DNA of 64,000 bases from Thioalbus denitrificans (lineage in GTDB: Bacteria; Pseudomonadota; Gammaproteobacteria; DSM-26407): the NCBI RefSeq assembly GCF_003337735.1, contig NZ_QPJY01000008.1:62001-126000 (forward strand), written 5' to 3'. Position 1 is the stretch's first letter. Each line of letters begins with the position of its first letter. The position numbers were made by a program, and so were the translations under genes. The notes under the pieces were generated by a model. That model did no database searches. It was not told the origin of the DNA and was given only the letters and a program-made list of their open reading frames with translations. Of this stretch, positions 1 to 64,000 are shown piece by piece.

Positions 1-701
1 GCCTGCACCGCGGAACCGCCCATGAAACCGCGACCCAGGTGGAGGTGTTCACCCGGGTTGCGACGGAGCGCCTGGTCCGGCACGCCTTCGAGTCGGCCGC
101 CCGCCGCCTGGAGGAACGCCGCCGGGGACATCTCCCGGCCCGGTCGTTCAGCGATGATCGCGGCGGCGAGTCCGGGGCGCAGGTCTGCCTCGTCACCAAG
201 CGCAATGCCCTGCCCCACTGGGGCGAGCTGTACACGGAAGTCTTCAATGAGATCGGACGCGACTATCCCGACATCGGCATGCATCACGAACTGGTGGATG
301 CGGCCTGCATGAAATTCGTCCAGTCGCCCTGGCAGTTCGATGTCGTCGTTGCCAGCAACCTGCAGGGGGACATCCTCACCGACCTGGCGGCCGTGCTCTC
401 CGGCGGCATGGGCGTGGCGCCCTCCTGCAACATCAAGCCCGACGACCGCGGCGTGCCGCCGTTGTTCGAACCGACCCACGGCAGCGCCCCGGACATCGCC
501 GGCCAGGGCCGGGCCGATCCCCGCGCCATGTTCCTGACCGCGGCCATGATGCTGGAGTGGATGGGCGTTGAGGACGAAGCGGCGCAGGCCGCCGGCCTCG
601 GCATCCGCCGGGCCGTGGAGAAGGATCTGTCAGAGCAGCACGAGGACCGCGGCACCGCGGAGATCACCGCCGCCGTGTTGGCCCGGCTTCAGCCTGAATA
701 G
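1..701 (+). CDS. Isocitrate/isopropylmalate-family (tartrate dehydrogenase-like) dehydrogenase, 3' part
   Basis: The gene is cut by the window edge; the reading frame is open from base 3 and ends at TAG 699-701. The visible C-terminal part (about 230 residues) carries the signature of NAD-dependent beta-decarboxylating dehydrogenases: SNLQGDILTDLAAVLSGGMG followed by the FEPTHGSAPDIAGQG motif, with the conserved TKRN lysine upstream. This family oxidises 2-hydroxyacids with a 3-carboxylate (isopropylmalate, isocitrate, tartrate, malate). The sequence looks closer to tartrate/D-malate-type enzymes than to LeuB, but the substrate cannot be read from half a protein. It heads a run of five catabolic-type enzymes on the same strand, about 140 bases before the aminotransferase start, so it probably acts in that pathway rather than in leucine synthesis. 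Confidence 0.85.
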   Translation, partial: LHRGTAHETATQVEVFTRVATERLVRHAFESAARRLEERRRGHLPARSFSDDRGGESGAQVCLVTKRNALPHWGELYTEVFNEIGRDYPDIGMHHELVDAACMKFVQSPWQFDVVVASNLQGDILTDLAAVLSGGMGVAPSCNIKPDDRGVPPLFEPTHGSAPDIAGQGRADPRAMFLTAAMMLEWMGVEDEAAQAAGLGIRRAVEKDLSEQHEDRGTAEITAAVLARLQPE

Positions 702-839
702 TCCGGCTGTCACCGCCTGCCCCCCTGGTGCACGGCGGCAGGCCCGAGGGACCCGCATGCCGGAATGCGGCCACGGGCCGGCATCCGGTTCCCTGGCCGG
801 CTCGACGTAACAGACACCCCAGACAACAGGATTTGCCCT

Positions 840-2090
840 ATGAGTCATCTTTCACCCTTGTTGAAGCAGTCCAGCGGCATTCTCGCGGCACGCGGCGAGG
901 GCGCCTGGCTGTATGATGCCGATGGTTCGAAATACCTGGACTTCACCGCCGGCATTGGCGTCACCAGCACCGGTCATTGCCACCCGAAGGTTGTCGCGGC
1001 GGCCCAGAAGCAGGTCGCAACCCTGATCCATGCCCAGTACACGACAGTGAGGCATCCGGGCATGCTGGCGTTGACCGATCGCCTCTACGAGCACCTGCCC
1101 GCTCCGCTCGACTCCATCGCATTCTCCAATTCCGGTTCCGAGGCGGTCGAAATGGCGGTGCGCCTCGCCCGGCACGCCACCGGGCGCAGCAACATCATCG
1201 CCTTCACCGGCGGCTTCCACGGCCGGACGATGGCGGCGGCCTCGCTGACCACCTCCATCAACAAGGTGCGGACCGGCTTTCACCCGATGATGGCGGGGGT
1301 GGTGCACTCCCCGTTTCCCCATGCCTACCGTTACGGCTGGGACGAGGAGGAGGCCACCCGCTTCTGCCTGAAGGAGCTGGACCACATCTTCCTGACCCAG
1401 TCCGCGCCGGAAGACACCGCCGCGATGATCATCGAGCCGGTGCAGGGCGAGTACGGCTACTACCCGGCCAACACAGCCTTCATGCAGGGCCTGCGCGAGC
1501 GCTGCGACCGGCACGGCATCCTGCTCATCACCGACGAGATCCAGGCCGGCTTCGGGCGCACGGGCCGGTTCTGGAGCCATGCCCACTTCGGCGTCACGCC
1601 GGACATCCTGATCACCGCCAAAGGACTGGCCAGCGGCTTCCCCCTCTCCGCCATCGCCGCGTCGACCGCGCTCATGTCCAAGGGCCTCCCGGGCTCCCAG
1701 GGCGGAACCTACGGCGCCAACGCCGTCGCCTGTGCCGCGGCGCTGGCCACCATCGACGTGATCGAAGGGGAGAATCTGGTCGAAAACGCGAAATCGACAG
1801 GCGCCCACCTGCGCCGGCGGCTGGAGGAGCTGAAGAGCGGGTTTGCGTTCATCGATGCGGTGCGCGGCATGGGCCTGATGCACGGCATGGAGATCGTGGA
1901 CGCGGAGGGACAGCCGGACGGCGAGCTGGCCGGCAATCTGCTGAAGGCCGCCGAGCGGCACGGCCTGCTGTTGCTGCGCTGCGGCACCCACGGCCAGATC
2001 ATCCGCTGGCTGCCGCCGCTCGTCATCACCGGCGGCGAGGTGGACGAGGCCATGACAAAGTTCTCCGCCGCGGCCGAATCACTGGCGTGA
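840..2090 (+). CDS. Class III PLP-dependent aminotransferase (GabT/omega-transaminase type)
   Basis: 416 residues. The fold is that of subgroup III aminotransferases, which transfer an amino group between an omega-amino acid or amine and a keto acid. Visible features are the substrate-loop start (DFTAGIGVTSTGHCHP), the cofactor-binding SGSEAVEMAVRLAR helix, the TDEIQAGFGRTG motif with the PLP-pyridine aspartate at about D232, and the Schiff-base lysine at about K261 in ITAKGLASGFP. I chose the ATG at 840 because the reading starts there with a normal family N-terminus; an in-frame start at 765 would add a non-homologous leader. The stop overlaps the GTG start of the next gene (GTGA, 2087-2090), so the two are translationally coupled. 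Candidate substrates are 4-aminobutyrate, beta-alanine or a related omega-amino acid; the sequence does not decide. Confidence 0.9.
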   Translation: MSHLSPLLKQSSGILAARGEGAWLYDADGSKYLDFTAGIGVTSTGHCHPKVVAAAQKQVATLIHAQYTTVRHPGMLALTDRLYEHLPAPLDSIAFSNSGSEAVEMAVRLARHATGRSNIIAFTGGFHGRTMAAASLTTSINKVRTGFHPMMAGVVHSPFPHAYRYGWDEEEATRFCLKELDHIFLTQSAPEDTAAMIIEPVQGEYGYYPANTAFMQGLRERCDRHGILLITDEIQAGFGRTGRFWSHAHFGVTPDILITAKGLASGFPLSAIAASTALMSKGLPGSQGGTYGANAVACAAALATIDVIEGENLVENAKSTGAHLRRRLEELKSGFAFIDAVRGMGLMHGMEIVDAEGQPDGELAGNLLKAAERHGLLLLRCGTHGQIIRWLPPLVITGGEVDEAMTKFSAAAESLA

Positions 2091-3061
2091 GCAGGCCGAC
2101 CCGCATCGTCGTTCTGAACGCCCCGGGGGAAGGCGAGCTGCCCGGGCTCGAGGCGATCCGGGGCGAGGCGGATATCGTTCATGTCTCGGCCGAGGATGAT
2201 TTGCGCGCCGCCCTCCCCCGGGCCGATATCGTGGTGGTCACGGATTTCCGCACGGCCGTGTTGCGGCGGGCCTGGCCCCGGAATCACCGCATCCAGTGGC
2301 TGCACGCCACCAGCGCCGGGGTCGACCGGCTGATGTTCCCCGAACTGGTGCGGAGTGACATCGTCGTCACCAATGCGCGCGGCGTGTTCGACCGCGGCAT
2401 CGCCGAATACGTGCTGGGCGCCGTGCTGCTGTTCGCCAAGGACACGCTGACCAACATCCGCCTGCAGCGCGAGCATCTCTGGCGGCACCGGGAGACGGAG
2501 CTGCTCGACGGGCGCATGGCCCTGATTGTCGGCGCCGGCTCCATCGGCAGGGAGGTCGCGACGCTGCTGCGGGGGGTGGGCATGCGGGTAATCGCCACCG
2601 CATCCCGGGCCCGGGAGGATGCGGCTTTCGATGCGGTTCACGCCAGCAGGGATCTGCACCAACTGCTGCCCGATGCGGATTTCGTCGTCATCACCGCGCC
2701 GCTGACGGACCAGACCCGGGGGTTGTTCGATCACGCGGCGTTCGGGCACATGCACCCCGGGGCGCGCCTGATCAACGTCGGGCGCGGACCGATCGTCCGT
2801 ACCGCCGACCTGGTGGAGGCCCTGCAGGGCGGCAAACTCGCCGGCGCCGCCCTCGATGTGTTCGAGGAGGAACCGCTGCCGGAGGACAGTCCGCTCTGGG
2901 ACATGTCCAACGTGATGATTTCGGCGCACATGGCCGGCGATTTCAGCGGCTGGCAGAAGGCGCTGGGAGAGCAGTTCGTCGACAACTTCCGTCTCTGGCG
3001 GCAGCAGAAACCCTTGCGCAACATCGTCGACAAGACACGGGGCTATGCCTCGGCAAGCTAG
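2087..3061 (+). CDS. D-isomer-specific 2-hydroxyacid dehydrogenase
   Basis: 324 residues from a GTG start that overlaps the preceding stop. The Rossmann core has the nucleotide-binding loop VGAGSIGREVATLL, then INVGRGPIV with the family arginine region, ALDVFEEEPLP with the catalytic glutamate region, and the general-base histidine in ISAHMAGD. The family reversibly reduces 2-keto acids to D-2-hydroxyacids with NAD(P)H. The hydrophobic N-terminal region (TSAGVDRLMFPEL, GIAEYVLGAVLLFA) resembles glyoxylate/hydroxypyruvate reductases of the GhrA type more than phosphoglycerate dehydrogenase. The amidase gene follows after 42 bases. In this cluster it could reduce or oxidise the keto acid produced by one of the flanking aminotransferases; that link is inference. 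Confidence 0.88.
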   Translation: MSRPTRIVVLNAPGEGELPGLEAIRGEADIVHVSAEDDLRAALPRADIVVVTDFRTAVLRRAWPRNHRIQWLHATSAGVDRLMFPELVRSDIVVTNARGVFDRGIAEYVLGAVLLFAKDTLTNIRLQREHLWRHRETELLDGRMALIVGAGSIGREVATLLRGVGMRVIATASRAREDAAFDAVHASRDLHQLLPDADFVVITAPLTDQTRGLFDHAAFGHMHPGARLINVGRGPIVRTADLVEALQGGKLAGAALDVFEEEPLPEDSPLWDMSNVMISAHMAGDFSGWQKALGEQFVDNFRLWRQQKPLRNIVDKTRGYASAS

Positions 3062-3103
3062 TGTACTGCGTCACTCCAGGGCTGAACTGAACAGGGAACC
3101 GAT

Positions 3104-4528
3104 ATGAGCGAAGAAATTCTGCGCATGACAGCCATCGAGCTGCTGTCGCACTACAGGACCGGCGCGCTTTCCCCGGTGGATGCCGCCCGGGCGATGCTGG
3201 ATCAGATCGAACGGCTGAACCCGGTCGTCAACGCCTACTGTCTCGTGGACCCGGAAACCACCCTGTCCCATGCCCGCGAGTCGGAGCAGCGCTACCTGAA
3301 GCATGAGCCCCTCGGCAAGGTGGACGGTGTGCCCGTGGCCGTCAAGGATGTCTTCCTCACTCCCATGTGGCCGACCTTGAAGGGATCGCGCATCGTCAGG
3401 CCCGAGAGCACCCTGAACAAGTCCTCGGCGGCCGTCTCCGCCCTGAGCCGCAACGGCTACGTCCCGCTCGGCAAGACCACCACGCCCGAGTTCGGCTGGA
3501 AGGGTGTCACGGACAGCCTCCTCTGCGGGCCGACCAACAACGCCTGGAACCCGGCCATGACCTCGGGCGGCTCCAGCGGCGGCAGCGCATCCGCCGTCGC
3601 CCTGGGCATGGGTCCGCTCGCACTGGGCACCGATGCCGGCGGCTCCATCAGAATCCCGGCCGGGTTCAGCGGCATTGTCGGATTCAAGCCCACCTTCGGC
3701 GAGGTGCCGCACTGGCCGGGCAGCCCCTTCGGCACCCTCGCCCACGCCGGGCCGATGACCTGGACCGTCGAGGACTGCGCCCTGATGATGGACGTGATGA
3801 CCGAGCCCGATTCGAGGGACAGCTTCGCCGCGCCGCGGTCGAATTTCGGTTATCTCGCCGACCTCGACCGGGACATCAAGGGCCTGCGCATCGCCTTCAG
3901 CCCGGACCTGGGCTATGTCGACGTGGATGCCGAGATCCAGGAATCGGTCCGGAAGGCCGTTGCCGTGCTCGAGGCGCTCGGCGCCCATATCAGCCATGTG
4001 GACCCCGGTTTCAGCGATCCCCTCGCCGCCTTCGGGCACCTGTTCTACAGTGGCGCGGCCAACGCCCTGCGGGATCTCGGGCCCCGTCAGCGGGAGCAGA
4101 TGGATCCCAGCCTGATCGAGGTCGCCGACAAGGCCGGCAAGCTCAAGATGCTCGATTACCTGGACGCCATGAACAAGCGCCTGGCGCTCAGCGAGCGCAT
4201 GGCGGTCTTTCACGACAAGTACGATCTGCTCGTCACCCCGACCCTGCCCATCACCGCGTTCCAGACCAACCGGGAGGTCCCGCCCGACTGGCACAGCACC
4301 CGCTGGCCGAGCTGGACGCCCTTTACCTACCCCTTCAACATGACCGGTCAGCCGGCTCTCTCGGTTCCCTGCGGTTTCTCCAGCGCCGGCCTGCCCATCG
4401 GGCTGCAGATCATCGGCGGGCGTTTCGCCGACAAGCTCGTGCTGCAGGCGGGCCAGGCCTACCAGAAGGCGGCGCCGCTGACCGACCGGAGGCCGGCGCT
4501 GTTCGCGGCCGGGGGGGCCGCCGGATGA
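3104..4528 (+). CDS. Amidase-signature family hydrolase
   Basis: 474 residues, usual length for amidase-signature enzymes, which hydrolyse carboxamides to acid and ammonia. The Ser-cisSer-Lys triad is intact: Lys81 in VAVKDVF, cis-Ser157 in TSGGSSGGS and nucleophile Ser181 in GTDAGGSIRIP; the spacings (76 and 24) match fatty-acid amide hydrolase and GatA. It is a free-standing amidase rather than GatA, because no gatB or gatC is adjacent and the gene lies among dehydrogenases and aminotransferases. The ATG follows a modest purine stretch (gaaccgat). Its stop overlaps the next start (ATGA, 4525-4528). The amide substrate is unknown. Confidence 0.9.
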   Translation: MSEEILRMTAIELLSHYRTGALSPVDAARAMLDQIERLNPVVNAYCLVDPETTLSHARESEQRYLKHEPLGKVDGVPVAVKDVFLTPMWPTLKGSRIVRPESTLNKSSAAVSALSRNGYVPLGKTTTPEFGWKGVTDSLLCGPTNNAWNPAMTSGGSSGGSASAVALGMGPLALGTDAGGSIRIPAGFSGIVGFKPTFGEVPHWPGSPFGTLAHAGPMTWTVEDCALMMDVMTEPDSRDSFAAPRSNFGYLADLDRDIKGLRIAFSPDLGYVDVDAEIQESVRKAVAVLEALGAHISHVDPGFSDPLAAFGHLFYSGAANALRDLGPRQREQMDPSLIEVADKAGKLKMLDYLDAMNKRLALSERMAVFHDKYDLLVTPTLPITAFQTNREVPPDWHSTRWPSWTPFTYPFNMTGQPALSVPCGFSSAGLPIGLQIIGGRFADKLVLQAGQAYQKAAPLTDRRPALFAAGGAAG

Positions 4529-5727
4529 CCGAGTCACTGGACCACGACTTCTACGAATCCGAGGATCCGATCTGGAATCCCGCCCTGCTGGCCATCCCCG
4601 TGCCGGGCATTCGCCGCATGGTGAACATGGCGGCGGAGATGGATGACGTGATCCACCTCTCCATCGGCCAGCCGGACATGCCGGCGCCGGACAATATCAT
4701 CGAGGCCACGGTGGACGCGCTGCGGGCGGGCCAGACCGGCTACACCATGGACGCCGGCCTGCCCGAGCTGCTGGATGCGCTGGCCGATTACTACGGAAAG
4801 CGCTACAAGCGCTCACTCAGCCCGGAAAACGTCATCGTCACCACGGGCGCCACCGAGGCGATCTACCTGGCGCTGACAGCCACCTCCGCGCCCGGGCGTG
4901 AATTCATCGTCCCCGATCCGGCGTTCATGCTCTACGCGCCCCTGATTCGCATGAATGGCGGCGTGGTGCGGGCGATACCCACCCGGCCCGAGAACAATCA
5001 CCAGCTGGATCCCCAGGAGGTGATCGACGCCATCCGGATGGACACCTACGCCATCGTCCTCAATTCGCCGAGCAATCCCACCGGTACGGTCTATCCGCGG
5101 GAGACCATCGAGGCGATTGTCGAGGAGGCGGCCTACCGGGGTGTCTATGTCATCAGCGACGAGGTCTATGACCACCTGCTCTATGACGGCAAGACCTATC
5201 CCAGCGTCTTGAACTGCTGCAGCGATCTCGACCACGTGATGGTGATCAGCAGCTTCTCCAAGACCTACAGCATGCCGGGCATGCGCATCGGCTGGCTGAT
5301 TGCCAGCCAGGGCGCGATCAAGAAGCTGCGCCGCTACCACATGTTCACCACCACGGTCGCCAACACCCCATGTCAGTGGGCTGGCGTCGAGGCCCTGCGC
5401 GGCGATCACCGCTTCGTGGACGACATGGTGCAGGAATACACCCGCCGCAGAAATCGTCTGATCGAGCTGATCGATGAAACGCCCCACCTCACCGGCTACA
5501 AGCCGGATGGGGCCTTCTACGTGTTCCCGTCGCTGCCCGAAGGGGTCAATGGCGGCAATGTCGCCCTGCGCCTGTTGCGGGAGACCGGCGTGTGCACAAT
5601 CCCCGGCGAGACCTTCGGAAACTCTTCAGCCAATGCATTGCGCATCAGCTATTCGACCTCGATGGACAACATCGAGCGCGCCTTCGAGCGTATGATTCCC
5701 TGGTTCAGCAAACAGGATTTCTCCTAG
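4525..5727 (+). CDS. Class I PLP-dependent aminotransferase (aspartate/alanine-type)
   Basis: 400 residues, starting inside the amidase stop (ATGA). Class I fold-type I aminotransferase: SIGQPDMPAP at the N-terminus, NSPSNPTGTVYP binding loop, SDEVYDHLLYDG with the cofactor aspartate and tyrosine, and the Schiff-base lysine at about K246 in SSFSKTYSMPGMRIGW. The C-terminal arginine region ANALRISYS, used to bind the substrate carboxylate, is present. The enzyme moves an amino group between an amino acid and 2-oxoglutarate or a similar keto acid. It is the last gene of the five-gene cluster; the following 140 bases hold no gene and the next gene is convergent. With the class III enzyme upstream, the operon encodes two unrelated transaminases. 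Confidence 0.9.
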   Translation: MTESLDHDFYESEDPIWNPALLAIPVPGIRRMVNMAAEMDDVIHLSIGQPDMPAPDNIIEATVDALRAGQTGYTMDAGLPELLDALADYYGKRYKRSLSPENVIVTTGATEAIYLALTATSAPGREFIVPDPAFMLYAPLIRMNGGVVRAIPTRPENNHQLDPQEVIDAIRMDTYAIVLNSPSNPTGTVYPRETIEAIVEEAAYRGVYVISDEVYDHLLYDGKTYPSVLNCCSDLDHVMVISSFSKTYSMPGMRIGWLIASQGAIKKLRRYHMFTTTVANTPCQWAGVEALRGDHRFVDDMVQEYTRRRNRLIELIDETPHLTGYKPDGAFYVFPSLPEGVNGGNVALRLLRETGVCTIPGETFGNSSANALRISYSTSMDNIERAFERMIPWFSKQDFS

Positions 5728-5869
5728 GCTGACGCGGAAACCGGCCACTCGGCCCGGCCCCCACGGGGAGCGGGTTTAACACCCTCGGCAGGGGGCCATA
5801 AGGCATGCCGACACGACCCGGGGCCCACAGCCCCTCCCCGCCCGGGTCTTCCGCGCCCGCCAAGGCGGC

Positions 5870-6274
5870 TCAACGGGACCAGTGCCACAGGCTGTCGAGC
5901 TTGGCCAGCGCCTCCCGCACACCCAGATTCCCCGCCGTCACCTGGTCCAGGATCTCCCGGACGTAGGGATCGCTCTGGGCGATGAAGCTGAGCATCCCCA
6001 GCGCCCGCTCGTAGACATCCTCGGTACGGCGCATCAGGGCGCGGGTGGCGTCGATGTAGGCCGGCGGCCTCTCTTCCAGGGTCGCCACCATGCAGGCCAG
6101 CATGCGGGCTGCGGAAGCCGCACTCGACTTCGGCTCGCCTTCAAAGTCGATTCCGTGCAGGAGCAGGTCCAGGACCGTACGCAGCACATCCGGCAGGTTC
6201 CGTCGCAGGGCATCCGGATCCTCCTTGTTGCTGTGTCGCAGATATGCGGCATCAATCAGTGTCTGCGCGTCCAT
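5870..6274 (-). CDS. Conserved-looking hypothetical helical protein
   Basis: 134 residues with no recognised domain. The start at 6274 (MDAQTL) is set by a strong Shine-Dalgarno, GGAGGTGGGG directly ahead of ATG; two upstream in-frame starts lack one. The protein is predicted largely alpha-helical from its spacing of leucine, alanine and charged residues (for example a leucine-rich segment LPDVLRTVLDLLLHGIDF) and has no signal peptide or membrane segment. It is divergent from the zinc-ribbon/TusA pair, sharing a 130-base AT-richer intergenic region with it. Function unknown. Confidence 0.7.
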   Translation of the reverse strand: MDAQTLIDAAYLRHSNKEDPDALRRNLPDVLRTVLDLLLHGIDFEGEPKSSAASAARMLACMVATLEERPPAYIDATRALMRRTEDVYERALGMLSFIAQSDPYVREILDQVTAGNLGVREALAKLDSLWHWSR

Positions 6275-6408
6275 CCCCACCTCCGATGATTCCCGATCAT
6301 CCATGAAGCATAGCCTGCCCCCGGACAAGTGCCCCGGTTTGCGCACTTTCTATACATATTTGCTATGTTATTGAAAAGGCGACCGCCAGATCAGGCGGAG
6401 GATGCGTT

Positions 6409-6594
6409 ATGAGAGTGGTGACATGTCACGAGTGTGGTTATCACTACCCCGACAACTCTCCCTGGGGCCCGTGTCCCCATTGCGGCTCCACGGTGAGGCG
6501 GGTCGAGGATGAAGCCTGGGCACGGGCGCCCGAACCGGATGTCCCGGCACCCGACCCGTCGGCGGTTACGCCCGTGCTGGACAAGCCCTCATGA
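6409..6594 (+). CDS. Small zinc-ribbon protein
   Basis: 61 residues. The N-terminal 35 residues form a rubredoxin-like or zinc-ribbon knuckle pair (CHECGYHYP and CPHCG, Cys-x2-Cys twice); the remainder is a proline-rich, probably disordered tail. The start has a clear ribosome-binding site (GGCGGAGGATGCGTT then ATG). Its stop overlaps the start of the TusA-like gene (ATGA, 6591-6594), so both are made from one message. A metal- or sulfur-handling partner role for TusA is a reasonable guess from this coupling, not something the sequence proves. Confidence 0.75.
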   Translation: MRVVTCHECGYHYPDNSPWGPCPHCGSTVRRVEDEAWARAPEPDVPAPDPSAVTPVLDKPS

Positions 6595-6821
6595 TTCAGT
6601 TCGACCAAACGCTGGATCTCAGCGGACTGAACTGTCCCATGCCATTGCTGCGCACCAAGGCGATGCTGGCGCAGATGGATTCCGGCCAGGTGCTGAATGT
6701 CATCGGCACCGATCCCGGCTCACCCCGGGAGTTCCTCATCTATGCCCGCCAGGCGGGACATGAAATCCTGGAACTGGTGGAGACGGACGGAAAGTTCCAC
6801 TGCCTGATTCGCAAGGCATGA
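6591..6821 (+). CDS. TusA/SirA/YeeD-family sulfur-carrier protein
   Basis: 76 residues, the usual size of TusA-family proteins. The signature LDLSGLNCPMPLLRTKAML contains the persulfide-carrying cysteine (Cys15) and the CPxP helix start. TusA proteins accept sulfane sulfur from a desulfurase or rhodanese and hand it on for tRNA thiolation, cofactor synthesis or, in sulfur oxidisers, to the cytoplasmic oxidation pathway. Here it is coupled to a zinc-ribbon gene and not to dsr or hdr genes, so which pathway it serves is open. A rhodanese-type protein is encoded 7.3 kb away (14162-14659). Confidence 0.9.
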   Translation: MIQFDQTLDLSGLNCPMPLLRTKAMLAQMDSGQVLNVIGTDPGSPREFLIYARQAGHEILELVETDGKFHCLIRKA

Positions 6822-6869
6822 ACATCCGGCCGCACGAGCCGGGGGGATGTTGGCGAGGGTCCGGGGCGA

Positions 6870-7070
6870 TCACTCCTCGTCGCCCAACCGATCGCCATAC
6901 TCGGCCCAGCGTTCGGGGACACCATCCTGAAAAGCCGCGAGCAGCATTCGACAATAGCGGATCCGGTAACGGTAGACGCTGCGCATTTCCGGACTGCACT
7001 CGGCCAGGCGTGCCTGCAGGCGCCGTAGCTCATCCAGCACATCCGCCTCGCTCTTGAGGTAGGTATGCAT
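6870..7070 (-). CDS. Small helical protein, paralogue A of a three-member local family
   Basis: 66 residues from MHTYLKSE at 7070; an in-frame start at 7133 would run back into the preceding gene and is disfavoured. The body is a leucine/arginine heptad helix pair followed by CRMLLAAFQDGVPERWAEY. It closely matches the neighbouring protein at 7093-7308 (shared pattern VY-x6-CR-x-LLAA-x2-DG-x-P-x2-W) and more distantly the protein at 13746-13937. It is the second gene of a two-gene operon, 22 bases after the first. No domain recognised; a small dimeric helical-hairpin protein is the likely shape. Confidence 0.65.
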   Translation of the reverse strand: MHTYLKSEADVLDELRRLQARLAECSPEMRSVYRYRIRYCRMLLAAFQDGVPERWAEYGDRLGDEE

Positions 7071-7092
7071 CCCTACACCGCCGCCCTGTGGC

Positions 7093-7308
7093 TCACTCGG
7101 CCGGGTATAGCGCCCAGTCACGGGGTTTCCCATCCTTCAGCGCCGCCAGCAGCTGGCGGCAGCAGGCCAGCAGGGGTCCGTAGACGCCCTCCATGTCGGG
7201 ACTGTCCAGCAGGGCCTGGCTGAGGCGATCCATCTCGAGCCGGACCTCATGTTCCGAGGGAACACGGTCGAATCCCGGGAAATTGAAAAAACGCGAGGAG
7301 GTGTCCAT
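7093..7308 (-). CDS. Small helical protein, paralogue B of a three-member local family
   Basis: 71 residues from the ATG at 7308 (MDTSSRFFNF), preceded by an AAGG seven bases upstream; the longer reading from 7503 crosses a large palindrome and is unlikely. The C-terminal half (VYGPLLACCRQLLAALKDGK) is the conserved part shared with its neighbour at 6870-7070. No signal peptide, membrane span or metal motif other than a CC pair is seen. Both proteins lie on the minus strand downstream of the perfect palindrome at 7365-7410, which would sit in or near their promoter. Function unknown. Confidence 0.65.
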   Translation of the reverse strand: MDTSSRFFNFPGFDRVPSEHEVRLEMDRLSQALLDSPDMEGVYGPLLACCRQLLAALKDGKPRDWALYPAE

Positions 7309-7364
7309 AGGCGGCCTTGTTCTTATGTTTGAATTGTTGGATGACGGCTGCAGAACCAGACGAC

Positions 7365-7410
7365 CACCCGGGCCGGGCTGGCAGTGGGCACTGCCAGCCC
7401 GGCCCGGGTG
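7365..7410. repeat. 46-base near-perfect palindrome (22-bp arms, 2-base centre)
   Basis: Arms 7365-7386 and 7389-7410 are perfectly complementary around GG at 7387-7388. It lies 57 bases upstream of the start of the 7093-7308 gene in the 475-base gene-free stretch 7309-7783. Neither strand shows a T-run after it, so a simple intrinsic terminator is unlikely; a protein-binding palindrome or a hairpin in the leader of the small-protein operon fits better. Confidence 0.8.
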
Positions 7411-7559
7411 AGTCGCAGGCGCATCCTTGTGCCACCCCGGGCCTCCTGCCCGTGGGTCACCGCGATGAACCGCAGTGCTGTCCTTGATCGCAACAATAGC
7501 CAAGCCGCCCTATAACGTCATTAGGCGATCGAAGCTGTACCCTGTAGGAAATGGATTAC

Positions 7560-7660
7560 ACGCCGATGGCCGGCCAAGGGCGGCGCGCTCGCGTGAAAGG
7601 AGGCCTGCCATTCCTGCGCAAGCGCCCTTTGCACCTGACCGCCCGGTGATCCGCTCAAGG
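7560..7660. repeat. Degenerate copy of the dispersed element at 59465-59730
   Basis: About 100 bases align with the inner right half of the element at 59465-59730. The best conserved block is GGCCTGCCATTCCTGCGCAA at 7606-7625 and again at 59648-59667, with further matches on both sides. The outer inverted ends seen in the other copy are not recognisable here, so this looks like a decayed or partial copy. The rest of 7309-7783, apart from the palindrome at 7365-7410, holds nothing I recognise. Confidence 0.65.
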
Positions 7661-7783
7661 CGCCTCCCGGCGTGAGACACGGCACTGGTCTTTGCGTGGA
7701 GCCCATGAACTGGGATACTCGGCCCCTGGGCTGGATGAAATCTACCGAATCGGAAACCGTTCCGGGCAGCGGAGGATGGGCAG

Positions 7784-8086
7784 ATGGGAAAGGAGTTGTT
7801 GGTCAAGGCGGTGCTTGCCTTTCTGGTGCTGATCTTCCTGGGCGACTGGATCGGCGACCTGGGCGAGAAGATCGCCGCCTCCATGGATGCCACCGCACGG
7901 ACCGTCCCCATCTACCGGGACCTGGCCAAGGCGGTCGTGGCGGCGGTAATTCTCGCCTTCCCGGTGTGGCGCCGTGACCTGCGCCCGACCCTGCGCTCCC
8001 GGCTCAACCGTTCTCAGCCGTCGCCGAATGCAAAGCGCCGCTCGCGGAAGAGCGACAGGCAGGCGTCCCCCACCGACGAGTCGTAG
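7784..8086 (+). CDS. Small membrane protein, unknown
   Basis: 100 residues with two hydrophobic segments (about residues 5-27, LLVKAVLAFLVLIFLGDWI, and 49-64, AVVAAVILAFPVW) and a strongly basic serine/arginine-rich C-terminal tail that would face the cytoplasm. A good ribosome-binding site (GGAGGATGGGCAG then ATG) supports translation. It stands alone, convergent with the GGDEF/EAL gene that ends at 8178. No family recognised. Confidence 0.65.
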   Translation: MGKELLVKAVLAFLVLIFLGDWIGDLGEKIAASMDATARTVPIYRDLAKAVVAAVILAFPVWRRDLRPTLRSRLNRSQPSPNAKRRSRKSDRQASPTDES

Positions 8087-8177
8087 CGCTCTCCCCGCCC
8101 GTCCGCAATCCCGCCCGGGACCACCCCACCCCGGGTGCCGCCCGGCGCGGCCGGCGGGAAGCCATCGCCACCACCGG

Positions 8178-11030
8178 TCAGGTCCCGGCCCGGTCGCGGT
8201 TGAACTTCCGCGCGGACAACCCCTGGCCCTGCAGCAGCACGTCGGTCATCTGCTGCGCGCTCAGGGGCCGGGCGAAGAAGTAACCCTGGGCGTAGTCGCA
8301 GCCGTAGCCGGCGAGCAGGTGAACCTGGTCCAGGTTCTCCACCCCCTCCGCCACCACCTTCAGGCCCAGGTTGTGTGCGAGGGTGACGATACCCTCCACG
8401 AGCGCCGCATCGTCATCGTCCAGGGCGATATCGTTGACGAAGCTCGCATCCACCTTCAGCAACTGGATCGGAAACCGCTTGAGGAAGCCCAGGGCGGAGT
8501 AGCCGGTGCCGAAATCGTCCAGCGCGATCTCCAGGCCCAGCTCATGGAGCCGGGTGAGAATCCCGGTGCTGCCCTCCACGTCGTCGATGAGGGTCCGCTC
8601 GGTCAGTTCCAGGCTGAGATCGGTCGGGGCGATGCCGCTGCTCGCGAGGATATCCTGGATGCGGTCCACCAGCTGCGGATCATAGAACTGGCGGGAGGAG
8701 ATGTTCACCGCCAGGCGTTGCACGGTGATGCCCTCCCGGCGCCAGGCGGAGAGCTGGCGACAGGCCTCGGTCAGCACCCACTCGCCCAGCCGGCCGATGA
8801 GGCCACAGTCCTCGGCCACCGGGATGAAGCGTCCCGGCGGCACCTCGCCGAGCTGCGGATGGGTCCAGCGCACCAGCGCCTCCATGCCCACCGGTTCCCG
8901 GGTCTCCAGGTCCACGATGGGCTGGTAGGCGAGGCGGAACTCGTCGCGTTCCAGCGCCCGGCGCATGCCGTGCTCGAGCGCCATGTGCTCGAGGGCGCGG
9001 GCGTTCATGTCCGAGGTGAAGAACTGGTAGCTGTTCCGGCCCCGCTCCTTGGCCCGGTACATGGCGGTGTCCGCGTTGCGCAGCAGGCCCTCGCCATCCC
9101 GGGCATCGTCCGGGTAGACGCTGATGCCGATGCTGGCGCTGGTGAACAGGTCGTGGCCGGTCACCTGGAAGGGGCGGCCGAATATCTCCATCACCTTGGC
9201 GGCCACCTGGGCGACGTCCTCCGCCTGGGCGATGTTGTCGACGATGACCGCGAACTCGTCGCCGCCGAGCCGGGCGACGGTATCCTCCGCCCGCAGCGAG
9301 CGCGACAACCCCCGCGCCACCGCCGCAAGCAGCTGATCGCCCATGGCGTGGCCGAGCGTGTCGTTGACCGACTTGAAGCGGTCCAGGTCGAGGAACAGGA
9401 CCGCCAGGCGGTGGCCCTCCCGGTTGGCATGGGCCAGGGCGTGCTCCAGCCGGTCCTGAAACAGCGTGCGGTTGGGAAGGCCGGTGATGGTGTCGAAATA
9501 GGCCAGGTGCCTGACCCGCTCCTCGGCGTCCCGCAGTTCGGTGAGATCCAGCAGGATGCAGGCGCACTGGCTCAGTGCGCCCGCATCATCGCGTACCGCG
9601 CTGACGGTCAGCCACTGGGGTGCGCGGGTACCGTCACCCCGCTGCACGCTGATTTCACCCTCCCATTGCCCCTTGCGCACGACCGCTTCGACGATCTCCC
9701 CGACGGGATCCTCTCTCCCGCCGATGGCGTCCACGAGGAACTCCCCGAACACCTTGTCGTTGAGCTGGGCGGGACTGCGGCCGACGAGCTGGGCGAAGGC
9801 GCCGTTCACCATCCGGATCACGCCCCGTTCGTCGATGATCACAATGCCCTCGCTGGTATTCGCGAAGACACTGGACGCCAGCCGCAACTGCTCCTCGGCC
9901 TGCTTGCGCTCGGTGATGTCCTGGGCCACCAGCACCAGCCCCCTCACCGTACCGTTCTCGTGCATCACCGAACCGGACAGGGAGACCGGAATCGGCCGTC
10001 CGCCGCGGCTCGTCAGCCAGGTCTCGAGGCCGTTGATGATCCCCTCGGAGAGCAGCCGCTGGGGGGGCACCTCCGGCGCCAGGTCGGTAACCTGCGAGCC
10101 GATGAGATCCTTCTCCGCCTGGCCGAGCAGCACGCACAGCGCCCGGTTCACCAGCGTCACCCGGCCCTCCGGCGTACTCACCAGCAGCGCGTTCTCCATG
10201 CTGCCGATGATGTTGTCCAGGTACTGCTTGGAGATGGTGGTGTGGGCCAGGTTCCGGCCCATCGCCTGGAAACTGCGCGCCAGGTCACCCAGCTCATCGT
10301 CCCGCCGGCTGTCCACCTCGATGTTGTAGTCGCCCTTGCCCACCCGGTCGGCCGATTGGGCCAGCTGCCGGATCGGACGCACGAGACGCCGCGTGACCCA
10401 CAGGGCGAGCCCCCCGCCCACGGCCATGAGGACAAGGGAGATCAGCGCCGTCGCCACGATATCGCGATAGAAGCTCGCATCCGCGACCGCGTCGATGCGG
10501 GAACGGCTGGCGTCGATCCCGGCGCGGATTCCCTCCAGGGAGAGAACCAGCCGCACCGCGCCCAGCGGACGTTCGCCGAGGAGAATGGGGGCATCCACCT
10601 CCAGGGTTTCGGCCAGTCGGCGCAGACGCATCTCCCCGGCGCGGAGGTCGTCCAGGGGGGAGTCGACGGGCCTGGAAAAGCCGGGTATGCCCTGCCGGCC
10701 GTCATGGAGCATCTGCCCGTCGGTGTCGTAGATCAGGGCATGGGCCACGTCGGGCTGCCCGGTCACCGTGACGAGCGTCTCCTGGATGGTCGCCATGTCG
10801 TAGTTGTAGACGGAGTTGACCAGGTCATCGGCCAGGAAACCGGCCAGCAGCCGGCCACGCTGCTCGAGCTGGGCGTAGAGCGCCTTCTCCAGCGCTTCCG
10901 CGCTGGACTGGCTGGCACTGTGCATCGCCTGCCCGAGCAGCAGCAGGTGGGCGGTGGTGATCGCCGCCGCGACCCCGGCGATGAGGGCCAGGAACGGGAT
11001 GGCGTAACGCCGGAACAGACCGCCCCTCAT
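8178..11030 (-). CDS. Membrane GGDEF/EAL protein with periplasmic sensor, HAMP and two PAS domains
   Basis: 950 residues. Order: N-terminal membrane helix (about 8-32), periplasmic domain (about 33-190), second helix (about 195-217), HAMP (about 218-270), two PAS domains (about 275-395 and 400-520), GGDEF (about 540-700) and EAL (about 705-940). The cyclase motif GGDEF (589-593) is intact, as is the inhibitory site RxxD (RAED) five residues before it. The phosphodiesterase motif EAL (717-719) and later acidic residues (LELTE, DDFGTGYS) are present. Both c-di-GMP synthesis and breakdown look chemically possible. Its ATG overlaps the stop of the PhnD-like gene (ATGA, 11027-11030), so a periplasmic binding protein is its probable signal partner. 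Confidence 0.92.
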   Translation of the reverse strand: MRGGLFRRYAIPFLALIAGVAAAITTAHLLLLGQAMHSASQSSAEALEKALYAQLEQRGRLLAGFLADDLVNSVYNYDMATIQETLVTVTGQPDVAHALIYDTDGQMLHDGRQGIPGFSRPVDSPLDDLRAGEMRLRRLAETLEVDAPILLGERPLGAVRLVLSLEGIRAGIDASRSRIDAVADASFYRDIVATALISLVLMAVGGGLALWVTRRLVRPIRQLAQSADRVGKGDYNIEVDSRRDDELGDLARSFQAMGRNLAHTTISKQYLDNIIGSMENALLVSTPEGRVTLVNRALCVLLGQAEKDLIGSQVTDLAPEVPPQRLLSEGIINGLETWLTSRGGRPIPVSLSGSVMHENGTVRGLVLVAQDITERKQAEEQLRLASSVFANTSEGIVIIDERGVIRMVNGAFAQLVGRSPAQLNDKVFGEFLVDAIGGREDPVGEIVEAVVRKGQWEGEISVQRGDGTRAPQWLTVSAVRDDAGALSQCACILLDLTELRDAEERVRHLAYFDTITGLPNRTLFQDRLEHALAHANREGHRLAVLFLDLDRFKSVNDTLGHAMGDQLLAAVARGLSRSLRAEDTVARLGGDEFAVIVDNIAQAEDVAQVAAKVMEIFGRPFQVTGHDLFTSASIGISVYPDDARDGEGLLRNADTAMYRAKERGRNSYQFFTSDMNARALEHMALEHGMRRALERDEFRLAYQPIVDLETREPVGMEALVRWTHPQLGEVPPGRFIPVAEDCGLIGRLGEWVLTEACRQLSAWRREGITVQRLAVNISSRQFYDPQLVDRIQDILASSGIAPTDLSLELTERTLIDDVEGSTGILTRLHELGLEIALDDFGTGYSALGFLKRFPIQLLKVDASFVNDIALDDDDAALVEGIVTLAHNLGLKVVAEGVENLDQVHLLAGYGCDYAQGYFFARPLSAQQMTDVLLQGQGLSARKFNRDRAGT

Positions 11031-11977
11031 GGTTCACCCCCGCCGTCGTCATCGTCCAGCACGCCGTGATAGGCCCTGATCGCCCCGCGCATCTCCCCGT
11101 CGATGCGCTCGAAGCGGCTGGTGCGCTGGTAGGACCAGAGCACCGAACGGGCTTCGGGATCCTCCGCCGCCGCCAGCAGCAGTTCGATCAGCCGCGTCCG
11201 GACCCGCGGGTCCAGGCTGCTCCGGACCAGTTCGATGGCCCGGGGCAGCGGCTCGCTGACATGGAACACCCGCAGCTCCCGGCGCAACGCCTCCGGGGTG
11301 TGGTCGGGATTGTTCCAGTCCAGATCGTTGTAGGCGGCGGCATCCACGAGCCCCTTGTAGACCCAGGTGGCCAGGTTGATTTCACCTCCGGCCAGCGCAT
11401 AGCCCACCTTGTCGGGCGGCGGCGCCACCCGCGGACCGGACAGGGGGACCGCCTCCAGGCCCTCGTCCCGGAGAATCATCAGGGGCTCGAAGAAGGCGGT
11501 GGTGGAGCCGGGGTCCTCGAGGCCGAGACGCCGTCCGCGCAGATCGGCAGGGGTACGGATGTCACTGTCCATGCGGGTGAAGAACAGGGTCCGGTACTCG
11601 GCAACGCCCTTTTTCCATTTTCTCAGAATCGACTCCGCCACCCCGGCCCGCTCGTAGAGCACCGCCGAGTAGAGGGTCTCCGTGACCCAGTCCACCCGCC
11701 CCTCGCGCAGGTACTGGATCATCTGCGCGTTGTCCCGCGCCATGAGGACTTCTCCACGGGTGATGCCGAGGTCCCCCATCCGCTCCGCCACGTAATCCAC
11801 CATCGGTTTCAGGCGCAGGTAGTGCTTGCGGGGATTGCTGCTGACCTTGCCGATGACCAGGGTGTGTGTGCGCACCGCCGGCTCCGCGCCCGTGGGCGCG
11901 CCGGTGGCCGCCGCGGTGCCCCCGCAAAGGAGGGCGCCGGCGGCCAGGCAGAGCCCGGTAAGCAAGCCTCGCATCAT
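11027..11977 (-). CDS. PhnD/phosphonate-type periplasmic binding protein
   Basis: 316 residues from the tandem ATGs at 11977/11974. The N-terminus is a Sec signal peptide (LLTGLCLAAGALLCGGTAAA); a longer reading to 12040 would overlap the porin gene and hide the signal. The body has the PhnD pattern: VIGKVSSNPRKHYLRLKPMVDYVAERM, then REGRVDWVTETLYSAVLYERAG, and LRGRRLGLEDPGSTTAFFEP, the anion-binding loop region. PhnD homologues bind phosphonate, phosphite or phosphate-like anions for ABC import, but no permease or ATPase is here. Instead it sits between a phosphate-type porin and a GGDEF/EAL receptor, which argues for sensing. Confidence 0.88.
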   Translation of the reverse strand: MMRGLLTGLCLAAGALLCGGTAAATGAPTGAEPAVRTHTLVIGKVSSNPRKHYLRLKPMVDYVAERMGDLGITRGEVLMARDNAQMIQYLREGRVDWVTETLYSAVLYERAGVAESILRKWKKGVAEYRTLFFTRMDSDIRTPADLRGRRLGLEDPGSTTAFFEPLMILRDEGLEAVPLSGPRVAPPPDKVGYALAGGEINLATWVYKGLVDAAAYNDLDWNNPDHTPEALRRELRVFHVSEPLPRAIELVRSSLDPRVRTRLIELLLAAAEDPEARSVLWSYQRTSRFERIDGEMRGAIRAYHGVLDDDDGGGEP

Positions 11978-11990
11978 CGCGGCGGGCGCC

Positions 11991-13388
11991 TCAGAAGTCG
12001 TACTGGGCGCGCAGCTGGAGAATCCGCGGGTCGTTGTCATTGCCGAAGGCGTCGGGCTCCGTGTCGACCCAGATATAGTTGGCCATCAGCCGCAACTGCG
12101 GATTGAGATACCAGTTCACGCCCAGGGTGAAGTTGCGGGCCACTCCCCCCTCGATATCCCCGTCCTCCAGGTCCAGCGCACTGTAGCGCAGACCGAACTC
12201 CCAGGCGCCGGGCCCGCCGCGGCCGAAGTTGCGCAGCGGCCGGATGCGGTCGAATTCGCCGTGGCGGGCGTCGTAGTTGCGCGACTCGCCGGTCAGGAAC
12301 CAGCTGGCGTAGGCATAGTAGCCGTCGAAGAGCAGGTCCTGCTGGCCGTCGCCCCGGGTCACGCTGGCCTGCAGATACTCCCCCTGGAGGGAGAAGGCGC
12401 CGAGCACGGCCGCCGCCTCCAGCCCCAGGCGGGCGGCCGCGTCCACCGCCACCAGGTCGTCGTCGGTGTCCAGCAGCCAGGTGTCGGCCACGTGGGATTC
12501 CGGCCGGGAGCGCAGGCGCAGGCGGCTGTCCTCGTAATCGGGGTTGGCCCCGTAGGTCCGGTAGTTCGCCGCCAGACCCAGGTGCAGCGCGCGCCGGGCA
12601 CCGGCGATGGGCGCATAGGTGGCCCGGAATCCGCCGCCCCAGCCCTCGTCGCCCACGTCGTTGTCGTCACCGTCGTCCAGCCCCTCGCCGAACAGGCCCA
12701 GGGCCAGGCTCCAGCTCTCTCCGTGGGTATCGTAGGCGACACCCACATTGCGCCCGGGCACCAGCGCGCCGGGCAGCGCCGGCTCCATGAAGGTGGTGTT
12801 CAGGGCGCTGGTCTGCTCCTCCAGGCCGAAGGGTTCCTTGATGGCGCCGACGCGGATCCGGCTCCGGTCGAAGCCGCTGTAGCCGAGCCAGGCATCACCC
12901 ACATTCGTGTCGTCACCGGCGAAATCCACCTCCAGCTGGTACTCCCAGTCGCCGTAGAACCACCCCTCCAGGCCCAGTCGGACGCTGCGCAGCTCCGCCG
13001 CGCTGCCGAGCCGATCCTTCACCTCGCCCTTCTTCACGTTGGGCACCGCGTCCTGGACCAGGGCCGCGTCGGTCATCACCCGCCCCTTGAGCCGCATCCC
13101 GAACTGGCCGTCCATGGTCTGCACGCCCACCCCGCCTTCCGTGGTGAGCTGGATGTCGGGTGCCGTGGTGATGCCGGGTGAGGACGGAGCGGAAGGCGCG
13201 GCGGCCGGCTCCTCCTCATCCATCGCCAGCACCAGCTGCTGGTACTGTTCCTCGGTGAGGGTGCCGTTGTCGCGCAGGATGGTGAGGAGCTGGAGCATCT
13301 GCTGGTTGCCCGCCGTGGCGATACCCGGGAACAGCAGTGCCACCAGCAGGGCCAGTCCCGGCCATGGGCGGAGGGAGCGTCGTTTCAT
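11991..13388 (-). CDS. OprO/OprP-type phosphate-selective porin
   Basis: 465 residues from the ATG at 13388, with GAGG seven to eight bases upstream; the earlier in-frame codon is TTG. Signal peptide MKRRSLRPWPGLALLVALLFPGIATA, then a short coiled-coil-like segment (QMLQLLTILRDNGTLTEEQYQQL) typical of this porin family, then repeated amphipathic beta strands, ending in the aromatic terminus RAQYDF expected of outer-membrane barrels. OprO/P porins form anion-selective trimeric channels, classically for phosphate or polyphosphate. The selectivity lysines cannot be checked by eye. The PhnD-like gene begins 13 bases after the stop. Confidence 0.88.
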   Translation of the reverse strand: MKRRSLRPWPGLALLVALLFPGIATAGNQQMLQLLTILRDNGTLTEEQYQQLVLAMDEEEPAAAPSAPSSPGITTAPDIQLTTEGGVGVQTMDGQFGMRLKGRVMTDAALVQDAVPNVKKGEVKDRLGSAAELRSVRLGLEGWFYGDWEYQLEVDFAGDDTNVGDAWLGYSGFDRSRIRVGAIKEPFGLEEQTSALNTTFMEPALPGALVPGRNVGVAYDTHGESWSLALGLFGEGLDDGDDNDVGDEGWGGGFRATYAPIAGARRALHLGLAANYRTYGANPDYEDSRLRLRSRPESHVADTWLLDTDDDLVAVDAAARLGLEAAAVLGAFSLQGEYLQASVTRGDGQQDLLFDGYYAYASWFLTGESRNYDARHGEFDRIRPLRNFGRGGPGAWEFGLRYSALDLEDGDIEGGVARNFTLGVNWYLNPQLRLMANYIWVDTEPDAFGNDNDPRILQLRAQYDF

Positions 13389-13745
13389 CACAGGCCTCGT
13401 CAATCAGGCGGGCGGCACGCCGTGATGGCTCTCCGGAGCGCACCGACCCGCGTTATAAATTCTTATTCCAGATACATTAGCGTTTCCCGCCATGAATTTC
13501 AGTGATCCAGATACCGTGTCTGGAACGAAATATCCAAGCATCCACAAGGGCTTCCCCCGCCCTGGCGCTGCGCGAGGCGGGCATGGCTGCTGCAGTGAGG
13601 AAGGGATTGAAGGTAGGCAGGAGGGGGGCATCAGCCCCATGGCCGGATCAGGCGGGAGAGTCCGGATGGGAGATTCGCCCTCCCTGCGCAGCCGCACCCG
13701 CCGCCGGGATACCGCCCGGGACGGCTGCAGCTGCGAGGAGATGTC
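13389..13745. other. Gene-free region upstream of the porin operon
   Basis: 357 bases between the porin start and the small protein at 13746. The part nearest the porin (13440-13500) is distinctly AT-richer (TTATAAATTCTTATTCC) and probably holds the minus-strand promoter, with TTATAA as a possible -10. I saw no phosphate-box sequence. Readings in the remainder lack ribosome-binding sites and look like GC-rich shadow frames. Confidence 0.5.
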
Positions 13746-13937
13746 TCAGTGGTGGGCGGGGATCCTCACCTCGCCATCGCGCAGCTTCTCCAACTGCCGG
13801 CGCGCCTCGAGCAGGCGCAGGCGGTAGATGGGACTCAGGCGCGTGGTATAGGCGAGGCGGTGTTCGAGATCGGCGATGAACGCCAGCAGCTCGTCCTCTC
13901 TGGGCAGGGTGGACTGCCCGGTTGCATATTCTTCCAT
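13746..13937 (-). CDS. Small helical protein, paralogue C of a three-member local family
   Basis: 63 residues with a strong ribosome-binding site (GGAGGACTATC then ATG). The sequence LIADLEHRLAYTTRL-like heptads followed by PIYRLRLLEARRQLEKLRDG matches the pattern of the two tandem proteins at 6870-7070 and 7093-7308: a helix, a short turn with [VI]Y, a second helix ending in L-x-DG. It is divergent from the rhodanese gene at 14162. No known domain. All three paralogues are under 75 residues, lack signal peptides and lie near a sulfur-transfer gene. Confidence 0.65.
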   Translation of the reverse strand: MEEYATGQSTLPREDELLAFIADLEHRLAYTTRLSPIYRLRLLEARRQLEKLRDGEVRIPAHH

Positions 13938-14161
13938 GATAGTCCTCCATCGGGTTCAATCCGGCACTTCCCGGCCGGTCTTGTCGTCTGGTCGCGCATT
14001 GACAACCATAGCGCGCCAGCGTCGATATGGCGAGAATTATTTATTTATCATCATGAACTTATATGCTTTTTTTGTGACAAAACCATGACCGGGCCGATTG
14101 ACCCTTTTCAATGCCGGGCACTTTCGGTGCTGTCATTCTCGGACAACGGCCAAGTACTGAA

Positions 14162-14659
14162 ATGAAATCCATGAAACGTCTGAAAGACCTGCTCGACATC
14201 TGCCTGCCCCGGGTCAACGAGGTATTTCCCTGGGATCTCCTGGAGCTGCGGCAGCGCAACCCGCAACTGCTGCTGCTGGACGTGCGCGAGCCCTACGAAT
14301 TCGCCGCCGCCCACATCCCCGGGTCGATCAATGTTCCGCGCGGCATCCTGGAAACCGCCTGCGAATACGGCTACGAGGACACCCACCCCGAGCTGGCCGC
14401 CTCCCGGGAGCGCGAGGTGGTGGTCATCTGCCGTTCGGGCAACCGCAGCGTGCTGGCCGCCTGGACCCTGCAGGTGCTCGGCTACCGCCGGGTGCATTCG
14501 CTGAAGACCGGGGTACGGGGCTGGAACGACTACGAACAGCCGCTGCAGGACGGCGGCGAAAGGGAACTGACCCAGGACGAGGCGGACGCGTTCTTCACCC
14601 CGCACCTGACCCCGGCGCAGCTGGGCCAGGGCTGGGTCACCCACCGCTGGCAGAGCTGA
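14162..14659 (+). CDS. Rhodanese-domain sulfurtransferase
   Basis: 165 residues; single rhodanese domain with LLLLDVREPYEFAAAHIPGS near the N-terminus and the active-site loop CRSGNRS holding the catalytic cysteine (Cys90). Rhodaneses pass sulfane sulfur through a cysteine persulfide; the six-residue loop suits sulfur rather than arsenate or phosphate chemistry. The C-terminal 35 residues (ELTQDEADAFFTPHLTP) extend beyond the domain. The start is not firmly fixed: ATGs at 14162 and 14171 both lack a clear ribosome-binding site. The upstream 200 bases include an AT-rich promoter-like tract at 14033-14075. A role together with the TusA-like protein at 6591 is possible. Confidence 0.85.
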   Translation: MKSMKRLKDLLDICLPRVNEVFPWDLLELRQRNPQLLLLDVREPYEFAAAHIPGSINVPRGILETACEYGYEDTHPELAASREREVVVICRSGNRSVLAAWTLQVLGYRRVHSLKTGVRGWNDYEQPLQDGGERELTQDEADAFFTPHLTPAQLGQGWVTHRWQS

Positions 14660-14765
14660 ACGGGGGGCACCAGACCCCGCCGCGCAGACCCGCGGCCATT
14701 CACCCCCCCGCCGCCGACAGGATAGAATGAATTATTCCGTTCAGCTGCCAGGGGACACCCGCAAC

Positions 14766-15248
14766 ATGCCCTCCTTCGACGTGGTATCCGAAGTCAATCT
14801 CCACGAGCTCACCAACGCGGTGGACCAGACCAACCGCGAGGTGGGCAACCGCTTCGACTTCAAGGGCAGCAACGCCCGGGTGGAGCAGAGCGAGAACGTC
14901 CTCACCCTCACCGCCGAGTCGGAGTTCCAGGTGGACCAGATCCGCGACATCCTCATAACCCGCATGGCCAAGCGCGACATCGACACCGGCTGCCTCGACG
15001 TGGGCGAGACCAGCACCGTGGGCAGGGAGGCGCGGCAGGTGATCACCGCCCGCCAGGGCATCGACAAGGAGCTGGCCAAGAAGATCGTCAAGCGGGTCAA
15101 GGACAGCAAGCTCAAGGTCCAGGCCGCGGTCCAGGGCGAGCAGGTGCGCATCACCGGCAAGAAGCGCGACGACCTGCAGGCGGTCATGGCCGAAATCCGC
15201 CAGGCCGGCTACGACCTGCCCCTGCAGTTCACCAACTTCCGCGACTGA
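14766..15248 (+). CDS. yajQ: YajQ-family nucleotide (c-di-GMP)-binding protein
   Basis: 160 residues, matching the family's 160-165. Start at 14766 (MPSFDVVSEVNLHELTNAVDQ), the usual YajQ N-terminus; an in-frame ATG at 14727 would add 13 unrelated residues. Family motifs NREVGNRFDFKGS and RITGKKRDDLQAVMA are present. YajQ proteins bind nucleotides, and the Xanthomonas homologue binds c-di-GMP and acts on transcription; whether this copy does so is inference. It is interesting that a GGDEF/EAL enzyme is encoded 3.7 kb away, but they are in separate operons. Confidence 0.93.
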   Translation: MPSFDVVSEVNLHELTNAVDQTNREVGNRFDFKGSNARVEQSENVLTLTAESEFQVDQIRDILITRMAKRDIDTGCLDVGETSTVGREARQVITARQGIDKELAKKIVKRVKDSKLKVQAAVQGEQVRITGKKRDDLQAVMAEIRQAGYDLPLQFTNFRD

Positions 15249-15277
15249 AGCCACCGACCCCGTGCAGGGCAGATGAA

Positions 15278-15312
15278 GGAAATTCAAACCGCAGATTGTC
15301 AGGATTGACGGG
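15278..15312. repeat. Remnant of the intergenic 9-nt-unit repeats
   Basis: Just after the yajQ stop, the stretch contains one CCGCAGATT unit followed by GTCAGGATTGAC. It looks like a single decayed copy of the ACGCAGATT and ACAGGATTT repeat units found as arrays elsewhere in the window (17545, 18690, 18829, 39106, 63541). A chance match cannot be excluded for so short a piece. Confidence 0.4.
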
Positions 15313-15372
15313 GTTAATGACCGGCGCACTTCGCCGGATGCGCTGCGCATACTTGGAAACACACCGCCTCCC

Positions 15373-15561
15373 ATGTCCGACCTCCTCATCGAGCACGCCT
15401 TCACCTGCCCCCACTGCTGGGCCGCCATCTCCACCCTGGTGGATCTGAGCGTGCCGGAGCAGGAGTACGTGGAGGACTGCGAGGTGTGCTGCCGGCCCAT
15501 TCGCATCCGCTGCAGCGCCGCCGGGGGCGAACTGCTCGGCTTCGAGGCCGAAGCGGACTGA
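15373..15561 (+). CDS. CPXCG-motif cysteine-rich small protein
   Basis: 62 residues with two cysteine pairs, CPHC at 12-15 and CEVC at 36-39 plus a further adjacent Cys, matching the small CPXCG-type zinc-ribbon family found in many proteobacteria. The final glycine of the CPxCG signature is replaced here (CPHCW). The role of the family is unknown. It lies 34 bases ahead of yheS on the same strand and may be cotranscribed. Confidence 0.8.
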   Translation: MSDLLIEHAFTCPHCWAAISTLVDLSVPEQEYVEDCEVCCRPIRIRCSAAGGELLGFEAEAD

Positions 15562-15595
15562 CTGGCGGCCGGCGGGGCTGGTAGAATCCGCCGCC

Positions 15596-17506
15596 ATGAT
15601 CAGCCTCAATGACCTGGCCCTGCAGCGGGGCCGCAAACTCCTGTTCGAAGGGGTCTCCCTGACCCTCCACCCCGGCTGGAAAGTGGGGGTGGTGGGCCGC
15701 AACGGCACCGGCAAGTCGAGCCTGTTCCAGCTCCTGCGCGGGGAGCTGCATCCCGACCAGGGCAGCGTGGCGGTTCCCGAGGAGACCCGTATCGCCTCGG
15801 TGGCGCAGGAGACCCCGGCGCTGGCGCGCAGCGCGCTGGACTACGCCATCGACGGCGACACCCGGCTGCGGGAGGTGGAGGCGGCGCTGGCGGCGGCCGA
15901 GACCGCCCATGACGGCGCCCGCATCGCCCACCTCCACGCCGAACTGGAGGCCCTGGACGGCTACACCGTGCGCGCCCGCGCCGGCCGGCTGCTCCACGGG
16001 CTCGGCTTCAGCGACGCCGACCTGGAGCGGCCGGTATCCGCCTTCTCCGGCGGCTGGCGCGTGCGCCTCAACCTGGCCCAGGCGCTCATGTGCCCCTCGG
16101 ACCTGCTGCTGCTGGACGAGCCCACCAACCACCTGGACCTGGACGCGGTGCTGTGGCTCGAGCAGTGGCTGCGGGCCTATCCGGGCACCCTGCTGCTCAT
16201 CTCCCACGACCGCGACTTCCTGGACAACGTGGTGGACCGGGTGGCCAACGTGGAGAACAACACCATCACCCTCTACCGCGGCGGCTACTCGGAGTTCGAG
16301 CGCCAGCGGGCCGAGCGCCTGGCCCAGCAGCAGGCCCTGCACGAGCGCCAGCAGCGGGAGGTGGCCCACATGCGCGCCTTCGTGGACCGCTTCCGCGCCA
16401 AGGCCACCAAGGCCCGCCAGGCCCAGAGTCGCCTCAAGGCGCTGGAGCGCATGGAGATCATCGAGGCGGCCCACGTGGACTCCCCGTTCCGCTTCGCCTT
16501 CCGCAAGCCCGAGCGGCTCCCCAACCCGCTGCTGGTGCTGGACCGGGCCGCCGCCGGCTACGCCGGCCACCGCGTTATCGACAATGTGCGCCTGACCCTG
16601 CTTCCGGGCCAGCGCCTGGGCCTGCTCGGCCACAACGGCGCCGGCAAGTCCACCCTGATCAAGCTGCTGGCCGGTGAAATTTCCACCCTGGGCGGCGAGC
16701 GCACCGGGAGCGACGGGCTCAAAATCGGCTACTTCGCCCAGCACCAGCTGGAGCAGCTCGACCCGGAGGCCTCCGCCCTGCTCCACCTGCAGCGCCTCGA
16801 CGGCCGCGCCACCGAGCAGGATCTGCGCAATTTCCTCGGCGGATTCGCCTTCCAGAGCGACCAGGTGCTGGAGCCCTGCGGCCACTTCTCCGGCGGGGAG
16901 AAGGCACGCCTGGTCCTGGCGCTGCTGGTCTGGCAGAGTCCCAACCTGCTGCTGCTGGACGAGCCCACCAACCACCTGGACCTGGAGATGCGCGATGCGC
17001 TGAACCGGGCGCTGCAGGACTATGCCGGCGCGGTGGTGCTGGTTTCCCACGACCGCCACCTGCTGCGCACCACCACCGACGATCTCTACCTGGTGGCGGA
17101 CGGCGCCGTGCGCCCCTTCGACGGCGACCTGGACGACTACCGCGACTGGCTGGCGCGGGAGGCGGGCGGCGCCGCGGAGGAGTCTGGGGCCCCGACCGGG
17201 GACCACACTGCGACCGCGCGCAAGGCCCAGCGCCGCGCCGCCGCCGAGCAGCGCGCCCGCCTCCAGCCGCTGACCCGGGAGCTGCAGAAGCTGGAGCAGG
17301 AGATGGAGCGCCGGCAGGCGGAACAGGCGCAGATCGAGGCGGCCCTGGCCGACCCGGCCCTGTACGACGCCGGGCGCAAGGAGGAGCTGAAGCAGTGGCT
17401 CCAGCGCCAGGCCGAAACCGCCACCCGCCTGGAACAGGCCGAGCACCGCTGGCTGGAGACCAGCGAACGGATCGAGGCCCTGCGGGCGGAGTTGGAGGGG
17501 TCCTGA
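15596..17506 (+). CDS. yheS: ABC-F ATPase, YheS type
   Basis: 636 residues, essentially the length of E. coli YheS (637). Two ABC cassettes without membrane domains: first Walker A GRNGTGKSS, signature FSGGWRVRL and Walker B LLLLDEPTNHLDLD; second GHNGAGKST, FSGGEKARL and LLLLDEPTNHLDLE. Between them lies the charged P-site tractor linker (about residues 240-300). The C-terminus (from about 550) is a long charged coiled coil (ELQKLEQEMERRQAEQAQIE). ABC-F proteins bind the ribosome E site and relieve stalled or difficult translation. The gene is convergent with hisG across the repeat-filled region 17507-17790. Confidence 0.92.
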   Translation: MISLNDLALQRGRKLLFEGVSLTLHPGWKVGVVGRNGTGKSSLFQLLRGELHPDQGSVAVPEETRIASVAQETPALARSALDYAIDGDTRLREVEAALAAAETAHDGARIAHLHAELEALDGYTVRARAGRLLHGLGFSDADLERPVSAFSGGWRVRLNLAQALMCPSDLLLLDEPTNHLDLDAVLWLEQWLRAYPGTLLLISHDRDFLDNVVDRVANVENNTITLYRGGYSEFERQRAERLAQQQALHERQQREVAHMRAFVDRFRAKATKARQAQSRLKALERMEIIEAAHVDSPFRFAFRKPERLPNPLLVLDRAAAGYAGHRVIDNVRLTLLPGQRLGLLGHNGAGKSTLIKLLAGEISTLGGERTGSDGLKIGYFAQHQLEQLDPEASALLHLQRLDGRATEQDLRNFLGGFAFQSDQVLEPCGHFSGGEKARLVLALLVWQSPNLLLLDEPTNHLDLEMRDALNRALQDYAGAVVLVSHDRHLLRTTTDDLYLVADGAVRPFDGDLDDYRDWLAREAGGAAEESGAPTGDHTATARKAQRRAAAEQRARLQPLTRELQKLEQEMERRQAEQAQIEAALADPALYDAGRKEELKQWLQRQAETATRLEQAEHRWLETSERIEALRAELEGS

Positions 17507-17544
17507 AAGTCGTAATGGACAGGGTAAAAACAGAAAGGATTTAT

Positions 17545-17738
17545 CCGCAGATTACGCAGATTACGCAGATTACGCAGATTACGCAGATTATTTTAAGAAA
17601 CAGATCCGAAGAAAGCTTAGCCTTCGGCTGCGAAGGGGAAATGGGTTATTCACGCGAGTCGATTCATCAACTCAGCCTACCATCTCATTCACATTTTTCC
17701 GCTTTTTAAATAATCTGCGTAATCTGCGTAATCTGCGG
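17545..17738. repeat. Convergent arrays of the 9-nt unit ACGCAGATT
   Basis: Left array 17545-17589 has five tandem units (one CCGCAGATT, four ACGCAGATT). The right array 17712-17738 has three units in the opposite orientation (AATCTGCGT twice, AATCTGCGG). Both are flanked by matching ATTATTTT / AAATAAT sequence, so the transcript could fold into a long stem enclosing about 120 bases. The element fills most of the gap between the convergent genes yheS and hisG. There are no spacers, so this is not CRISPR. Related arrays occur at 18690 and 39106-39444. Confidence 0.9.
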
Positions 17739-17759
17739 ATAAAACAGTTTCTTGTATCT

Positions 17760-17783
17760 GAATCCTGTAAATCCTGTCTATTA
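17760..17783 (-). repeat. ACAGGATTT 9-nt-unit repeat after hisG
   Basis: On the minus strand, starting seven bases beyond the hisG stop, reads TAATAGACAGGATTTACAGG followed by ATTC. The core units are 9 bases apart (ATCCTG at 17762 and 17771 on the plus strand). The same ATAGACAGGATTTACAGGAT core follows rdgC (18828-18868) and, on the other strand, fumC (63536-63564). Confidence 0.8.
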
Positions 17784-17790
17784 ACAAACC

Positions 17791-18663
17791 TCAGACAATC
17801 TTCTGCAGGGCGTACTCCAGGATGCCCTCGGCGCCGGCGGCGGCCAGGCGGGGGACGAGGTCGCGGACCTGGTCCTTGTCGACGACGGTCTCCACCGCGG
17901 CCCAGTCGGGGTCGAACAGGGGATTGACGGTGGGGGCATGGAGGCTCGGCAGCAGGCCCATGAGCTCGTCGAGGCGCGCAGCGGGGACGTTCATCTTCAG
18001 CACCACCTTGTGGCGGGCCTTGAGGGCGGACTGCAGCAGCAGGGCGATCTGGTCGATCTTGGCCCGCTTCCAGGGGTCGGCCAGAGCCTCGCGATTAGCG
18101 ATGAGGCGGGTGTGGGTATGGAGCAGATCGCAGACGATGCGCAGGCCGTGGGCGCGGATGGTGCTGCCGGTCTCGGTGATCTCCACCACCGCGTCCACCA
18201 GCCCCTCCACCGCCTTGGCCTCGGTGGCGCCCCAGGAGAACTCCACCTTCGCATCGATGCCGCGCTCGGCCAGGTAGCGGCGGGTGAAGCCCACCAGCTC
18301 GGTGGCGACGCGCCTGCCCTGCAGATCCGCCACCGAGCGGATGGGGGAGTCGTTGGGCACCACCAGCACCCAGCGGCAGGGCTGGTCCGAGCTCTTGGAG
18401 TATTCCAGCGAGCAGATCTCCTCCACCTCCGAACCGTGCTCCAGGATCCAGTCCAGCCCGGTGAGCCCGAGATCCAGGGTGCCGTTCTCCACGTAGGGCG
18501 CCATCTCCTGGGCCCGCACCAGGGCGCAGCGCAGTTCCGGGTCGTCCACCGTGGGGAAGTAGTTGCGCGAGCGCGGCGTGATATGCCAGCCCGCCTGCCG
18601 GAACAGCGCCAGCGTCGCCTCCTCCAGGCTGCCCTTCGGAATGCCGATCTTGAGCTGCTTCAT
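17791..18663 (-). CDS. hisG: ATP phosphoribosyltransferase, long form
   Basis: 290 residues, the long (HisGL) form with a C-terminal ACT-like regulatory domain (about 215-290), which works without HisZ. It catalyses the first step of histidine synthesis, joining ATP and PRPP. Recognisable segments are KIGIPKGSLEEATL, the LGLTGLDWILE region and the PRPP-binding loop VDAVVEITETGSTIRAHGL. The gene is isolated from other his genes in this window and is bordered on both sides by 9-nt-unit repeat arrays. The ATG at 18663 is the family start; only a weak purine tract precedes it. Confidence 0.93.
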   Translation of the reverse strand: MKQLKIGIPKGSLEEATLALFRQAGWHITPRSRNYFPTVDDPELRCALVRAQEMAPYVENGTLDLGLTGLDWILEHGSEVEEICSLEYSKSSDQPCRWVLVVPNDSPIRSVADLQGRRVATELVGFTRRYLAERGIDAKVEFSWGATEAKAVEGLVDAVVEITETGSTIRAHGLRIVCDLLHTHTRLIANREALADPWKRAKIDQIALLLQSALKARHKVVLKMNVPAARLDELMGLLPSLHAPTVNPLFDPDWAAVETVVDKDQVRDLVPRLAAAGAEGILEYALQKIV

Positions 18664-18689
18664 TCCCCCTCCCCCGTTTTCCTTTTTAT

Positions 18690-18716
18690 CCGCAGATTAC
18701 GCAGATTACGCAGATT
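18690..18716. repeat. Three-unit ACGCAGATT array upstream of hisG
   Basis: Units at 18690-18698 (CCGCAGATT), 18699-18707 and 18708-18716 (ACGCAGATT) in direct tandem, starting 26 bases upstream of the hisG start codon and so within its leader or promoter region. Orientation is opposite to hisG transcription. It is the same unit as the arrays at 17545 and 39106. Confidence 0.85.
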
Positions 18717-18827
18717 TCTGTTTGCAGGATAACGCTTTCGTTTTCCGGCCCGACCGCAGTGGCGACTCAGTATCCGACGACATGCCCAAACTCCATCCGG
18801 CCACGATCAGGACAAGGCCTGCATCCG

Positions 18828-18868
18828 AAATCCTGTGAATCCTGAAAAATCCTGTAAATCCTGTCTAT
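18828..18868 (-). repeat. ACAGGATTT repeat array after rdgC
   Basis: Four ATCCTG cores at 18830, 18839, 18849 and 18858 (spacing 9, 10, 9) ending in the conserved CTGTCTAT. On the coding strand of rdgC the element begins about 14 bases after its stop as ATAGACAGGATTTACAGGAT. It matches the elements behind hisG and fumC. Confidence 0.8.
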
Positions 18869-18881
18869 CGAAAAATGCCGC

Positions 18882-19820
18882 CTACCCGGCCGTGCCCGCA
18901 CCGGGGGTGTAGGCCTCGGTGTCCTCGCCGCCGAACAGCGCCAGCAGGGCGGGGATGAAGCGGCGCAGCTCCAGGGTCATGATGCTGAAGTCGGCGTCCA
19001 TGCGGGCGGCCTCGTCCTCGGCCTCCACTTCGGCCGCGGTCTCCTGCACCAGGTCGAGGAAGCGCAGGCGCTTCACCGCCAGTTCCTCGGCCACCACGCA
19101 GCTGAGGCGATCCTCCCAGCTCACCGCCAGGCGCACGGCGCGCTTGCCGGCGCGCAGGTGGGCCTGGATCTCCTCGGCGGTCAGGTCCTGGCGCTTGCAG
19201 CGCACCACCCCGCCGTCGCTGTCCGGGTCGTGCAGCTCGCACTCGTCCTCCAGCTCGAAGCCGGCGGGGGCCGACTCGCCGGCCAGCCAGTGGGTCATCA
19301 CCGCGTTGGGCGCATCCACCGTGGCGGGCAGCCGCGCCGGCAGGGTGCCCACCGACTCCCGCAGCAGGCTCACCAGCTCCTCGGCCCGCTTGGCGCTGCC
19401 GGCGTCCACCACCAGCCAGCCCGAGGGCGCGTCGAGGTAGGCGTAGTGGAGGGAGGAGCGCACGAAGGCCCGCGGCATCAGCTCCTGCACCACGTTGTCC
19501 TTGATGTCGAGGCGCTCCTTGCGGCGCACCTTGCGCCCTTCGCGCTCCTCGATCTCCAGGGCCCGCTCCTCCACCGCCTCGCGCACCACGGTGGAAGGCA
19601 GGAGGCGCTCCTCGCGCCGGGCGCAGAGCAGGATGCAGCCGTTGGCGGCGTGGACCAGGTCGCTGGCCTGGCGGCCCAGCGGCGGCACCCAGCCGAGGGT
19701 GGCCGGTTCCTGGCTGCCGCAGGGCCGGAAGGCCTGGCCGGCAAGTTTCTCGGAGAGCTGTTCGGGAGAGAGGGCGAAGGGGGTGGTAAGCCGGTAGAGC
19801 TGGAGATTCTTGAACCACAT
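18882..19820 (-). CDS. rdgC: Recombination-associated protein RdgC
   Basis: 312 residues, close to the family's 300-305. RdgC forms a ring-shaped dimer around DNA and limits RecA-driven recombination. Family sequence: MWFKNLQLYRLTTPF at the N-terminus, LGWVPPLGR, the AANGCILLCARREERLLP segment, and a C-terminal RRFIPALLALFGGEDTE. The start is the standard family methionine. It lies head-to-tail behind the class IV aminotransferase, with 116 bases between; no promoter was obvious. Confidence 0.93.
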   Translation of the reverse strand: MWFKNLQLYRLTTPFALSPEQLSEKLAGQAFRPCGSQEPATLGWVPPLGRQASDLVHAANGCILLCARREERLLPSTVVREAVEERALEIEEREGRKVRRKERLDIKDNVVQELMPRAFVRSSLHYAYLDAPSGWLVVDAGSAKRAEELVSLLRESVGTLPARLPATVDAPNAVMTHWLAGESAPAGFELEDECELHDPDSDGGVVRCKRQDLTAEEIQAHLRAGKRAVRLAVSWEDRLSCVVAEELAVKRLRFLDLVQETAAEVEAEDEAARMDADFSIMTLELRRFIPALLALFGGEDTEAYTPGAGTAG

Positions 19821-19936
19821 GGCGGGTGTGAAGGCTCCGTGCCTGGGGTGGATGGGAGGGCGGGATTATGGCCAATCCCGCCCCCTCTTGCCAGTGCACC
19901 GGCCCGCCCCGGGGAGCGATCCCGGCGTCATCCGCC

Positions 19937-20860
19937 TCAGGCGGGGCCGGGATCCCCGCACTCCCGCGCCACCAGCGCCCGGAACGCCTCCCGCAGGCGG
20001 CGGAAGACCGGCCCCGGGGCCGCCGGCAGGCGCCGGCCGTCCACTTCGGCCACGGGGATGAGCTCCGCGGCGGTACCGGTCAGGAAGCACTCCTCGGCGG
20101 TGTAGACGTCGTAGAGGGCCAGCGGCGCTTCGCGCACCCGCAGGCCCGCCTCCCGGCCCAGCGCCATGACCACGGCCCGGGTCACCCCCTCCAGGGCGCC
20201 GTCCTCCGGGCGCGGCGTCAGGAGCTGATCCCCGCGCACCAGGAACAGGTTGTCCGCCGAGCCTTCCGCCACCCGGCCGGCGGCATTCAGCAGCAGCGCC
20301 TCGTCGGCGCCGGCGTTGTTCGCCTCCAGCCGCGCCAGGATGTGGTTGAGGTAGTTGAGGGACTTGATGCGCGGATCGAGCCCGTCCAGGGGCAGTCGGC
20401 GGGTGGTGGCGGTGACCAGCCGCGCCCCGGTCTCCTGTACGCGCCCGTCCATCAGTGAAATCCGATCGGCCAGGATCAGCACGTTGGGCCTCTCGCAACG
20501 GGCGGGGTCCAGCCCCAGGGCACCCTCGCCGCGGGTCACCAGCAGGCGCAGGTAGCCGTCACCCAGCCCCGAGGCCGTCACCAGCTCCGCCACCGCGGCG
20601 GCGAGCTCTTCCCGGGTGTAGGGCAGCTCCAGGCACAGCGCCCGGGCCGAGGCCTCGAGCCGCTCCAGGTGCTCCGCGAGGCGGAATGGGCGCCCGTGGT
20701 AGAAGCGGATCCCCTCGAACACCCCGTCGCCATAGAGCAGGCCGTGGTCGTAGGCGGAGACGACCGCCGTCTCCGGGCCGCCCAGCGCCCCGTTGACCCA
20801 GCACAACCGTCTGCTTCCGGCGCTGCGGGATTCCGTCCGCAGCCACAGCTCCTGTTTCAT
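19937..20860 (-). CDS. Class IV PLP aminotransferase (branched-chain/D-amino-acid type)
   Basis: 307 residues. Fold-type IV transaminase: SAYDHGLLYGDGVFEGIRFY near the N-terminus, the Schiff-base lysine at about K166 in DPRIKSLNYLNH, then GRVAEGSADNLF and the phosphate-binding GVTRAVV segment. The pattern is that of IlvE-like branched-chain transaminases, though D-amino-acid transaminase and aminodeoxychorismate lyase share the fold. It may be the organism's BCAT or a second one. The DUF1127 gene ends 18 bases upstream of it on the same strand, so the two could be cotranscribed. Confidence 0.85.
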   Translation of the reverse strand: MKQELWLRTESRSAGSRRLCWVNGALGGPETAVVSAYDHGLLYGDGVFEGIRFYHGRPFRLAEHLERLEASARALCLELPYTREELAAAVAELVTASGLGDGYLRLLVTRGEGALGLDPARCERPNVLILADRISLMDGRVQETGARLVTATTRRLPLDGLDPRIKSLNYLNHILARLEANNAGADEALLLNAAGRVAEGSADNLFLVRGDQLLTPRPEDGALEGVTRAVVMALGREAGLRVREAPLALYDVYTAEECFLTGTAAELIPVAEVDGRRLPAAPGPVFRRLREAFRALVARECGDPGPA

Positions 20861-20878
20861 CTCCGGCTTGCCTCGCTG

Positions 20879-21130
20879 TCACGATTTCCAGAAGGATTTG
20901 CGGCTCTCCTCCCAGGCGTCGGCCGGGTTGATGCCCACGTCCTTCAGGAGACGCTCATCGAGCCGGGCCAGGGCCCGGCGCTCCCGACTGCGCAACATCC
21001 ACAGGGACACCAGTTCCACGCCCGCCCGGATCCAGGCCGCAAGCCGGCCCCACGGGGTGACGGCAGCGGCCGCACCGAATCCCGACTTCGTTCCGCCCTC
21101 CAGCAACCTGCTGACCAGTTCTCCGTTCAT
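20879..21130 (-). CDS. DUF1127-containing small protein
   Basis: 83 residues. The C-terminal half RRALARLDERLLKDVGINPADA is the DUF1127 signature of short arginine-rich proteins, some of which bind RNA and affect phosphate or stress adaptation in alphaproteobacteria. Start decided by the ribosome-binding site: GGAGG five bases before the ATG at 21130; a GTG at 21136 would overlap that site. It is divergent from the MocR regulator, and the operator-like repeats at 21202-21293 lie between them, so it is a candidate target of that regulator. Confidence 0.85.
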   Translation of the reverse strand: MNGELVSRLLEGGTKSGFGAAAAVTPWGRLAAWIRAGVELVSLWMLRSRERRALARLDERLLKDVGINPADAWEESRKSFWKS

Positions 21131-21201
21131 GTTCACCTCCGGTTTCCCCTGTCCGTTCCCGGCGTTTTCTTTACGGTGTCCAGCTTATGGGCGATACTGG
21201 A

Positions 21202-21293
21202 ACCAGTACAGATTCAGTGAACAAGTTTATGAACCGTTACAGTTGAGCAACCCCCTGACTGTCATGGTCCGGGAACGTGGAAACTGTACCGGT
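21202..21293. promoter_or_regulatory. Three-copy operator candidate for the MocR-type regulator
   Basis: Three copies of ACC-[AG/GT]-TACAG-[AT]TT: 21202-21214 (ACCAGTACAGATT), 21233-21245 (ACCGTTACAGTTG), and 21281-21293 on the minus strand (ACCGGTACAGTTT). The two direct copies are 31 bases apart, about three helical turns; the inverted copy ends 13 bases before the regulator's ATG. MocR/GabR/PdxR proteins typically bind two direct repeats about 30-35 bases apart, so the layout fits autoregulation plus control of the divergent DUF1127 gene. Confidence 0.65.
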
Positions 21294-21306
21294 CGGGAGA
21301 CGGGCG

Positions 21307-22740
21307 ATGTCCGAAACACTGTATGAGCAGGTGGCCACCTTCATCGAAAACCAGGTCCGTGACGGAGTCTACCGGCCCGGCGAGCGCCTGCCCTCGCTGC
21401 GCCGCCTGAGCCGCCAGCTCCGGGTGAGCATCGCCACGGCCCAGGAGGCCTATGCGCTGCTGGAGGACCGGGACCTGCTCGAGGCCCGCCCCCAGTCCGG
21501 CCACTACGTGCGCAGCGAACCGGCCCGGCCGCCGCAGCCGCCCGCCATCTCCGCTCCCCTTCCCCAGCCGACGGAGGTCCGGGTCAGCGACCTCGCCATG
21601 CAGGTCATCCAGGCCAATGATCGGCCCGGCATCGTCAACTTCGGCGCCGTGGTCCCAATGGTGGAGTTCCCCGCCATCGCCCAGCTGCACCGGACCATGG
21701 CGAGCATCGCCCGCCGCGGCGGCGCCAAGCTCTCGAGCTATGCCGCCCCGCCGGGGCTGCCGGAGCTGCGCCTGCAGATTGCCCGCCGCGCGGTCGACGC
21801 CGGCTGCCGGTTGAGCCCCGACGACATCGTCATCACCACCGGCTGCCAGGAGGCCCTGACCCTGAGCCTGCGCGCCGTGGCCGAGCGCGGGGATGTCATC
21901 GCCATCGAGTCGCCCACCTTCTACGCGACGCTGCAGACCATCGAGTCCCTGGGCATGCAGGCGCTGGAAATCCCCACCCACCCGGAGACGGGCATCAGCC
22001 TGGAGGCCCTCGAGCTGGCCCTGGAGTCCTGGCCGGTCAGGGCCGTCCTGCTCACCCCGAGCTTCAGCAACCCGCTCGGCTACCGGATGCCGGACCCGGC
22101 CCGCCAGCAGCTGATGGAGATGCTGCGCCGCCACGACCTGCCGCTCATCGAGGATGACATCTACGGCGACATCACCTTCGAGCCGCCCCGGCCACGGGCG
22201 GTGAAGTCCTGGGACCGGGATGGCCGCGTGCTGCTCTGCTCCTCCTTCTCCAAGACCCTGGAGCCGGGATTGCGGGTGGGGTGGGTGGCGCCCGGGCGCT
22301 ACCTGGAGAAGCTCAAGCACCTCAAGCTGGTGGCGAGCATGGCCACCGCCAGCCTGCCGCAGATGGCCGTGGCCGAGTTTCTCGAGCACGGCGGCTTCGA
22401 CCGCCACCTGCGCCTGGCCAATGCCGCCTACCGCCGTCGCCGCGACCGGGTGCTGACCCTCATCGGCCGGCACTTCCCGGCCGGCACCCGCGCCACCTGC
22501 CCGACCGGCGGCTTCGTGCTGTGGGTGGAGCTGCCCCGGCAGGTGGACGCCCTGCTGCTCTACCGCCAGGCGCTCGAGCACGGCATCAGCATCGCCCCCG
22601 GCCCGCTGTTCTCCGCCAAGCGCCGCTACCGGAACTTCATCCGCCTGAGCTACGCCAACGCCGAGGGCGACCGGGCGGAGGACGCCCTGCGCACCCTCGG
22701 CGAGCTGGCCTGCGCCCTGGCCGGGGAGGCCGGCCGTTGA
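21307..22740 (+). CDS. MocR/PdxR-family transcriptional regulator (GntR HTH fused to aminotransferase fold)
   Basis: 477 residues. N-terminal winged helix of the GntR type (about 1-70: YEQVATFIENQVRDGVYRPG, then LPSLRRLSRQLRVSIATAQEAY), a proline-rich linker (about 72-95), and a class I aminotransferase-fold domain that keeps the PLP lysine at about K316 in SSFSKTLEPGLRVGW. Such proteins sense PLP or a PLP-amino acid adduct and control vitamin B6, GABA, taurine or related genes. Start at 21307 follows GGGAG; 21277 is upstream of the ribosome-binding site. It is followed by a cyclophilin gene 136 bases later, probably in another unit. Its effector is unknown. Confidence 0.9.
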   Translation: MSETLYEQVATFIENQVRDGVYRPGERLPSLRRLSRQLRVSIATAQEAYALLEDRDLLEARPQSGHYVRSEPARPPQPPAISAPLPQPTEVRVSDLAMQVIQANDRPGIVNFGAVVPMVEFPAIAQLHRTMASIARRGGAKLSSYAAPPGLPELRLQIARRAVDAGCRLSPDDIVITTGCQEALTLSLRAVAERGDVIAIESPTFYATLQTIESLGMQALEIPTHPETGISLEALELALESWPVRAVLLTPSFSNPLGYRMPDPARQQLMEMLRRHDLPLIEDDIYGDITFEPPRPRAVKSWDRDGRVLLCSSFSKTLEPGLRVGWVAPGRYLEKLKHLKLVASMATASLPQMAVAEFLEHGGFDRHLRLANAAYRRRRDRVLTLIGRHFPAGTRATCPTGGFVLWVELPRQVDALLLYRQALEHGISIAPGPLFSAKRRYRNFIRLSYANAEGDRAEDALRTLGELACALAGEAGR

Positions 22741-22876
22741 CCGATCCGGTTGGTCATGCCGGAGGGGGGTGTTAGACTGCCGCGCTCCCGGGTGCCCGGT
22801 TCGGCTCCGTCGACGCATTCCGCCGGCGGTCCGGGGCGCCCGCGACAATCCATTCAGCCAGATAGGTATTTTCGAC

Positions 22877-23362
22877 ATGAGCGACAGCTATCCGCAGGTG
22901 AAGCTGGAGACTTCCGAAGGCGAGATCGTGGTGGAGCTGTGGTCCGACGTCGCCCCGGGGCACGCCGAGAACTTCCTCAAGCTCAGCCGCGACGGCTTCT
23001 ACGACGGCCTGACCTTCCACCGGATCCTGCCCGGCTTTGTGATCCAGGGCGGCTGCCCCATCGGCAACGGCACCGGCGGACCCGGCTGGAACGTGAAGGC
23101 CGAGTTCAACGACCGGCAGCATGAGAAGGGGGTGCTCTCCATGGCCCGTTCCATGGACCCCGACTCCGCCGGCTCCCAGTTCTTCGTCTGCCTCTCCCGC
23201 GACCACTGCCGGCACCTGGACGGGCAGTACACGGCCTTCGGCAAGGTGGTCTCCGGCATCGAGGCGGTCGACCGCATCGCCGCCACCGAGCTGGCCGACA
23301 TGCGCAGCGGCCGCCCGGCCAACCCGCCGAAGATCCTCAAGGCCACCGTCCTCGGCGATTGA
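22877..23362 (+). CDS. Cyclophilin-type peptidyl-prolyl isomerase
   Basis: 161 residues without signal peptide, so cytoplasmic (PpiB-like). Catalytic arginine in FHRILPGFVIQGG, then SMARSMDPDSAGSQFFVCL and LDGQYTAFGKVVSGIEAVD, all typical of the cyclophilin core. Catalyses cis-trans isomerisation of peptide bonds before proline. The sequence matches the bacterial clade with the loop HENFLKL-like (HAENFLKLSRDGFYDGLTFH). Chosen start 22877 gives the normal N-terminus; the reading open to 22769 is not homologous. A stem-loop follows its stop. Confidence 0.92.
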   Translation: MSDSYPQVKLETSEGEIVVELWSDVAPGHAENFLKLSRDGFYDGLTFHRILPGFVIQGGCPIGNGTGGPGWNVKAEFNDRQHEKGVLSMARSMDPDSAGSQFFVCLSRDHCRHLDGQYTAFGKVVSGIEAVDRIAATELADMRSGRPANPPKILKATVLGD

Positions 23363-23368
23363 TCCGGC

Positions 23369-23401
23369 GCTCCCGGCCGGGGCGCCGTCCCGGCCGGGAG
23401 C
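23369..23401 (+). terminator. Stem-loop after the cyclophilin gene
   Basis: Perfect 13-bp arms 23369-23381 and 23389-23401 (GCTCCCGGCCGGG) around a 7-base loop, seven bases past the stop codon at 23362. No U-tract follows, so it may stop transcription weakly or protect the 3' end; prfC starts 105 bases further on. Confidence 0.55.
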
Positions 23402-23506
23402 CGCTGTACCTGCCGCCGCCCCGCCACCGGCCTGATATGCCCGGTTCGCCAAAGCCGGCCCGCTACGGGTATAATTGGCGGTTTTACCGGGCTCCCCCTG
23501 CAGACC

Positions 23507-25087
<1,581 letters not shown>

Positions 25088-25090
25088 TTC

Positions 25091-25153
25091 AGTAGCCGGT
25101 AGCCGGTAGCCGATTGCCGGTTGCCGGCTGCTGACAGCTGGAAACCGGCTACT
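25091..25153. repeat. 7-nt tandem repeat within an inverted repeat (likely bidirectional terminator)
   Basis: Tandem units TAGCCGG, TAGCCGG, TAGCCGA, TTGCCGG, TTGCCGG occupy 25093-25127. The ends AGTAGCCGGT (25091-25100) and ACCGGCTACT (25144-25153) are inverted copies. The structure occupies the whole gap between the convergent prfC and tsaB genes, so a shared transcription stop is plausible. Confidence 0.7.
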
Positions 25154-25159
25154 GGCAAC

Positions 25160-25843
25160 TCATAACGAGGGTTTCTTGGCCACGTTGTCGCGCAGGTAGA
25201 CCGGCAACGCCCGCTCCGGCGCCACCGCGCGGCCGTTGCGCAGGCCGTGCACCCCCAGCCAGGCCACGTCGCGTGCGGCCGGGTAACGATCGGGCACCAT
25301 GCCGTCCAGACGTTCGCGGCAGCAGTGGTGCAGAATGTCGCCGTAGGATCCCCAGCCGCTGCCCACGCCCAGCCAGACGCCGTCCCGCAGGGGCGGCACC
25401 GCCTCCGGTGCGCACACCCGCTCCTCTTCGGCCGTGACCATGATGCCGTCGCCCCGGGTCATGTAGGCGCCCCAGTAGACCTCGCCCATCCGGGCATCCA
25501 GGGCCACCGCCACGCGGGGGGCGCCCAGGTCCATCAGCGCGCCCTGGGCCAGGGCGGCGAGGGTCGAGACCGGCACCACCGGCAGGTCGGCCCCGAAGGC
25601 GATGCCCTGCGCCACCCCCGTGGCGATGCGCACCCCGGTGAAGCTGCCCGGTCCCCGGCCGAAGGCCAGGCCGTCCAGCTCCCCGACGGCAATGCCCGCA
25701 TCGAGGAGGAGATCATCGACCATGGTGAGAATCAGCCGGGCGTGTTCCCGGGGGACGACCTGGAACCGCTCCTCCACCTCCCCGTCGACAAAGAGGGCGG
25801 CGGAACAGGCTTCGGTGGCGGTTTCGATGGCAAGCAGTTTCAT
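25160..25843 (-). CDS. tsaB: tRNA threonylcarbamoyladenosine biosynthesis protein TsaB
   Basis: 227 residues, typical TsaB size. ASKHA-fold protein that forms a complex with TsaD and TsaE to make t6A37 on ANN-decoding tRNAs. Signature segments: LLAIETATEACSAALF at the N-terminus, GLAFGRGPGSFTGVRIATG, and VSTLAALAQGAL. The start codon at 25843 is preceded directly by an array of 8-nt repeats (25845-25892) instead of a Shine-Dalgarno sequence, which is unusual. The yoaA gene lies upstream on the same strand, beginning at 27867 and ending at 25948. Confidence 0.94.
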   Translation of the reverse strand: MKLLAIETATEACSAALFVDGEVEERFQVVPREHARLILTMVDDLLLDAGIAVGELDGLAFGRGPGSFTGVRIATGVAQGIAFGADLPVVPVSTLAALAQGALMDLGAPRVAVALDARMGEVYWGAYMTRGDGIMVTAEEERVCAPEAVPPLRDGVWLGVGSGWGSYGDILHHCCRERLDGMVPDRYPAARDVAWLGVHGLRNGRAVAPERALPVYLRDNVAKKPSL

Positions 25844-25844
25844 T

Positions 25845-25892
25845 TGCGTGAGTGCGTGAGTGCGTGAGTGCGTGAGTGCGTGAGTGCGTGAT
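25845..25892. repeat. Six tandem 8-nt units (TGCGTGAG) abutting the tsaB start codon
   Basis: Five exact units TGCGTGAG from 25845 to 25884 and a sixth, TGCGTGAT, to 25892. On the message this reads as repeated CTCACGCA ending two bases before the tsaB ATG, so it occupies the ribosome-binding region. A similar array (GTGAGTGC units) follows dgkA at 44471-44522. Confidence 0.9.
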
Positions 25893-25947
25893 CAGGATAT
25901 ATCGCCTTATCCCTTATCCATTTACCCTTGTCCCCTGTCCTCTCTTG

Positions 25948-27867
25948 TCACTCCACCGCGAAGAACCGCTCCACGTCCGCCACGTCGCGGGTGCGGGCCA
26001 TGGGCGGGAGGCTGTCCAGGAAGGCGTGGCCGTAGCCGCGCCGCAGCAGCCGCGGGTCGCAGATCACCAGCACCCCGCGATCGCTCACATCGCGGATGAG
26101 CCGGCCGGTGCCCTGTTTGAGGGTGATCACCGCCGAGGGCACCTGGAACTCGATGAAGGGTTCGCGCCCCTCCTCGCGCAGGGTGTCGATGCGCGCCTTC
26201 ACCACCGGGTCGTTGGGTGCGGCAAAGGGCAGCTTGTCGATGATGACGCAGGAGAGCGCCTCCCCGCGCACATCCACCCCCTCCCAGAAGCTGCTGGTGC
26301 CCAGGAGGACAGCGTTGCCCAGTTCCCGGAACCGGCGCAGCAGCTCACTGCGCGGGGCGGTGCCCTGCACCAGCAACGGGTAGTCCAGGCGTCCCTCGAG
26401 CAGATCCGCCGCCTCCCGCAGGGCGCGATGGCTGGTGAAGAGCAGGAACGCCCGGCCGCGGCTGGCCACGAGCACCGGCAGCGCGGCATCCACCACCGCC
26501 CGGGTATAGCCGGGGGTGTTGGGTTGGGGCAGACCCCGGGGGACGTACCAGAGCGCCTGGCTGGGGTAGTCGAAGGGGCTCGGCAGCTGGAGGGTCTCCG
26601 CATCCTCCAGCCCCAGGCGGGCGGAGAAATGCCGGAACGAATCGCCGACCGCCAGGGTGGCGGAGGTGAAGACCCAGGCGCATTTCTGCGCATCCATGTG
26701 GGCGCGCAGGGGGGCGGCCACGTTGAGGGGCGTCAGGTGCAGGGTGAAGCCCCGCCCGCGGGTCTCGAACCAGTGCACCTGCCCGGGCGGGGTGTCGCCG
26801 GTCAGCTGGTCGATGGCCTCGCCCAGCTCCCGGGTCCGGCGCTGGCAGCTCTCCAGCCCCTTGCCGCGCGCGGCGACGGGCTCCAGCACCGCGTTCAGTG
26901 CCGCCAGGCGGCTGCGCAGCTCGTCGAGGGCGGAACCGACCCCCGCGTCACGTTCCACCTCGCTCCAGGCCGCGCGCCGGTCTCCCGGCCCGAAGGCCAG
27001 GCGCAGATCCCGGGCCGCCTTCTCCAGCCCCTCCGCGGCCCGGGCGAGGGAAGCCATGTCCGGGGCCTCGCGCACCTGCTCGGTGAGGGCGTCCTGGGCC
27101 AGCTCCAGCAGCTGCCGGCCGCTCACCGCCAGGCCGAAGAAGGCCGAGGCCGCCTCGGGCAGCTGGTGGGCCTCGTCGAGGATGACGGCGTTGGCGCCGG
27201 GCAGCAGCTCGCCGAAGCCCTCGCCGCGCAGGGCCATGTCGGCGAAGAACAGGTGGTGGTTGATGACCAGCAGGTCCGCCTCCTGGGCCGACCGGCGCGC
27301 CCTGATCAGGAAGCAGTCCCCCACGTGGGCGCACTCCTGGCCGAGGCAGTTGTCGCCGGTGCTGGTCACGTAGGGCCAGACCGGGGAGTCCTCCGGGATG
27401 TCGCCGATCTCGGCGATGTCCCCGCTGCGGGTGGCGGCGGACCACTCCCGCACCCGCTGGAACCGGAACGCCATCTCGCGGCTGCGGAAGCGCCCGCTCT
27501 CGGCGTTGACCTCCAGGCGATGCCGGCACAGGTAGTTGGAGCGCCCTTTCAGCAGCGCGGTCCGGGCCGGTATCCCCAGGGTTTCCGCCACCAGCGGCAG
27601 GTCGCGGTGGTAGAGCTGATCCTGCAGGGCCTTGGTGCCGGTGGAGATGATGACCTTGCCCCCGGAACGCAGCGCCGGCACCAGGTAGGCGAAGGTCTTG
27701 CCGGTTCCGGTTCCCGCCTCCACGATGAGCCGGCCGCAATCGTCCAGGGTGCGCTCAACCGCCTCGGCCATGGCCAGCTGGGCGGAACGCGGGGCGTAGC
27801 CGTCGATCCGCTCGGCGAAGGGGCCGTCGGGACCGAGCAGTTCTGCGAGCGGGCGTCTCTCTTCCAT
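25948..27867 (-). CDS. yoaA: DinG-family iron-sulfur ATP-dependent DNA helicase, YoaA type
   Basis: 639 residues (E. coli YoaA is 636). Superfamily 2 XPD-like helicase: Walker A AGTGTGKT (about 51-58), four iron-sulfur cysteines at about 114, 174, 179 and 185 (CRHR, NCLGQECAHVGDCF), DEAH box at about 231-234 (ILDEAHQLPEA), and C-terminal motifs such as GTSSFWEGVDV and QGTGRLIRD. YoaA helps replication-fork repair with the clamp-loader subunit HolC. The ATG at 27867 gives the family length; the open reading to 27999 adds a low-complexity leader. No clear ribosome-binding site. Confidence 0.92.
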   Translation of the reverse strand: MEERRPLAELLGPDGPFAERIDGYAPRSAQLAMAEAVERTLDDCGRLIVEAGTGTGKTFAYLVPALRSGGKVIISTGTKALQDQLYHRDLPLVAETLGIPARTALLKGRSNYLCRHRLEVNAESGRFRSREMAFRFQRVREWSAATRSGDIAEIGDIPEDSPVWPYVTSTGDNCLGQECAHVGDCFLIRARRSAQEADLLVINHHLFFADMALRGEGFGELLPGANAVILDEAHQLPEAASAFFGLAVSGRQLLELAQDALTEQVREAPDMASLARAAEGLEKAARDLRLAFGPGDRRAAWSEVERDAGVGSALDELRSRLAALNAVLEPVAARGKGLESCQRRTRELGEAIDQLTGDTPPGQVHWFETRGRGFTLHLTPLNVAAPLRAHMDAQKCAWVFTSATLAVGDSFRHFSARLGLEDAETLQLPSPFDYPSQALWYVPRGLPQPNTPGYTRAVVDAALPVLVASRGRAFLLFTSHRALREAADLLEGRLDYPLLVQGTAPRSELLRRFRELGNAVLLGTSSFWEGVDVRGEALSCVIIDKLPFAAPNDPVVKARIDTLREEGREPFIEFQVPSAVITLKQGTGRLIRDVSDRGVLVICDPRLLRRGYGHAFLDSLPPMARTRDVADVERFFAVE

Positions 27868-28134
27868 GCAATCGTCGGCTGGTGAAACGGCATCGGTAGG
27901 CTCAGGAATGGCCGGGGGCACCGGCCGCGGGTCGCGCCGGACCTCGCTCAACCGCTCACGGCGCGTCCTGCTACGGAGGCCATTGTAGCGGCAATCCACC
28001 CGGCTGCCGAGAAACCCTCCCCCGCGGGGCTGTTTACCGGCCCGGTCTTTTCCGTATCCTGTGGCTTCAATGCCGTGCCGGTGCCTATGTCCCGCCCGGG
28101 ACCGGAACCATGCCCTTCATACCCGGGGAACCCG

Positions 28135-29247
28135 ATGGAGACCTTTCCGCTCGCCACCTCCACCCACAGCGACCCCCTCGCCGCCTGCCGGGAGTGCCTG
28201 GCGCAGCTGGGCCCGGAGCCGGGCAACCTCGGGTTCCTCTATGTCACCGACGCCCACGCCGCGCACCTCGAGGCGGTTCTGCACCGGGCGCGGCGCGACA
28301 GTCCGGTCACCCACTGGATCGGAACCGTGGGGCTCGGCATCTGCGCCAGCGGGCGGGAGTTCTACGAGGAGCCGGCCATGGTGATGATGGTGGCGCGGCT
28401 GCCGGAGGCCAGCTTCCGGGTGTTTCACGGCATCCGCAGCGGCTTCGACGAGTTCCTGGCCCGTGACGGCCGCTGGATGCATGACACCCCCGGCAGCTTC
28501 GCCCTGGTCCATGCCGACCCGGAGAACCCCGCCACGCCCCAGCTCATCACCCGGCTGGCCGACGAGCTGCCCGGCGGGTTCCTCGCCGGCGGCCTGAGCT
28601 CCTCCCGCGGCCCCCTCCCCCAGCTGGCCGACAACGTGGTGCAGGGCGGGCTCTCGGGAGTCATGTTCGGTCCGGAGGTGCAACTGCTCACCGCCCACAC
28701 CCAGGGCTGCACCCCCATCGGGCCGAGGCGGGTGATCACCGAGGCGCAGCGCAACGTGGCCGTGACCATCGACGGCCGGCCGGCGCTGGAGGTGTTCCAT
28801 GAGGATATCGGCGAGGTACTGGCCCGCGATCTCCGCCGCGCCGCCGGCTATATCTTCGCCGGGTTCCCGATCCACGGTTCCGACACCGGCGACTACCTGG
28901 TGCGCAACCTGGTGGGGGTGGACCCCGACCACCAGCTGCTGGCCATCGGCGACCTGCTCCACAGCGGCCAGGAGATCATGTTCTGCCGCCGGGACGGCAA
29001 TACGGCCCGCGAGGACATGCTGCGCATGCTCGATGATCTGGAGCGGCGCCTCCCCCGCCCGCCGCGCGGCGCCGTCTACATCTCCTGCCTGGGGCGGGGG
29101 CGCCACCTGTTCGGCGAGGATTCCGCCGAGCTGAAGCTGGTCCGGGAGCGGCTGGGCGATTGTCCCCTGGCGGGCTTCTACGCCAACGGGGAGATTTTCC
29201 ACAACCGGCTCTACGGCTACACGGGCGTGCTCACCCTGTTCCTGTAG
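28135..29247 (+). CDS. FIST-domain sensory protein
   Basis: 370 residues with FIST_N followed by FIST_C architecture: WIGTVGLGICASGREFYEEPAM and FLAGGLSSSRGPLPQLADN in the N-terminal domain, and YLVRNLVGVDPDHQLLAIGD, CLGRGRHLFGE and GFYANGEIF in the C-terminal domain. FIST domains are found in signal transduction and are thought to bind small ligands such as amino acids; no enzymatic or output domain is attached. Start at 28135 (METFPLATSTHSDPL), with GGGGA upstream. It may work as a soluble ligand-binding partner of another protein; the neighbouring EF-G-like gene is probably separately regulated. Confidence 0.85.
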   Translation: METFPLATSTHSDPLAACRECLAQLGPEPGNLGFLYVTDAHAAHLEAVLHRARRDSPVTHWIGTVGLGICASGREFYEEPAMVMMVARLPEASFRVFHGIRSGFDEFLARDGRWMHDTPGSFALVHADPENPATPQLITRLADELPGGFLAGGLSSSRGPLPQLADNVVQGGLSGVMFGPEVQLLTAHTQGCTPIGPRRVITEAQRNVAVTIDGRPALEVFHEDIGEVLARDLRRAAGYIFAGFPIHGSDTGDYLVRNLVGVDPDHQLLAIGDLLHSGQEIMFCRRDGNTAREDMLRMLDDLERRLPRPPRGAVYISCLGRGRHLFGEDSAELKLVRERLGDCPLAGFYANGEIFHNRLYGYTGVLTLFL

Positions 29248-29315
29248 GCCGGCCACGCCCCCGTTCCGGGACCGGCGGCCCCCGCGCCGGGCGGCCGTCA
29301 TCCTTTGCCGCGCGT

Positions 29316-29359
29316 CTGATCCACGTCAAAGCCGAAGGCGGTGGCCGTCGAGTTATACT
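29316..29359 (+). promoter_or_regulatory. FNR-like box and -10 element ahead of the EF-G-like gene
   Basis: CTGATCCACGTCAA (29316-29329) is close to the FNR/ANR consensus TTGAT-N4-ATCAA (two changes, both allowed in relaxed consensus at the inner position only for G). A TATACT hexamer follows at 29354-29359. From the box centre to the -10 is about 31 bases, near the class II FNR geometry of about 29-30. Suggestive only. Confidence 0.4.
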
Positions 29360-29405
29360 CCTGTCAGTTTCGGAGAATGATCCGGACCCTACTTGGGAGG
29401 GAACC

Positions 29406-31448
29406 ATGCCCGGCTACACCACTGAAAACATCCGCAACATCGCCCTGCTGGGCCACAGCGGCAGCGGAAAAACCACCCTCGCCGAAGCCCTGCTGCACCG
29501 TTTCGGGGCCATTGAAGCCCCGGGGAACGTGAGCAAGGGCACCACCGTCTCCGACAGCTCGCCCCAGGAGAAGACGCTCGGCCACTCCATCGATTCGGCG
29601 GTCGCCAGCTTCGATTCCGGCGGCTACCACATCAACATCATCGACACGCCCGGCTTCCTCGACTTCCTCGGCCGGACCAAGAGCGTCCTGCCGGCCGTCG
29701 AGACCATCGCGGTGGTGGTGAACGCCCAGGTCGGCATCGAGCCCATGACCCGGCGGGTGATGAACTACGCCGCCGAGCGCAGGCTCTGCCGCATGATCAT
29801 CGTGAACCAGATCGACGCCCCCGGCGTCGACCTGGCGGGCCTGATGGATCACCTGCGCGATTCATTCGGCGCCGAGTGCCTGCCCATCAACCTGCCCGCG
29901 CCCGGTCATGGCAGCGTGGTGGACTGTTTCTTCAATCCCGACGGCGAGAGCGCCTTCTCCTCCGTGGCCGAGGCCCACACCGCCATCATCGACCAGGTGG
30001 TGGAGGTGGACGAGGACCTCATGGCGCTCTACCTGGAACAGGGCCAGGATCTCTCCCCGGACCAGCTCCACGAGCCGTTCGAGAAGGCGCTACGGGAGGG
30101 GCACCTGGTTCCGGTCGCATTCGTATCGGCCACGACCGGCGCCGGGCTGGACGCCCTGCAGCAGCTGTTCGTGGAACTGATGCCCAACCCCCTGGAGGGC
30201 AATCCCCGTCCGTTCGTCAAGGGCTGGGACGAGGCGGCCGCGCCCTTCACCACCGTACCCGACCCCGACCGGCACGTGGTGGCCCACGTGTTCAAGGTCA
30301 CCATGGACCCGTTCATGGGCAAGGTGGCGACCTTCCGCATCCACCAGGGCACCATCACCCCCAACAGCCAGATGTTCATCGGCGACGGGCGCAAGCCGTT
30401 CAAGGCGGGACACCTGTATCGCCCCTTCGGCAAGGAGCTGCGGGAGATGGAGCGCGGCATCCCCGGCGACATCTGCGCGGTGACGAAGGTGGACGACATC
30501 CACTTCGATGCGGTGCTGCATGACTCCCACGACGAGGATCTCATCCATCTCAAGCCGCTGGAGTTCCCGGAGCCCATGTACGGCCTGGCCATCGAGCCGA
30601 CCCGGCGCGGCGACGAGCAGAAGCTCTCCGACGCCCTGCACAAGCTCTCGGAGGAGGATCCCTGCTTCCGGGTCGAGCACAACAGCGTCACCAACGAAAC
30701 GGTGATCCGCGGCCTCGGCGAGCTGCACCTGCGCATCGCCCTGGAACGGATGCGGGATCGCTTCAACGTGGAGGTGGACACCCGCACGCCGCGCATCGCC
30801 TACCGCGAAACCATCACCGCCGCCTCCGAGGGCCACTACCGGCACAAGAAGCAGACCGGCGGCGCGGGACAGTTCGGCGAGGTCTTCCTGCGGGTCCGGC
30901 CGCTGGAGCGTGGCGAGGGTTTCCGCTTCGTCAATGCGGTGGTGGGCGGCGCCATCCCCACCAACCTGATCCCCGCCGTGGAAAAGGGCATCCGCCAGGC
31001 CCTGGAAACCGGCATCATCGCCGGCTACGCGCTGCACGACCTGGAAGTGACGGTCTACGACGGCAAGTACCACCCCGTCGACTCCAAGGAGGTGGCCTTC
31101 GTCACCGCCGGCAAGAAGGCCTTCCAGGAGGCGGTGAAGCAGGCCCGGCCGGTGGTGCTGGAGCCGATGGTGAACATCCACATCACCACGCCGGACTCGG
31201 CCATCGGCGCCATCGCCGGCGGGCTCTCCTCCAAGCGCGGGCGGGTCAACAGCACCGACACCATCAGCGACGGCCAGGCGGTCATCCACGGCATGGCCCC
31301 GCTGGCGGAGCTGGGCGATTACCAGACCGAGCTGAAATCGGTGACCGGTGGGCAGGGCAGCTACACCATGGAGCTGAGCCACTACGATCCCGTGCCCTTC
31401 GACATCCAGCAGCGGCTGATGGCCGAGTTCCAGCCGCAGGAGGATTGA
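29406..31448 (+). CDS. Elongation factor G-like GTPase (EF-G paralogue)
   Basis: 680 residues, slightly shorter than EF-G (about 700). All five EF-G regions are recognisable, including GLGELHLRIALERMRDRFNV and the C-terminal domain IV/V segment. The G domain departs from canonical EF-G: P-loop GHSGSGKT (residues 16-23) in place of the AHIDAGKT type, DTPGFLDF instead of DTPGHVDF (the catalytic histidine is replaced by Phe), and NQID for NKxD. These match the EF-G2/EF-G-like group whose members often lack translocation activity. Start follows GGGAGGGAACC. It is probably not the main translocase, since fusA normally lies with rpsL/rpsG. Confidence 0.9.
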   Translation: MPGYTTENIRNIALLGHSGSGKTTLAEALLHRFGAIEAPGNVSKGTTVSDSSPQEKTLGHSIDSAVASFDSGGYHINIIDTPGFLDFLGRTKSVLPAVETIAVVVNAQVGIEPMTRRVMNYAAERRLCRMIIVNQIDAPGVDLAGLMDHLRDSFGAECLPINLPAPGHGSVVDCFFNPDGESAFSSVAEAHTAIIDQVVEVDEDLMALYLEQGQDLSPDQLHEPFEKALREGHLVPVAFVSATTGAGLDALQQLFVELMPNPLEGNPRPFVKGWDEAAAPFTTVPDPDRHVVAHVFKVTMDPFMGKVATFRIHQGTITPNSQMFIGDGRKPFKAGHLYRPFGKELREMERGIPGDICAVTKVDDIHFDAVLHDSHDEDLIHLKPLEFPEPMYGLAIEPTRRGDEQKLSDALHKLSEEDPCFRVEHNSVTNETVIRGLGELHLRIALERMRDRFNVEVDTRTPRIAYRETITAASEGHYRHKKQTGGAGQFGEVFLRVRPLERGEGFRFVNAVVGGAIPTNLIPAVEKGIRQALETGIIAGYALHDLEVTVYDGKYHPVDSKEVAFVTAGKKAFQEAVKQARPVVLEPMVNIHITTPDSAIGAIAGGLSSKRGRVNSTDTISDGQAVIHGMAPLAELGDYQTELKSVTGGQGSYTMELSHYDPVPFDIQQRLMAEFQPQED

Positions 31449-31617
31449 ACGGGACAGCCACGCGCCGCCGGGCACGAGCCCCGCGCCCGGCGGCCGAGGA
31501 CGGGAAAAGCCGGGAAAGGCGGCGGGTTGAATGACCGCCAGGGCTTCCTATAATGGCCTGCGTCCCACACGCCGGCGGCTGACCTGCCGGCTCCCGCCAA
31601 CCGGAGAGCGGAAGATC

Positions 31618-31836
31618 ATGCCCTACTTCGTCTACAACGTGACCACCGACAAGAGATGCACCCTGGTGGAGACTTTCAGCGGCTACCGGGAGGCCCGGCA
31701 GCGGGCCCGCGATCTGCGCGCGCAGAAGCCCACCGATGCCGACTACGTGGTGAAGGTCATCTTCGCCAAGGACACCGAGGAGGCCGAGCGGCTGCTCACC
31801 ACGGAGCGGGAGTACATCCCCATGGGCGACGACTGA
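31618..31836 (+). CDS. Small conserved-looking hypothetical protein
   Basis: 72 residues; start chosen at 31618, after a purine-rich stretch (GGAGAGCGGAAGATC). The N-terminal beta-like strand MPYFVYNVTTDKRCTLVETF is followed by an amphipathic helix YREARQRARDLRA and a second strand/helix DYVVKVIFAKDTEEAERLL, so a compact alpha/beta fold is likely. No signal peptide. It lies 169 bases downstream of the EF-G-like gene on the same strand. No family recognised. Confidence 0.7.
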   Translation: MPYFVYNVTTDKRCTLVETFSGYREARQRARDLRAQKPTDADYVVKVIFAKDTEEAERLLTTEREYIPMGDD

Positions 31837-32059
31837 CGGCCGTGCCCCGGGGGAAAGCCGCGGTTTTCCCCGCAGCCAGCCGATCGCGTCCCGGCCGCAC
31901 CGCGGGCGGGTGCGATCCCGCCCCACCGCACGCATCCTGCGGCGGGTCCGGCGCCACCGGCGCAGCCGTCCCAATTCCCTACCCTGATCGTGCCTATCCC
32001 GTCCGGTTCGTGCTAAGTTTCCCCGGCAGTGCGTCGTCTGCTGCCGGAGAACGCCACGC

Positions 32060-34312
32060 TTGCCCGTCACGACCGCCACAACCCCCCGTCGCGCGACAGC
32101 CCGAGGCTCCGGGCAAGGCTGGCTGGCACTGCTGTGGCTGCTGGCTCTCCTCCTGTCGGCGTGCTCCGACGAGGCGGACACCGGGCGTGCCATCGATCTC
32201 GTTCCCGGAGGCGATCTCGCCGCCATCCTGAAGCGCGGCGAACTGCGGGTCCTCCTGCCGCGCCACTACCTGGACCAGGTCCTGCCCGCGGACACGCCGC
32301 GCCCCGGACAGTCCTTCATCACCGAGTTCGCGATCGGGCTCGGGGTCGACATCCGCTGGGTCTACACCGAGACCCGCGACGACCTGATTCCGCAACTCCT
32401 GGCCGGGGCCGGCGATCTCATCGGCACCAGCCTGATCATCACCCCCGAGCGCAAGCGGAAGGTGGCGTTCACCGTGCCGCTGGGCGTGGTACGCGAACAG
32501 GTGGTGGTCCGGGGCGCTGATCGGGCGGACATCGCCGGCACCCCCGACCTGCACAACCGGACCGTCGCCCTGCACCCCGGCACCGCGGCCTGGCAGCGGC
32601 TTGAGCTGCTGCAGGAGGAGATACCCGGGCTCACCCTGGCCGCGCTTCCCGAAAGCCAGACCCTGGTGAAGACGCTCGACCAGGTGGCCGACGGCTTCTA
32701 CGACGCCACCGTCATCCCCGCACGCCTGGGCCGGGAGGTGCTGCCCACCCGCCCGCAGCTCGCCGCCGCCTTTTTCCTCGGCGACGAGCGCCCCACGGCC
32801 TGGGCGGTACGTCCCGATGCCCCGGCGCTGCGCGAAGCCCTGGACCAGTTCATCTATGCCAACCGCCTGGCCGAACAGCCGGAGACCTACACCGAGGACC
32901 TGGACGGGCTGAAGAAGCGGGGGGTCCTGCGCGTACTGACGCGCAACAATCCCGCCACCTACTTCATCCTGCGCGGCGAACGTCTCGGGTTCGAATACGA
33001 GCTGGTCAGCGCATTCGCCAAGAGCCGCGGACTGCGGGTGGAAATGGTGATCCCACCCAGCCGCGAGGATCTCATCCCCTGGCTGCAGCAGGGCCGCGGC
33101 GATCTCATCGCCGCCTCGCTGACCATCACCGACGAGCGGCGGAACATCCCCGACATCGCCTTCTCCCGCCCCTACAACGAGGTGTCCGAAACCCTGGTGT
33201 CGCGGGCCGCGGAGCTGCCGCTGCGCTCTGTCGACGATCTCGCCGGCCGGGACGTGGTGGTGCGCCCCAGCAGCTCCTACTGGGAGACGATCAAGAGGAT
33301 CCAGGAGCAGGGGGTGCCGGTGCGCCTGCGGCCCGCTCCGGAGGAGCAGGAGACGGAATGGATCATCGGCCAGGTGGCGGAGACGGTCTACGACCTGACC
33401 GTGGCCGACAGCGACATCCTCGACATCGAACTCACCTGGCGTGACGACGTGAAGGCCGACCTGGTCCTCGGCGAGCCGGTTCCCCACGGCTGGGTGGTGC
33501 ACCGGCAGGCGCCGAAGCTCCTGGCCGCGGTCAACGACTTCATCGCCAGGACCTACCGCGGGCGGGACTACAACATCCTCTACCGGAAGTACTTCCGCGA
33601 TCCCCACAAGGTGCGCCGCCACGTGGAGTTCCGCACGGCCCGCAGCGGGGTGCTGTCACCCTGGGACGATGTCATCCGCCAGCACGCCGAGGACTATGGC
33701 TTCGACTGGCGTCTCATCGTGGCGCAGATGTACCAGGAGAGCCGTTTCGACCCGGAAGCCGAGTCCTGGATGGGGGCGCAGGGATTGATGCAGCTGATGC
33801 CACGCACCGCGACCGAACTCGGCCACGACGAGCCCACCGATCCGGCCAGCTCCATTCGCGCCGGGGTCCGCTACCTGGCCCTGCTGCGCCAGCGCTTCGA
33901 TCCGGGCATCCCCCTCGCCGAGCGGACCTGGCTGGCCCTGGCGGCCTACAACGCCGGCTACGGCCACGTGGCCGATGCCCGCCGCCTGGCCCGAAAGCTG
34001 GACCTGGACCCGGATCGCTGGAGCGGCAACGTGGAAAAGGCCATGGGCCTGCTCACCCTCGATCGCTACGCCCGCGAGGCCGAGCACGGCTACTGCCGCT
34101 GCAACCAGACGGTGCACTACGTGCGGGAGATCCGCAACCGCTACGACGCCTACGTGGAGGCCACCCGCAATCTGGCCGCGATCAGGGAGAGCAACGACGC
34201 CCGCGCCAACGGGAACGGGAACGGGAACGAGGATGATGGGCAGGACCGGCGCATGCTGCGCTCGGCCGCCGCGGCGGAGGATGGAGCGAAGGAGTCCGCG
34301 GCGGGACCCTAG
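32060..34312 (+). CDS. MltF-like lytic transglycosylase lipoprotein with two SBP_bac_3 domains
   Basis: 750 residues from a TTG start with GGAG ten bases upstream; no ATG is available in frame. A lipoprotein signal ends at Cys35 (LLLSAC). Two successive periplasmic binding-type domains follow: about 50-285 (from LAAILKRGELRVLLP) and about 290-515 (from LDGLKKRGVLRVLTRN). The C-terminal lysozyme-like SLT domain has the catalytic Glu560 in MYQESRFDPEAESWMGAQGLMQLMP and AYNAGYGHV. Known MltF has one binding domain and about 520 residues, so the duplication is unusual. A low-complexity tail (NGNGNGN) ends at a stop codon that is part of a MITE-like element. Confidence 0.9.
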   Translation: MPVTTATTPRRATARGSGQGWLALLWLLALLLSACSDEADTGRAIDLVPGGDLAAILKRGELRVLLPRHYLDQVLPADTPRPGQSFITEFAIGLGVDIRWVYTETRDDLIPQLLAGAGDLIGTSLIITPERKRKVAFTVPLGVVREQVVVRGADRADIAGTPDLHNRTVALHPGTAAWQRLELLQEEIPGLTLAALPESQTLVKTLDQVADGFYDATVIPARLGREVLPTRPQLAAAFFLGDERPTAWAVRPDAPALREALDQFIYANRLAEQPETYTEDLDGLKKRGVLRVLTRNNPATYFILRGERLGFEYELVSAFAKSRGLRVEMVIPPSREDLIPWLQQGRGDLIAASLTITDERRNIPDIAFSRPYNEVSETLVSRAAELPLRSVDDLAGRDVVVRPSSSYWETIKRIQEQGVPVRLRPAPEEQETEWIIGQVAETVYDLTVADSDILDIELTWRDDVKADLVLGEPVPHGWVVHRQAPKLLAAVNDFIARTYRGRDYNILYRKYFRDPHKVRRHVEFRTARSGVLSPWDDVIRQHAEDYGFDWRLIVAQMYQESRFDPEAESWMGAQGLMQLMPRTATELGHDEPTDPASSIRAGVRYLALLRQRFDPGIPLAERTWLALAAYNAGYGHVADARRLARKLDLDPDRWSGNVEKAMGLLTLDRYAREAEHGYCRCNQTVHYVREIRNRYDAYVEATRNLAAIRESNDARANGNGNGNEDDGQDRRMLRSAAAAEDGAKESAAGP

Positions 34313-34476
34313 GAGCCTGTCGGACTTGAGACTGATCTACTGCGCCGGCGGGACAGCGGCCCATATGGGGCCGATTTTTCGTTACATAGACCCACTATGC
34401 GCCTCAAAATCGGCCCCATCTGTCCTCGCTCTCCCACTCGGCTCGCTACGATCGCTCAAGTCCGACAGGCTCCTAG
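34309..34476. mobile_element. MITE-like element flanked by CTAG, inserted at a stop codon
   Basis: Perfect 22-base inverted ends (34309-34330 and 34455-34476), each including an outer CTAG; without those the element is 160 bases. A second, 14-base inverted pair lies inside (34365-34378 and 34406-34419, core GGGGCCGATTTT). CTAG on both sides looks like a 4-bp target duplication. The left CTAG supplies the TAG stop of the transglycosylase gene. It has no coding capacity, as expected for a non-autonomous element. Confidence 0.75.
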
Positions 34477-34499
34477 CAGCCCCGATATTTCATATGGCT

Positions 34500-34643
34500 C
34501 TCGCCAAGACGCGAAGAACGCCAGGAAAACAAGGGACTGACGGTTTCAGTACCGCAGCGGTCCTCGTCCAAGACGATGCTCGATGCTCCATTCATAAGGT
34601 CCTGATCATTTCGAACCTTGGCGCTCTTGGCGATCTTGGCGAG
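34500..34643. repeat. Convergent arrays of the 9-nt unit CTTGGCGAT
   Basis: Right array: CTTGGCGCT, CTTGGCGAT, CTTGGCGAG at 34617-34643. The left block 34500-34525 (CTCGCCAAGACGCGAAGAAC and onward) is its degenerate inverted counterpart. The two enclose about 90 bases without a gene. Together with the MITE-like element and the stem-loop at 34663 this accounts for the whole 379-base gap between the transglycosylase and thrH. Confidence 0.75.
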
Positions 34644-34662
34644 AAAAACCCGGGTCGGATCT

Positions 34663-34678
34663 CCGGCCTTCAGGCCGG
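34663..34678 (-). terminator. Likely intrinsic terminator of thrH
   Basis: CCGGCCT (34663-34669) and AGGCCGG (34672-34678) form a 7-bp stem with a 2-base loop, 13 bases past the thrH stop. On the minus strand a run of five T follows after about 14 bases. Confidence 0.5.
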
Positions 34679-34691
34679 GGTAGGGTCCGCA

Positions 34692-35306
34692 TCAGGCCAG
34701 TTCGCGGTTGCTCGCCGCGCAGAAGGCGGCGCGCAGCCCGTCGTAGTCGGTGGTCACGGGGAACTGGGGAAACTCCTCGATGACGTTGGGGGGCGGGCAG
34801 AACAGGATTCCGGCCTCGGCGGCGCCCAGCATGGCGGTGTCGTTGTAGGAGTCGCCGGCCGCGATGACGCGGTAGTTCAACCCCTGGAAGGCCTCCACCG
34901 CCTGCCGTTTCTGGTCCGGCTGGCGCAGGACGTAGTCGCTCACCCGGCCCTCCCCGTCCACCTCCAGGCGGTGGCAGAGCAGTGTCGGCCAACCGAGCTG
35001 GCGCATCAGCGGCGCGGCGAACTCGTAGAAGGTGTCGGACAGTATCACCACCTGGAAATGCTCGCGCAGCCAGTCCAGGAACCCGCGCGCACCGGGCAGG
35101 GGACCCATCTCGTCGATCACCGCCTGGATGTCGGCCAGCTTCAGGCCGTGCTCATCGAGCAGGCGCAGCCGCTGGCGCATGAGCACATCGTAGTCGGGGA
35201 TGTCCCGGGTGGTGGCGCGCAGGGCGTCGATACCGGTGCGCTCGGCGAAGTTGATCCAGATCTCGGGTACCAGGACCCCTTCCAGGTCGAGACATGCGAT
35301 TTCCAT
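34692..35306 (-). CDS. thrH: Phosphoserine phosphatase/homoserine phosphotransferase ThrH
   Basis: 204 residues (Pseudomonas ThrH is 205). HAD-superfamily enzyme with the ThrH-type nucleophile loop [12 protein letters not shown] (Asp7), the SDTFYEF motif II region, lysine in DQKRQAV, and GDSYNDTAM as the metal-binding motif IV. ThrH dephosphorylates phosphoserine and can transfer the phosphate to homoserine. The ATG at 35306 has GAGGAAAT upstream; the reading to 35513 is not homologous. Divergent from tex, with 200 bases between the two starts. Confidence 0.93.
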
Positions 35307-35506
35307 GGGATTTCCTCGCCGGACACAGGGCGCCGGTTCTCGGTGTTTGACGGCCGGCAAACGTACCTTTTTTGCAGGGGCAAGGCAAGGGAGAGCAGCG
35401 GCACATTTTCCACCGCCGCGCAAGCTTCCCAGCCACCCCCGGAGACGGTTATGGTTGACCCCTTCCCAAACGCCCCCGGTCGCAGAACAGGAATCGAGAA
35501 CCAGAG

Positions 35507-37834
<2,328 letters not shown>

Positions 37835-38198
37835 CCGCCGGACGGTGCGCCATGCCACTGACGCCGGGAGGCGGGCCCGGCATGGAATCGACATCCGGCG
37901 GGCGGCCACGGCTACGGCGAAACCGGACCCAAGAGGCTCGGTCGGGCGATCCGCGGATGGTGCGGCAACTCGAGCGGGAGGGCGCCCGGGAGCGGAGCGG
38001 GCGGGGACCGTCGTCGGCCGCTGATGGCAAGCCTGTTCGAGAACCGGCGGGGAGAGCTCCCCGCAACGCCGCCAGCGCCCCCGGGCCCTGGCTGATTGAA
38101 CCCGCCGGCGTCACCTTCGCCCGCGGCCCCGCGGGAACGAAAAAACACCACCGCCCGTCTGCTGTAACCGGCGCGGGTTTGCGCTAAGGTTCACCTCC
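37835..38198. other. Gene-free region between tex and the CnoX-like gene
   Basis: 364 bases. A 111-codon reading at 37852-38187 is arginine/glycine/proline-rich, has no ribosome-binding site and looks like a GC-driven spurious frame. A small stem-loop lies at 38047-38064 (arms GCGGGGAG/CTCCCCGC). Nothing else recognised. Confidence 0.5.
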
Positions 38199-39062
38199 AT
38201 GAGCAGCTCACCCGCCTACATCCTCGACGGCACCGCCGCCAACTTCGGCGACGCGGTCATCCGCAACTCCCACAAGGGACCGGTGGTGGTGAACTTCTGG
38301 TCCCCCGGCGCCGGCCCCTGCCTGCGCCTCTGGCCCGTGCTGGAGGAGCTGGCGCGCGCCTACCAGGGCCGCTTCCTGCTGGTGAACGTGAACGTGGACC
38401 GGGAGCAGCGGGTGGCGCGGGACGTGGGCGTGGGGAGTGTGCCGACGGTGAAGATATACCACCGCGGCGAGGTGGTGGAGACGGTGCACGGCTTCGATCA
38501 TGCCAAGGCCTTCCGCCGCCTCATCGACCGCTATGTGCCGCGGGACTCCGACCAATTGCTGGTGGAGGCGCTGAAGCTCTACCAGGCCGGCGACAGCGCC
38601 GCCGCGTTCGAGCTCATGGACCGCGCCGCGGCCGCCGACCCGGACAATCCCCGCATTCCCCTCACCCATGCCAAGCTGCGCATCCGCGAGGGACAGTACG
38701 CCGAGGCCGAGGCGCGCCTGAACGCCCTGCCCCGCAGCGCCTGGGGCGGCGAGGCGAGCCAGCTGCTGGCCCACCTCGGCTTCCTCCTCGCCGCCCAGGA
38801 CGCGCCGCCGCTGGAGACGCTGCTGGAGCGGGTGGCGGCCGAACCCGGGGACTGCGAGCACCGCTACCGCCTCGCCGCCGTCCGCCTGGCTGCCGATGAC
38901 TACGACGCGGCGGTGGATCAGCTGCTGGAGATCCTGCGCCGCGACCGCACCTACCGCGACGGCGCCGTCGTCCGCGGCCTGTCCGCCATCTTCCGCCTGC
39001 TCGGCAACGACGATCCCCGCGTCAAGGCCTGGCGCGGCCGCATGCTCGACGGCCTGGAGTAG
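38199..39062 (+). CDS. cnoX: CnoX/YbbN-like thioredoxin-TPR chaperone-redox protein
   Basis: 287 residues: thioredoxin fold (about 1-110) followed by tetratricopeptide helices (about 115-280), as in E. coli CnoX (YbbN). The usual WCGPC is WSPGAGPC here: the first redox cysteine is Ala38, while the second is kept as Cys41. E. coli CnoX likewise lacks the first cysteine (SxxC), and hypochlorous-acid-activated holdase activity does not need it. VGVGSVPTVKIYHRGE carries the cis-proline. Cytoplasmic; no signal peptide. The start follows a weak GGTTCACCTCC tract. Role: protects substrates and may deliver them to GroEL. Confidence 0.85.
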   Translation: MSSSPAYILDGTAANFGDAVIRNSHKGPVVVNFWSPGAGPCLRLWPVLEELARAYQGRFLLVNVNVDREQRVARDVGVGSVPTVKIYHRGEVVETVHGFDHAKAFRRLIDRYVPRDSDQLLVEALKLYQAGDSAAAFELMDRAAAADPDNPRIPLTHAKLRIREGQYAEAEARLNALPRSAWGGEASQLLAHLGFLLAAQDAPPLETLLERVAAEPGDCEHRYRLAAVRLAADDYDAAVDQLLEILRRDRTYRDGAVVRGLSAIFRLLGNDDPRVKAWRGRMLDGLE

Positions 39063-39105
39063 CCCGGACCCGCCGTGGTTCACACGGATGGGTTGTTTTG
39101 GTTAT

Positions 39106-39444
39106 CCGCAGATTACGCGGATTACGCAGATGGTTTCTCTCCCGGTTGAGAAGCCCGTCGACAGTCCCCCGCCTTACTTTTTGCAAGGCCGTCGATCTTC
39201 AACCGCAGATTTACGCTTATTTTCGTTGATTAAAAAATGAGGGCATGGACTGATTCCATGGGTGGTGAGATGGCGTCCGTATCCGCTGTTCACGCCAACC
39301 GGAGAGGGAGCCCCTTGGTGAAATCAACGTCAATAAACGTAAATCTACGGTTTATATCCTGAATATTTCAGACGCCAGAAACGCAGGATTGTCGACGGGC
39401 CCCCGGTTTCCATAACCAATCTGCGTCATCCGCGTAATCTGCGG
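39106..39444. repeat. Nested inverted repeat built from 9-nt-type units
   Basis: Outer pair: 39106-39132 (CCGCAGATT, ACGCGGATT, ACGCAGATG) and inverted 39418-39444 (AATCTGCGT, CATCCGCGT, AATCTGCGG). Inner pair: 31-base arms 39201-39231 and 39322-39352, 27 of 31 positions complementary, each starting AACCG[CT]AGATTTACG. The element occupies nearly all of the 397-base gap between the CnoX-like gene and the convergent gene at 39460. No coding sequence was found in it. Confidence 0.85.
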
Positions 39445-39459
39445 ATAAAATCCCGGCAA

Positions 39460-40059
39460 TCACCAGCCGCGGAGATAGGCCTCCGGGATGCGGTGGAACA
39501 GGACCGGCTGGCCGCCGGCGTCGCGCAGGAGGAGGAAGTCGTCGATGACGGCGTATTCGTAGCGCATGACGCGCCCGCCCGCGGGGCGCAGGTCGATGAA
39601 GCCGTTGGGCAGGTAGCTGATGGCGCCGCGCACCACGCCACCGCCGCTGGCGCCGAGCTGGAACCGGTCCGCCTGGATGTACAGCAGGCTGCCGTCGGCG
39701 CCGTACCAGGCGCCGTTGAGCTTGGGCATGTAGTTGGCCGCGCCGCCGGGACCGGCCCAGGGATTGCCCCCTCCGCCCCAGGGCCCGCCACCATAGCCGG
39801 GGAAACCTCCGGCTCCCGGTGCCCAGGGAGAGACGGACGACCAGGGACTGCTCCAGGGGTTGGAGAAGCCGGGAGCGCCACCCCAGGGGCTGCCGCCGTA
39901 ACCGCCCACGGGATCGCGCATGCGGTCCATGAAGGTCACCATGGCTTCCATCATGGCCTCGAGCATCCAGGCGAAACTGCCGCCCATGTCGAAGTCCTGG
40001 GCCCGCGCGGCAGGGCTCAGGGAGAGGACGATGAGCAGGGCGGCGAGGGTTCGTTTCAT
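39460..40059 (-). CDS. Exported Gly/Pro/Trp-rich hypothetical protein
   Basis: 199 residues. Sec signal peptide (KRTLAALLIVLSLSPAARAQ), a methionine-rich amphipathic helix (FAWMLEAMMEAMVTFMDRM), then a low-complexity region of about 60 residues dominated by Gly, Pro, Trp and Ser (repeats of the type SPW, GGGPWGGGG), and a beta-rich C-terminal domain of about 90 residues (LNGAWYGADGSLLYIQADRFQL). The C-terminal part could be a small lipocalin- or META-like barrel; I cannot name it. Probably periplasmic or surface-associated. It stands alone. Confidence 0.7.
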   Translation of the reverse strand: MKRTLAALLIVLSLSPAARAQDFDMGGSFAWMLEAMMEAMVTFMDRMRDPVGGYGGSPWGGAPGFSNPWSSPWSSVSPWAPGAGGFPGYGGGPWGGGGNPWAGPGGAANYMPKLNGAWYGADGSLLYIQADRFQLGASGGGVVRGAISYLPNGFIDLRPAGGRVMRYEYAVIDDFLLLRDAGGQPVLFHRIPEAYLRGW

Positions 40060-40136
40060 GACCGGCCGGGAGCAGGAGGACTGGCCGGATCATAGCAGAG
40101 TGGCGGGGAGCGGATCCCCCGGGCCCGGCCCGGGCG

Positions 40137-40244
40137 TCAGCCGCCGGCTGGAATGATGCCGGACAGGATCGCGATGCCGTTCAGCAGCAGCACGCCGGCG
40201 CCGATCGTCAGAACCCAGAACATCCGCTTGAGATAGCGTTCCAT
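40137..40244 (-). CDS. 35-residue single-span membrane protein (candidate)
   Basis: A short reading MERYLKRMFWVLTIGAGV and onward: two or three basic residues, then one hydrophobic span of about 22 residues ending IIPAGG. GAAGAGG lies a few bases before the ATG at 40244. It resembles small regulatory membrane proteins, but composition alone supports it. It lies upstream of the exported protein gene, on the same strand. Confidence 0.45.
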   Translation of the reverse strand: MERYLKRMFWVLTIGAGVLLLNGIAILSGIIPAGG

Positions 40245-40517
40245 CCGCCTCTTCCCCGGTGAAAAATCCCGTCGCGGGACGCTGGAAGTCCTGCAAGCAA
40301 CGCACCACCCCCATGATTTCGATTCATCCGCCTGTTTTACCTGGTGTTTCAATTCCGCGAACCACGCCCCCGGCGCTGAACGCGCACCAGGAGGGGGCGG
40401 CCCCGCACCAGGAGGAGGCGGAAAACACCGTCTGCGCATGTACAGGACGCTGCGGCTGGGCTATAGGGAATGACAGAACGCCCCCGCACGGGGGAATGCG
40501 GAACGGAGTGCACCCCC

Positions 40518-41201
40518 ATGACCCGTTTCCGGCTGCTGCTGGTGCTGGTGCAGCTCTTCCTCTCGGCCGGCCTGGCACCCTGGTTTGCCGAAGCCGCTGT
40601 CAGCCACTGCGCCGACTCGAGGGTCAGCGTAATCCACGCCGGGCCGCCCGTTGCCGAAGCGGTCTGTGCCGCGGTGGGGGATGCCCTGGGGTTCATGGCG
40701 GCGCACGGATTCGAGACCGACCTGGCGTTCCTCGTCGAGGTGGTCGAGGAACCGGGCGTGCCCCGGACATTTGGCTCCTACGACCGGCGCGGCATCCGCA
40801 TCGAGGTGCTGAGTCCCGCCGCCTGCCGCCGCCGGGGCGGCGGGCGCCTGTTCGGCCTGGAGCTGGACCCGGCGCTCTACCGCAGCATCATCGTGCACGA
40901 GGTGGCGCACCTGGTGGCGCGGTTCAACGGGGAGGACGCCCTGCACGACGTGGCGGGCCAGGAGTACATCGCCTTCACCGTCCAGCTGGGGACGCTGCCG
41001 CCGCCGCTGCTCGAGCGCGTTCTCTCCCGCTTCGACCAGCCCCCCTTCGCCCGCGAGGCGGAGATCACCGCCCTGCTCCACGCCCTCGGCCCCGAAGTGT
41101 TCGCGGTCAAGGCGTGGCGTCACTTCCGGCAACCCGGCCATGGCGCCGCCTTCTACCGGCACCTGTTGACCCGCTCCCCCGGCCTGCGGCCGGTGCCGTA
41201 G
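40518..41201 (+). CDS. Exported protein with HExxH metalloprotease-like motif
   Basis: 227 residues from the ATG at 40518. Signal peptide RFRLLLVLVQLFLSAGLAPWFAEA. A zinc-protease-type HEVAH motif sits at residues 127-131 in IIVHEVAHLVARFN, followed by GQEYIAF where a third ligand could come from. The central segment FGSYDRRGIRIEVLSPAAC precedes it. Overall it fits small secreted gluzincin-like proteins of unknown role (possibly DUF6639-like); activity is not shown. It is convergent with the metallophosphoesterase gene, whose stop is nine bases away. Confidence 0.7.
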   Translation: MTRFRLLLVLVQLFLSAGLAPWFAEAAVSHCADSRVSVIHAGPPVAEAVCAAVGDALGFMAAHGFETDLAFLVEVVEEPGVPRTFGSYDRRGIRIEVLSPAACRRRGGGRLFGLELDPALYRSIIVHEVAHLVARFNGEDALHDVAGQEYIAFTVQLGTLPPPLLERVLSRFDQPPFAREAEITALLHALGPEVFAVKAWRHFRQPGHGAAFYRHLLTRSPGLRPVP

Positions 41202-41210
41202 TGTGCAGCT

Positions 41211-42035
41211 TCAGTCGGCGGCCAGGACGCCTTCCTCCTCGCTGGCGCCGGCATCCACGGGCCGCGCCCGCTCGCTGGCCAGCCGATCCAGGGCCCCGGC
41301 GTTGGCCCACTGCAGGATGCGGAAACCGCCCTCGGCGTCCTCCACCAGGGCCGTGCAGCTCTCCACCCAGTCGCCGCTGTTGAGATAGAGGACGCCATGA
41401 CTGTCGTCGATGGCCGCCTTGTGGATGTGGCCGCAGACCAGTCCATCCACATTCCGGCGGGCGGCCTCGCGGGCCACCGCGTCCTCGAAGCTGCCGATGT
41501 AGTTGACCGCCTCCTTGACCGAGTGCTTGAGAAAGGCCGACAGCGACCAGTAGTCGAAACCGAGACGCCGGCGCAGGTGGTTGTACCAGCGGTTCGCCAC
41601 CAGCAGCAGGTCGTAGGCCCAGCTGCCGATGTGGGCCAGCCAGCGGTTGTGCTTCACCACGCTGTCGAACTCGTCTCCGTGCAGCACCAGCAGCCGCCTG
41701 CCGTCCGCCGTCTCGTGCACCCAGTCGGCCGCCAGCCGCACACCGTTGAACTCCATGCCCACGTAGTCGCGGAGCAGCTCGTCGTGGTTGCCGGGCACGT
41801 ACACGACGCTCGTCCCCTGCCTGGCCTTGTCCAGCACGCAACGCACGATGTCGTTGTTGATCTGCGGCCAGTACCAGCCACGCCTGAGTTTCCACAGGTC
41901 GATGATGTCCCCCACCAGGTAGAGATGGTCGGAATCGGTCTGGTTGAGAAAATCGAGCAGGAAGCGGGACTGTGCATCCCGTGCCCCGAGGTGGAGGTCG
42001 GAGATGAAGATGGCGCGGTATCTCTCTCGGTTCAT
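41211..42035 (-). CDS. UDP-2,3-diacylglucosamine diphosphatase-like metallophosphoesterase
   Basis: 274 residues from the ATG at 42035, with GAGG eight bases upstream. Calcineurin-like phosphoesterase motifs in order: SDLHLG (Asp13, His15), VGDIIDLW, GNHDELL, a distal HGDEFD and GHIHKA. The pattern is that of the LpxH-like branch (UDP-2,3-diacylglucosamine hydrolase), with the extra insert HNRWLAHIGSWAYDLLL. It is longer than LpxH of E. coli (240) and belongs with the second, LpxH2-like, group. Its 5' end faces the acyltransferase/DgkA lipid operon. Confidence 0.85.
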   Translation of the reverse strand: MNRERYRAIFISDLHLGARDAQSRFLLDFLNQTDSDHLYLVGDIIDLWKLRRGWYWPQINNDIVRCVLDKARQGTSVVYVPGNHDELLRDYVGMEFNGVRLAADWVHETADGRRLLVLHGDEFDSVVKHNRWLAHIGSWAYDLLLVANRWYNHLRRRLGFDYWSLSAFLKHSVKEAVNYIGSFEDAVAREAARRNVDGLVCGHIHKAAIDDSHGVLYLNSGDWVESCTALVEDAEGGFRILQWANAGALDRLASERARPVDAGASEEEGVLAAD

Positions 42036-42249
42036 GCCGGAGGCCTCATGGCGGCTGGTTCCCGGGCCCAATGTGCCGGACCGGCGTGAAACCAGGGTGA
42101 ACGTTCCATGAAACTTTGAGGAAATCGCCACCGTCCGCGCCAGACCCGGTTTGTGTCGCATCCCGGCAATATCCGCTTCACCGCGCTGTAACAGCCGGCT
42201 CATAGAGTCCGTGTCCATCCAGACCGCGATCACACACGAGGTGGATGGC

Positions 42250-44100
42250 ATGCAATGGCAGTCAGGCACTCCCGCGCCCCGCACCCGCTACAGCGCGCCC
42301 CGCCCCTTCTCCCTGGACGGGCTCATCGATCGGCACCTGCCCCATTCCCTCACCCGCCTGATCCAGCCGCCGCTGGAGCGGCTGCTGGCGTTGCAGAGGC
42401 TGGATCGCTGGTACGCGGAGCTGCCCTCCACCCGCAGCGACACGGAGTTCCTGGCCCGCGCCCTGGAGCGGTTCCAGGTGGACTACCGGGTCACCGGCGG
42501 GGGGCTGGACGCCGTGCCCCGCAGCGGCCCGCTGGTGGTGGTGGCCAACCACCCCTTCGGCGGCATCGAAGGCATGCTCCTGGCGCTGCTGCTGCGCGGC
42601 GTCCGGAAGGATGTCCGCATCATGGCCAACGGGCTGCTGCGGCGCATCCCCGAGCTGCGTGATCTGTTCCTCGGCGTGGATCCCTTCGGCGGCCCCGCCG
42701 CGCGGCAACGCAACCTGTCGCCCCTGCGGGAAGGGCTGAAGACCCTGCAGGCCGGCGGCTGCCTCGTGATCTTTCCGGCCGGGGAAGTCTCCCATGTGCA
42801 CCTGCGCCGACGGGTCATCACTGATCCGGCATGGAGCGACCATGCCGCCAAGCTGGCCCGCCGCACCGGCGCGCCGGTGCTGCCTGTCTACTTCCACGGG
42901 GCCAACAGCTGGCTGTTCCAGGCCCTGGGGCTCGTGCATCCGCACCTGCGCACCGCCCTGCTGCCCCGCGAGCTGGTGAACAAGTGCCGCAAGACCATCA
43001 CCATCAGCGTGGGCCAGCCCGTCGAGCCGGCGCGGCTGGCGGCCTTCGGCGACGACACGGCCTGTACCGCCCAGCTGCGGCTGCGCACCTACCTGCTCGG
43101 CGCAACGGCGGACCGGGACCGGCGGCGCCTGCATCCAGTGCGCGGCTCCGCCCCCGCACCGCTCGCCAGGCCGGTCGATCCGGCCCGCCTGGCCGGCGAC
43201 GTCGCGGCCCTGCCGGCGGAGTGCCTGCTGTTGCGCAGCGGAGAGTTCCACGTCTATGCCGCCCTGGCCCACCAGATACCCAACCTGCTGCACGAGCTCG
43301 GGCGGCTGCGGGAGCTCACCTTCCGCGCCACCGGAGAGGGGACCGGCCGCCCCGAGGATCTCGATGTCCACGACCGCTACTACACCCACCTGTTCATCTG
43401 GAACGCGGCGGCGGGGGAAGTGGTGGGTGCCTACCGGCTGGGGTTCGCCGACACCATCCTGGCGCGGCATGGCCGGCAGGGGCTCTATTCCCACACGCTG
43501 TTCCGCTACCGCCGCACGCTGCTGGAGCGGATCAACCCGGCCATCGAGCTGGGCCGCTCCTTCGTCCGCGCCGAGTACCAGAAGAGCTACTCGGCGCTGA
43601 TGCTGCTGTGGAAGGGCATCGGCGCGCTGATTGCCCGCAACCCCCGCTACACCACCCTGTTCGGGCCGGTCTCCATCAGCAACGCCTACCAGAGCGTCTC
43701 CCAGCGGCTGCTGGTGGACTTCCTCAGCGCCAACACCCTGCTGCCCGACCACGCCCGCCTGGTCCGCCCGCGCCGGCCCTTCCGCGCCGGCCGCGACAGC
43801 CTGACGGCCGCAGGATCCCAGGCACCGGGAGACCTGGAGGCGGTGGGCGAGCTGGTCGCGAGCCTGGAGCCGGATCGCAAGGGGGTGCCGGTCCTGCTGC
43901 GCCAGTACCTGAAGATGGGCGGCCAGCTGCTCGCCTTCAACGTGGACCCGGCCTTCAACGACGCCCTCGACGGACTCATCATGATGGATCTGCGCCGGGC
44001 CGATCCCAGGGTGCTGGCCCGCTACATGGGCCGGGAGGCGGCGGCGTCCTTCCTCGCCCACCACGGCCTCGGCCCGGACCGGACCGGCCGGGCGGCATGA
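42250..44100 (+). CDS. OlsF-like bifunctional acyltransferase (PlsC domain fused to GNAT/OlsB-like domain)
   Basis: 616 residues, start at 42250 with GAGG upstream. N-terminal half (about 60-290) is a PlsC-type lysophospholipid acyltransferase: ANHPFGGIEG with His101 and Glu107, IFPAGEVSH, and PVLPVYFHG. C-terminal half (about 310-560) resembles OlsB/GNAT acyl-ACP N-acyltransferases: DLDVHDRYYTHLFIWN, VGAYRLGF, ELGRSFVRAEYQKSYSALMLLWKGIG. This architecture is known from OlsF, which makes ornithine lipids by N- and then O-acylation. Substrate inferred from domains. Coupled by ATGA to dgkA. Confidence 0.85.
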   Translation: MQWQSGTPAPRTRYSAPRPFSLDGLIDRHLPHSLTRLIQPPLERLLALQRLDRWYAELPSTRSDTEFLARALERFQVDYRVTGGGLDAVPRSGPLVVVANHPFGGIEGMLLALLLRGVRKDVRIMANGLLRRIPELRDLFLGVDPFGGPAARQRNLSPLREGLKTLQAGGCLVIFPAGEVSHVHLRRRVITDPAWSDHAAKLARRTGAPVLPVYFHGANSWLFQALGLVHPHLRTALLPRELVNKCRKTITISVGQPVEPARLAAFGDDTACTAQLRLRTYLLGATADRDRRRLHPVRGSAPAPLARPVDPARLAGDVAALPAECLLLRSGEFHVYAALAHQIPNLLHELGRLRELTFRATGEGTGRPEDLDVHDRYYTHLFIWNAAAGEVVGAYRLGFADTILARHGRQGLYSHTLFRYRRTLLERINPAIELGRSFVRAEYQKSYSALMLLWKGIGALIARNPRYTTLFGPVSISNAYQSVSQRLLVDFLSANTLLPDHARLVRPRRPFRAGRDSLTAAGSQAPGDLEAVGELVASLEPDRKGVPVLLRQYLKMGGQLLAFNVDPAFNDALDGLIMMDLRRADPRVLARYMGREAAASFLAHHGLGPDRTGRAA

Positions 44101-44474
44101 ACAACGATCGCATCTCCGACCTGGGCCGGGTGGCGCGGGCGCTGGGCTACTCGCTCGCCGGCTTCCGCACCACCTGGCGCCACGAGGCGGCCTTCCGCCA
44201 GGAAGTCGTCCTGTGCGCCCTGCTCGCCCCGCTCGGGCTCTGGCTCGGCGCCACCCCGCTGGAAAAGGCGCTGCTGGTGGGTTGCCTGGTGCTGGTGCTC
44301 ATCGTGGAGCTGCTGAACACCGCCGTGGAGGCGGCCATCGACCGGGTGGGGCTGGATCGCCATCCCCTCTCGGCGCGGGCCAAGGACATCGGCTCGGCGG
44401 CGGTCCTGACCGCCCTGCTCAACGTGGCGCTGGTATGGGGACTGGTGCTGGGACTGCCGCTGTTGTGGGCGTGA
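44097..44474 (+). CDS. dgkA: Diacylglycerol kinase
   Basis: 125 residues with the DgkA layout: amphipathic N-terminal helix (GFRTTWRHEAAFRQE), three membrane spans, and the signature VELLNTAVEAAIDRVGL followed by AKDIGSAAV. DgkA phosphorylates diacylglycerol to phosphatidic acid, recycling lipid by-products. Its ATG overlaps the acyltransferase stop (44097-44100), so the two are made together. Its own stop is the start of an 8-nt repeat array. Confidence 0.95.
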   Translation: MNNDRISDLGRVARALGYSLAGFRTTWRHEAAFRQEVVLCALLAPLGLWLGATPLEKALLVGCLVLVLIVELLNTAVEAAIDRVGLDRHPLSARAKDIGSAAVLTALLNVALVWGLVLGLPLLWA

Positions 44475-44522
44475 GTGCGTGAGTGCGTGAATGCGTGAGT
44501 GCGTGAGTGCGTGAGTGCGTGA
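44471..44522. repeat. Tandem 8-nt units (GTGAGTGC) beginning at the dgkA stop
   Basis: Units at 44471, 44479, 44487 (one base change), 44495, 44503 and 44511, then a partial unit. The first unit contains the TGA stop of dgkA (44472-44474). The same unit in the same period occurs ahead of tsaB at 25845-25892; shorter traces follow at 44562-44573. Confidence 0.9.
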
Positions 44523-44630
44523 TGCCGATCGTCCCATCACTCCCAACGCATCACCCGTCAGCGTGAATGCGTGGCTGCTTGTAGAGCCGAAAGCGCGGGT
44601 TGCGGCAACGCCCGCGCGGTGAAGGGTGGC

Positions 44631-45938
44631 TCAGCCCGAGACCTCGGGCAGGTACCGGGCGCGCCAGGCGGCCAGGAAGGCCAGCAGCGACAGGAGCAGC
44701 AGCAGGCCGACCGCCCCGATGCGATTGCCCGCCACGCCGATGGCGCCCGCCAGCAGCATGGCCACGCCGATGACGGTGTTGGAAACCGCCACCAGGGCGG
44801 CGCGGTTCTCCGCCGTGGCCATGTCCACCAGGTAGACCTTGCGCCCCAGCCGCACGCCGGAATGCAGCACGGTGAGCAGCAGGATGGCCGCCGCCCAGGG
44901 CCAGGGGGAGTCGATGCCCGGCAGCTCCAGCCAGCTGGCCGCCACCGTGACCAGGCCCAGCACCCCGGCGCCGCCGGCGGCCAGGGCCATCACCGTGCGG
45001 CTGGAGCGGTCCCCCATCCGGCCCCAGAACGGGGAGCTGATGCTGGCGCCCAGTCCGGCGGCCACCACCAGCCAGCCCAGCCCCTGCACCCCGCCGCCGG
45101 TGTGGGCCTGGGCGAGCAGGATGTAGTAGGGCGGCGCCAGCGCCACGCTGAGCAGGAGAATGCGGGTCCAGACGAAGCCGCGGAATCCCGCGTCCGTGCG
45201 CAGCAGGGCCAGGTGCTGCAGCGCCACTCCGAAGGCGTTGCCCCCGCCCTCCGTGGCGCCCGGCTCCTCGACGATGGCGGCGAAGGAGGCCAGCGCCAGC
45301 CCCCACAGCAGCGCCGCCCCCAGCAGCAGCGCCACGAACACGCCGCCGCCCGCCGCGGCAAGGTCGGTGGCCCCCAGCGCCAGGCCCACGAGCAGCACCG
45401 CCACCCCGCCCAGGCCCGCGCTGGTGCCCATCAGCGCACCGCGGCGGCTCTTGGAGACGGTCTTGCCGAGCACATCCTTGGCCGCCACCGAGCACAGTCC
45501 CCGCGCCAGGCTGAAGATCACCAGCAGCGCGAGCACCGCCCAGCCCGCCGCGGCCCCCTCGAGCGTCCCCGCCACGAACGCCATGCCCGCGAGCGCGAGG
45601 CCCGACAGGGCCCCGCCCAGCAGCCACACACCCCTGCGCCGGGGGCGGTGGCGCACCGCGGCGGCCACCGCCAGCTGCGGCAGCAGGACCCCGGCCTCGC
45701 GGATGGGCACCAGGAAGCCGGTCAGGGCCACGGGCGCCCCCAGCGCCCCCAGCATCCAGGGCAGCACCAGCTTGGCGGAAGTGATCTCGTCGGCCACCTT
45801 GTTGAGCAGGTTGGCCAGCAGGTAAGCGAAGAAGTTGCGCGGCTGGTGCCGGCAGGCCGCCTCCGGGATGTCCCGGCAGACCCGGGCGTCCTCGTCGCCG
45901 GTCACGTAGTCGTAGAGCCGATCCAGATCCGGTTTCAA
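44631..45938 (-). CDS. Major facilitator superfamily transporter
   Basis: 435 residues with about twelve hydrophobic segments and an MFS pattern (GLGASISSPFWGRMGDRSSR as the inter-domain loop motif). The start is a TTG at 45938 with GGAGGAGGGACG directly upstream; it overlaps the stop of the preceding gene (TTGA, 45935-45938). The first 50 residues are soluble, charged and contain two cysteines (ARVCRDIPEAACRH), which is atypical for MFS proteins. Substrate unknown. The operon partner is the Gate-domain protein. Confidence 0.85.
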   Translation of the reverse strand: MKPDLDRLYDYVTGDEDARVCRDIPEAACRHQPRNFFAYLLANLLNKVADEITSAKLVLPWMLGALGAPVALTGFLVPIREAGVLLPQLAVAAAVRHRPRRRGVWLLGGALSGLALAGMAFVAGTLEGAAAGWAVLALLVIFSLARGLCSVAAKDVLGKTVSKSRRGALMGTSAGLGGVAVLLVGLALGATDLAAAGGGVFVALLLGAALLWGLALASFAAIVEEPGATEGGGNAFGVALQHLALLRTDAGFRGFVWTRILLLSVALAPPYYILLAQAHTGGGVQGLGWLVVAAGLGASISSPFWGRMGDRSSRTVMALAAGGAGVLGLVTVAASWLELPGIDSPWPWAAAILLLTVLHSGVRLGRKVYLVDMATAENRAALVAVSNTVIGVAMLLAGAIGVAGNRIGAVGLLLLLSLLAFLAAWRARYLPEVSG

Positions 45939-46930
45939 CGTCCCTCCTCCGCCGCCAGGGGGCGTCCCGCCGCCGGGTTGCGGACCAGGTGGCGGTCCAC
46001 GAAGCCCAGCGGCAGCCGGCCCACCAGCCGCACCAGCAGAAACACCGCCACCAGGGCGAAGGCGAGCCGGGCCCAGAGAATGCCCGACAGGTGCCCGCCC
46101 AACAGCAGCATCAGCAGGGTGTCCTCGATGAGACTGTGGCACAGCCCCAGCAGGCTCATGGCGTAGAGCACGTCGAAGCGGCTCACGTGCCCGGCGCGGC
46201 TCTCGGCGATGAGCAGCCCGCCGCCGTAGGAGATGCCCAGGGTCATGCCCACCAGGGTCAGGGTCATGGCCTGTTCGCCGATGCCGAGCAGCCGCAGCAG
46301 CGGCCGCAGCAGGCGGTTGACGAGACGGATGACGCCGATGCGCTCGAGCACCCGCAGGGTCAAGAGCAGCCCCACCACCACCACGAAGATGAGGGCGAGC
46401 CCCTGCAGCTCGCCGAGCGCCCAGGCCACCCAGCCCGCCGCCGCGGGTTCCGGCCGCCACGGCAGGACGGCGGGCGCCTGCAGCCAGCCGCCGCGGGTAT
46501 AGAGCAGGTTCATGACCATGCCGAACAGCAGCGCCCCGCCCACCCGCAGCAGGAGCATCGCCCGCAGCCGGGCGCCCGCCTGCTGCGCCACCCGCAGCTC
46601 CACCGGCAGGCTGTGGGCGATGAGCATCATCCCCGTGAGGACGGTCACCTGGGCCACGCTCAGCGGCGTGGTGTCGGCCAGGGCGGCGAACACCACGATG
46701 CCGCCGTAGAGATTGGTGGCCATGGCCGTGGCCCAGACCAGACCCATGCCGCCCGGCAGGCCCACCCAGGCCATCACCGGCTCCAGCAGCCGCGAGAGCA
46801 GGACCACGGCCCCCAGCTCCTCCAGCACCTTCACCGCCACGATCACCGGCACCATGATCCGGAACAGGGTCCAGCTGATGCGCACGGCATCGCGCAGGAG
46901 CCGATGGAGGAAGTCGGTCAGGGCGGACAT
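45935..46930 (-). CDS. Nucleoside-recognition (Gate) domain membrane protein
   Basis: 331 residues, start at 46930. Eight or so membrane segments with Gate-domain features: the segment LLEPVMAWVGLPGGMGLVWA and, in the second half, GISYGGGLLIAESRAGH and LGLCHSLIEDTLLM. Gate proteins include nucleoside transporters and SpmA/SpmB/YjiH-like proteins; the ligand is not defined. Coupled to the downstream MFS gene by a 4-base overlap. Confidence 0.82.
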   Translation of the reverse strand: MSALTDFLHRLLRDAVRISWTLFRIMVPVIVAVKVLEELGAVVLLSRLLEPVMAWVGLPGGMGLVWATAMATNLYGGIVVFAALADTTPLSVAQVTVLTGMMLIAHSLPVELRVAQQAGARLRAMLLLRVGGALLFGMVMNLLYTRGGWLQAPAVLPWRPEPAAAGWVAWALGELQGLALIFVVVVGLLLTLRVLERIGVIRLVNRLLRPLLRLLGIGEQAMTLTLVGMTLGISYGGGLLIAESRAGHVSRFDVLYAMSLLGLCHSLIEDTLLMLLLGGHLSGILWARLAFALVAVFLLVRLVGRLPLGFVDRHLVRNPAAGRPLAAEEGR

Positions 46931-47019
46931 GGGCGGGTTCGGATGCGGGGCTCGAGTTGTTATTATGACAGTCCTGATACCCGCCTGACACACAACCCGA
47001 GTCCGGACTCTCATCCCTC

Positions 47020-50663
<3,644 letters not shown>

Positions 50664-50667
<4 letters not shown>

Positions 50668-51239
50668 GCCGCGACACCGGGACGCTGCTCGAAGCCTACG
50701 CCGAGCGTTTCATCAGCGCCTGGCTGGCCCGCCACGGCAGCCTGCCCGAGGCGGAGCACGATCCCGACTGGCCCTCTCCCTGCGAGCAGGGGGAGCCCGA
50801 CTGGCACGGCTTCGTCTACTGGCGGCCGGTGGCCCAGTCCTCGGCACTGGACTGGAGCGGCCTGGAGACGGCCCTGGAAACCCCCGTCCACCCGGCGCTC
50901 AAGGCCTACTACGGCCGCTTCTGGTCCGGTCATCTCCCCGCCCGCCATGCCGAAGGGGGACTGGATCTCATCCAGCTCTGGAACCCCGCCGACTTCGAGC
51001 GCCTGGTGGAGAACCTGCTGGGACATGCCCTGGCCAGGCGCCGCGCCCGTCTCCCGCTGACCCTGTTCTTCGCCTGCACCGAGGACCCGGAACTGATCCT
51101 CAGCCTGCGCAACGACGACGGCAGCGTGGTGCTGGAGCGTCCCGCGCGCCCCTCCGGGCGCACCCTCGCCCCGGACCTGGCCACCTTCCTGGAGCAGCTG
51201 GAGCCGGACGTGGGCGCCGGGGATGCCGACCGGCACTGA
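50664..51239 (+). CDS. syd: SecY-interacting protein Syd
   Basis: 191 residues (E. coli 181). Start is a GTG at 50664 inside the preceding stop (GTGA) with GGAGGCGAACCC upstream. Syd-type sequence: [41 protein letters not shown], and [21 protein letters not shown]. Syd binds SecY and helps check assembly of the translocon. The domain is largely limited to Gammaproteobacteria, which supports the taxonomic placement. Confidence 0.93.
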
Positions 51240-51480
51240 ACCAATCCCGCCCGCACCGGTCAAATCGTTGATTTGAAAATGTGTAACGGTCCTGACCCCA
51301 GGCCGTTGCATGGTGATAGTATTGGCAGTGTTGCGGTCGGCGCCCGCTCGCCGGGCGCCGACCGGAACCTGCCAGCGCGACGGCCGCTACCCTGCGGCCG
51401 CCCGTGCGATAGGAGCACCACCGTTTCCACCCGGCCGACGCCACCGGCGCCCGGCCGCCATGCCAGACGCCTGCCAGCCT

Positions 51481-53625
51481 ATGCGGTACATGACCAACTT
51501 CATCTTCCGGGCGCTCCTGACCGCCCTGCTGCTGATCACCGCCACCCCGCCCCGGGCCTCGGTGGCGGCGGACGCCTATCTCGCTCCCACGCAGACCCAG
51601 CAGCAGGCGGCGGTCCTCATCACTCACCTGATGTCCAAGTACCACTACCGGCGAACACCGCTGGACGACCGGATCTCGGCGGCGATGCTGGATCGCTACC
51701 TGGAGAGCCTCGATCCCAACCGCAGCTACTTCCTGGCGGAGGACATCGCGGCGTTCGAGAAGTACCGCACCGAACTGGACGACAGCCTGCTGCGGGCCGA
51801 CCTCTATCCGGCCTACATCATGTTCGAAATCTTCCGTGAACGGCTCAGGCAGCGCGTGGACCAGGCCTGCGCGCTGCTGCAGGAGGAGTTCGACTTCGAT
51901 ATGGAGGAGAGCTACCGCTTCGACCGCAGCGACGCCCCGTGGGCCCGCGACCGCGCGGAGCTCGATGCCCTCTGGCGCCAGCGGGTGAAGAACGACTTCC
52001 TCGGCCTGCGCCTGGCCGGCAAGGCCGACGCGGAGATCCGTGAAACCCTGCGCAAGCGCTACCGCCGGCTCGAGACCCGTACCGCCCAGATCAACGCCGG
52101 GGACGTCTTCCAGCGCTTCATGAACGCCTATACCGCGGCGGTGGAGCCCCATACCAGCTATTTCTCACCGCGCACCTCGGAGAATTTCCGCATCAACATG
52201 AGCCTGTCCCTGGAGGGCATCGGCGCGGTGCTGCAGAACGAGAACGAATACACCCTGGTCCGTCGCATCGTCCCCGGCGGACCGGCGGACAAGTGCGGAC
52301 AGCTGCACCCGGGCGATCGCATCACCGGCGTGGGCCAGGGCGCCGCCGAGGAGATGGTGGACGTGGTGGGCTGGCGCCTGGACGACGTCGTGGACCTGAT
52401 CCGCGGCCCCAAGAACACCCAGGTGCGCCTGCAGGTGCTGCCCAAGGATACCGGCCCCGACGGCCCGGCCCGCACCATCGGCCTGGTCCGCAACCGCATC
52501 GTCCTGGAGGAGCAGGCGGCGCAGAAATCGGTCATCGAGGTCAACACCGGCGCGGAGGCCCTGAAAGTGGGTGTCATCGACCTGCCCGCCTTCTATCTCG
52601 ATTTCGAGGCCCGCGCCCGGGGCGACCAGGACTACCGCAGCACCAGCCGCGACGTGCGCCGACTGATCGGGGAGCTGCAGGCCGAAGGGGTGGACGGCAT
52701 CATCATGGACCTGCGCGGCAACGGCGGGGGATCGCTGGTGGAGGCCACCGAGCTCACCGGGCTGTTCATACCCGAGGGGCCGGTGGTCCAGGTCCGCGAC
52801 GCCGGCGGCCGGATCGAGGTGGAGAAGGATCCCGACCCCGGAGTGGCCTACTCGGGACCGCTGGCGGTACTGGTGGACGGCCACAGCGCCTCGGCCTCGG
52901 AGATCTTCGCCGGCGCCATCCAGGACTACCGGCGGGGGCTGGTCATCGGCGAGCCCACCTACGGCAAGGGCACGGTGCAGAGCATCATCGACCTGGATCG
53001 CATGATGGATCCTCCCGGCGAGGGACTCGGCCAGCTGAAGGTGACCGTGGCGCAGTTCTTCCGCGTCAGCGGCAGCAGCACCCAGCACCGGGGCGTCATG
53101 CCGGACATCCCCATGCCCGTCATCGCCGTGGACGATGACGAGCGGGAGAGCGGCAACGACAACGCCCTGCCCTGGGCGGAGGTCCGCCCGGTCCGCTACC
53201 ACGCCGAGACGATCGGTCCGCAGCTCACCGAGGCCGTGCGACTGCGCCACCAGTCGCGCGTGGAGTCCAGCGAGGCGTTCCGCCTGCTGGCCGAGGCCCG
53301 GGACCGGCAGCGTGAGCTGGAAGCCGTCAAGACCGTCACCCTGAACGAGAAACACCGGCGCGCGGAGCAGGAAGCCCGCAAGCAGGAGCGCCTGGCCCGT
53401 GAGAACCGCCTGCGCGCCGTCGTCGGCCTCCCGCCCCGGGACTCCGAGCCGGAGGAGTGGACCGAGGAGAACGCGGTGGTGGAGGAGGAGAAGAAGGAGG
53501 ATCCGCGCCTGGACGTGGTGCTGCAGGAATCCGCCCGGGTGCTCGCGGACCTGGTGGAACTGGCGCAGGTGCCGCCGTCCCGGGTGCGCACAGCCGGCAA
53601 CGGCAAGGACATCCTGCCCGACTGA
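51481..53625 (+). CDS. prc: C-terminal processing protease Prc/Tsp
   Basis: 714 residues (E. coli Prc 682). Signal peptide at the N-terminus (FIFRALLTALLLITATPPRA), a helical N-domain, a PDZ domain (about 235-330), and the S41 catalytic core. The Ser-Lys dyad is visible: Ser471 in DGHSASASEIFAG and Lys496 in TYGKGTVQ, the same 25-residue spacing as S452/K477 of E. coli. Prc trims FtsI, Lpp-related proteins and MepS-type hydrolases in the periplasm. Start at 51481 or 51490; neither has a strong ribosome-binding site. A small hairpin is upstream at 51260-51276. Confidence 0.95.
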   Translation: MRYMTNFIFRALLTALLLITATPPRASVAADAYLAPTQTQQQAAVLITHLMSKYHYRRTPLDDRISAAMLDRYLESLDPNRSYFLAEDIAAFEKYRTELDDSLLRADLYPAYIMFEIFRERLRQRVDQACALLQEEFDFDMEESYRFDRSDAPWARDRAELDALWRQRVKNDFLGLRLAGKADAEIRETLRKRYRRLETRTAQINAGDVFQRFMNAYTAAVEPHTSYFSPRTSENFRINMSLSLEGIGAVLQNENEYTLVRRIVPGGPADKCGQLHPGDRITGVGQGAAEEMVDVVGWRLDDVVDLIRGPKNTQVRLQVLPKDTGPDGPARTIGLVRNRIVLEEQAAQKSVIEVNTGAEALKVGVIDLPAFYLDFEARARGDQDYRSTSRDVRRLIGELQAEGVDGIIMDLRGNGGGSLVEATELTGLFIPEGPVVQVRDAGGRIEVEKDPDPGVAYSGPLAVLVDGHSASASEIFAGAIQDYRRGLVIGEPTYGKGTVQSIIDLDRMMDPPGEGLGQLKVTVAQFFRVSGSSTQHRGVMPDIPMPVIAVDDDERESGNDNALPWAEVRPVRYHAETIGPQLTEAVRLRHQSRVESSEAFRLLAEARDRQRELEAVKTVTLNEKHRRAEQEARKQERLARENRLRAVVGLPPRDSEPEEWTEENAVVEEEKKEDPRLDVVLQESARVLADLVELAQVPPSRVRTAGNGKDILPD

Positions 53626-53640
53626 CCGCGGGCGGACGTC

Positions 53641-53668
53641 CCCGGCGGCTGCCTGCGCAGCCGCCGGG
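53641..53668. terminator. Bidirectional stem-loop between prc and the HAD phosphatase gene
   Basis: CCCGGCGGCTGC (53641-53652) and its complement GCAGCCGCCGGG (53657-53668) form a perfect 12-bp stem with a 4-base loop. It lies 15 bases past the prc stop and three bases past the stop of the convergent gene. Confidence 0.65.
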
Positions 53669-53671
53669 CGC

Positions 53672-54532
53672 TCACTTCAGGCCGGCGTGCGCAACCGCCA
53701 GCCAGGCCCGCGTTTCCGGCAGGAAGTGGGCCAGCCCCTCCAGAACACCGGCGCTGTAGTTGCCGTTGAGTCCCAGAAAACCGCCCTCCGCGACATACAG
53801 ACGCGCCTCCAGCCCCTGCGCCGCCAGGCTCCCGCGCGCCTCCGCCACCACATCCGGGAAGGCGTTGCGCACCAGCACCGACTGTACCCCGCTGGTGACC
53901 ACCGGGAGATCGTTGCCGCTGTCCCCGGCAAAGACCAGCCGCCGTTCGGGAATACCGAGTCGCCGGTGCAGGAACCGCACCGCGTGCAGCTTGGTGGCCC
54001 CCGCCGGCAGCACGTCCACCAGTGCGGTGCGGCCCTCCTCGTCGATGCTCCAGATCAGGCTGGCGCGGATTCCGAGGGGTTCCAGTCGCTCGCGCATCTC
54101 CGCCAGGAGCAGGTCCCGATCCTCATCCTCCGGTGCGTAGTAGCTGAGCTTGAAGGTGTTCTGCTTCTCCGGCTCCTGCGGCGTCAGGGTCTCCAGTTCG
54201 GCCAGGCACTCCGCCAGCGCCTCCCGACCCAGGCCGCTCCAATCCGGCGCAATCTCCTCCGCCCAGGCCGCCGATGGCCGCCAGCTCTCTCCCTCCACGG
54301 TATAGAGGGTGGTTCCCACATCGCCGATGGCGAAATCGGGCGCCGGCAGGTCGTAGTCCCGGATCGCTTCCCGGAGCAGCCCCAGGTCGCGGCCGCTGAC
54401 ATAGGCGATGCGCACTTCCGGCCGCCGCGCCAGGGCCCGCAACAAAGGTCGGGCCAGGGGTGACTCGGGCTGGCTGCCGTTGGGAAGGAGGGTGCGATCC
54501 AGATCGCTGCACAACAGGAGAGGTTCGGACAT
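53672..54532 (-). CDS. HAD-superfamily phosphatase, sucrose-phosphatase-like
   Basis: 286 residues from the ATG at 54532. Motif I CSDLDRTLLPNG with Asp10/Asp12, VSGRDLGLLRE (motif II), a lysine in GATKLHAVRFL (motif III) and FAGDSGNDLPVV (motif IV), together the type IIB cap seen in sucrose-6-phosphate phosphatase and mannosyl-phosphoglycerate phosphatase. It may act in making a compatible solute, but no synthase gene lies beside it in this window. Divergent from the sigma-factor gene; the palindromic operator candidates at 54705 lie between. Confidence 0.85.
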   Translation of the reverse strand: MSEPLLLCSDLDRTLLPNGSQPESPLARPLLRALARRPEVRIAYVSGRDLGLLREAIRDYDLPAPDFAIGDVGTTLYTVEGESWRPSAAWAEEIAPDWSGLGREALAECLAELETLTPQEPEKQNTFKLSYYAPEDEDRDLLLAEMRERLEPLGIRASLIWSIDEEGRTALVDVLPAGATKLHAVRFLHRRLGIPERRLVFAGDSGNDLPVVTSGVQSVLVRNAFPDVVAEARGSLAAQGLEARLYVAEGGFLGLNGNYSAGVLEGLAHFLPETRAWLAVAHAGLK

Positions 54533-54704
54533 GGCGCGACTCCGCGTCAGGGTTGCCGGGCGGACTCCCGCCCTCGCGAGTGGAACCGTCTCCCCGTATC
54601 CGCGCCCATCCCGCGGGTACCCGGTCCGGCTACGTTCCGCGGAACCGGCGCGGGGACAGGGGGTGGTGACCGGTGCCCAGTGTAGCAATGACAGGACACG
54701 AAAT

Positions 54705-54756
54705 GTTTAACGCTTCGTTAAACCATAACCGGGCTCGGGTTTAACGAAGCGTTTCC
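54705..54756. promoter_or_regulatory. Palindromic operator pair in a divergent promoter region
   Basis: Perfect palindrome GTTTAACG-CTT-CGTTAAAC (54705-54723), and 34 bases further a related half-degenerate copy GTTTAACG-AAG-CGTTTCCG (54739 onward). The two also form one large inverted repeat, AACGCTTCGTTAAACC (54709-54724) against 54738-54753. They lie in the 331-base gap between the HAD gene and the ECF sigma gene (54533-54863). An AT-rich tract with ATATTG/CAATAT arms (54781-54797) follows. The rest of the gap shows nothing more. Confidence 0.65.
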
Positions 54757-54863
54757 GAAGCTCCGAAACAGGGCATTTTTTATATTGTATTTCAATATGT
54801 TATGTCATGGCATAGGCATTGCAGGTCTCAATCCAGACCCGCTGGAGAACCAAGGAGCCAACC

Positions 54864-55397
54864 ATGACCGCAGCCGCCCTGAACCTGCCCGACTGGAGCC
54901 GTACCGGTCCGCTGACGCAAAACCGGCAGTGCCTGTTCGAGGCGCTGGTCCAGGCCCACGCCCGCGACCTGCATCGCTACGCCCTGTGGCTCTGCCACTG
55001 CCCCGACACCGCCCAGGACCTGGTGCAGGATACCCTCCTGCGCGCCTGGCGCGCCCTGGACAACCTGCGCGACATCGACTCCGCCCGTCCCTGGCTGCTC
55101 ACCATCCTGCGCCGCGAAAACGCGCGCCGCTTCGAGCGGCCCTGCCTGGAAATCTCCGACCCGGACATCCAGGCCTCCGCTCCCAGCGTCGATTGCGATA
55201 CCCGCATCGAGGCGCTGGTGCTGCGCAATGCCCTCGCCCGTCTGGCGCCGGAGTACCGGGAGCCGCTGCTGATGCAGGTTCTGGAGGGTTTGAGCTATGC
55301 CGAGATCGCCACGCGGATGGAATTGAGCGAGGCGGCCGTGACCACCCGCCTGCACCGGGCCCGGCGCAAGCTGCTCGAACTGCTCGGTGAAGCCTGA
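54864..55397 (+). CDS. ECF-type RNA polymerase sigma factor
   Basis: 177 residues. Region 2 (about 20-85) reads FEALVQAHARDLHRYALWLC, DTAQDLVQDTLLRAWRALD; region 4 (about 120-172) reads RLAPEYREPLLMQVLEGLSYAEIA and SEAAVTTRLHRARRKL. These are the two domains of group IV (ECF) sigma factors. The ATG at 54864 has AAGGAG upstream. No anti-sigma factor gene is adjacent; instead a lone receiver gene follows after 35 bases. Its regulon is unknown. Confidence 0.92.
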   Translation: MTAAALNLPDWSRTGPLTQNRQCLFEALVQAHARDLHRYALWLCHCPDTAQDLVQDTLLRAWRALDNLRDIDSARPWLLTILRRENARRFERPCLEISDPDIQASAPSVDCDTRIEALVLRNALARLAPEYREPLLMQVLEGLSYAEIATRMELSEAAVTTRLHRARRKLLELLGEA

Positions 55398-55432
55398 GCA
55401 CCGGCGACGACATCCCCCGGAGGCGCACTCCC

Positions 55433-55849
55433 ATGACCCGCAATCTCCTCATCGTCGAAGACAACCCCGCCCTGGGCGTGATGCTCGGCTGGCAGCTGGA
55501 GGCCCAGGGATGGATCGTCCGCATCGCCCACGACTGCCGCGAGGCACTGGCGGCCATGCAGCGCGGACCCTATCGCCTGGTGCTGTTCGACTACCATCTG
55601 CCCGACGGCAACGGTCTGGACCTGTTCCGGCGCCTGCGCGGGCTGCAGCCCGGGCTCGAGGGTGTGCTGATGACCGGCGACCGCAGTGTGGAGCCGGCCG
55701 TGGAGACCATGGACGCCGGCGTGCGGGGAGTCCTGCGCAAGCCGGTGTGGACCGCGCAACTCGCCGCGTTGATGACCCGCATCCTGGATGGCCGCTACAC
55801 GCCGGACAACCCCGGCCGGACCAGCCCGGCGGGCCGGGCTTCCGGATGA
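55433..55849 (+). CDS. Single-domain response regulator (receiver only)
   Basis: 138 residues with a complete CheY-like receiver: acidic Glu9/Asp10, phosphoacceptor Asp53 in LFDYHLPDGNG, Thr81 in LMTGDRS, Lys103 in VLRKPVW. The last 20 residues are a Pro/Gly-rich tail, not an output domain. So it can be phosphorylated but must act through another protein. The gene is 35 bases behind the ECF sigma gene; no histidine kinase is nearby. It could regulate the sigma factor by partner switching, as PhyR does in alphaproteobacteria, although PhyR has an added sigma-like domain. Confidence 0.9.
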   Translation: MTRNLLIVEDNPALGVMLGWQLEAQGWIVRIAHDCREALAAMQRGPYRLVLFDYHLPDGNGLDLFRRLRGLQPGLEGVLMTGDRSVEPAVETMDAGVRGVLRKPVWTAQLAALMTRILDGRYTPDNPGRTSPAGRASG

Positions 55850-55891
55850 AGGTTGCGGTATAACTAACCGCACGGCCCGTTGGAGCGACAC

Positions 55892-58081
55892 ATGCCCAAG
55901 AATCTGTCCAGAGCCCTGGTCCTGCTGGTGGTCGCGGCGCTCATTGCCGCCTTCCTGATCCTGGATCTCCAGCACTACCTGAGCCTGGACTACCTCAAGC
56001 AGCAGCAGGAGGCGTTCGAGGCGTTCCGCTCCCGGCACCCGGCGGCCAGCGTGGCCCTGTTCGCCGGCATCTACATCCTGGTCACGGCGCTCTCCCTTCC
56101 CGGCGCGGCGGTGATGACCCTCGCCGGCGCCGCCCTGCTCGGCTTCTGGACCGCCCTGGTGGTGGTCTCCATCGCCAGCACCATCGGCGCGACACTCGCC
56201 TTCATCGTGGCGCGCTTCCTGCTGCACGACGCGGTCCAGTCGCGCTTCGGCGACAAGCTGAAGGCCATCAACGAGGGGATCCGCCATGACGGCGCCTTCT
56301 ATCTCTTCGGTCTGCGCCTGGTGCCCGTCTTTCCCTTCTTCGTCATCAACCTGGTGATGGGGCTGACCCCCATCCGCACCCGCACCTTCTACTGGGTCAG
56401 CCAGCTGGGGATGCTCCCGGGCACCATCGTCTACGTCAACGCCGGCACGGCGCTCGGCAGGGTGGAGTCGGCCGGCGACATCCTCTCGCCGGGCCTGCTG
56501 CTCTCCTTCACCCTCCTCGGCCTGTTCCCGCTCATCGCCAAGTGGCTGCTCGGGGCCTTCAAGCGCCGCCGCGCCCTGGCCGGCTGGCCCCGGCCGTCCC
56601 GCTTCGATTACAACCTGCTGGTCATCGGCGGCGGCTCGGCGGGCCTGGTGAGCGCCTATATCGCCGCGACGGTGAAGGCCCGGGTGGCGCTGGTGGAACG
56701 GCACCGCATGGGCGGCGACTGCCTCAACACCGGCTGCGTGCCCAGCAAGACCCTCATCCGCACCGCGCGCGTGCTCGACGAGATCCGCCGCGCTCCCGAG
56801 TTCGGGCTGCGCGAGACCCGGGCGGAATTCGACTTCGCCGAGGTGATGGAGCGGGTCCGGAGCAAGATACGCCAGGTGGCGCCCCACGACTCGGCGGAGC
56901 GCTACACGGCGCTGGGCGTGGAGTGCATCCGCGGCGATGCGCGCCTGACCGGACCCTGGAGCGTGGAGGTGGACGGCCGTCCCCTGACCGCCCGCCGGAT
57001 CATCATCGCCACCGGCGCCCGCCCCGCCGTGCCGAACCTGCCGGGCCTGAGGGACACCGATTTCCTCACCTCCGACTCCGTCTGGGACCTGCGCGAACGC
57101 CCCCGGCGACTGGTGGTCCTGGGCGGCGGCCCCATCGGCTGCGAGCTGGCCCAGGCCTTCGCGCGGCTGGGGAGCCACGTGACCCTGGTGCAGCGCGGCC
57201 CGCGCCTGCTGCCGAAGGAGGATGCGGACGCCGCCGCAGCGGTGGCCGGACGCTTCGAGCGCGAGGGCGTCACCGTGCTCACCGGTCACGCCGCCCAGCG
57301 GGTGGACGCGGTGCGGAAAGTGCTCCTCTGCCGCCGGGGCGAGGCCGAGGTGGAGGTTCCCTTCGACCGCCTGCTGGTCGCCCTGGGGCGCACGCCCAAC
57401 ACCGCCGGGCTGGGGCTGGAGGCCCTGGGAGTGGAGTTGGCGCCGAACGGCGCCCTGCGCCCGGACGCCTTCATGCAGAGCAGCCTGCCCACCCTCTACT
57501 GCGCGGGCGACGTGGCCGGGCGCTGGCAGTTCACCCACACCGCCGCCCACCAGGCGTGGTACGCCGCGGTGAACGCCCTGTTCGGCGGACTCAAACGCTT
57601 CCGCCTGGACGACCGGGTGATTCCCTGGGCCACCTACACCGACCCGGAGGTGGGGCGCGTGGGGCTCAACGAGCAGGAGGCCCGCGAGCGGGGCATCCCG
57701 GTGGAGGTGACCACCTTCCACCTGGACGACCTGGATCGGGCCATCGTGGATTCGGAGGCGCAGGGCTTCGTGAAGGTGCTCACCAAGCCCGGTTCGGACC
57801 GTATTCTCGGCGCCACCATCGTCGGCGCCCATGCCGGCGAGCTGATTGCCGAGTTCGTGCTGGCCATGAAGCACAACCTGGGACTCGGCAAAATCCTCGG
57901 CACCATCCACGTCTACCCGACCCTGATGGAGGCCAACAAGTACGCCGCCGGCGCCTGGAAGCGGGCCCACGCCCCGGAGCGCGCCCTGCGCTGGCTGGAA
58001 CGCTACCACCGCTGGCGCCGCGGCGGTTCCGCGGCGCAGGCGCCACCCCGGCCGGCTGGACCGGATCAGCGGCCGCGTTGA
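55892..58081 (+). CDS. VTT (DedA/TVP38-like) membrane domain fused to FAD/NAD disulfide oxidoreductase
   Basis: 729 residues from the ATG at 55892 (GGAG upstream). Residues 1-about 225 have six or so membrane segments with the VTT pattern (ALSLPGAAVMTLAGAALLGF, FRLVPVFPFFVINLVMGLT-like). The rest is a class I pyridine nucleotide-disulfide oxidoreductase: FAD loop VIGGGSAGLVSA, redox-active CLNTGC (Cys277, Cys282), NAD loop LGGGPIGCELAQAF, and C-terminal dimer motif IHVYPTLMEA. It resembles mercuric reductase and dihydrolipoyl dehydrogenase. The fused layout is known in other bacteria, but the substrate is not established. Confidence 0.9.
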   Translation: MPKNLSRALVLLVVAALIAAFLILDLQHYLSLDYLKQQQEAFEAFRSRHPAASVALFAGIYILVTALSLPGAAVMTLAGAALLGFWTALVVVSIASTIGATLAFIVARFLLHDAVQSRFGDKLKAINEGIRHDGAFYLFGLRLVPVFPFFVINLVMGLTPIRTRTFYWVSQLGMLPGTIVYVNAGTALGRVESAGDILSPGLLLSFTLLGLFPLIAKWLLGAFKRRRALAGWPRPSRFDYNLLVIGGGSAGLVSAYIAATVKARVALVERHRMGGDCLNTGCVPSKTLIRTARVLDEIRRAPEFGLRETRAEFDFAEVMERVRSKIRQVAPHDSAERYTALGVECIRGDARLTGPWSVEVDGRPLTARRIIIATGARPAVPNLPGLRDTDFLTSDSVWDLRERPRRLVVLGGGPIGCELAQAFARLGSHVTLVQRGPRLLPKEDADAAAAVAGRFEREGVTVLTGHAAQRVDAVRKVLLCRRGEAEVEVPFDRLLVALGRTPNTAGLGLEALGVELAPNGALRPDAFMQSSLPTLYCAGDVAGRWQFTHTAAHQAWYAAVNALFGGLKRFRLDDRVIPWATYTDPEVGRVGLNEQEARERGIPVEVTTFHLDDLDRAIVDSEAQGFVKVLTKPGSDRILGATIVGAHAGELIAEFVLAMKHNLGLGKILGTIHVYPTLMEANKYAAGAWKRAHAPERALRWLERYHRWRRGGSAAQAPPRPAGPDQRPR

Positions 58082-58117
58082 GCCGCTGGGGCCGCGCGGC
58101 CGCCGGCCCGCAGTGCC

Positions 58118-59461
58118 TCAGAAGTAGCGCAGATAGAGGTAGGCCGTGCTGATGAGGATGGAGAAGAGCATCAGCGGAAAGGCCATCAGCATGAAGGGCA
58201 CGAAGCGGATGGGGTGCCCCGCCCGCTCGGCGAAGCCGGCCACCACCAGGTTCGCGCTCGCCCCCACCAGGGTGCCGTTGCCGCCGAGACAGGCGCCCAG
58301 CGCCAGGGACCACCACAGCGGCAGCAGCTCCTCGTGGCCGCCGAAGGTCGCCGCCATGGACTTGATGATCGGGATCATGGTGGCCACGAAGGGGATGTTG
58401 TCCACCACCGCCGAGGCCAGGGCGGAAACCCACAGGATCGCCATGGCGGTGGTCTGGGGCACCCCCCCGGTCAGCGCCACCACCTGCTCCGCCAGCAGCC
58501 TGAGCAGCCCGGTGGAGTCCACCGCGTGGACCACCACGAACAGCCCCATGAAAAAGAACAGGGTCACCCACTCCACCTGGGAGAAGGCGGAGTGGACCCG
58601 GTGGGTCTGCTCCTCGGCCTTCACGCCGATGTTGGTGACCAGCAGCAGCACCGCCGCCCCGAACATGGCGATGCTCGCAGGCTCCTGGCCGATGGAGTGG
58701 GACAGCACGAACCCGATGATCACCAGCGCCAGCACCGCCAGCGCCTGGCGCAGCAGCCGCGGGTCGGTGATGGCCTTGCCCTCGTCGAAGTCCATCACCC
58801 GCTGGCGGTTCGCCTCGGAGGTGTGCAGCCGGCGCCCCCAGATGAGGTAGATGGGTACCATCGACGCCACCAGGATGATGGGCACGACGGGCGCCAGGTT
58901 CCACAGGAAGTCGTTGAAGGTGAGCCGCACCGCCGAGCCGATCATGATGTTCGGCGGATCGCCGATGAGGGTGGCGGTGCCGCCGATGTTGGAGGCGAGA
59001 ATCTCGCTGAACAGGAAGGGATAGGCCGGAACCTCCAGCTCCTCGGTGATGAGCAGGGTGACCGGGGCGATGAGCAGCACGGTGGTCACGTTGTCCAGCA
59101 GCGCGGACAGGATCGCGGTCACCACGGTCAGCATCACCAGGATGCCCCAGGGGCGGCCGTTCACCCGTTTCGCCGACCAGATGGCCAGGTACTGGAAGAT
59201 CCCCGACTTGCTGGTGATGGCCACGATCACCATCATCCCCGTGAGCAGCCCGAGGGTGTTGAAGTCCACCCCGCGCAGTGCCGCCTCCTGGGTGAGGACG
59301 CCGCCGAAGATCATCAGGCCCGCCGCGGTCAGCGCCACGATGGCCCGGTTGATGCGCTCGGTCATGATCACCACGTAGGTGAGGAAGAACACCACCGCCG
59401 CGAACCACTGCGGGTCGAGACCGAAGACGACCGTCGTCGCCATGTCACTGCCGGGCGTCAT
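58118..59461 (-). CDS. NhaD/ArsB-type ion transporter
   Basis: 447 residues, with about eleven membrane segments of the ArsB/NhaD superfamily: SALLDNVTTVLLIAPVTLL, ASNIGGTATLIGDPPNIMIG, VDNIPFVATMIPI and GGNGTLVGASANLVVAGFAE. The paired GDPPN and GASAN signatures are typical. Activity may be Na+/H+ antiport or anion transport. Two starts are possible: 59461 (GGAG provided by the end of the repeat element upstream) or 59443 (no ribosome-binding site). It lies downstream of the CBS gene, with the MITE-like element between them. Confidence 0.88.
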   Translation of the reverse strand: MTPGSDMATTVVFGLDPQWFAAVVFFLTYVVIMTERINRAIVALTAAGLMIFGGVLTQEAALRGVDFNTLGLLTGMMVIVAITSKSGIFQYLAIWSAKRVNGRPWGILVMLTVVTAILSALLDNVTTVLLIAPVTLLITEELEVPAYPFLFSEILASNIGGTATLIGDPPNIMIGSAVRLTFNDFLWNLAPVVPIILVASMVPIYLIWGRRLHTSEANRQRVMDFDEGKAITDPRLLRQALAVLALVIIGFVLSHSIGQEPASIAMFGAAVLLLVTNIGVKAEEQTHRVHSAFSQVEWVTLFFFMGLFVVVHAVDSTGLLRLLAEQVVALTGGVPQTTAMAILWVSALASAVVDNIPFVATMIPIIKSMAATFGGHEELLPLWWSLALGACLGGNGTLVGASANLVVAGFAERAGHPIRFVPFMLMAFPLMLFSILISTAYLYLRYF

Positions 59462-59464
59462 CTT

Positions 59465-59730
59465 GTGTACTCCGTCTCTCTTGGAGGTACGTTCAGAGCC
59501 CCCCGAAAGCACCAGGACAAGGCGCAGTGCACAGGCAATGGTTGTTCCCTTGTCAAGCGCTGCAACGCCGTCATGGCGCTTTCGGGGGGCTCCCTGCGGG
59601 CGAGCCGCTGGCCGGCCATCTGCGGCGTTGCGCTTGCTTGAAAGGGGGCCTGCCATTCCTGCGCAAGCGCGCCTTGCATCTGACCGGCCAGCGACTCGCT
59701 GAATGGGCCTCCAAGAGTGGTGCAGTACAC
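59465..59730. mobile_element. MITE-like dispersed element filling the gap between two genes
   Basis: The ends 59465-59487 and 59708-59730 are inverted copies (19 of 23 positions), each with GTGTACT at the tip and CTCTTGGAGG inside. An inner perfect inverted pair of 15 bases lies at 59496-59510 and 59578-59592 (GAGCCCCCCGAAAGC). The 3' half is repeated, degenerate, at 7560-7660. It abuts the permease start (59461) on one side and the stop codon of the CBS gene (59730-59732) on the other. Confidence 0.75.
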
Positions 59731-60209
59731 TAGCAGAGCCCTCCGGCCACCTTCCGCAATACCTCCCAGTAGGAGATCACACCCAGCAGCTGCCTGCTCC
59801 CGCGATCCACCACCGCGAGGCTGCTGCGGGTCTGGTAGAGTATCAGCAGGGTCTCCATCAGCAGCGTGTCCGGGTGCACCACCCGGACCGTGGTGTCCAT
59901 GTACTTGCTGACCGGATCGGCGGCCACCGCCCGCAGCCGGGCGGACATCTGCTCCAGGGTGTCGGAGACGTAGGGCGCGCTCTCCAGCCCGTGCTCCAGG
60001 GTCACGGCCCGGGGCAGCGAGAGGCGCAGCAGGCAGCCGATGCCGAACGCCCCCAGGTGGCGCCCATCCTCGTCCACCACCTGCAGGTTGCGGTAGCGCC
60101 GCTGCATGATGTGGGATGCCGCCACCGCGACGGTATCCGTTTCCTTGAGCACCACCGGCTGGGTATTCATGACGGCGCTGGCCGTCATGGGTACGCTGTG
60201 GGCATTCAT
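59730..60209 (-). CDS. CBS-domain pair protein
   Basis: 159 residues from the ATG at 60209 (GGAGGGGTCCC upstream). Two tandem CBS motifs (about 8-65: VMNTQPVVLKETDTVAVAASHIM, LQVVDEDGRHLGAF; and about 95-155: VSKYMDTTVRVVHPDTLLMETL, LAVVDRGSRQLLGVIS) with no catalytic domain. CBS pairs bind adenine nucleotides and gate transporters or enzymes. The permease gene directly downstream suggests that as its target. The stop codon lies at the edge of the repeat element. Confidence 0.88.
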   Translation of the reverse strand: MNAHSVPMTASAVMNTQPVVLKETDTVAVAASHIMQRRYRNLQVVDEDGRHLGAFGIGCLLRLSLPRAVTLEHGLESAPYVSDTLEQMSARLRAVAADPVSKYMDTTVRVVHPDTLLMETLLILYQTRSSLAVVDRGSRQLLGVISYWEVLRKVAGGLC

Positions 60210-60624
60210 GGGACCCCTCCCGGGCAGGGGGCGGCAATCGCCCCGGCGATCGTGCACCGATTCACGCGCCCGCCGTTGCCGTCCCCGGCGTGCGGGCCTC
60301 CGCGCCTATGTGTATCACAGACGACCGCGCGCAGGCAGCCGCCGATGCATCGGGGCGGCCGCCTGCGTGCCGCCGGGAGGGAGGGGGAATTGCGTTGCGG
60401 AGCCGCCACCGGAATCGTGCGCGTGCGCTGCGCCGCCAGCGGCGGTGGCCGCAGAAGCCGGCGCGGGCTGATGACCGGGGATTGGGCGGCCTGGCGTGGA
60501 GTGTCGGGACCGCGGGAGAGGGCAACCGGCATCTTTCATCCCGGGAGCGGGACCCGATCGGTGTCAACCCACGGCCCGGGTTGGGGAAGCGGCGGGCCCC
60601 CGGCCCGCCGCTTCCCGGGCGGGC
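60210..60624. other. Gene-free region with stem-loop after the LysM lipoprotein gene
   Basis: 415 bases without a supported gene. A perfect 15-bp stem lies at 60584-60598 and 60602-60616 (arms GGGAAGCGGCGGGCC), eight bases beyond the LysM gene stop on the minus strand; no T-run follows. The promoter of the CBS gene should lie at 60210-60300. The other readings here are GC-rich shadow frames. Confidence 0.5.
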
Positions 60625-61692
60625 CTACTGCCGGGCCTTGACCTTGTCCACGTAGGCCAGGGCCTCCTTGTGGTCCGGCTTGAGCTCCAGCGTCTTGTTC
60701 CACAGGGTCAGGGCGCTGTCCATCAGCTCCCGCTCGTACAGGGACAGGGCCATCCGGTGGTAGCGATCGGCGAGCTGAGCGTTGACGTTGGCCAGCTGGG
60801 TCCTGGCGGCGGCATGGTCCGGCTGCTGGGCGAGCACCTGCTCGAAGGTGGCGGCGGCATCATCGAGCTTGCCGTCCTGCAGCTGGGCCAGGCCCTGCTG
60901 GTAGAGCTGCCCGGCCCGCGCCGCGCCGCTCAGCGCCATGTAGCGCTGCGCCACCTCGGCATTGGTCCGATCCAGGACCAGCGCCTTCTGCAGCAGCGCC
61001 TGGGCGCCCTGGACGTCACCGGAGGCGGCCAGGGCATCGGCCTGTTCGCTGTAGCAGCCCACCAGCCGCTCGCGGTCGGAGGCGGTCGGTGACTGCGCCA
61101 TGCGCTGCTCGAGTTCCGGAATCCCGGCCGCGCAACCCTTGCCCGGCGTAGCGGCTGCGGCCGCTTTCGGAGCCGTCACCGCCGCCGGTGCCGCCGCCTT
61201 CTTCGCAGCCGCCGGCGCGGCCGGCGCCTTGCCGGGGATGCGGAGCGTCTGCCCGGCCATGAGCCGCCCCGGATTGTCGAGCTGGTTGTAGCGGGCCAGG
61301 ATGACGAACTTGTAGCGGTCGCCGAGATGCCGCCTGGCGAGCCGGGACAGCGAGTCGCCCGGCTGAATCGTGTAGCTGAAGTGCTCGCTGCCCAGGTCCT
61401 GCTCGGGATCGGCATCCAGCTGCGCCAGCAGGCTGGCCGCCCCCCAGTGGCCGGGCTCCAGCGCCAGAACGGCCTCGAGATCGGGACGCGCAGCCTCGTA
61501 CTGGCCGGCCTGGAGCTGCTTCAGGGCGCGGTCGAGATGCTGGGAGGCATCCAGGCCCGAGGTGTCGGCCGCGGTCGCCTGGGTGGCTTCCGCGGGGGCC
61601 TGCGCGGTCTTGTCGGCCGCGGGCTGGAGGACCGCGCAGGCGCTCAGCGAGAGAACGAACGTGGTGACGATGACTGGATTTCGAAGACGCAT
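60625..61692 (-). CDS. LysM/TPR lipoprotein
   Basis: 355 residues from the ATG at 61692. Lipoprotein signal ending at Cys19 (LSLSAC). Domains: a short TPR-like helix pair (about 50-95: LDRALKQLQAGQYEAARPDLE), a LysM peptidoglycan-binding module (about 105-150: YTIQPGDSLSRLARRHLGD), an alanine-rich linker (about 155-180), and a C-terminal array of about three TPR helices (LLQKALVLDRTNAEVAQRYM, DDAAATFEQVLAQQPDHAAA, LWNKTLELKPDHKEALAYV). Probably anchored in the outer membrane inner leaflet, holding other proteins to the wall. Alone in its unit; the upstream region contains the fumC regulatory sites. Confidence 0.88.
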   Translation of the reverse strand: MRLRNPVIVTTFVLSLSACAVLQPAADKTAQAPAEATQATAADTSGLDASQHLDRALKQLQAGQYEAARPDLEAVLALEPGHWGAASLLAQLDADPEQDLGSEHFSYTIQPGDSLSRLARRHLGDRYKFVILARYNQLDNPGRLMAGQTLRIPGKAPAAPAAAKKAAAPAAVTAPKAAAAATPGKGCAAGIPELEQRMAQSPTASDRERLVGCYSEQADALAASGDVQGAQALLQKALVLDRTNAEVAQRYMALSGAARAGQLYQQGLAQLQDGKLDDAAATFEQVLAQQPDHAAARTQLANVNAQLADRYHRMALSLYERELMDSALTLWNKTLELKPDHKEALAYVDKVKARQ

Positions 61693-61971
61693 GATCCGGG
61701 TTCCCTGGTTGGGGCGCCGGTCAGGGCGGTTCGGCGGCCGATGTGGGGGCTTCCGGTTCTTCGGTCTGGATTGCCTCGCCCGCGCGCACACCCGGCCCGA
61801 GGACAGTGGACGCCCCCCGGTACGGCGCTGCGGGCCTGCTCACGCAGCCCCCTGGTACACCTCGCCCGCTGCGCACATTCCGGACTGGACATCCGCCGTT
61901 GCATCCGCGCCGAATTTCCGGAAGCCCCCAGCCTGCCAAATGCCGGGACCTGGCGCGTCAAATGTCAAAAT

Positions 61972-61989
61972 ATGTGACGGAGTTCACAT
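61972..61989. promoter_or_regulatory. CRP/Vfr-type binding site upstream of fumC
   Basis: ATGTGA-CGGAGT-TCACAT: a perfect TGTGA-N6-TCACA CRP consensus with one extra matching base per arm. It is 156 bases upstream of the fumC ATG, in the 443-base gap 61693-62135 that also serves the divergent LysM gene. No other site type was noted between 61693 and 61960. Confidence 0.7.
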
Positions 61990-62016
61990 TTAATCCCTTT
62001 TCCAGCCCAACAACAA

Positions 62017-62030
62017 TTGATGTGGATCAA
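62017..62030 (+). promoter_or_regulatory. FNR/ANR box upstream of fumC
   Basis: TTGAT-GTGG-ATCAA is an exact match to the FNR/ANR consensus. A possible -10 hexamer TATACT follows at 62088-62093. The box centre is about 65 bases from that hexamer, closer to a class I or repressor position than to class II. The centre lies 43 bases from the centre of the CRP-type site. Confidence 0.75.
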
Positions 62031-62135
62031 CGTCTGCAATGCCCCCCCCCTTGCCCTCCGCCCCGCCGGCGCGGCCCCCCGCCTTTCTATACTCAGGGAG
62101 GAAAAACCGGGAGCCTGCCGCCAGGGGGGACACAG

Positions 62136-63539
62136 ATGCGGGAACGGGAACGCTATCGGATAGAGCGGGACAGCCTCGGCGAGGTCCGGGTGCCGGAAGA
62201 GGCCCTCTACGGCGCGCAGACCCAGCGCGCCGTGGAGAACTTTCCCCTCGGCGATCGGGCCCTGCCGCCCCGCTTCATCCATGCCCTGGGGCTCATCAAG
62301 GCCGCCGCGGCACGGGCCAACGCCGCCCTCGGCCGGCTCGAACCGGAGCGGGCGGCGGCCATCGCGGAGGCGGCCGAGGCGGTGGCGCGGGGCGAGCACG
62401 ATCACCACTTTCCCGTGAGCGTGTTCCAGACCGGATCCGGCACCAGCAGCAACATGAACGCCAACGAGGTGATTGCCAGCCTCGCCGGGCGGCGCCTGGG
62501 TGGCCCGGTGCACCCCAACGACGAGGTGAACCGGGGCCAGAGCAGCAACGACGTCATTCCCACCGCCATCCACCTCGGCGCGGCCCTCGCGCTCCGGCAG
62601 CTGCTGCTGCCGGCCCTGGCGGAGCTGGCGGCGGGCGTGGAGCGGCGCGCCGGGGAGCTGGCCGGGGTGGTGAAGACCGGGCGCACCCACCTGATGGACG
62701 CGCTGCCCCTCTCCCTGGGCCAGGAGCTTGGCGCCTGGGCCCAGCTGGTGCGTGCCGACATGGCGCGGTTCGAGGGCATCATGCCGCGGCTCCTGCTGAT
62801 CGCCCAGGGCGGCACGGCCGTGGGCACCGGGCTCAACGCCCACCCCGGCTTCGCGCGGCAATTCGCCGGGGAGCTGGCCCGCGCCACCGGGCTGCCCTTC
62901 CAGCCCGCCGCCGACGCCTTTGCGGCCATCTCCAGCCAGGACACGGCCGTGGAGCTCAGCGGCCTGCTGCGGGTGGCCTCCACCACCCTGGGCAAGATCG
63001 CCGAGGACCTGCGCTGGATGAACAGCGGGCCGCTGGCCGGACTGGGGGAGATCCGGCTGCCGGCCCTGCAACCCGGCAGCAGCATCATGCCCGGCAAGGT
63101 GAACCCCGTGATCCCGGAGGCGGTGCTGATGGCCTGCATCCAGGTGGCGGGCCGCGACCACGCCGTGGCCCTGGCCGGCCGCTCGGGCAACTTCCAGCTC
63201 AACACCATGCTGCCGCTCATCGCCGACAACCTGCTGCGGAGCATCGAGCTGCTCGCCGGCGCCGCCCGCCTGCTGGCGGAGAAGGCCATCGCCGGCTTCA
63301 CCGTCGACCGGGAGCGCCTGGAGGCGGCGCTGGCCCGCAACCCCATCCTGGTCACCGCCCTGAACGAGCGCCTCGGCTACGAACAGGGCGCCGCCATCGC
63401 CAGGCGCGCCTACGCGGAAAAACGCCCCGTCCTGGACGTGGCCGCCGAGATGACAGACATTCCCCGCGACGAGCTCGCCCGCCTGCTCGATCCCGGGGCG
63501 TTGACCGGGACGCGGGTTGAAAAGGAAAAGGATGAATAG
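62136..63539 (+). CDS. fumC: Fumarate hydratase class II
   Basis: 467 residues (E. coli FumC 467). Iron-free, oxygen-stable fumarase interconverting fumarate and malate. Signatures: QTQRAVENF, VFQTGSGTSSNMNANEVIA, HPNDEVNRGQSSND, KTGRTHLMDALPLSLGQE, and the mobile loop GSSIMPGKVNPVIPE with the catalytic serine. Start at 62136 after AGGGGGGACACAG. Both a CRP-type and an FNR-type site lie upstream, suggesting control by carbon/second messenger and oxygen status. Its stop runs directly into an ACAGGATTT repeat. Confidence 0.96.
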   Translation: MRERERYRIERDSLGEVRVPEEALYGAQTQRAVENFPLGDRALPPRFIHALGLIKAAAARANAALGRLEPERAAAIAEAAEAVARGEHDHHFPVSVFQTGSGTSSNMNANEVIASLAGRRLGGPVHPNDEVNRGQSSNDVIPTAIHLGAALALRQLLLPALAELAAGVERRAGELAGVVKTGRTHLMDALPLSLGQELGAWAQLVRADMARFEGIMPRLLLIAQGGTAVGTGLNAHPGFARQFAGELARATGLPFQPAADAFAAISSQDTAVELSGLLRVASTTLGKIAEDLRWMNSGPLAGLGEIRLPALQPGSSIMPGKVNPVIPEAVLMACIQVAGRDHAVALAGRSGNFQLNTMLPLIADNLLRSIELLAGAARLLAEKAIAGFTVDRERLEAALARNPILVTALNERLGYEQGAAIARRAYAEKRPVLDVAAEMTDIPRDELARLLDPGALTGTRVEKEKDE

Positions 63540-63564
63540 ACAGGATTTACAGGATCAACAGGAT
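63536..63564 (+). repeat. ACAGGATTT repeat at the fumC stop
   Basis: CAGGAT cores at 63541, 63550 and 63559 (exact 9-base spacing), preceded by ATAGA; the TAG of the fumC stop (63537-63539) is part of the conserved ATAGACAGGATTTACAGGAT core. The same core follows hisG and rdgC on the other strand. The rest of the gap to 63725 shows no gene. Confidence 0.85.
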
Positions 63565-63724
63565 TCCCGGACGGGAGCTGCCAACCGAGGGCTGCTCGGG
63601 TAGTGCCGGTGGTCATTGACGCCCGCCGAAGGCCCGTGCGGGAAAAATGATGCCGCACGGACCAGATACCAGTTGCCGGTTCACCAAACAGCCTTAGTCA
63701 GACTAACCGGTCACGCCTGATCTC

Positions 63725-64000
63725 TCAGCGTCCCACCGCGGGCGGTTCGGGCTGGGGATTGAACCCCCTCAGCGATCCGGGCGAGGCTGGCTGCATGGGC
63801 GCCTGCTGCGCCGGCGCCATCCGGGTGGCCGGCGCCGCGGGTTGCATGGCGGGCTGGCGGAAGTCGGCGCCGGGCCGCATCCTTCCGTCATCGCCCGGAT
63901 CTATCGCCTTCGTACCGATGGCGGGCCCACCCTTCCCGTCATCGCCCGGATCGATAGAGTGCTCGTCGAGCGGCTCCATCGATATGGGTCGCCCGACGTC
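63725..64000 (-). CDS. Proline-rich hypothetical protein, 5' end outside the window
   Basis: The frame is open to the window edge; the first ATG inside is at 63979 but has no ribosome-binding site, so the true start is probably beyond 64000. Visible part has two copies of IDPGDDG about 18 residues apart (SIDPGDDGKGG, AIDPGDDGRMR), an Ala/Met/Gln/Pro-rich stretch (QPAMQPAAPATRMAPAQQAP), and the C-terminus LRGFNPQPEPPAVGR. No signal peptide is seen in this part. Looks disordered or repeat-built; not recognised. Confidence 0.6.
   Translation of the reverse strand, partial: DVGRPISMEPLDEHSIDPGDDGKGGPAIGTKAIDPGDDGRMRPGADFRQPAMQPAAPATRMAPAQQAPMQPASPGSLRGFNPQPEPPAVGR

Follow-up and report, generated by a model that had tools for sequence, protein, structure and literature searches.

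Genes and predicted proteins at the Thioalbus denitrificans locus

The DNA that we analysed, referred to below as the window, comprises 64,000 nt of Thioalbus denitrificans (GCF_003337735.1, NZ_QPJY01000008.1, forward strand 62,001-126,000), and on its minus strand genes for a porin, a PhnD-like binding protein (SBP) and a membrane GGDEF-EAL receptor follow one another in one direction. The porin gene (13388..11991 (-), 465 aa counted from ATG) belongs to the Porin_O_P (OprP/OprO) family (Pfam, 1.9e-71) and ends 13 bases before the ATG of the SBP gene (11977..11027 (-), 316 aa), which encodes a type II PBP matched by Pfam Phosphonate-bd at 4.9e-37. The receptor gene (11030..8178 (-), 950 aa) starts within an ATGA stop/start overlap (11027..11030 (-)), in which its ATG overlaps the SBP TGA. 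This tight minus-strand order was found just as a preliminary description of the locus, made from the sequence alone, had given it. Scanning the region upstream of the operon (13389..13900 (-)) against a shuffled background revealed no Pho box above background within 0.5 kb of the porin gene, the best site having 9/14 matches compared with a shuffled mean maximum of 8.6.

A YajQ-like gene, from a family that includes c-di-GMP-binding proteins, lies ~1.3 kb from the operon (window 14727-15248 (+)); we rejected it as part of the sensor unit, its neighbourhood with the operon being common only to the sister genome. A weak second PhnD match (window 17791-18663 (-)) was dropped, as it reads by eye as HisG, a protein of histidine synthesis with a PBP-like fold.

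The porin has a signal peptide and an N-terminal leader ahead of its barrel, aligns with OprP over the full barrel (2o4v, 7e-34), also matches OprO, and is the only Porin_O_P copy in the T. denitrificans genome. We compared it, in an alignment including 8 other triad porins, with the residues that form the charged ladder and constriction of OprP, namely R34, R59, R60, K121, R218, R220, R226, R242, K313 and K323. Arg was kept at 34, 59, 218 and 220 and replaced K323, while the other ladder positions held S60, E121, A226, W242 and D313; because the ladder is kept only in part, phosphate selectivity of the porin stays putative. The operon's porin has its Pfam family and barrel alignment in common with OprP/OprO of Pseudomonas aeruginosa, but differs from them in its partial Arg/Lys ladder, in having no Pho box found and in being tied to a sensor operon.

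The SBP carries an N-terminal signal peptide, and its mature chain contains no cysteine. Its best solved relative was PDB 5ub3 (2.8e-63 for the single sequence, 1.2e-112 for the profile), far ahead of PtxB, ArrX and PhnD; this entry is XAC2383 of Xanthomonas citri (PMC10942540), with which the SBP has 40% identity. Among the XAC2383 structures (PDB 5ub3, 5ub4, 5ub6, 5ub7), 5ub3 holds chloride and 5ub7 holds ATP. An AlphaFold2 model of the SBP (pLDDT 88) matched 5ub3 with a Z of 36.1 (rmsd 1.8, 278 aligned) and ATP-bound 5ub7 with a Z of 35.0; the next fold match after XAC2383 was ArrX (Z 25.4), and the PhnD, PtxB and HtxB structures scored Z 21-23. In the pocket, for which the AioX residues were taken from PMC5908839, the SBP family keeps the Ser/Thr turn (GSTT) and the second Tyr of PhnD/AioX, with the first Tyr and the His replaced. 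The SBP has superfamily, fold, turn and second Tyr in common with PhnD, PtxB and HtxB, but lacks their first Tyr and His and has no permease or ATPase nearby. AioX binds arsenite via Cys106 (PMC5908839), and the cysteine-free mature SBP argues against an AioX-like arsenite site. The homologous XAC2383, which has been crystallized with ATP among other states, makes a phosphate-containing anion our best guess for the ligand. The specificity for phosphate, phosphonate or phosphite inferred in the preliminary description stays putative, given the partial ladder of the porin and the replaced Tyr and His of the SBP pocket.

For the receptor, Pfam recognized HAMP, two PAS, GGDEF (9.7e-53) and EAL (9e-78) domains, and the motifs are intact (RxxD I-site and GGDEF at 580-593, EAL at 717, NIS at 776, DDFGTGYS at 838, EGVE at 895). 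Its periplasmic part (approximately residues 45-177), between two long helices, is single-Cache-like; Pfam gave a weak CHASE8 match below the cut-off for the window receptor (3.8e-5) and somewhat better sCache_3_2 matches in relatives. In the AlphaFold2 model (pLDDT 88.5), this part aligned with WalK (Z 16.7, rmsd 2.2, 132 aligned) and CitA (Z 15.3, rmsd 2.6, 120 aligned); as modelled, the periplasmic domain is a single-Cache/PAS sensor fold. N72, Y75, D110, G111 and G157 are invariant and H109 nearly so in a 49-row alignment, and the receptors conserve NPxYxxD, HDG, G119, P148 and G157. The earlier account of a membrane protein with a periplasmic domain and intact GGDEF, I-site and EAL thus held, with a Cache-like domain as its periplasmic part.

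Gene order and receptor outputs across genomes

A homologue scan of 84,980 species genomes led to 80 loci, in which the neighbours of the SBP gene were read by tblastn with the window proteins, later genomes being added to the initial loci. In practically every locus whose contig reached far enough, tblastn found the SBP gene followed by a receptor of the same layout, with an SBP-receptor gap of mostly -4 or -1 (gap list of 78 loci). The preliminary description had made its proposal depend on relatives keeping the three-gene order, and the order porin-SBP-receptor was found in at least 20 genomes from four phyla: the window, G001/L047, L048, L049 (on the same contig as L172), L050, L051, L052, L053, L054, L173, L174, L177, L182, L183, L184, L185, L186, L187, L188 and L189. 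Judged by record title and by the phylum sampled, these units fall in Gammaproteobacteria, Acidobacteria (L053), Candidatus Eisenbacteria (L050) and, for L177, the phylum to which the Desulfosarcinaceae genome of L055 belongs. The family is sparse: it was present in 8 of 369 genomes of the class, in 1 of 297 from the L053 phylum and in 24 of 210 from the L054 order.

Relatives carry only 1-3 Porin_O_P genes per genome, making repeated chance adjacency negligible. On the SBP tree, porin linkage needs 2 changes compared with 13 for shuffled labels, and the window SBP lies in a separate, porin-linked part of the tree, apart from XAC2383. The SBP-receptor pair has no adjoining porin in the Xanthomonas/Stenotrophomonas/Lysobacter clade (L056-L126), in L190 and L191, or in L055, L176 and L178, the last three being Thermodesulfobacteriota. 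Its occurrence in this form in the Xanthomonas-type clade and these three genomes indicated that the principle does not depend on the pore.

Three loci deserve separate mention. In L039, where tblastn of the locus found no receptor near the SBP relative, the relative itself (7340-8250 (-)) is split over two reading frames, possibly as a decayed gene. Likewise, tblastn found no receptor near the distant SBP relative of L040 (26%), which a Porin_O_P-like gene directly follows rather than precedes (7789-9460 (+)); the two may be an SBP-porin pairing of independent origin. A Stenotrophomonas-like SBP-receptor locus was also present in L083, a record labelled Bacillus subtilis that is probably contaminated or mislabelled.

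Receptor outputs varied among the relatives. Pfam assigned GGDEF-EAL outputs to L048, L049 and L051, HisKA-HATPase-REC to L050 and L053, and PAS-HisKA-HATPase to L055; kinase outputs were also indicated in L173, L176 and L177, with outputs throughout L173-L191 assigned from tblastn alone. Two loci (L052:8909-13876 and L054:9038-14035) encode single receptors of ~1,660 aa, in which the periplasmic domain and HAMP are followed by HisKA-HATPase-REC-REC-Hpt-REC-PAS-GGDEF-EAL; each of these fused phosphorelay receptors has three receivers, and an HDOD gene lies directly 3'. Kinase versus c-di-GMP output needs 5 changes on the SBP tree, in which several deep forks are poorly resolved and which gives no direction of output change. 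With 2 changes for porin linkage against these 5, the porin-SBP-Cache input unit was kept while outputs changed and is clearly the more stable of the two. The c-di-GMP output described earlier fits the window operon, with its intact GGDEF-EAL, but is not the sole output, since in relatives this input cassette is coupled to histidine kinases and phosphorelays as well.

A proposed three-part sensor and its alternatives

In the work of Teixeira et al. 2018 (JBC 293:10767), XAC2383 reportedly binds the periplasmic Cache domain of the diguanylate cyclase XAC2382; XAC2383 is said to prefer phosphate-containing anions, and its liganded form was reportedly proposed to inhibit XAC2382. The window operon shares with this pair its SBP subfamily, the lack of an ABC partner, and the linkage of the SBP gene to a gene for a membrane receptor that has a periplasmic Cache domain and GGDEF, its SBP gene lying directly upstream of a receptor with Cache, HAMP and a GGDEF domain with catalytic motif. 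It differs in being headed by a porin gene and in the two PAS domains and EAL of its receptor.

NspS-MbaA of Vibrio cholerae, the precedent given in the preliminary description, likewise has an SBP gene upstream of a GGDEF-EAL receptor, but MbaA carries SGDEF/EVL and the system has no porin. NspS binds polyamines and comes from a different SBP family, whereas a domain search placed the window SBP in the Phosphonate-bd family and matched no polyamine (PotD-like) family. NspS sets the balance of MbaA's two enzyme activities, an example of a bifunctional enzyme that can be switched by its SBP (PMC8079147). This precedent stands as an analogy but not as the closest one: by sequence and fold the window SBP is homologous to XAC2383 (40%, Z 36), making XAC2383-XAC2382 the closer precedent. 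AioX, ArxX and ArrX with their sensor kinases, which sense arsenic oxyanions, also use PhnD-like SBPs in signalling, and histidine kinases are likewise the output of some relatives of the window operon; unlike AioX, however, the window SBP has no counterpart of Cys106, and the window output is c-di-GMP.

We propose that the operon encodes a three-part sensor reaching from the outer membrane to the cytoplasm, in which an anion enters through the porin, is bound by the SBP and, in complex with it, sets the GGDEF/EAL balance of the receptor, and we give this reading a probability of about 70%. A small anionic solute, probably one that contains phosphate, would pass the porin and be captured in the periplasm by the SBP, which would serve the receptor rather than a transporter. 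The liganded (or unliganded) SBP would then dock on the single-Cache periplasmic domain, and the signal would travel along the second transmembrane helix and on via the HAMP and PAS domains, shifting the receptor between GGDEF synthesis and EAL breakdown of c-di-GMP. In this scheme, we infer the SBP-receptor contact, the ligand, the sign of the effect and the feeding of the SBP by the porin.

Alternatively, SBP and receptor might form a sensor like that of X. citri, the porin being merely a co-regulated pore for anion uptake that raises general outer-membrane permeability while the operon is expressed and plays no dedicated part in signal input. Such a role would fit pairs without an adjoining porin in the whole Xanthomonas-type clade and in L055, L176 and L178, as well as the partly kept OprP ladder, but we consider it unlikely, given that the porin gene immediately precedes the SBP gene across a large section of the SBP tree and in four phyla, stays while outputs change, and is the sole member of its family in T. 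denitrificans.

Rather than responding to the SBP, the receptor might sense the ligand directly via its Cache domain, like CitA or DctB, with the SBP only buffering or concentrating the ligand. The predicted periplasmic fold is indeed nearest to the sensor domains of WalK and CitA, and CitA and DcuS bind ligands directly; the joining of SBP and receptor in all lineages and with all outputs, together with the reported interaction of the X. citri pair, makes this explanation quite improbable.

No ABC gene adjoins the SBP gene, the nearest permease on the same contig being ~60 kb off. The T. denitrificans genome has five PhnD-like proteins above the cut-off; one such gene, on contig C4, adjoins a permease and ATPases resembling a phosphonate cluster, and it is this gene, not the operon's SBP, that is the ABC-linked PhnD of the genome. 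That the SBP is a phosphate/phosphonate/phosphite transport protein with an ABC permease elsewhere, leaving the GGDEF-EAL gene as a bystander, has in its favour a Pfam family whose classical members are ABC components, but is hardly credible for a protein that reaches 58 bits (cut-off for PhnD, 261) and 80 (cut-off for the transporter subfamily, 112), has no adjoining permease, is followed by a receptor in nearly all readable loci, and is not the ABC-linked PhnD of its genome. The preliminary description had noted an SBP without an ABC partner and had named a pairing permease as evidence to the contrary; no permease pairs with it. Three other PhnD-like proteins of T. denitrificans are sensors by context; one of the three, on contig C18, adjoins a histidine kinase.

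The other two of these lie on contig C1. At 854 kb, downstream of a PhnD-like SBP (L043:6926-11020 (+)), come genes for a Cache histidine kinase and a response regulator of the sigma-54 type. At 4 kb, a PhnD-like domain is fused to PAS, GAF and HD-GYP in one protein (L044:1643-5419 (-)), a one-piece SBP wired to a probable c-di-GMP phosphodiesterase.

Returning to the three-part sensor, the conserved gene order, the SBP without an ABC partner, the receptor Cache domain and the failure of either contrary finding named in the preliminary description (a pairing permease or loss of gene order) to appear together make porin, SBP and c-di-GMP enzyme well supported as a sensing unit. The unit linking a porin to c-di-GMP proposed in that description is thus upheld by order, ABC context and Cache domain, and is revised in its precedent, its ligand specificity and c-di-GMP as its sole output.

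Novelty and meaning of the porin-linked unit

Few systems are known with binding-protein-driven control of c-di-GMP, and we know of none of this kind in which a porin is a constant partner. The principle of SBP-to-c-di-GMP signalling and the SBP family are themselves already known. What goes beyond the X. citri precedent is that a porin gene is the constant third member and that a single input unit has repeatedly had its output exchanged, part of which may be noted already; neither a unit of porin, SBP and cyclase nor output swapping was found in the literature searched, outside of which lay the text of Teixeira et al. 2018. The 2018 work on the X. citri pair appears in the reference list of PMC10380989 as number 16.

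A broader reading, which we hold possible but on balance doubtful, is that of a widespread modular three-component sensor, in which the porin, as a dedicated part of the sensor, would select a phosphorylated solute and the conserved porin-SBP-Cache input would have been linked again and again, in different phyla, to c-di-GMP enzymes, kinases and fused phosphorelays. As part of the same tentative reading, the solutes might be polyphosphate, pyrophosphate, nucleotides such as extracellular ATP, or sugar phosphates. If the conserved porin-SBP-receptor unit is what it appears to be, it would become possible to test whether sensing includes a tuning of outer-membrane permeability, and the natural swaps between c-di-GMP enzyme, kinase and phosphorelay offer ready comparisons of one input with different outputs.
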